This document shows positions 1-21,610 of a DNA stretch of 21,610 bases, one piece after another. This stretch comes from a virus. The notes beneath the pieces were generated by a model that saw only the letters and a list, made by a program, of their open reading frames with translations, had not been told where the DNA came from and ran no database searches. Numbering within the stretch: position 1 is the first letter of the stretch; every line of letters starts with the position of its first letter. A program made the translations under genes and the position numbers. The stretch is taken from positions 1-21,610 of the IMG/VR virus record IMGVR_UViG_3300043803_000755. One strand, given 5' to 3'.

Positions 1-650
1 TTCGCGTTCGCCTTGTGGCTCGGCAGCCAGTGCTCGATGAGCTTTTGCACGGCGTCCTCATCGAGGTCGCCAAGATCGACGCCCGCGTGCTTGCCCACAT
101 GCACCTTCACCTTCTGCCAGTCACTGCGGCCCTCATCGGCCGCCGCGGCAGGGGCCTTGCGATAGGACGCCTGATCACCGGCCGCGCCCGCGCCGTCGCG
201 ATCTGGTCGATCCTTGACGCGCGTGTATTTCCCGCTCGGCTTCAGAGTCTTCTCTTTGTCTGGAGCAAGGAAGCTGATCACGGAGTAGGTCTGACCGTTC
301 TTGCCCTCCTCATGCTGCACGATCAACTTGACGCCCATGCCCACAAGCGCCTCGGTGTCGAACTCGTCCAGCTCGGCCTGCGTCAGGTCGCGCCCAAGGA
401 TCTTCTTGATGTCCTTGCGGAAGTTCGCCTTCTCATTGAGCGACGGCGTGTAGGGCCGGCTCCAGATGCAAAAGCGTTTCCCCTCGTCATCCTCGACCTC
501 GGTTTCGTAGACCAAGCGGAACACCTCGCGCTCGCCAAATTCGGATTGGACCTTCTTTAGCGGCGTGATGTCGACGATCACGCCTTTCACAGTGCCTTCG
601 GTTTCGGGGTGCGGGGTAAATTCGCCGCCTTTCTTTTCGGATAGTTTCAT
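1..650 (-). CDS. Phage early-region protein, probable OB-fold-like DNA-metabolism protein (3' end off window)
   Basis: Reading leftwards from ATG at 650, 216 codons are open to the window edge, so the C-terminus is missing. Residues about 15-135 alternate predicted beta strands with charged turns. They carry a pattern I associate with a phage early-region family found near recombination and ssDNA-binding genes: EFGEREVFRLVYE, then SRPYTPSLNEKANFRKDIKKIL, then GRDLTQAELDEFD, then a VGMGVKLIV strand. Residues 140-178 are a low-complexity Ala/Gly/Arg linker. Residues about 179-216 form a second small module (KVHVGKHAGVDLGDLDEDA) resembling the short GKHKG-type C-terminal modules of some nuclease-associated proteins. 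There is no Shine-Dalgarno sequence; the start follows a G-poor A/C-rich leader. It is the distal visible member of the minus-strand early cluster. The DNA-binding role is inferred from family resemblance and position. Confidence 0.6.
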   Translation of the reverse strand, partial: MKLSEKKGGEFTPHPETEGTVKGVIVDITPLKKVQSEFGEREVFRLVYETEVEDDEGKRFCIWSRPYTPSLNEKANFRKDIKKILGRDLTQAELDEFDTEALVGMGVKLIVQHEEGKNGQTYSVISFLAPDKEKTLKPSGKYTRVKDRPDRDGAGAAGDQASYRKAPAAAADEGRSDWQKVKVHVGKHAGVDLGDLDEDAVQKLIEHWLPSHKANA

Positions 651-718
651 TGGATTCGTTGTTTCGTTGTTGGTTGATTGGTTCGCCCTGCGCCGCGGGC
701 CGCGTCAGTTATTGAAAA

Positions 719-877
719 TCACAGGCCGGGCTCGTCCTCACCGTCCCACTCTCTGCGGGACTGAAAGTCGTGGTCCTCGGCGCGCTCGCGTTCGCGTTGC
801 TCGTCCTCGGATTCGGCGCACAGGTCGCATCCCCTGGTGGGGGTCCGGCTGCCGCACTTTGTGCATGTGAATGTCAT
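719..877 (-). CDS. 52-aa mini zinc-ribbon protein
   Basis: The protein begins MTFTCTKCGSRTPTRGC and has two CxxC knuckles (C5/C8 and C17/C20) that could hold one zinc ion. An acidic, Arg-rich tail with no predicted fold follows. I chose ATG at 877 over upstream in-frame ATGs at 1021 and 1042. It directly follows an A/C-rich leader (AACCAATCAACAGACC) nearly identical to the leader of the gene at 650, and the longer forms would overlap the end of the upstream 89-aa gene with unfolded Arg-rich sequence. Small zinc-ribbon proteins are common in phage early regions, but the partner or function cannot be read from the sequence. Confidence 0.6.
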   Translation of the reverse strand: MTFTCTKCGSRTPTRGCDLCAESEDEQRERERAEDHDFQSRREWDGEDEPGL

Positions 878-980
878 GGTCTGTTGATTGGTTTCCCGCC
901 GCCGCTGCCGAGCCCGAGCCCAACTGCCCGCTAGATTCGGGTCGGCATCCTCCTTGGAACGGCGGCGGGTTTCCGTGCCG

Positions 981-1250
981 TCACTCGACGGTCGGAAAGC
1001 TGATGGCTGGCGATAGTTCATATCGGCGGATCGCCGCGTCACTCACCAGAAGGCCGTTGCCGACCGCAGGCGCGAATTTGTCAGTGTGCATGTCGAGCAT
1101 GCGGAGCGCGGACACTTCCCGGCTATCCACCGGGAAAACGCGCCACCACTTGCCGGATAGCTGCATCTTGTCGTATGGAACGGCCTTGCCCGGGTCGTTC
1201 ACGCGGATGATGCCGACCGCTGGCTTTTCTGGTTTTCGGAGCGCGAACAT
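981..1250 (-). CDS. Hypothetical early phage protein, 89 aa
   Basis: I do not recognise the family. The protein is a compact mix of beta-like segments (PAVGIIRVND, KWWRVFPVD) and a short C-terminal helix region, without membrane segments, cysteines or a signal peptide. Its start lies 2 bp after the stop of the upstream membrane-protein gene (stop at 1253-1255), so the two are almost certainly translated from one mRNA. No SD is visible (CTACGTCTGACC precedes ATG). Good coding character and tight packing support a real gene. Confidence 0.6.
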   Translation of the reverse strand: MFALRKPEKPAVGIIRVNDPGKAVPYDKMQLSGKWWRVFPVDSREVSALRMLDMHTDKFAPAVGNGLLVSDAAIRRYELSPAISFPTVE

Positions 1251-1252
1251 GG

Positions 1253-1471
1253 TCAGACGTAGAGAAGGATTGTGTGGATGATCGCGGCCACGGCCAGCAG
1301 GCCAACGAGCAGGATGCCGAGCCCGATCCAGCGGTCGACGCGGTTTTCCGCTTCAAGGCGCTGGAGTGAATGCCAGCGGATCAGGTCGATCTCCCTTTGG
1401 ACATCGGCGGCGGTCTTGTAGGATTTCACCGGGTCGTATTCCCGGACCTTTGTTTGTTCTCTTTCGGTCAT
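1253..1471 (-). CDS. Small single-pass membrane protein, 72 aa
   Basis: A hydrophilic, charged N-terminal two-thirds (residues 1-47, with a helical AADVQREIDLIRWHSLQRLEAE segment) is followed by one strong transmembrane stretch at residues about 48-70 (WIGLGILLVGLLAVAAIIH) ending at the C-terminus. This is a tail-anchored topology with a cytoplasmic domain. The leader is G-poor A/C-rich (AACCACAAACACCACAAACAA) with no SD. Phage early membrane proteins of this size often act in superinfection exclusion or host modulation, but nothing in the sequence proves either. It is co-transcribed with the 89-aa gene 2 bp downstream. Confidence 0.65.
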   Translation of the reverse strand: MTEREQTKVREYDPVKSYKTAADVQREIDLIRWHSLQRLEAENRVDRWIGLGILLVGLLAVAAIIHTILLYV

Positions 1472-1501
1472 TTGTTTGTGGTGTTTGTGGTTAGGGTAGG
1501 A

Positions 1502-1714
1502 TCAATAGGTGGCGACCAGATCGCACTTGGCCGGGGATGCCTTCGCGGCCCGCTTGGCCAGCGCCCGCTTTACTTGCGGCAGGTCAAACCGGAGCGTCTT
1601 CCCCTCGCGGATCGCGGCGGGAATGACGCCGTCGCGCAGCCAGTTCATCACTGTGTTCCGGTGGACACTCAGTGCCTCGGCCAGCTCGTCGGAGGTCAGC
1701 AGGCGCTCGCTCAT
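1502..1714 (-). CDS. Excisionase-like MerR/HTH_17 DNA-binding protein, 70 aa
   Basis: The sequence LLTSDELAEALSVHRNTVMNWLRDGVIPAAI is a textbook winged-helix 'helix_turn_helix_17' excisionase-type domain covering residues 4-35. A wing (REGKTLRFDLPQVKRAL) and a basic Ala/Lys tail follow. Such proteins bind DNA near attachment sites as Xis or recombination directionality factors, or act as small regulators. The start overlaps the stop of the upstream RHH gene as ATGA (1711-1714), and a good SD (CAGGAGG) sits 9 nt upstream. Lying about 1 kb from an integrase and attachment site, an Xis role is plausible, though a transcriptional regulator role is equally possible. Confidence 0.75.
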   Translation of the reverse strand: MSERLLTSDELAEALSVHRNTVMNWLRDGVIPAAIREGKTLRFDLPQVKRALAKRAAKASPAKCDLVATY

Positions 1715-1932
1715 TGGGCGGCCTCCTGTTTGGCGTCCAGTTGCTCAAGCAGCCGGTCGATCCCCCGGTCGAGGGCCAGCCGCATGATGTCGGATTTTTT
1801 CAAGCCAACGGCCTGCGCGGCGATGGCGGTTTTTTCGTTGAGTTCGGGGCGGATGCGCAAAGTGACGATGATGTCCGTCGGTGCCTCTGCGGTGTCGGTG
1901 TAGGTGTTTTTGCGCGGTTCGGTGTCGGCCAT
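1711..1932 (-). CDS. Ribbon-helix-helix regulator A, 73 aa
   Basis: Residues 20-63 show an Arc/CopG-like ribbon-helix-helix: a strand with alternating residues (DIIVTLRIRPEL), helix 1 (NEKTAIAAQAVG), then helix 2 starting KKSDIMRLALDRGIDRLLEQL. The strand closely matches that of the divergent protein at 2012 (VILTIRIHQEL), so the two look like paralogues. I chose ATG at 1932. The in-frame ATGs further upstream (to 1968) would translate the repeated operator-like DNA as MRMRMAYAYIR. It is probably a dimeric repressor acting on the half-sites at 1942-2005 and leads the minus-strand early operon, translationally coupled to the HTH gene. Confidence 0.75.
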   Translation of the reverse strand: MADTEPRKNTYTDTAEAPTDIIVTLRIRPELNEKTAIAAQAVGLKKSDIMRLALDRGIDRLLEQLDAKQEAAQ

Positions 1933-2011
1933 GGCGCGGATGTAAGCGTAAGCCATACGCATACGCAACGAAATTTATTGACTTTTTTTCGCTTACAAAC
2001 GTAAGTCTTTC
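1933..2011. promoter_or_regulatory. Divergent control region with repeated operator half-sites
   Basis: This 79-bp gap separates two divergently transcribed RHH genes. It holds tandem GTAAGC GTAAGC (1942-1953), tandem CATACG CATACG (1954-1965), a GCGTA-5-TACGC inverted repeat (1946-1960) and a perfect CTTAC-AAAC-GTAAG palindrome (1992-2005). The half-site GTAAG therefore occurs four times, as expected for cooperative binding of RHH dimers. An AT-rich core (1967-1990) lies between. TTGACT at 1978-1983 could be a rightward -35 element. A -10 at about 17 bp spacing would overlap the palindrome and put the transcript start at or next to the ATG at 2012, giving a nearly leaderless mRNA. Promoter assignments are by eye only. 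Confidence 0.6.
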
Positions 2012-2365
2012 ATGATGAAAGCCAAAAAAGACCTGAAAGTCATCCTGACCATCCGAATACACCAAGAATTGAAGGCCCGGATCGACCAAATCATGAAAGA
2101 CCACCCGAAGCTGGATCAGGCGGACCTGCTACGCCGGGCCATGGAGATCGGGCTCGATGATATGAAGCTCGTCGGATATGACGCGGAGGCCATTTACCGC
2201 GACACCATAGCCAAAGCGAAAGCCAAGGCGAACGAGGAGGCTGATAGGCCCACCGCTCCACCAGCAAAGCGCCCGCCCAGCGCCCAAAACAGAATGGCCA
2301 CGCGAACAGAAGCGCGCACCCGAGAACCCGTCCAGCCTAAATCCGCGAACTGCAATGAATACTAA
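2012..2365 (+). CDS. Ribbon-helix-helix regulator B, 117 aa
   Basis: Residues 8-51 match the RHH pattern: strand LKVILTIRIHQEL, helix KARIDQIMKDHP, then LDQADLLRRAMEIGLDDM. A Lys/Ala-rich helix (AIYRDTIAKAKAKANEEAD) and a Pro/Arg-rich basic tail follow that may add DNA contacts. The strand resembles that of the divergent 73-aa protein. The start is at 2012 or, equally possible, the adjacent ATG at 2015; no SD is seen. It is transcribed rightward toward the attachment site and integrase. Head-to-head RHH genes sharing an operator suggest a switch like CI/Cro built from one fold. No stop-proximal terminator is obvious beyond a short GGCC-CTTC-GGCC hairpin at 2468-2479. Confidence 0.7.
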   Translation: MMKAKKDLKVILTIRIHQELKARIDQIMKDHPKLDQADLLRRAMEIGLDDMKLVGYDAEAIYRDTIAKAKAKANEEADRPTAPPAKRPPSAQNRMATRTEARTREPVQPKSANCNEY

Positions 2366-2404
2366 CAGAAAGGCAGGAAATGCGCCACCAGCCCCCGCAA
2401 AAAT

Positions 2405-2429
2405 CCGCCAAGTGGCGATATGGTGGCGA
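2405..2429 (+). repeat. Arm-type direct repeat, copy 1
   Basis: CCGCCAAGTGGCGATA followed by TGGTGGCGA recurs with only two differences at 2577-2600. The copies flank the tRNA-derived core on each side in the same orientation. Each copy contains the octamer GTGGCGAT/GTGGCGAC in near-tandem. Repeats of this kind around attP are typical integrase arm-binding sites, which is the inferred role. Confidence 0.5.
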
Positions 2430-2477
2430 TTTCCAAGATCGCCCACGCAACCCATTGAAAATCAAAGGCCCTTCGGC

Positions 2478-2521
2478 CATTCGTAATGAGCAGGTCGTCG
2501 GTTCAAATCCGACCAGCGGCT
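2478..2521 (+). other. Attachment site core: 3' part of a tRNA-Thr(CGU) gene (attP-like)
   Basis: From C2478 the DNA reads as tRNA positions 30-73. The anticodon loop is TTCGTAA (2480-2486, anticodon CGT), the 3' anticodon strand TGAGC (2487-2491) and the variable loop AGGTC. The T-arm is perfect, with GTCGG-TTCAAAT-CCGAC at 2497-2513. The 3' acceptor strand CAGCGGC is followed by discriminator T2521, and no CCA is encoded. The 5' half of a tRNA (acceptor, D-arm, 5' anticodon strand) is absent: upstream bases do not pair. Tyrosine integrases commonly carry such 3' tRNA segments in attP so that integration restores the gene. The integrase follows 86 bp downstream. Confidence 0.85.
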
Positions 2522-2576
2522 GCGGTTTTCCTAGGTTTTAAGCACATTTTGGAACAAGGAAAAACAACCCGATATT

Positions 2577-2600
2577 CCGTCAAGTGGCGATAGTGGCGAC
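2577..2600 (+). repeat. Arm-type direct repeat, copy 2
   Basis: CCGTCAAGTGGCGATA followed by GTGGCGA matches the copy at 2405-2429. It lies between the att core and the integrase start and ends 7 bp before the ATG at 2608. If integrase binds here it could also repress its own promoter. The role is inferred from position. Confidence 0.5.
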
Positions 2601-2607
2601 AAGGATC

Positions 2608-3654
2608 ATGGCCAGAACCCCACAATTTACCCCCGTCGAAACCCCGCAAGGCTGGATGGTGTCCATACCCCAGGCGATGACCGCGACCGGAAAGCGGCGG
2701 CGGAAGTATTTTGCCGGGAAGACAGCGGCGGAAAAATTCGCGTCGAGTCTTCGCCAGCAGCATGGGGCGGGCCTGCGTGGGTCCATGATCCCGCTTGCGC
2801 TCGCGCATCAGGCTGCCGAGGCATCGCGCATCCTTGACGGCTCCGGCATCAGCATCGTGGAAGCCGCCCGGTTGGCTGTCGCCAGAATCGCCACCACGGC
2901 CAGCCGCGAGACGTTCCGGGACCGCTACGCGCGGGCGATGCTGTGGGGCGAGGAGCATTGGTCGGGCCGCTACCGCTCGGACATGGACAAAATCCCGCGC
3001 TGGGTGCCGGCGTTGCTCCCGCTCGCCTGCGGGTCCATCGACCGGGCGCGGATCGAAACCGCGTTGCAGGAATCCGGGACGCTGGCCCGCTCGACGCTCG
3101 ACATGCGCGCGGCTCGGGTTTTGGCGGTGATCGGCTTCCGTGAGCGGCATCGGAAGTCGCCGACGATTCACATTCTCACCGCAGACCAGCAGCAGGCCGT
3201 TCTTGCCGCCTGTGGCACGCCTGACGAGCGCCGGGTGGTCGCGCTGCTGCTCTATGCCGGAATCAGGCCGGACGCGGAGAGCGGCGAAATCTCGCGGCTC
3301 CTGTGGCAAAACGTCGGCAAGGGTGAAATTTACGTGCCGCAGAGCGCTAGCAAGACAGGGTCGGACAGGCTGGTCCCCATCCGCCCGGTGCTGCGCCGCT
3401 TACTGAAGGGGCATCCGGCATCCGGCCCGGTGGCGCCTGCCGGGTGGCGGCGGTCGTGGCAGCGGATACGGAAGGCGGCAGGCATCGCCAGCATGCAGGA
3501 CGTTCTGCGGCACACGTTCGCCAGCCACTATCTCGCGGCGTTCGGGGAGGATGCGGCCAAGCAAGCGCTCGGGCATGCAGCCGGGTCCACGACGATTTTC
3601 CGCCATTACCGGCGGGCAGTGACGGAATCGCAGGGCAAGGCGTTTTTCCGGTGA
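2608..3654 (+). CDS. int: Tyrosine integrase, 348 aa
   Basis: This is a site-specific recombinase for phage integration and excision at the adjacent tRNA-Thr attachment site. The N-terminal arm and core-binding parts span residues about 1-185. The catalytic domain is about 190-340: box I LLYAGIRPDAE (R220), beta-hairpin lysine SASKTGSDRLVPI (K249), box II DVLRHTFASHY (R301), LGH (H323) and the nucleophile Y334 in FRHYRRA. The usual first histidine of the HxxR motif is replaced by D298. I chose ATG at 2608; the GTG at 2584 lies inside the arm repeat and would add only eight residues. The gene ends 6 bp from the convergent endolysin stop. Confidence 0.95.
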   Translation: MARTPQFTPVETPQGWMVSIPQAMTATGKRRRKYFAGKTAAEKFASSLRQQHGAGLRGSMIPLALAHQAAEASRILDGSGISIVEAARLAVARIATTASRETFRDRYARAMLWGEEHWSGRYRSDMDKIPRWVPALLPLACGSIDRARIETALQESGTLARSTLDMRAARVLAVIGFRERHRKSPTIHILTADQQQAVLAACGTPDERRVVALLLYAGIRPDAESGEISRLLWQNVGKGEIYVPQSASKTGSDRLVPIRPVLRRLLKGHPASGPVAPAGWRRSWQRIRKAAGIASMQDVLRHTFASHYLAAFGEDAAKQALGHAAGSTTIFRHYRRAVTESQGKAFFR

Positions 3655-3667
3655 GAAAAATCACCGG
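3648..3667. terminator. Hairpin at convergent int/endolysin ends (possible weak bidirectional terminator)
   Basis: CCGGTGA (3648-3654) and TCACCGG (3661-3667) form a perfect 7-bp stem with a GAAAAA loop. The integrase stop codon lies in one arm and the endolysin stop in the other. No U-tract follows on either strand, so a canonical intrinsic terminator is not supported. It may slow or pair colliding transcripts, or be partly coincidental because both proteins end in Arg-stop. Confidence 0.35.
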
Positions 3668-4224
3668 GTGGACTGGAAGTGCATGGAATCTCGGCCCCAG
3701 AACGCGCCAGCCGCTAGCCAGCCACGGCGTGCCATCGCCTCCATCGCCTCCAGCGGCATCGTCGCCCGCGTCGGCCAGTGGGTGTGCAGGCCGTTGGTTG
3801 CCGGCGCGAAGTCGATGGCCGCGCCCCATGCGTGCTTGGAATGCCGGGTGCTGCCGCGCATAGACCGGAAATTGTAGCATCCCGCGTATTGCGCGAGGAT
3901 CCACGCTGCTGGGCCGCTGGCGATGTCTTGCAAAACCAGCCGCAGCGAGTCCGCCACGAGCCTGTGGCAGCGGATAGAGCGCACCACGGCCCCGTCATAC
4001 CGCAGGCCGAGCCCGGCGACTGGCAGGTTGACCAGTTGTGACTCGTCCCCTGGCTGGCCGTAGAAGCGGATCATGCTTGCATCGTTCGGCGCGGGCCACG
4101 GGTTGGGCCTCGGCATGAGCGAGCGGAGATACCGCTGGCATGCGGCGACCGAGCGCGGACCCCAGAATCCGTCCGGCGGCGTGCCGATCCGGCGTTGCAT
4201 CTCTTGTATCTGCGCGCGTGTCAT
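3661..4224 (-). CDS. Endolysin: peptidoglycan-binding plus M15-type peptidase, 187 aa
   Basis: It probably cleaves cell-wall peptides at lysis. Residues 2-37 resemble a PG_binding_1 repeat (IQEMQRRIG, DGFWGPRSVAACQRYL). The C-terminal half is a VanY/M15_4-like zinc peptidase. H131 and D138 lie in SKHAWGAAIDF (the HxxxxxxD zinc motif) and H182 in DSMHFQS, the characteristic C-terminal zinc ligand. No signal peptide is seen, so release would depend on a holin. The start at 4224 forms an ATGA overlap with the stop of the DUF1353 gene; the longer frame to 4386 is antisense-like noise. It is the last gene of the late operon, ending against the integrase. Confidence 0.85.
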   Translation of the reverse strand: MTRAQIQEMQRRIGTPPDGFWGPRSVAACQRYLRSLMPRPNPWPAPNDASMIRFYGQPGDESQLVNLPVAGLGLRYDGAVVRSIRCHRLVADSLRLVLQDIASGPAAWILAQYAGCYNFRSMRGSTRHSKHAWGAAIDFAPATNGLHTHWPTRATMPLEAMEAMARRGWLAAGAFWGRDSMHFQSTR

Positions 4225-4610
4225 GGCATCTTCTGGAAAAACCGCCAGCCGCCGAGACGGACAGCGCGGTAGATCGTCTCGCGGGTCGCCCAGCCGATGC
4301 CGAGATTGTGCATCGCTTCTTTGAAAATCAGGTCGGCGGTCTTTCGGTCGATGTGCAGGCGCTTGGACTGTGCGCTGTAAAGCCAATCGTGAATGATCGC
4401 CGCAGGGAAGTAGGCTCCATACGGCTGGAAGATCGACCAGAAGACACGCGGCACAGATGCGCCATCGGTATGGAATCCGGTCGGCACTGTGATCATGCCA
4501 AGGCTGCCGATGTATCGAAAATAATGCGTGAGCTGGAACACCCTGCTCCCTTCCACCGATCCGACGTATCGGACCTGCAACGGGTCAGGAAAGCAGGGTG
4601 GCAGAGTCAT
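4221..4610 (-). CDS. DUF1353 family protein, 129 aa
   Basis: It has the signature features of DUF1353 phage proteins: the VPTGFHTDGASVPR motif (about residues 41-54) and the IIHDWLYSAQ motif (about 70-79), followed by a helical C-terminal region. Members are common in phage late or lysis regions, often beside endolysin and holin genes. A hydrolase-like or lysis-accessory role has been suggested but is not established. It starts 4 nt after the stop of the holin-like gene and overlaps the endolysin start, so the three form a translationally coupled lysis cassette. Confidence 0.85.
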   Translation of the reverse strand: MTLPPCFPDPLQVRYVGSVEGSRVFQLTHYFRYIGSLGMITVPTGFHTDGASVPRVFWSIFQPYGAYFPAAIIHDWLYSAQSKRLHIDRKTADLIFKEAMHNLGIGWATRETIYRAVRLGGWRFFQKMP

Positions 4611-4614
4611 GGCA

Positions 4615-4791
4615 TCACTTCCCTTTGTAAAAATTCCGAATCAGATTTATGCAGGAAATCACCGAGACGATGAGAAAGGCCACGCCGCCTGCGACGCGCA
4701 CGATGTAGTCAATCTGCTGCATGGCTGGGGTGATGACCGCCATTGCGGATGATGTCAGGCCGACGATGGAGTTGGAGATGTTGCTGTTCAT
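4615..4791 (-). CDS. Holin-like small membrane protein, 58 aa
   Basis: This very short gene reads MNSNISNSIVGLTSSAMAV and continues through a clear hydrophobic helix at about residues 33-50 (VAGGVAFLIVSVISCINL) to a basic tail (IRNFYKGK). A weaker hydrophobic segment spans 10-23. Size, short polar N-terminus, one or two membrane segments and positive C-terminus fit small phage holins. Its ATG overlaps the upstream stop as ATGA (4788-4791) and its stop lies 4 nt before the DUF1353 start. Position directly before DUF1353 and endolysin strongly suggests the pore-former that releases the signal-less endolysin. A spanin or antiholin role is the alternative. Confidence 0.7.
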   Translation of the reverse strand: MNSNISNSIVGLTSSAMAVITPAMQQIDYIVRVAGGVAFLIVSVISCINLIRNFYKGK

Positions 4792-5135
4792 GGTTCGATG
4801 TCAGGGTCTGGGATGTCAGAAATTGGTTCGTTGTATGTGAATGTCTGGCCATCGAATGACCAGTTGGCTGGCAGGTCGGTAGGCGCTCGGTTGCAGAAGC
4901 GAGGATCATTGACCGCATCGAGGAGAGCATTGACAGCAAGTGCCGCCTGATTGTTCAGCGCGAAGATCGCAAGTGTTTGTTGCAAATCCTCTTGCATGTC
5001 GGCAACCACTGTCGTCGGATCCCGCTGCCAGAATGCTGTCCACTGCGTTCGCAGGACAGTGGCAAGGTGGTGTGCCGACTCGGCTCCTGCCAATGCGGCG
5101 GCGTCAAGGATTGTTGGTTTCAGTAAAGTGATCAT
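4788..5135 (-). CDS. Hypothetical phage protein upstream of holin, 115 aa
   Basis: Mostly helical residues 1-85 (DAAALAGAESAHHLATVL, DLQQTLAIFALNNQAALAVNALLDAV) precede a proline-rich, aromatic tail (WSFDGQTFTYNEPISDIPDPD). There is no membrane segment or signal peptide. It lies between the tail fibre and the holin and is coupled to the holin by an ATGA overlap. It could be a fibre-assembly chaperone or lysis accessory; I do not recognise a family. Confidence 0.6.
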   Translation of the reverse strand: MITLLKPTILDAAALAGAESAHHLATVLRTQWTAFWQRDPTTVVADMQEDLQQTLAIFALNNQAALAVNALLDAVNDPRFCNRAPTDLPANWSFDGQTFTYNEPISDIPDPDIEP

Positions 5136-5144
5136 GACTTTGCA

Positions 5145-6938
5145 CTAGTTGTAACGGAACTCGAAACGATTGGCACGGAAGCGCGCGTAATTGTTCCCGA
5201 ATCCATTTGCCAATGTCGATTGTGCGATGATTGTAATCGCGTCGTTTGTCCCGTCAGCCGATGTCGGCCCGCCAGAAACAGTTGCGACTGTCGTGCCTGA
5301 AGAGTTAATCACATTCAATGTGCCGGAACTTACGTCGAGCGTGATGATGTCAGGCGTGTTGATGTTTGCAGGGGTTCCATAGATGTAAGCGCCTCCTCCA
5401 TAGGTGACCGCTGTGACACGATTGTTTCCACCCGACTTATCAAATCGGATTCCATATCCCCCGGTGGTTACAGGCGGGTCTGCGCCAGATGGTGCCGATC
5501 CAGCCGGATTTGAACCGATCCATATCCAGACGACTCCGTCACCATCCAGTGCTAGCTGACTAACGCCAAATCGAAATCTAAATTTTTGATTCCAGCTGAT
5601 TTCGGCTTCGTTCCCCAGATATGGAAGGAAGCCTTGGTTGTTGGCTGCGGCGAACATGTATCCGGCAAGACTGGCGGTGCCGGTTGTTCCGGTGATCAAC
5701 TGCATCGTCACGTCTTGCAGTCCGCGAGTCGGCGTGCCTGTGTTGTAATTTGCGAGAATCATGGATGAGTTGAACGGCAAGTAGTTATATCCTACCAATC
5801 CTTCAACATCGGCGCGTGTCACCAAGCTTGTGGCAGCAGCCGACCCGGTTCCCGACGATGTCGGCCTTGTCGTCGAAGAGAAGCTCCACGCGCCGGATGC
5901 GGTTATTGATGTAATTGCGCCGATCTTGGTTGTGACGTATGCCCACAGATTTGCGAGAGTCAACCGCTTGATCGCACTGGACGCAGCGCTATCAGCAATC
6001 GCGACAAGATCGGCATCGACCGCAGTTGTTTTCTCTGTGGCGGATGCAACGCCGGGGAAGAGGTTGCCGATGGCGTTGTCCGCTGTGCTTGCGCCTGTTC
6101 CGCCGTCAGCAATGGCAAGGTCTGTAATCCCGGATATGCTGCCGCCGGTGATTGTGACGTTGTTTGCGTTCTGGCTTGCGATTGTCCCGGCATTGGTAAT
6201 GTCAGAAAGAACATGCGTGTGGACCGTGGCCGCCGCACCGATCTCGGTGAGTGATGGCACTTGCGTTGGCCGCACGAAAAGCGTGCCGTTGTTCGCGGAT
6301 GCTGATACGACAACCGCAACGACGACGTAGCCGCCCGCGGTTGGCGCGACGTTGGTCAGGTTGGCGCTGCCGGTCACGGCGTAGATGATATTCCCGCTTG
6401 CCCAGCTTTGGCCGTAGTTTCCGCCGTTGGTCTGGATGCCTTTGATCTTCCCGAAATGCGTCACATAACCTGTGCCTTCCGCGCCGGTGATCGCCATCGT
6501 CGCGATGCCCATGAATGCTTTCGGATCTGTGCCGTCCCACGGCTTCACGCGAAGCTTACCGCTGTTCCCGACGGTCCCCGAATACATTACCGGCGCGCCT
6601 TTTGCGATAGTCGTGCCGGTGTTGTTCTCGACGTGATAAAGCGTCTTCTCGCCGATCTCGAGCAGCGTGTCGCCTTTGAGCCGCAGCGATAGTGTCTCTT
6701 CATCTTGGAACCATGTCAGTTCGCCAAGGTTCTGCGGCTCGCCGTTCGTGGTCGTAAACGGCACGATGTCGATGGTCCCGGTCAGTGCGTTCCACTCGGT
6801 GACGCCCATCTGGCCCTGCGGCCCGGTTTCGCCTTGGATTCCCTGGATGCCTTGGATGCCCTGCGGCCCGCGTCGGTCAAGGTTGACGGTGTATGCCGTC
6901 GATCCGCTGCCGGTGATGACTGTGACTTGCGTGGACAT
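5145..6938 (-). CDS. Tail fibre/receptor-binding protein with collagen-like segment, 597 aa
   Basis: A short beta N-terminus (MSTQVTVITGSGSTAY) leads into seven Gly-X-Y triplets at residues 24-45 (GPQGIQGIQGIQGETGPQG), a trimeric collagen-like stalk. Residues about 50-235 are beta-rich. At about 245-300 a repeat-like region (HVLSDITNAG, NNVTITGGSISGITDLAIADGGTG) is typical of phage fibre shafts. The C-terminal ~200 residues look like a beta-sandwich tip with Trp/Gly-rich strands (DGDGVVWIWIGSNPAG), ending ARFRANRFEFRYN, and probably contact the host surface. It is the largest distal gene and the last structural gene before lysis. The stop of the preceding gene is separated from its ATG by one base. 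Confidence 0.85.
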   Translation of the reverse strand: MSTQVTVITGSGSTAYTVNLDRRGPQGIQGIQGIQGETGPQGQMGVTEWNALTGTIDIVPFTTTNGEPQNLGELTWFQDEETLSLRLKGDTLLEIGEKTLYHVENNTGTTIAKGAPVMYSGTVGNSGKLRVKPWDGTDPKAFMGIATMAITGAEGTGYVTHFGKIKGIQTNGGNYGQSWASGNIIYAVTGSANLTNVAPTAGGYVVVAVVVSASANNGTLFVRPTQVPSLTEIGAAATVHTHVLSDITNAGTIASQNANNVTITGGSISGITDLAIADGGTGASTADNAIGNLFPGVASATEKTTAVDADLVAIADSAASSAIKRLTLANLWAYVTTKIGAITSITASGAWSFSSTTRPTSSGTGSAAATSLVTRADVEGLVGYNYLPFNSSMILANYNTGTPTRGLQDVTMQLITGTTGTASLAGYMFAAANNQGFLPYLGNEAEISWNQKFRFRFGVSQLALDGDGVVWIWIGSNPAGSAPSGADPPVTTGGYGIRFDKSGGNNRVTAVTYGGGAYIYGTPANINTPDIITLDVSSGTLNVINSSGTTVATVSGGPTSADGTNDAITIIAQSTLANGFGNNYARFRANRFEFRYN

Positions 6939-6939
6939 G

Positions 6940-7305
6940 TTATAATATCGGATCAGGATTGATTTGCAGGCTGCCGATGATCACGGGTTTCTTCACGCCG
7001 TCCGCATCGGTGGTTTCCAAGGCCCATGAGTAATTGCCAGCGGAAAGCGATAGGATGCGCGGGTCAACCGTGATGTCCCATGCGCGGGCGGCGGTATTGT
7101 TGAGTGTCACTTGCCCGGCGGTCGCGCTGGTGAGCGTGAGAGCGGCAGTGCCGGATTCCGACTGAAGCTGGAATGCCGCGCTGGATAGCACGGCGTCGAA
7201 CTCGGTGGAGTCGGTCGAGTCAATTCGCCACGTCAGCCCCGGCCATGTGCAGGTGCTGAACGTCGGCGGAAGCTCGATGAAGGGTGGTGTAAGTTGGCAG
7301 GACAT
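6940..7305 (-). CDS. Baseplate-upper-protein-like tail protein, 121 aa
   Basis: The sequence has the shape of the N-terminal domain of phage baseplate upper proteins. An early W-x-W-R-I strand (CTWPGLTWRIDSTDSTEFD) is followed by alternating strands with TLTSATAGQVTLNN, then the typical LSAGNYSWALETTDADGVKKPVIIGSLQI ending. It probably links the fibre to the tail tip. The gene sits directly between the 293-aa structural gene and the fibre, with 1-2 nt gaps on each side, so translation is likely coupled. Confidence 0.6.
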   Translation of the reverse strand: MSCQLTPPFIELPPTFSTCTWPGLTWRIDSTDSTEFDAVLSSAAFQLQSESGTAALTLTSATAGQVTLNNTAARAWDITVDPRILSLSAGNYSWALETTDADGVKKPVIIGSLQINPDPIL

Positions 7306-7307
7306 GG

Positions 7308-8189
7308 TTATTGGCCGATCACTGTGATGGTGAGAATGGCGGGGCCGTTGGCGTTAGCTGTGTATGGGTTATCGATCATGCAATCTATTGATTCTTTCAT
7401 TGCTAGAAGCACATACATTTGCCCGTTCATTTTTATTACTTCCTCGCTGTCTCCGTTGATTGCTATTACAGCGTTCGATCTGTTTTCAAAAAGCACAGCC
7501 TTTGTGTCCAATGGCGTAATATCCACGCCCTCAAAGTCTTTACCGTCGCCGTCGACGATGTAAACTCCGCTGGTGGCGACGCCTGCCGTGGTGTTGGCGC
7601 TCGTTGCCGCTGGCGTGATACCAGTGCATGTCCCGTTGTTAAGGCTGATGTTCAGGTTCGCGTCATTGTCAAGGCGGATCGGAATGCTTGTGACTCCGTC
7701 CGATAGAGTTGAAATAGGCTTGCGGGTCAAAATGATGTCGGCGCTAGTGCCGGAAACATCGAACCGCTGAGCGATTGTCGCATTGGCTGCCAGCGCGGTC
7801 CGCACCTTGGCGGCCCATTGCGCTGCTGTGTCGTTGAGCGCCACCGCCACGTTGAGCGTGAGCGGGCTGCCTGCCATGCCGGTGGATGTGACCACCACGG
7901 CGGCATTGCCTGCCAGTGTGATCGTTCCGGCGGCTGTGGCAGTCTCGACCTGCTGGGCTCCTGCCACGAATGCCGTGGTGCCGGTGGTGTCGCCGTCTGT
8001 CAGGTCGAAAACGAAATCCGTAGCTGTGTCTGAGGTGATGAATCCACGCAGCGAATAAGCGACGTTCGCGCCGGTCAGCGGGATCACCGTATTCCCGACG
8101 CCGATCTGCACGTCGTTGGTCACGTTCGTCCCGGTGGGTGTCGCGGATGCCCGTAGCCCGACAAATGCCTGCGCCTGCGTGAGGTTCAT
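7308..8189 (-). CDS. Putative distal tail structural protein, 293 aa
   Basis: The sequence is beta-rich and Thr/Ala/Asn-rich with no enzymatic motif. Examples are GVGNTVIPLTGANVAYSL, TATAAGTITLAGNAAVVV and KMNGQMYVLLAMKESIDCMI. The middle (residues about 100-150, LNVAVALNDTAAQWAAKV) recalls a repeated fold seen in phage tail adaptors. I cannot name a family. Gene order (tape measure, three unknowns, this gene, BppU-like, fibre) places it in the tail tip or baseplate. The ATG at 8189 is preceded by TTGACA exactly 13 nt upstream and AAGGGC immediately upstream. Part of the 3' half (about 7360-7520) is noticeably more AT-rich than its neighbours. Confidence 0.65.
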   Translation of the reverse strand: MNLTQAQAFVGLRASATPTGTNVTNDVQIGVGNTVIPLTGANVAYSLRGFITSDTATDFVFDLTDGDTTGTTAFVAGAQQVETATAAGTITLAGNAAVVVTSTGMAGSPLTLNVAVALNDTAAQWAAKVRTALAANATIAQRFDVSGTSADIILTRKPISTLSDGVTSIPIRLDNDANLNISLNNGTCTGITPAATSANTTAGVATSGVYIVDGDGKDFEGVDITPLDTKAVLFENRSNAVIAINGDSEEVIKMNGQMYVLLAMKESIDCMIDNPYTANANGPAILTITVIGQ

Positions 8190-8208
8190 GCCCTTGGCAG
8201 GGTGTCAA
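8190..8208 (-). promoter_or_regulatory. TTGACA-N13-ATG start element (copy A, distal tail gene)
   Basis: On the minus strand, TTGACA (8208-8203) is followed by CCCTGCCAAGGGC and then ATG at 8189. The same hexamer at the same 13-nt distance precedes three other starts, and a fifth copy lies at 14 nt. It is too close to the ATG to be the -35 box of a promoter for this gene. Confidence 0.6.
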
Positions 8209-8211
8209 AAA

Positions 8212-8964
8212 TCAGGGGACCATGAACTCGACTTCGGTCGTGATCGCCACCGAGCTGGTGTCCCAGCCTGTCCCGTCGACGTTGTGCGTGTGGGTGAAAA
8301 CCTTGCCGCGCATGTCGCGTGCTTGAGCTTCGACGGTTGGCAGGTCATCGTCGGCGCGGTAGGCGGCCAGCACGGTGTCAACGCCCCAGGTGAGAATGTC
8401 CGCCGCGAACTTCTTCTCGGGCGCGCTGTCGTCGATGCTGGAGCGCGGCAGCGGGTCGATCACCTGCACGGTGTCGTTGATGTCCGTCACGCTGCCGTTC
8501 TGGTCGCGCTCGCCGATCTTTCCGGTGTAGGAGAGCAGCAGCACCGGAAACACGCGGACCATCGCTCGGCGCGGGTCCGGCGGCATGCGTAGCTGCGCTG
8601 GCGTAGAGGAAAACTCAGATGTGCCGCACAGCAACATGTAGCACTCGCCCGCTTGCAAGTCGTATTCCGGCTGCCAGTCGATCTGGTCCGGCACGAAAAT
8701 CCCCGGAGACGGCGGAAAGGCGCTATCGTCCGGCGAGGGTATCGCAACGCGGGACAGCGTGACCTCCTCGTCTAGCGTATACGTTTCCACAATGTCATCA
8801 GTGCCGTCGTCATACTCGCGGCTGCCGGTGATCTGGATGCGCACGCGGATCTCGTCATACCACGGCGAAGCCTCGATGCCGTTTCCAGCCAGCGGATCTC
8901 CGATGATATTGGCAAGGTCAACGAGACTGCCGCTGCTGCCGATGTCTTTGATCGGGATGCTCAT
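8212..8964 (-). CDS. Putative tail/baseplate protein, 250 aa
   Basis: I do not recognise the family. The protein is acidic and beta-rich, with segments such as SPWYDEIRVRIQITGSREYDDG, AGECYMLLCGTSEF and a C-terminal histidine/threonine strand (GKVFTHTHNVDGTGW). No catalytic signature, membrane segment or signal peptide is visible. I chose ATG at 8964 rather than 8973 because it overlaps the upstream stop as ATGA and is preceded by GGAGGG, one of the few good SD sequences in the late operon. Position after the tape measure suggests a distal tail component. Confidence 0.6.
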   Translation of the reverse strand: MSIPIKDIGSSGSLVDLANIIGDPLAGNGIEASPWYDEIRVRIQITGSREYDDGTDDIVETYTLDEEVTLSRVAIPSPDDSAFPPSPGIFVPDQIDWQPEYDLQAGECYMLLCGTSEFSSTPAQLRMPPDPRRAMVRVFPVLLLSYTGKIGERDQNGSVTDINDTVQVIDPLPRSSIDDSAPEKKFAADILTWGVDTVLAAYRADDDLPTVEAQARDMRGKVFTHTHNVDGTGWDTSSVAITTEVEFMVP

Positions 8965-9497
8965 ACCCTCCACCAGATGTTGACGCTTCCGAAGCTGGCG
9001 ACGTCGTAGTTTCCGCCATCGGTGACGTTGGTGATGGTCGCGATTCCGCCTGAGAACGCAATCTCGGCAATGCGGCGGTAGGACGTGAACCCGGTCGGCG
9101 CGATCGTCGGGCCGCCGTCGGTTGTTTCGACCGTCGCCACATGCGCATCAGGCGAGCCGTAGGTGGTGGCGATCTTGAGATAGATCGTGGTGGCCGTCGT
9201 GATGGTCAGCTCCGGCGGTGGATCATCGTCGAGCGCATCGCCGCCGAGCGTCACCATCGTGCCGTTGATAAGTCCCGGCACGACGCGGATCGTGTCCAAG
9301 TCGTTGCCGGGGATAACGGTCAGCGGCCTTGGCGGGGTGGATGCCGCAGCACCGCCCGGTTGCTTGGTCACAATAACGGGTCGATCACGCAGCGCGACGA
9401 TGGCCTTGCGGACGTCCGATGAAAACCTGCCGAGCCACTGCGGACTGGTGATGACCGACGGAATCGGGATTGGAAGTTTTCCGTTGCGTGCGCTCAT
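8961..9497 (-). CDS. Putative tail protein, 178 aa
   Basis: A basic, proline-containing N-terminus (MSARNGKLPIPIPSVITSPQW) with an RFSSDVRKAIVALRDRPVIV helix/strand is followed by beta-rich, Asp/Gly/Thr sequence ending GSVNIWWRV. I do not recognise a family. The start at 9497 is preferred over 9554, which would overlap the upstream gene by about 50 nt. The chosen start lies 4 nt after the upstream stop (9502-9504), and the stop overlaps the next start as ATGA. It is probably part of the tail tip. Confidence 0.55.
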   Translation of the reverse strand: MSARNGKLPIPIPSVITSPQWLGRFSSDVRKAIVALRDRPVIVTKQPGGAAASTPPRPLTVIPGNDLDTIRVVPGLINGTMVTLGGDALDDDPPPELTITTATTIYLKIATTYGSPDAHVATVETTDGGPTIAPTGFTSYRRIAEIAFSGGIATITNVTDGGNYDVASFGSVNIWWRV

Positions 9498-9501
9498 GCT
9501 G

Positions 9502-10347
9502 TTAGCTGTAAAGGAATGCGTCCCAGCCTTCGCGCTCGGATAGCGTCCATTCAATCGTCGTCTGGTAAAGCTCGCCGCGCTGCTCTTGCGATGCGCTGGT
9601 CAATAGCCAGTTGCGGTCGCCGGATACGTTCGGCGGGTTGCCGCGCGGTGTCGCCACCTTGCTGAGTAAGTTCAGCTGCGAGGCGGTCATGCCTTCGTTC
9701 CCCTGCGTCGTCTCCGTCCATGTTATAGACGTCGAAAGGTATGTTTTGATTCCAGCAGAAATGCGGCGGGCGAACTCTTGGGCGTCTGCGCCAAGCGTGA
9801 TCGTGGTATTGTCTGACCATTTCAGCGCGTTAAAGCTGGCAGCCCAGCTAAATCCATCGGCAACCTCGTAGTCTCCGACTTCGGTGTAATTGTAATTCGC
9901 CTTTAGCTTCCCGTCGAACAATTCGCCAAGCGCGTATTTCTCCGGGTCGGTCAGGTCTTTCCACTTGGGATGCTCGGTCAGATCAAGCTCCGCAATCCTT
10001 CCCTCCAGCCGATACGTCGACTCGATGCCCGTGCCGAGGTTTTCTTCGTCGTATTGTGCGCCCGCCGCCCCTGCGTAGTTCACCGTGACCATGCATGTCC
10101 CGGCCTCGCCGTATTTCACGCTGCGGCTTTCGACGACAAGAAAGTTAAAGATCGCCGGGATGGTGCTGTCAGCCACGATGGCGAAGGTTCCAGGCTTGAA
10201 CTGGTTGGAAACCGTCGTGCTGGAAAACGTGCTGGCCAGCATGTAATACTCCCGCGTAGCCGTCCATCCGCCTTGCTGGTCTTGCGTGGCGGTAAATTCC
10301 CCGAGCGGGATGACTTCGCCTGTTGTGAGTCCGATTTGTGTGGCCAT
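9502..10347 (-). CDS. Putative distal tail protein, 281 aa
   Basis: This is the first gene after the tape measure. The sequence is beta-rich and aromatic (QQGGWTATREYYMLASTF, FNFLVVESRSVKYGEAGTCMVTV, ELYQTTIEWTLSEREGWDAFLY) with no enzyme motif. In lambda-like phages this slot holds the distal-tail/gpM-L type proteins, which is the basis for the call; I cannot identify the family from sequence. It has no SD; CCCCACCCGCTAAATC precedes ATG, another G-poor leader. It is spaced 3 bp from the tape measure stop. Confidence 0.6.
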   Translation of the reverse strand: MATQIGLTTGEVIPLGEFTATQDQQGGWTATREYYMLASTFSSTTVSNQFKPGTFAIVADSTIPAIFNFLVVESRSVKYGEAGTCMVTVNYAGAAGAQYDEENLGTGIESTYRLEGRIAELDLTEHPKWKDLTDPEKYALGELFDGKLKANYNYTEVGDYEVADGFSWAASFNALKWSDNTTITLGADAQEFARRISAGIKTYLSTSITWTETTQGNEGMTASQLNLLSKVATPRGNPPNVSGDRNWLLTSASQEQRGELYQTTIEWTLSEREGWDAFLYS

Positions 10348-10350
10348 GAT

Positions 10351-11646
10351 TTAGCGGGTGGGGAATGTGGTGCCTCTGGTGTTTTGCTCGACCTTGCTCA
10401 TCACCTCGATGAGCCTGCGCCCGGTTTCGTCGCGGAGTGATGATGACTCGCCCGGTGCGGCTTGCCGGAATGTTTGGCCGTTCGGATCGACGCGGCGGAA
10501 GTTCGCGTCGTAAGTCAACTCGGCCATCATGCTGGCAAACTGGTTTTGCATCTCGCGCATTGCCACGCGGGACTCAAATCCGGTCACGGTTGCGTTTGCC
10601 TCTGATGCGCGTGTTCCAAATTCTGCCTTTCCGAATACCTTATCAAGTCCGGTTGCGCTGCCCCAGAAGTTCGCGCTCCCTTGGAAGCCTTGGAAAACCT
10701 TCGTGCCGATGCCGCGCATGGTGGCACCGAATGCAACGCCGAACCCTTTCCCAATGGTCATTCCGATAAACTCGCCAATCGCCATCAGCTTCGCCGTGTC
10801 GCCATTCACCGCGTCGGCGATGGTGTTGGACACCGCATTCCCTATTCTCGCGGCGGCTTCCTTCAGCCTTGGAAGCTGGTCGATTAGTCCTTGCGCCATC
10901 CTGTCGAACTGGTCGGACAACGGCTTGCCGACTTCATCGCGGAGTTGCTCGAAAGCGCGGGACATGCGCTCGGACCCGTTGGCGGTGGCGGCTGCGGTGC
11001 CTTTCACCTGCCGCTCGACGGCGGATAGGACATTGCCCATGTATTCCGCCCGGTCTCCGGACTGCTCGAAAGCGGCTTTGATCTTGTCGATCTGGTCGGT
11101 CGTGAGCGTGCCAGTGCGGCGGAGAGCGGTCAGCCCGCGCTCGGGGTCGGACAGTGCCTTACCCAGCATCACCGCATTGGATTCCGCGCTGCCAAAACCG
11201 GTGGCGGCAAGGTCGATTGCTGCACGGGTGGCGCGGTCGAATGCGCCGTCCACGACGCCTGCGGTTTTCGCAAGATCGGCAAACGTCGCCAGCTTCGATT
11301 GAGTCATCGTGATCGACGCCGCGTCCACTCCTGTCAGCAGCTCGGTGGCGTCGGCCATCGCAAGCAAGCGGTCCGTCACCTTGTCCGCGCTGTTACCATA
11401 AAGGCCCATTTGGCGAACGACGTTCCGCAGTCGCGCCTCCTCCGTCTTGGCCTGCTCACCTTCCTTGACGAGACTCATGAACCCGCGCATGGCGTCGCCT
11501 GCGGCACGGATGCTCGCGCCAAGTGCTTTGAATGCGACAAGGCCGCCGACCATCACGTTGAGCGACGATAGCCGGCCCTTCACGCCCTTCATCGTGCGCT
11601 CGAACTGTGACGCATCCGCGCCGACTTTTACTTTGATCCCGGCCAT
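10351..11646 (-). CDS. Tail tape measure protein, 431 aa
   Basis: It opens MAGIKVKVGADASQFERTM, the classic tape-measure N-terminus, followed by long Ala-rich helices. A hydrophobic Gly-rich region (about 31-55, LNVMVGGLVAFKALGASI) and a second one (about 290-320, MAIGEFIGMTIGKGFGVAFG) resemble the usual internal hydrophobic stretches. At 431 residues it is short for the family, predicting a short flexible tail of perhaps 60-70 nm by the usual about 0.15 nm per residue rule. It directly follows the chaperone frameshift pair, as in lambda. The start has TTGACA 13 nt upstream. Confidence 0.85.
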   Translation of the reverse strand: MAGIKVKVGADASQFERTMKGVKGRLSSLNVMVGGLVAFKALGASIRAAGDAMRGFMSLVKEGEQAKTEEARLRNVVRQMGLYGNSADKVTDRLLAMADATELLTGVDAASITMTQSKLATFADLAKTAGVVDGAFDRATRAAIDLAATGFGSAESNAVMLGKALSDPERGLTALRRTGTLTTDQIDKIKAAFEQSGDRAEYMGNVLSAVERQVKGTAAATANGSERMSRAFEQLRDEVGKPLSDQFDRMAQGLIDQLPRLKEAAARIGNAVSNTIADAVNGDTAKLMAIGEFIGMTIGKGFGVAFGATMRGIGTKVFQGFQGSANFWGSATGLDKVFGKAEFGTRASEANATVTGFESRVAMREMQNQFASMMAELTYDANFRRVDPNGQTFRQAAPGESSSLRDETGRRLIEVMSKVEQNTRGTTFPTR

Positions 11647-11665
11647 GACTATGGGTCGTTGTCAA
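11647..11665 (-). promoter_or_regulatory. TTGACA-N13-ATG start element (copy E, tape measure)
   Basis: TTGACA at 11665-11660 on the minus strand lies 13 nt before ATG 11646. Here the hexamer is inside the last codons of the chaperone extension (ATT GAC AAC), yet spacing to the start is identical to copies A, C and D. The intervening bases differ (ACGACCCATAGTC), so only the hexamer and spacing are shared. Confidence 0.55.
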
Positions 11666-11897
11666 TTTCGCCAAAGATGCCTTTCAACCGCTCGGACAGC
11701 GGCACGTCCGGCGCGTCGAACTTGATGCGGCGGCGGATCGTCGGCAGGCCACGGCGGTGCATGATCGCGTGGGCGAGCTGCTGCACTTGGTCTATCGGCA
11801 TGTCCATGGTGGTTTGCGCGTTCCAGCCGTATTCGGATGCGATCATGTCCACGATCTGCGCGGTCGGCTCCGGCGGGTCACACGGCGGGCCTGCTAC
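11649..11897 (-). CDS. Tail assembly chaperone C-terminal extension (gpT-like), expressed by -1 frameshift
   Basis: This frame continues the upstream 104-aa gpG-like gene after a -1 slip on GGGAAAG (11903-11897). The extension reads VAGPPCDPPEPTAQI, then VDMIASEYGWNAQTTMDMPI and on to GEIDNDP, giving a fusion of about 186 aa. The segment ASEYGWNAQTTMDMPIDQVQQLAHAI is typical of the second half of tail chaperones, which recruits tube and tape measure. A free-standing start would have to be the GTG at 11852 or a later ATG, none with a convincing SD. Lambda uses the same heptamer to make gpGT. Confidence 0.8.
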   Translation of the reverse strand, partial: VAGPPCDPPEPTAQIVDMIASEYGWNAQTTMDMPIDQVQQLAHAIMHRRGLPTIRRRIKFDAPDVPLSERLKGIFGEIDNDP

Positions 11898-12208
11898 TTT
11901 CCCGGCGTGGATTCGATCACGACTTCAGCTTCCTCCCGGCGGGCCATTACGCGGGTGACATAGTCCGTCACGGCGTCAACTTCGGCGTCGGTCATGTCGA
12001 TGAATGCGACATCTATCTCGTCTGCGGTCGGCAGGCTGTTGCCGTAGCTAATCGCCCGGTAAGCGCCGACCATCTCGACGGTGTCGAGCGTCAGGCCAGC
12101 GCGGGCGACCGCGCGGTTGATGAGCAGAAGGGTCTTCTGCGATAGCGGCAGATACCCAGCGGGTGGCGTGTCAACGAATGCGTCTGTTTCAGTTTTCATG
12201 GTTGTCAT
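11894..12208 (-). CDS. Tail assembly chaperone (gpG-like), 104 aa
   Basis: This small, acidic, mostly helical protein (LSQKTLLLINRAVARAGLTL, DMTDAEVDAVTDYVTRVMARREEAE) occupies the position of lambda gpG between tail tube and tape measure. Its last codons are CCG GGA AAG TAG, so the slippery heptamer lies directly on the stop codon and links it to the downstream frame. The start at 12208 overlaps the stop of the upstream gene as ATGA; ATG 12199 is an in-frame alternative. It probably coats the tape measure before tube polymerisation. Confidence 0.8.
   Translation of the reverse strand: MTTMKTETDAFVDTPPAGYLPLSQKTLLLINRAVARAGLTLDTVEMVGAYRAISYGNSLPTADEIDVAFIDMTDAEVDAVTDYVTRVMARREEAEVVIESTPGK
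11897..11903 (-). promoter_or_regulatory. GGGAAAG programmed -1 frameshift site
   Basis: In the zero frame the codons are CCG GGA AAG followed by UAG, giving the X XXY YYZ arrangement G GGA AAG. After slippage the ribosome reads GGG AAA then GTA. The same heptamer is used in phage lambda gene G/T. The -1 frame is open for the next 82 codons. GC-rich sequence downstream may help pausing. Confidence 0.85.
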
Positions 12209-12912
12209 TTTTGGTAGAGTAGTTTTTCGAGCGTGTTCAAATCTTCCTTGGAGATATCCTTGCCGATGAGCGCGGATCGGCCACGGTGGGTGACGCGAGC
12301 GAACTGGGCCTTCTTGGCGACATCGACCATCGCTTCGTGACCTAGCACGGCCCCGCGCGCGTAGCTGATCGGCGCGTCCGGAAGCTTGGAGTAGAGCGTC
12401 GGGTCATCGTAGAGCGCGGCATCTGCGGCAGCGGCTTCGTGGAAGCACCAGGTTGTGACCTGGGGATTGCGAATCCAGCCAAGCAGGGGATGTCCGAGAG
12501 CGATCAGGACCGCGGCCTTGCGCGTGTTGGTGACCCGGCAGGCTGGCCCGTAATGCGCTTGCAGACCACGCCCGTGGTGGATCATCGCCTTGAGCGTGGA
12601 GAACTCGCGGAACGCATTGGCGCAGACCGTCACCGGGTCGTTCGGGTTGCGCTGCTGAAAAACCGTGTCGTGGAAAAGCCGCGCGATTTTCTGCGGCGAG
12701 TTGCCTGCAAGGTCGGGTTGGTGGAAATGCCAGATCACCCGCACGCCCTTGATGCCGTCGCCTGCCTGCGTGGAATACGGATTGGCCGGGTGCAGCGGCA
12801 CGTCCATCGCATAGATCGTCGCCGCACATGGCAGGTTGTCGACGTCGCCTGTTTGGCCATCGACAACCGAGAGCGAGTAGCGTGGAACCACGCTTGGTTT
12901 CATATATGCCAT
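12205..12912 (-). CDS. Hypothetical structural-region protein, 235 aa
   Basis: The gene lies between the tail tube and the chaperone pair. It has a beta-rich N-terminal half (PRYSLSVVDGQTGDVDN, GIKGVRVIWHFHQPDLAGN) and a helical C-terminal half (ISYARGAVLGHEAMVDVAKKAQ, KEDLNTLEKLLYQK). Many His, Cys and Trp residues are present but no motif I can name. It could be a tail-tube accessory or chaperone. The start is preceded by a CCCCCACCAATT leader without SD, and the stop overlaps the chaperone start as ATGA. Confidence 0.6.
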   Translation of the reverse strand: MAYMKPSVVPRYSLSVVDGQTGDVDNLPCAATIYAMDVPLHPANPYSTQAGDGIKGVRVIWHFHQPDLAGNSPQKIARLFHDTVFQQRNPNDPVTVCANAFREFSTLKAMIHHGRGLQAHYGPACRVTNTRKAAVLIALGHPLLGWIRNPQVTTWCFHEAAAADAALYDDPTLYSKLPDAPISYARGAVLGHEAMVDVAKKAQFARVTHRGRSALIGKDISKEDLNTLEKLLYQK

Positions 12913-12929
12913 AATTGGTGGGGGTCAGG

Positions 12930-13295
12930 TCAGGCGGTGATGCCGACGTGATTTTCAAACGCGACCTCGATGCGCACGTAATCCTCGTTGGTCTTGGTGA
13001 CCGAGACGCTCTCGACGATGGAGAGCGAGCCGACCGCGCCTTTCAGGTAATCGGTTGGGGCATCGGAAAGCGTGATGGACGCGGCGAGCGTGCCGGTGAA
13101 TGGCGTGTTGGTCGGCAGGAAGCCGGACAAGGTGCCTTCGATCCGCTCGTTGTAATACGCCTTGGCCACGGAGTCGCCGTCAGCATCCGCTATGACTTTC
13201 TTGTCCTGCGCGTAATTCCACGTCGATCCGTCCGAGATGATCCCGGTTTGCGTGGTCAGTCCGAAAGGGGCGGCGGTTCCAAATTGCGTTGCCAT
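12930..13295 (-). CDS. Putative major tail tube protein, 121 aa
   Basis: A small beta-rich protein with strands such as KKVIADADGDSVAKAYYNERIEGTLSG, TGTLAASITLSDAP and VGSLSIVESVSVTKTNEDYVRIEVAFEN. Size and strand pattern fit tail-tube/gpV-N-like monomers, and gene order (terminator upstream, chaperones and tape measure downstream) supports this. The call rests on order and beta content rather than a firm family match. Its ATG is preceded by TTGACA at 13 nt and AGGGGC immediately upstream. Confidence 0.55.
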   Translation of the reverse strand: MATQFGTAAPFGLTTQTGIISDGSTWNYAQDKKVIADADGDSVAKAYYNERIEGTLSGFLPTNTPFTGTLAASITLSDAPTDYLKGAVGSLSIVESVSVTKTNEDYVRIEVAFENHVGITA

Positions 13296-13314
13296 GCCCC
13301 TGCGGACATGTCAA
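13296..13314 (-). promoter_or_regulatory. TTGACA-N13-ATG start element (copy D, tail tube)
   Basis: TTGACA at 13314-13309, then TGTCCGCAGGGGC, then ATG 13295 on the minus strand. This copy is intergenic: the upstream gene has already stopped at 13331-13333. The sequence therefore is not explained by coding constraint. Confidence 0.65.
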
Positions 13315-13330
13315 ATCCAGCGCTTGCCTA

Positions 13331-13738
13331 TTACACCCGCGTCACCAGGCACTCGGCGGAAAATTTCACCTCGACGATGTTCTCATCCCACTCTTCTTCC
13401 GAGCCACGATAGAGCCAGTGGTCGATGCGGATGCCATCGTCACAGACCAGCCGGACGCCTGCCGGGTCGTTGAGCAAGGTTTCGATGGTATCGGCCCAGT
13501 CGTCGATGGTGTCCGCCGCCTCGTCGCCCGCATGGCTCCGCAGGGTGATCTCCACCTCGGTGCGCATGACGTTGGGCAGTGACACGCTGTGCGGCTCGGC
13601 GCTTGTGACGTCCACCGCGATGGTCGGCAGCGCGACATCCTCCCGGCGTTTCGCGTCGACGATGGCAATGGTTTCGTCCGGCGACATCTCTGTGAGATAA
13701 TCCACCAGCCCGGCGATGAGTCGTTTGCTTGTGTTCAT
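13331..13738 (-). CDS. Putative tail terminator/completion protein, 135 aa
   Basis: An N-terminal helix (LIAGLVDYLTEM) is followed by alternating strands and the segment MRTEVEITLRSHAGDEAADTIDDWADTIETLLND, a pattern common to gpU-like tail terminators that cap the tube and join it to the head. It lies between the gp10/Z-like gene and the tube gene, as in many siphoviruses. The start overlaps the upstream stop as ATGA (13735-13738). Confidence 0.6.
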   Translation of the reverse strand: MNTSKRLIAGLVDYLTEMSPDETIAIVDAKRREDVALPTIAVDVTSAEPHSVSLPNVMRTEVEITLRSHAGDEAADTIDDWADTIETLLNDPAGVRLVCDDGIRIDHWLYRGSEEEWDENIVEVKFSAECLVTRV

Positions 13739-14418
13739 GATGCTTTGGCTATCTTCTTTGTCTGCTTGTCAACAATGATGCGCATGCGCTTGATGCCGTT
13801 TGTCCTGCCTGCCCGCAGGGCTGCCGCAACATCGCGCTGCTTCTGCACGCCGGTCAGGTATGGCGTATTGTTCGCCAGCTCGACTTTCGCGTTTAGCCCG
13901 CGATCCATGACTGTGGCCGACGCCCATCCGCTGCCGACGTGACGCTGTATCCATCGCCCGATTTTTGACGCCTTGCCGACGCCCAACGAGTTACCCGCCG
14001 CGATCCATGCCGCTTTGGCGCGACCTGCCTTGGCCTGCTGCTCTTTGGCATAGCGGTCGCGCTCATCCTCCGTGATCAGTCCGCGCCACCAGTTGCCCTT
14101 CTCCTTGCGGAACTTGCGGCCACGAATCCGACCGTTTCGGCGAAGCGCGTAGTGCGATGATTTGAGGTCGGTGCTTTCCGGGTATGCGCCGAGGTTGATC
14201 CCGAACCAGACTTGCGCGACCTGCTTTTCGATGTTTTGCAGGAACTTCGCCGCCTTGCCTTTGTCGCTGATCCCATACGGCTGCATTTTGGTTGCCAGTT
14301 GGCGGCTGGTGGATAGCGCCATTTCCTTGATCCCGGTTTCGATCCCCTTCCCGGTCAGCTGCTCAAACTTCCGCAGGAGCTGCTTCGTCTCGGATTGCCC
14401 GACCACTGAAAATTTCAT
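13735..14418 (-). CDS. HK97-gp10/lambda-Z-like head-tail connector protein, 227 aa
   Basis: The N-terminus KFSVVGQSETKQLLRKFEQLTGK with the following helix (GIETGIKEMALSTSRQLATKM) resembles gp10/Z-like minor tail proteins. The middle is very basic (YALRRNGRIRGRKFRKEKG; EDERDRYAKEQQAKAGRAKAA). I chose ATG at 14418, preceded by an AGGGTGTGGA purine-rich stretch. The ATG at 14511 would run 23 nt into the divergent ligase gene. It probably bridges head connector and tail tube. Confidence 0.65.
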   Translation of the reverse strand: MKFSVVGQSETKQLLRKFEQLTGKGIETGIKEMALSTSRQLATKMQPYGISDKGKAAKFLQNIEKQVAQVWFGINLGAYPESTDLKSSHYALRRNGRIRGRKFRKEKGNWWRGLITEDERDRYAKEQQAKAGRAKAAWIAAGNSLGVGKASKIGRWIQRHVGSGWASATVMDRGLNAKVELANNTPYLTGVQKQRDVAAALRAGRTNGIKRMRIIVDKQTKKIAKAS

Positions 14419-14488
14419 GTCCACACCCTGTGAAAATTGTCGAATTTTGTTCTTGGCATGCCGCCGGTAATGTGGAATTTTTCCGCAC

Positions 14489-15019
14489 ATGAACAAGCCA
14501 ATGCTCCTCACCGACTACTGCGGCACGAACGTACGCGGCTGGTTGATGTCCGAGAAGCTGGATGGCTGGCGCGTGATGTGGGATGGCCAGAACTTCTTCA
14601 GCCGCGAGCTTGGCTTGCTGGCAGCGCCGGAATGGTTCAAGGCCGGGATGCCCGCCGTGGCGCTCGACGGCGAGTTGTTCGCAGGCCGGGGCGAGTTCAA
14701 TGCGATCCAAGGCATGATGCGCGACGGCTGGCATGGCCTGACGTTCCGGGTCTTCGACACCATCGCCCCGGGCGCTTACTCCATCCGCCTGCGCACGATC
14801 AAGGCGCTGCCGCTGCCCGCTCATGCTTCGGTGCTCGAGCAGGTCGAAATCAGCACCACGCTGGATGTGATCCGCGGGGCTGATACCATCGTGGCGGCTG
14901 GCGGTGAGGGTGTCGTGGTCCGCAACCCGAAGGGGAAATACCTGCCCGGAGAGCGCACGAATGATGTGGCGCGCTGGGTGCCACAAGACCCGGCCAAGAA
15001 TCGCCGGAAGTCAGCGTGA
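14489..15019 (+). CDS. LigE-like ATP-dependent DNA ligase adenylation domain, 176 aa, no OB domain
   Basis: It would adenylate itself to seal DNA nicks. Nucleotidyltransferase motifs appear in order: motif I EKLDGWR with adenylated K23, the SRELGLLAAPEWF segment typical of the small LigE ligases, motif III LDGELF (D60-E62), IIIa FRVFD (F89, D90) and IV GGEGVVVR (E140). The region where motif V lysines should stand reads NDVARWVP, and the protein ends 12 residues later. The whole OB-fold domain (about 100 residues in known ligases) is missing. The gene lies antisense within the late operon. Its start faces the gp10-like gene and its end overlaps the joining-protein stop by 9 nt. It may act only with a partner, be a vestige, or modify another substrate. 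Confidence 0.8.
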   Translation: MNKPMLLTDYCGTNVRGWLMSEKLDGWRVMWDGQNFFSRELGLLAAPEWFKAGMPAVALDGELFAGRGEFNAIQGMMRDGWHGLTFRVFDTIAPGAYSIRLRTIKALPLPAHASVLEQVEISTTLDVIRGADTIVAAGGEGVVVRNPKGKYLPGERTNDVARWVPQDPAKNRRKSA

Positions 15020-15328
15020 TTCGTTCGGATCGACCAGCGCGAAATGCACGGCGACGGCCCCGGCAGTCACCTCGTTGATCCGGTATGGCCTGCCAGCGAC
15101 CGTGCAGCGCGCGTTGCGGAGTGACAGCGGGTTGGTAACGTCGGACGGCTGGGCGGTGGCTGTGGCGCGGATCTCGGGCTCGATGCCGCCGAGCGCGCCT
15201 TCGCCGCCGAGCCGCTCGTCGTTCCATACGACTTGGAACGTCTGCCCGGCCACGACCATCGTCTCGGTGCCAAGCAGCGCGTCAATTTCGTCGGCGGGCG
15301 CGTTCAGGAAGTCATCGACCAAGCTCAT
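15011..15328 (-). CDS. Putative head-tail joining protein, 105 aa
   Basis: A short N-terminal helix (LVDDFLNAPADEIDALLG) leads to a small beta-barrel-like domain (ETMVVAGQTFQVVWNDE, RNARCTVAGRPYRINEVTAGAVAVHFALV). Size, fold pattern and place between the capsid module and the gp10-like gene match FII/HK97-gp9-type joining proteins. The last 9 nt overlap the antisense ligase gene. The start has TTGACA 13 nt upstream and AGGGGC adjacent. Confidence 0.6.
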   Translation of the reverse strand: MSLVDDFLNAPADEIDALLGTETMVVAGQTFQVVWNDERLGGEGALGGIEPEIRATATAQPSDVTNPLSLRNARCTVAGRPYRINEVTAGAVAVHFALVDPNESR

Positions 15329-15347
15329 GCCCCTATCGGCTTGTCAA
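15329..15347 (-). promoter_or_regulatory. TTGACA-N13-ATG start element (copy C, joining protein)
   Basis: TTGACA (15347-15342), AGCCGATAGGGGC, ATG 15328 on the minus strand. The hexamer overlaps the final codons of the glycosyltransferase gene in a different frame (TTG ACA, Leu-Thr) from copies B and E. Confidence 0.6.
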
Positions 15348-15908
15348 TTCCGGCGCGGCGGTGGTGGCGGCGTCGTGGCGATAGGTGTGCAAGATGCGGT
15401 CGATGTGATGGCCCGTGCGGATTCGCTGGCGTGCCTGGTGCGCCCAGATCGCGTCCTCGCCGTAGTTGGTGAAGCCGAAGACGCATTCGGCCACGCGCTC
15501 ACGTTTCCACGCGCAAACATGCCACGGCGCACGCAGGGTGACGCCGCCGGGGGTGAATGGCTGGTCGGTGTTGTTGATGCCGAAGACAACTTCGGACTCA
15601 AGCCCGTTGTAAATGGCGCGCTGCCGGAAGGTGATCACGTCCGCGCCGGTTTCGATGGCCGCAAGCAGGCTGGAAACGTAATCGTCCGCGATGTCATCAT
15701 CATCGTCGACGAATGCGATATACTCGCCGCATGCGATGTCCACCAGCGCCTGCCGCTTTTCACCGATCGTGCGCTGCCGGTTGTCGCATAGGGCCAAGTG
15801 CTCAACTGGTTTTCCGGAACTTTGGTTTAGTATTTTTTGCGTAAGGCCATGCAAGGCGCTCGTCCGCTCCGGGATTGTCGGTGTGAGGATGCTCAGTTGT
15901 GGTTTCAT
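15333..15908 (-). CDS. GT-A fold (family 2-like) glycosyltransferase, 191 aa
   Basis: It transfers a sugar from a nucleotide-sugar donor. The N-terminus QLSILTPTIPERTSALHGL is the standard first strand and loop of GT2 enzymes. ALVDIACGEYIAFVDDDDDIADDYV (DDDDD at 68-72) is the metal/donor-binding DxD region, and NYGEDAIWA (E151-D152) is the acceptor-side ED motif with the likely catalytic base. At 191 residues it is a minimal single-domain enzyme without membrane segments. I chose the start at 15908 because the enzyme fold begins there. The first 107 nt overlap the preceding 62-aa gene in another frame. Likely targets are virion proteins, given the flanking structural genes. Confidence 0.85.
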   Translation of the reverse strand: MKPQLSILTPTIPERTSALHGLTQKILNQSSGKPVEHLALCDNRQRTIGEKRQALVDIACGEYIAFVDDDDDIADDYVSSLLAAIETGADVITFRQRAIYNGLESEVVFGINNTDQPFTPGGVTLRAPWHVCAWKRERVAECVFGFTNYGEDAIWAHQARQRIRTGHHIDRILHTYRHDAATTAAPELTSR

Positions 15909-15990
15909 GTTTTTTGAAGATATTGACGTAGTTGGCGCGGAACTTTTCGCCATCGACTTTTCGCGGTGTGTCGCCTTTGCCTGCGCTCAT
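15802..15990 (-). CDS. Small phage protein with GKGDTPR N-terminus, 62 aa
   Basis: The sequence MSAGKGDTPRKVDGEKFRAN followed by YVNIFKK resembles a class of tiny phage proteins of about 25-35 residues that usually end soon after the NIF motif. Here the frame continues for about 35 more residues (HETTTEHPHTDNP and a basic end) through the start of the glycosyltransferase gene. The tail is probably a by-product of that overlap. Its ATG overlaps the stop of the 748-aa gene as ATGA (15987-15990). Function unknown. Confidence 0.6.
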   Translation of the reverse strand: MSAGKGDTPRKVDGEKFRANYVNIFKKHETTTEHPHTDNPGADERLAWPYAKNTKPKFRKTS

Positions 15991-18233
15991 GGTTGGGGTT
16001 TGTTGACTTTGATCCAGCAGCGCCCCACCTGCGCCACCTCGTATCCGTTCGCCTCGGAGTGTTCGGTGACGGCCTTCTTGACTTCGTGCCATGGGTAATC
16101 GTGACCGGCGAAGATGCCGCCGGGTTTGAGCTTTGGCCACCATGCGGCGAGATCCTTGACGACGCTGTCATAATCATGGGCCGCGTCGATGAAGACGAAA
16201 TCCAGCGTTCCGTCCGCGAAATCCGCTGCCGATTCGGCGCTGTCTCCTTGGTGAATTTGGATCATGTCGGCCACTCCGGCGGCTGCGATGTTGTCCTTGA
16301 AAACGTGCAGGACGGTGCCGCCATGTCCCGCCACGATGTCAACGTGCGCGGGTTGCTCCTGCTCGCCCAGGAAGGTGTCCACGCAATGCACAACGGCGGG
16401 TTTGTTGATGTCCTGCAATCGCTGGCAAAGGTGGATTGCTGACTGCCCCTGCCAGCTTCCAATCTCAACCACCTGCGCGCCGTCTGGCAATGCCTTGGCG
16501 ATGCTGGAATACAAGCTGCGGTAATCGCACCAGCCTTCAACGTCGCTTGATACGCGGATACTGTCCCTGATTCGGTCCCATATCCCGCGCCCGGTGAGGT
16601 AGTGGAACTGGTCATTGCTCCGCGCATAAGTTTCGTCCATTTCGGATTTCCCAAACGCCGGGTGCATGTGCTCGATGGTAATGCGGTCGCGGGCTTCTAT
16701 CACAACCCGGTCACGCCATGCGCATTGGCTGAAATGGTTGTCTGAAAACATGCTGAAGAACTCCGGGTGGAAAAGGTATCCCTGCTGCTCATAGCGGGCG
16801 CGGGTGAGAATCGCCATACAAAGCAGGTCGTCCGTCCGGTGGCCGTCGTTGATCGCCAGCACGGCGGGTTTGCTGGTGTCGCCGATGGCTTCAAGGATCG
16901 CGGTGTCCCAGCCGCGGAACGGCTTCCAGTCGTCGGAGAGTTGCAGCAGGACATCACCACGGCTGGCGGCTGCGGCTGCGTTCCATGCGGCGACGGGGCC
17001 ACCATCGCCAGCCAAGAATGCGGTGGGGAACCTGACAAAGACTTCGGCGGTTTCGTCGTTGTAATCGGCGGCGAAAAGATGCTCAACGCGCTCCGGGTGG
17101 TCGGCCATGCGCAGCCATTCCATGCGCGTCCTGACCGCCTGCATCGGTCGGCCACGGGTGGCGTGCAAAAGGCTGATGGTAGTCATGCCGGATGTCGCCA
17201 GCATATTGTGCCGGCGGGTGTCTGATTCCAGTGCACGACCTGCCATGCGGAGGGATTGCAGGAAAAGGTCTTCGCGGAAGAATCCGTAAAACATCTTCCG
17301 GTGGTTCCAGCACGGTTTGTCGGGAAACTTGCAGGTCATCATGTGGCGAGCATAAGCCAAGGCTCGCTGTGGCTCGTCGCAGGACATGGACAAGGCTGTC
17401 AGCTCATACAGCGGTTCGGCGCGGCTCGGGTCTTCCGTCCATGCCTGCGTGTAGATCGCGGCCTTGTCGTTGTAGTCCTCGGCCATCGCCGCAAGGGTCA
17501 TGTATGTTTCAAAACGCTCAGCCAGCCCGCCTTCCGGGTGGTCTAGGAACTCTCTGGCAAGCTCGATGGCGCGGGCGTCTCTGCGTCGAGAATACTCGAC
17601 CATGAGATAAAAAGTGTGCGCGTGCGTGCGGTCTTCGTCGGGGATGCTTTCGAGGATGGTGAGGTTCCGATCCTTGGAGCATTCCCGATCCTGGCGCGGG
17701 ATGTGGACAATGCGAACCTCGCTGGATTGCGCTTGTTTCTCCGGCTCGCCAGATACCTGGACAAGGTTCTCATGAAGCGCGTTTTTCCACTGGTAATTGC
17801 CGTTGTTCCGCCAAGCTCGCTCGCGGAAATTCCCAATCACTCCTTGGTCACTCACGATGTAAGGAATGCTGAGGATGCCGACATCCTCTGGCAGCTTGGC
17901 AATCAGGGTGCGGATGTGCTCCAACCCTTCGGCGGTATCGTCCATGTCGGCCCATACGATCCAGTCGCCGGTGCATAGCGCGGCGGATGCGTTGCGGGCG
18001 GCGGCGAAGTCATCGACGTGCGGCCAGTCGTTGTCGGGGGGGTTTTTGTATTCGCCAATCACGCAGCCTCGCTCGGCAGCCATGTAGAGAGTGTTGTCCG
18101 GCGTTTGGCTGCCAACCGCGCGGACCATCACGACCTCGTCGAAATGCGGCTGGAAGGTGTCGAGAAAGCGCGCCACGTCGCGCTCACAGTTCCCGGTAAT
18201 AACGGACAGACTCAGGCGTATCGGCTGTTTCAT
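15987..18233 (-). CDS. Multidomain glycosyltransferase-TPR-glycosyltransferase-methyltransferase, 748 aa
   Basis: Residues 1-200 are a GT2-like domain (LSLSVITGNCERDVARFL; metal-binding WADMDD at 94-99; YQWKNALHENL at 148-156). Residues about 205-345 are helical repeats of TPR type (RAIELAREFLDHPEGG, AIYTQAWTEDPSRAEPLYELTAL). Residues about 345-545 look like a second GT-A-like fold (GPVAAWNAAAAASRGDVLLQ, LSDDW at 432-436). Residues about 570-748 are a class I SAM methyltransferase: motif I VVEIGSWQGQSA (588-599), HCVDTF, FIDAAHDYDSVVKDL and LKPGGIFAGHDY. It probably makes a methylated glycan on capsid or tail proteins, or a surface sugar. It begins after the capsid terminator, so it may be expressed at a lower level. 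Confidence 0.8.
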   Translation of the reverse strand: MKQPIRLSLSVITGNCERDVARFLDTFQPHFDEVVMVRAVGSQTPDNTLYMAAERGCVIGEYKNPPDNDWPHVDDFAAARNASAALCTGDWIVWADMDDTAEGLEHIRTLIAKLPEDVGILSIPYIVSDQGVIGNFRERAWRNNGNYQWKNALHENLVQVSGEPEKQAQSSEVRIVHIPRQDRECSKDRNLTILESIPDEDRTHAHTFYLMVEYSRRRDARAIELAREFLDHPEGGLAERFETYMTLAAMAEDYNDKAAIYTQAWTEDPSRAEPLYELTALSMSCDEPQRALAYARHMMTCKFPDKPCWNHRKMFYGFFREDLFLQSLRMAGRALESDTRRHNMLATSGMTTISLLHATRGRPMQAVRTRMEWLRMADHPERVEHLFAADYNDETAEVFVRFPTAFLAGDGGPVAAWNAAAAASRGDVLLQLSDDWKPFRGWDTAILEAIGDTSKPAVLAINDGHRTDDLLCMAILTRARYEQQGYLFHPEFFSMFSDNHFSQCAWRDRVVIEARDRITIEHMHPAFGKSEMDETYARSNDQFHYLTGRGIWDRIRDSIRVSSDVEGWCDYRSLYSSIAKALPDGAQVVEIGSWQGQSAIHLCQRLQDINKPAVVHCVDTFLGEQEQPAHVDIVAGHGGTVLHVFKDNIAAAGVADMIQIHQGDSAESAADFADGTLDFVFIDAAHDYDSVVKDLAAWWPKLKPGGIFAGHDYPWHEVKKAVTEHSEANGYEVAQVGRCWIKVNKPQP

Positions 18234-18280
18234 AATTGCTTACCGCAACCAATGTGCATTTGCAGCCGAATTGCAACAAT

Positions 18281-18313
18281 AAAAAACCGCCGCCCGGAGT
18301 TTCCGAGCGGCGG
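18281..18313 (-). terminator. Rho-independent terminator after the capsid gene
   Basis: On the minus strand CCGCCGCTCGGA, loop AAC, TCCGGGCGGCGG forms a 12-bp stem with one U-G pair, followed at once by TTTTTT (18286-18281). It lies 32 bp past the capsid stop and before the glycosyltransferase gene. Partial read-through would give abundant capsid mRNA and less of the downstream tail operon. Confidence 0.9.
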
Positions 18314-18344
18314 TGACACAAACAAGCACCAGCACAGAGAGTGA

Positions 18345-19253
18345 TCAGTCGGTGCGAGCGATGAGCCCGATGCCGAGGGTGAGCGCGGCAGCCATGCCGA
18401 ACAAACATTCGATGCTTGCGTAGTGCCTGCCCTTCCCGGGGTTGAAATGCCTGCGATAGGTGAATCCGAGCCCGGTTTCTGGATCGGTCACGGTTTCGAC
18501 TGCGAGGTAGCTGTCGCCTGCGTCCTGCGGCTGGAGCTGGCGAACCGCGACTGCCACTGCGTCGGAATGAGCGAGGAAGCCGATGATCGAGAGCGATGCG
18601 CCGATGGTGGTCAGGTTGGCCTGATAAACATTCATACCGAGCAGGCGCGGGATGCGTCCTTCGCGGATGCCTTCGCTGCCGCCATACTGGAACGCTTGCG
18701 AGATGTTCGCGTCGCTTTCAAGTTGGAAGTGCAGGTCTGGGTTGCAGACGAGTGAAACCGCATCCATTGGCACTTGGCGATTGACGAGAGTCCTGCGGGC
18801 TGCGCGGATCTGAGCCAGTCCAGTTCCGCCGATGGTCACGGCGGTTGCGGCAGGGCTGCCGAACGATGCCACCGTGAGAGCATTAAACACGTTCTGCATA
18901 CACTTGCGAGCCAGTGCGCGGCCTTGGTTGGCTGCGAAATTGGTGATGTCAGACGATCCAGCATTTGCATACTGAATGTCGGTCAGGTCAACGCCAACAA
19001 CTTGGTGTTGATCGAGGTTGACGGTGATCGCTGCAATGGTGCCAGCCTCGGTTTCGTATGGAGAGCCACTGTTGTTCGCATAGGCGAAGGTCGTGGAATC
19101 CAAAGCGGAAACGCGCGGGATGATGATCGCATCACCTTTGCGGCGGGTTTCATTGGAGTAGCTGCGGGTAAAGGCAGAGAGAGGGAGAAGACCAGCGGTG
19201 AACGCTTTGAGAACTTCTTGAACGTAGATTTTGTCAACGAATGTGGATGCCAT
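18345..19253 (-). CDS. Major capsid protein, 302 aa
   Basis: The protein begins ASTFVDKIYVQEVLKAFTAG, then SYSNETRRKGDAIIIPRVSAL, with later signatures QHQVVGVDLTDIQYANAG, GRALARKCMQNVFNAL, VSLVCNPDLHFQLESDANISQAF and RIPRLLGMNVYQANL. This matches P22-coat-type/HK97-fold capsid proteins, and no separate accessory domain is visible. The C-terminus (IECLFGMAAALTLGIGLIARTD) is hydrophobic. It lies between protease/scaffold and a strong terminator, the usual place. The leader is AATAACCAACCAACCTACCTACC without any SD, notable for what should be the most abundant virion protein. Confidence 0.85.
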   Translation of the reverse strand: MASTFVDKIYVQEVLKAFTAGLLPLSAFTRSYSNETRRKGDAIIIPRVSALDSTTFAYANNSGSPYETEAGTIAAITVNLDQHQVVGVDLTDIQYANAGSSDITNFAANQGRALARKCMQNVFNALTVASFGSPAATAVTIGGTGLAQIRAARRTLVNRQVPMDAVSLVCNPDLHFQLESDANISQAFQYGGSEGIREGRIPRLLGMNVYQANLTTIGASLSIIGFLAHSDAVAVAVRQLQPQDAGDSYLAVETVTDPETGLGFTYRRHFNPGKGRHYASIECLFGMAAALTLGIGLIARTD

Positions 19254-19274
19254 GGTAGTAGGTAGGTTGGTTGG
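19254..19274 (-). promoter_or_regulatory. A/C-rich, SD-less leader of the capsid gene
   Basis: The 21-nt gap between protease stop and capsid ATG reads AACCAACCAACCTACCTACC on the minus strand, with no G. Similar tracts precede the starts at 650, 877 and 1471. It is unstructured by inspection and cannot pair with the anti-SD. Confidence 0.45.
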
Positions 19275-19736
19275 TTATTGGGAGACTTTTGATTGCTCGG
19301 CGAGGATCGCCTTGCGGTGCTTTTGATAGAATGCGGTCGCCTCAGCGCCTTTCAGTTCCTCGAACTGCTGGGTGAGTGTCTTGGCCTCGCCGCTGTCGCC
19401 AACGAGCGCGACCGGTTGCGGGTGGCCTTGCTGGGCGAGCAGCTCGGCGGCCTTGACTGCGGCCTTGGCGTCGATGTCCTCGGCCTGCTTTTCCAGCTCG
19501 GTGATGCGCTCGGCATTGGCCTCGATGGTCTTGCCGGACTCGTCCAATTTGGATGTCAGCTCGGCAACGTCGCTTTGCAGCTTCGCGTTGACCTCAGCCA
19601 GCGGTGCCAGCTCGTCGATCCGCGATTGCGCGGCGGATAGATCGGCACGCAGGGTGTCGTTTTCGACAAGCGCGGCCTCCACCTTGGCGGCGGCTTCTTC
19701 GTTTCCGGGGAATAGTTTTGAAAGGATTCCGGTCAT
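19275..19736 (-). CDS. Possible internally initiated scaffold protein (in frame with protease), 153 aa
   Basis: ATG 19736 (M217 of the fusion, MTGILSKLFPGNEEAAAK) falls exactly at the linker between peptidase and coiled coil, as Nu3 does within lambda gene C. The start is preceded by AAGGGC and by TTGACA at 14 nt. The same element precedes the four genes with starts at 8189, 11646, 13295 and 15328. A separate scaffold in excess over protease would suit procapsid assembly. Expression of this form is inferred. Confidence 0.5.
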   Translation of the reverse strand: MTGILSKLFPGNEEAAAKVEAALVENDTLRADLSAAQSRIDELAPLAEVNAKLQSDVAELTSKLDESGKTIEANAERITELEKQAEDIDAKAAVKAAELLAQQGHPQPVALVGDSGEAKTLTQQFEELKGAEATAFYQKHRKAILAEQSKVSQ

Positions 19737-20384
19737 GCCCTTGGCGGGCGTGTCAAATGACAGCGCGTTTTTCGCGTCCGCTTCCTCTGGCTTTTTGCTG
19801 TAGTCGATAACCTCGGATACGAAGTTGGCGGCCATCGCTGCGTCAGCATCGAGCCAGGTTTCCGCAAACATCAGTTGCCGGATTTGGCCGGGGTCGCCGC
19901 CTGTGCGGTCGGCGTAGATATTGGCGATGTCGCGGCTGATACCGTCGAGCAAATCGGCGGTGCGTTTCATGTCGCGGCTGTCGCCCATTGCAATGCTCGA
20001 TGCTTCGTGAATCATGATGCGCGATTCCTTGGTCATGCGCCGGACATCACCGGCCATCAGGATCACGCTGCCCATGCTCGCGGCCATGCCGTTGACGGTG
20101 GTGACGATTTGCACGCCACGGTTGGACATCTCGCGGAGCGCCGAAAAAATTCGCTGCCCCTCGAAAACCGATCCGCCGGGGCTGTTTATTTCCACCTCGA
20201 CGCTTTCCAGCGCGTCATCAGCAGCGCAAACGACGTCGCCGATACGCATCTGCGCGGCGACTGCGGCGGGTCCGTAAAGACGGCCCAGCTCTTCGATCAG
20301 CTTGTCGGCGGATTCCTTGTGGACGCCGTCATTCAGCTTCAGTTTCCCGGCTCGGTTCTCGATTTGAATTAGGTTCGTTTTCAT
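19275..20384 (-). CDS. ClpP/S49-like head maturation protease fused to coiled-coil scaffold, 369 aa
   Basis: Residues about 20-195 are a ClpP-type serine peptidase: INSPGGSVFEGQRIFSAL (68-83), the nucleophile motif GMAASMG with S103, and MIHEASS with H126. The third triad residue is less clear, near AETWLDADAA (174-183). Residues about 217-330 are strongly coiled coil (LVENDTLRADLSAAQSRIDE, TIEANAERITELEKQ), the scaffold half, ending in a helical tail FYQKHRKAILAEQ that may bind coat protein. This is the lambda gpC/Nu3 arrangement. M217 (ATG 19736) is a plausible internal scaffold start. The gene overlaps the portal end by 56 nt. Confidence 0.85.
   Translation of the reverse strand: MKTNLIQIENRAGKLKLNDGVHKESADKLIEELGRLYGPAAVAAQMRIGDVVCAADDALESVEVEINSPGGSVFEGQRIFSALREMSNRGVQIVTTVNGMAASMGSVILMAGDVRRMTKESRIMIHEASSIAMGDSRDMKRTADLLDGISRDIANIYADRTGGDPGQIRQLMFAETWLDADAAMAANFVSEVIDYSKKPEEADAKNALSFDTPAKGMTGILSKLFPGNEEAAAKVEAALVENDTLRADLSAAQSRIDELAPLAEVNAKLQSDVAELTSKLDESGKTIEANAERITELEKQAEDIDAKAAVKAAELLAQQGHPQPVALVGDSGEAKTLTQQFEELKGAEATAFYQKHRKAILAEQSKVSQ
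19737..19756 (-). promoter_or_regulatory. TTGACA-N14-ATG start element (copy B, internal scaffold start)
   Basis: TTGACA (19756-19751), CGCCCGCCAAGGGC, ATG 19736 on the minus strand. Unlike the other copies the spacer is 14 nt, and the whole element lies in protease coding sequence, so codon constraint could have produced part of it. Confidence 0.45.
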
Positions 20385-21610
20385 TGTCGTCAGTGGGTCG
20401 TGGTTGCTGCATTTCGTTGGGCGTCAGCATCGCCATTTCGCGGTCGTCGACCGGCACGCCGTAGAGTTCTGCGGCCTCGGCAGCGGCGAGCTTTCGCAAG
20501 GCCACCTCGGCTGCGCGTTCGCGGATGTGTTCCTCGTAGGTCTTGCCGCGCATGCTCACGATGTCGCGCATGTTGGCCGCGCCGATCTTCCAGAGCGCCT
20601 CCAGCTCTTTCGTCACCCGGCCATCGTCAATCGTGAGCTTGGGCGGCGTGGAAAAATCCCACTTCCACCAGTCGGCAGACTGCGGCAGATCGCCGCGTTT
20701 CTGCGCCTTGGCAATGGCATAGCCGACGATGCGGCGGGCGGCATGGAAGAGCATGTCCTGCCGGTCTTCAATGCTGCGTTGAGCCATGGCGATTTCCATG
20801 CGCTGCGCCGTGCCGCCACCTGCCGCGTGGCCGGTGTAGAACGCATACGGCCACGAAATCGCGGCGAAGGATGAGCGGAGCAGGCGGTCGTGGAAGTCCA
20901 AGAACGGATTGCCGGGGCGCGTGTTGTTCAGCGTTTCGATCTTCCCGCCGGAGTTGCTGCGGAAATATCGCACAGTCCCGCCGTCCATGGACTGAACGGT
21001 CATGCCGCCGCAGCCGCTGCCATTACCGACAAGCGCGTTGTATGGGTCATCGGGGTCAGGTCCGCCGTTGTCGTTGTATTCTATCAAGCTGATGCTGCTC
21101 ATCTGGAGCATCGCCAGCCGCTCCCACTCGGTGCTTTGCAGAATGTCCCGGCAATCATTGATGCAGGGGGTCAGCGCCGTCAGCCCGCGTCCCTGGTATT
21201 GGAACTCGGGATCGTATAGGTGGATCATGTTCGACGCCGGGATCCACTCGGCAAGGTTGCCGTTTTTATCGAGAAACGCGTATTCCTTCGCCTCGCCGCT
21301 GGGCCAGTAGACGATGCCGTCTTGAATCTGCCCGCCGCGCACGTTGCCGCCTTCCTGCATGCCCGCAGGCGTGCCGATGCGGTGACTCGGGATGCCTTGG
21401 TATTTCGGAAATCCGTTGGCCGTTTGGGTCAGTAGAATGAATGCCTCGCCGTCCACGTCGATTGCCAGACTCCACGTCAGCAAGTTGGTTTTGAAATCGT
21501 GCATGCCACCGCGCGAGTCGCCGATGGCGTAAAACATGTTGGTCAGCCATGACGTCGCGGCGTTGCCGAACTCGGCATCGGTGCCACGATAGATCGGGAC
21601 GAATGCGCGG
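20329..21610 (-). CDS. Portal protein, lambda-gpB-like (5' end off window)
   Basis: The reading frame is open from the right edge to the stop at 20329, giving 426 visible residues. Upstream of M at 21537 the frame continues (RAFVPIYRGTDAEFGNAATS), so that Met is internal and the true start lies outside. Diagnostic portal_2 features are FKTNLLTWSLAIDVDGEAFILL, the YQGIPSHRIG segment, NMIHLYDPEFQYQGRGLTALTP and the later RSSFAAISWPYAFYTGHAAGGG with EDRQDMLFHAARRIVGYAIAKA. It forms the dodecameric DNA gateway; the C-terminal tail is acidic and disordered. The last 56 nt overlap the protease start. Terminase should lie further right. Confidence 0.85.
   Translation of the reverse strand, partial: RAFVPIYRGTDAEFGNAATSWLTNMFYAIGDSRGGMHDFKTNLLTWSLAIDVDGEAFILLTQTANGFPKYQGIPSHRIGTPAGMQEGGNVRGGQIQDGIVYWPSGEAKEYAFLDKNGNLAEWIPASNMIHLYDPEFQYQGRGLTALTPCINDCRDILQSTEWERLAMLQMSSISLIEYNDNGGPDPDDPYNALVGNGSGCGGMTVQSMDGGTVRYFRSNSGGKIETLNNTRPGNPFLDFHDRLLRSSFAAISWPYAFYTGHAAGGGTAQRMEIAMAQRSIEDRQDMLFHAARRIVGYAIAKAQKRGDLPQSADWWKWDFSTPPKLTIDDGRVTKELEALWKIGAANMRDIVSMRGKTYEEHIRERAAEVALRKLAAAEAAELYGVPVDDREMAMLTPNEMQQPRPTDDNENEPNSNREPSRETEAE

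Follow-up and report, generated by a model that had tools for sequence, protein, structure and literature searches.

A phage glycosyltransferase-methyltransferase fusion inherited together with the major capsid protein and its predicted role in capsid glycosylation

A multidomain fusion enzyme and the shell protein encoded next to it are inherited together in a freshwater group of phages whose hosts are probably Verrucomicrobiota. As predicted from sequence comparison and structural modeling, the fusion most likely attaches a sugar chain to the capsid, extends it and sometimes methylates it. We put at about two in three the probability that the fusion and the small gene downstream of it form a dedicated capsid glycosylation system, in which GT1-TPR primes the chain, GT2 and the small GT extend it and MT caps it. 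Here and below, GT1 and GT2 are the first and second GT-A domains of the fusion, MT is its methyltransferase and small GT is the separate 191-aa gene. Virion glycosylation was reportedly described for mycobacteriophage Che8 (gp108–gp110) by Freeman et al. 2023; since it is already known there, the system is of a known kind, present here in a new variant.

The analyzed stretch of DNA (the window) is 21.6 kb of an IMG/VR record, and the contig may be incomplete. The genes of the locus, all on the minus strand, are those of the portal protein (20329..21537; Pfam Phage_portal_2, phrog_21), the 369-aa head maturation protease (19275..20384; CLP_protease, 98.6 bits; phrog_94, 1.4e-58), the 302-aa major capsid protein (18345..19253), the 748-aa fusion (15987..18233), the small GT (15333..15908) and a 105-aa Phage_attach-like head-tail protein (15011..15328; sub-threshold Pfam Phage_attach match, E 0.006; no PHROG match). 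A ligase-like gene lies beyond the latter on the opposite strand. The protease and 105-aa genes border the locus upstream and downstream; protease and, secondarily, portal were used as linkage controls. The initial annotation had placed a cassette of the fusion followed by a 191-aa glycosyltransferase between capsid and head-tail genes, and this was confirmed. Chance does not account for the order, which recurs in each close relative whose sequence is long enough.

The fusion had been read as a glycosyltransferase, TPR-like helices, a second GT-A domain and a class I methyltransferase, a layout borne out by AlphaFold2 (pLDDT 89, pTM 0.77), VIA-align, Pfam and PHROGs. The PHROGs search returned glycosyltransferases at residues 7–323 (phrog_13126, 3e-21) and 351–540 (phrog_14945, 1.8e-21) and a methyltransferase at 571–725 (4e-29). 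Domain 1 (residues 1–200; 17634..18233) is a GT-A domain and the putative priming protein glycosyltransferase. It contains a Glycos_transf_2 match at residues 75–135 (35.3 bits, above the gathering cut-off of 23.3) that is shared by 24/24 aligned fusion sequences. Its DxDD (96–99) and HE (154–155) motifs are conserved, D96, D98, D99 and H154-E155 being invariant in the 24 sequences. Domain 2 (residues 201–345; 17199..17633), the proposed capsid recognition module, is formed by TPR-like helices in the AlphaFold2 model, and TPR chains were among its profile-search matches. VIA-align assigned residues 1–289 to the SunS/ThuS fold with Z 23–24.5.

Domain 3 (residues 346–556; 16566..17198), the proposed extender, was not detected by Pfam. 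The initial annotation had staked its reading on a GT-A fold at residues 345–545, and such a fold was found by structure prediction and phrog_14945: residues 350–558 match GalNAc-T2, WrtF and RmlT with Z 17–18 over some 180–210 aligned residues. The LSDDW motif noted there is present at 432–436, with S433-D434-D435 invariant in 24 sequences. Stand-alone homologs of GT2 occur in Verrucomicrobiota chromosomes; the nearest bacterial relatives are in host chromosomal loci, several of them adjoining other glycosyltransferase genes. The acceptors of these bacterial relatives are not known to be proteins, which counts against the capsid reading.

Domain 4 (residues 557–748 plus stop; 15987..16565) is a class I SAM methyltransferase of the sugar O-methyltransferase type, with the VEIGSWQGQ...FIDAAHDYD motif as claimed and Methyltransf_24 at residues 589–713 (90.8 bits, above the cut-off of 26.3). 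In fold, residues 545–746 are nearest to MeT1, SpnH and MycF (VIA-align Z 18–20, about 20% identity), sugar O-methyltransferases acting on a polysaccharide precursor and macrolide sugars. The DNA methyltransferase label of phrog_2675 was rejected, as Pfam and the fold both point to sugar or small-molecule O-methyltransferases. The small GT (191 aa when counted from its conserved Met; a start at an ATG farther upstream would give 206 aa) belongs to the GT2 family by Pfam (Glycos_transf_2, 27.5 bits, above the cut-off of 23.3) and phrog_8858 (1.6e-33).

The pairing of the cassette with the capsid gene is near-obligate. Counts were made over distinct capsids of the lineage in IMG/VR, binned by the length of downstream sequence. 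GT1 is directly next in 84/84 capsids with at least 300 nt downstream, GT1-TPR-GT2 is present in all 60 with at least 2.4 kb, and the small GT in 48/48 with at least 4.5 kb; capsid-seeded searches alone gave 81/81 and 46/46. The cassette is universal over capsids down to 38% identity, and the co-occurrence with this capsid type that the initial annotation had proposed to look for in relatives is conserved. Among 388 Verrucomicrobiota genomes, 24 matched the capsid profile; more distant capsids in genomes of this phylum are without the cassette. No copy of the full fusion was found in the 388 genomes, which hold single domains only, and the seven Verrucomicrobiota genomes with the GT2 domain gave no match to the capsid profile.

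The MT domain is present in 31 of the 48 complete cassettes. The glycan had been proposed to be methylated, and the MT domain is real; methylation, however, is not essential, because 17/48 cassettes are without MT and its sequence evolves independently. MT correlates with no other part above 0.28, so this domain is uninformative on the acceptor.

To characterize co-inheritance, pairwise identities were compared by Spearman correlation over 41 non-redundant loci. Correlation with the capsid was 0.87 for TPR, 0.83 for GT1 and 0.59 for GT2, compared to 0.35 for the protease, 0.32 for the small GT and 0.29 for the portal; the bootstrap 95% interval of the difference between TPR and protease was 0.37–0.67. 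Two loci illustrate the result. In L003, capsid and fusion are 72% and 78% identical to those of the window, while portal, protease, small GT and tail genes are 95–99% identical. In L006, capsid (94%) and GT1 (87%) are close to the window and portal and protease are at 39–40%. Such co-variation singles out TPR and GT1 as the putative recognition side.

The target of the cassette might instead be a different protein of the virion, such as tail tube, adaptor, decoration or fiber, its place by the capsid gene being a convenience of the head operon. Glycans on both capsid and tail tube are reported for the Che8 phage group in PMC12619734, the small GT co-varies with GT2 and not with the capsid, and the initial annotation had named capsid or fiber as target. 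However, GT1 and TPR track the capsid and not portal or protease, the joint swap of capsid and fusion in L003 left tail genes 97–98% identical, and in other phages the capsid gene upstream of GT1 relatives belongs to a different family. We regard another virion acceptor as unlikely; the capsid, which tracks with GT1-TPR, is the better candidate and the fiber less so.

The capsid-GT1 linkage could partly reflect recombination breakpoints. In this reading the correlation would have no functional basis and would stem from breakpoints within the fusion and in the interval that separates protease from capsid. In its favor, phage head modules recombine frequently, and the correlation declines downstream, from GT1 and TPR to GT2 and then the small GT. 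Yet the protease is about as near to the capsid as GT1 and correlates at 0.35 only, whereas TPR is more distant and its correlation is no lower than that of GT1. Nor do breakpoints by themselves explain the universal cassette down to 38% capsid identity or GT1 beside SU10-type capsids. We consider this explanation quite improbable.

The enzymes could also be a moron inside the head module that modifies a host glycan, changing the surface against superinfection, or nucleic acid, by glycosylating DNA. The PHROGs class is moron/host takeover, GT2 relatives stand alone in Verrucomicrobiota chromosomes as described above, and phage glycosyltransferases acting on DNA are known (Pyle 2024, as cited in PMC12619734). 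Against such a target, the capsid pairing is without exception in 84 distinct capsids, the correlation is with the capsid and little with its neighbors, GT1-TPR is closest to protein glycosyltransferases, and no recognized base hypermodification gene is present in the 21.6-kb window of a possibly incomplete contig. We consider a host or DNA target very improbable. A defense role for the cassette was rejected, with no PADLOC match.

GT1-TPR resembles protein glycosyltransferases most closely, SunS/ThuS by fold and GmaR by sequence. With SunS/ThuS (7msn, 7msp, 7msk) the GT-A domain and its helical continuation align over 268–276 residues at 16–17% identity. These soluble S-glycosyltransferases act directly on a peptide; their substrate is a bacteriocin, in the SunS family a Cys of the precursor, and they have no second GT or MT. 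GT1-TPR scored 23.2 bits (2.7e-5) against NCBIfam SunS (TIGR04195, cut-off 350) and may, by analogy, work like SunS though outside that family. Both the low identity and this score, far under the cut-off, weigh against the capsid reading. GmaR, the Listeria flagellin O-GlcNAc transferase, matches residues 4–195 (phmmer 1.9e-11, single sequence). It has the same GT domain followed by TPR, and continues into a linker and antirepressor where residues 346–748 of the fusion form GT-A and MT. GmaR acts on a self-assembling surface protein and has a second, non-enzymatic role (PMC9638930). By this precedent GT1-TPR could be mainly a helper of capsid assembly or folding with weak or no transfer activity, but the invariant D96, D98, D99 and H154-E155 and the retention of a second GT, the small GT and in many cases MT make that highly implausible.

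In PMC12619734, virion glycosylation by phage enzymes is reported for mycobacteriophages. Phage-encoded glycosyltransferases and an MT domain are common to Che8 and the window, and in Che8 gp108 the GT half shows homology to the small GT (37% identity in Che8-type phages, HMM 130 bits). In contrast, the Che8 genes are near the right genome end and not by the capsid, gp108 is a GT-MT fusion instead of GT-TPR-GT-MT, and a GT1-TPR protein is absent. GT1, GT2 and MT models found no match in gp109 and gp110 of the Che8 locus, which belong to other PHROGs. Capsid synteny, co-inheritance and homology to protein glycosyltransferases and gp108 together support the earlier prediction of a glycan on the virion.

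From these comparisons we infer the capsid as acceptor, the order of transfers and the action of MT on sugar. GT1 and the TPR helices would bind newly made major capsid protein and transfer the first sugar directly to one of its side chains, which is how SunS, ThuS and GmaR treat their peptide or flagellin substrates. GT2 and the small GT would then lengthen the chain, and MT, where present, would O-methylate a sugar as a cap. As the fusion is a single polypeptide whose gene comes immediately behind that of the capsid, each subunit could pass through these steps ahead of assembly or while it proceeds.

The capsid itself (Phage_capsid_4, 35.3 bits, cut-off 27; phrog_267/283) matches HK97-fold capsids, including Che8 8e16, in an AlphaFold2 model of pLDDT 69. 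No acceptor residue is named, because this model is only moderate, with part of the presumed E-loop below pLDDT 50. At residues 3, 55, 77, 137 and 292 every cassette-bearing capsid has Ser/Thr, compared to no more than 35% of the cassette-free capsids; these candidate acceptor sites are only a lead. Cassette-bearing capsids cluster in a midpoint-rooted quick FastTree tree, and as the node support is 0.13 we do not claim monophyly.

The locus bears on how phage enzymes select their capsid and on the prevalence of virion glycosylation. Gene pairing predicts the acceptor, as the enzyme adjoins the capsid in every locus tested. Natural controls exist in cassette-free capsid relatives, cassettes with and without MT and the independent SU10-type lineage, and acceptor choice is therefore directly testable by gene pairing or swapping. 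If lake phages do carry a conserved glycan on their capsids, it would also matter to particle stability, adhesion and recognition.

About 18 other phage contigs also have GT1 relatives, located some 0.4–2 kb downstream of a capsid gene of SU10 type that is unrelated to the one here, and 15 of 48 tested upstream neighbors are the phrog_1328 major head protein. A tentative extension, possible though not the expected outcome, is that GT1-TPR is a widespread capsid-dedicated class, retained next to the capsid gene in unrelated HK97-fold lineages, in which TPR would read the subunit, GT and MT parts would be exchangeable chain-builders and glycosylation would be fixed in head assembly. In podovirus ctKR88 (MW202524), the gene of a 761-aa GT1-TPR protein lies a short way downstream of that for the major capsid protein. 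Further GT-like genes come next, and an MT after these; unlike in the window, the capsid is of SU10 type and a GT-B domain takes the place of the second GT-A.

The window is a linear viral contig of 21.6 kb whose minus strand carries a head-tail module consisting of genes for the portal (20329-21537), head maturation protease (19275-20384), major capsid (18345-19253), the 748-aa fusion (15987-18233), the 191-aa small glycosyltransferase (small GT, 15333-15908) and a 105-aa protein weakly matching Phage_attach (15011-15328), followed by tail genes. An integrase is encoded on the plus strand (2584-3654). A plus-strand 176-aa ORF (14489-15019) resembling ATP-dependent DNA ligases (phrog_114, profile matched in part only) lies on the opposite strand within the module, overlapping both neighbours slightly; in relatives its orientation varies (minus in L003, plus in L032 and L006). 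A 597-aa tail protein (5145-6938, minus strand) starts with N-terminal collagen-like Gly-X-Y repeats, GPQGIQGIQGIQGETGPQG.

Pfam, PHROGs, an AlphaFold2 model (pLDDT 89, pTM 0.77) and structural comparison jointly support the four-part architecture of the fusion proposed in the initial annotation: a GT-A domain (GT1, residues 1-200), TPR-like helices (201-345), a second GT-A domain (GT2, 346-556) and a methyltransferase (557-748). GT2, not detected by Pfam, aligns with the GT-A enzymes GalNAc-T2, WrtF and RmlT at Z 17-18, and structure prediction for residues 345-545, named in advance as the test of this domain, therefore fails to refute it. The nearest solved structures to GT1-TPR are SunS and ThuS (Z 23-24.5), which glycosylate peptides. 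By sequence it is closest to GmaR (phmmer, 1.9e-11), a flagellin GlcNAc transferase with a TPR that has been proposed as the flagellin-recognising part (PMC9638930). The TPR-containing N-terminal part of Caulobacter FlmG binds flagellins and is required for their efficient glycosylation (PMC7591256). The NCBIfam SunS model matches GT1-TPR far below its cut-off, so the likeness is one of working and not of membership. No variation is seen across 24 sequences in the DxDD aspartates or in an HE motif, the latter aligning with GmaR and ThuS. The nearest folds to the methyltransferase are MeT1, SpnH and MycF.

A fusion-seeded search of IMG/VR yielded 46 loci, one of them 100% identical at the protein level; two further searches seeded with capsid alignments alone added loci, and duplicate capsids were removed before cassette parts were counted. 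GT1 was present in all 84 distinct capsid loci with at least 300 nt downstream, GT1-TPR-GT2 in all 60 with at least 2.4 kb and the small GT in all 48 with at least 4.5 kb (in capsid-seeded loci alone, GT1 81/81 and small GT 46/46), with identity between cassette-bearing capsids falling as low as 38%. The methyltransferase was found in 31 of the same 48 loci and is therefore optional, and in sequence it changes nearly independently of every other part. A distinct, shorter methyltransferase type (VEVGSWKGKSAIYL), 43-46% identical to that of the window, occurs in L007, L008, L010 and L016, which suggests that the capping domain has been exchanged. A few relatives have an insert of 1.0-1.5 kb between capsid and fusion (L016 6390-7482; L087 6340-7029; L089 4114-4689; L102 6369-7337); the first three share a related protein of ~190-230 aa, unlike the 322-aa protein encoded in L102.

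Pairwise identities across 41 non-redundant loci revealed which parts follow the capsid. Correlation with capsid identity was 0.87 for TPR, 0.83 for GT1, 0.59 for GT2, 0.35 for the protease, 0.32 for the small GT and 0.29 for the portal (Mantel p 0.001-0.004). The bootstrap interval for TPR minus protease was 0.37-0.67; that for TPR minus GT1 was -0.002 to 0.072, so these two are not separated. The pattern was already present in an earlier set of 39 loci, where capsid and TPR had a partial correlation of 0.85 once portal and protease were controlled for. GT2 and the small GT vary together (0.65-0.78). Individual swaps make the capsid link evident: compared with the window, L003 is 99% identical in portal and protease and 95-98% in small GT and tail genes, but only 72% in the capsid and 78% in the fusion; L006 is 94% identical in the capsid and 87% in GT1 but 39-40% in portal and protease. 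The co-variation is not a matter of distance alone, because protease and GT1 lie about equally close to the capsid; breakpoint position, a rival explanation, might account for it in part.

The folds, the gene order, the pairing with the capsid and the co-inheritance are shown by the data. Because GT1 and TPR vary with the capsid, GT2 and the small GT vary together and the methyltransferase is freely exchanged or lost, we infer a division of labour in which GT1-TPR would most likely prime the capsid subunit as acceptor, GT2 and the small GT would then extend the sugar chain, and the methyltransferase, where present, would cap it by sugar methylation.

Mycobacteriophage Che8 encodes a GT-methyltransferase protein, gp108, whose GT half is a homologue of the small GT; mycobacteriophage capsid and tail-tube subunits bear glycans, according to a citing paper (PMC12619734). 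The small GT was not detected in L286, L289, L291 and L299, more distant members of the window's capsid lineage that keep GT1-TPR-GT2, and is thus not universal at greater distance.

Of 388 Verrucomicrobiota genomes, 24 gave a match to the capsid profile. At fourteen of these capsid loci, 14-19 kb of sequence was inspected; no cassette part was found in any, and portal-like genes were recognised in many. Twenty cassette-free capsids compared were 19-34% identical to that of the window. A distantly similar capsid of a Mycobacterium abscessus phage is directly followed by a head-tail adaptor. The whole fusion was absent from the 388 genomes, among which single fusion domains were found. A scan of GTDB species genomes gave 12 confirmed matches, all in Verrucomicrobiota and all to GT2, in chromosomal genes that are stand-alone or otherwise fused. 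The host is probably a member of the Verrucomicrobiota, and GT2 was probably recruited from such hosts. In Verrucomicrobium sp. BvORR034 and BvORR106 (L120 997-2802 and L123 9054-10859) 601-aa chromosomal proteins have a homologue of the fusion's second GT domain as their N-terminal part and also an apparent further domain of GT2 type.

Phage-encoded virion glycosylation is already known. As far as the collections and papers searched extend, a GT-TPR-GT-methyltransferase fusion fixed beside the capsid gene and co-inherited with the capsid is new, as is the same kind of GT1 protein adjoining a second capsid family. In phage ctKR88, an SU10-type capsid (PF17236) is followed by a 165-aa gene and then a GT1-TPR protein of 761 aa, in which a GT-B domain takes the position that the second GT-A has in the fusion. 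A GT1-TPR alignment including ctKR88 as query retrieved many distant relatives; in about 18 IMG/VR contigs the GT1-family gene follows an SU10-type capsid at a distance of about 0.4-2 kb, and 15 of 48 upstream neighbours tested matched the phrog_1328 major head protein. The ctKR88 locus (MW202524.1, 1656-10663), from a podovirus, comprises the capsid, the GT1-TPR-GT-B fusion, two more genes with the annotations gtA and yqgM-like, and a methyltransferase.
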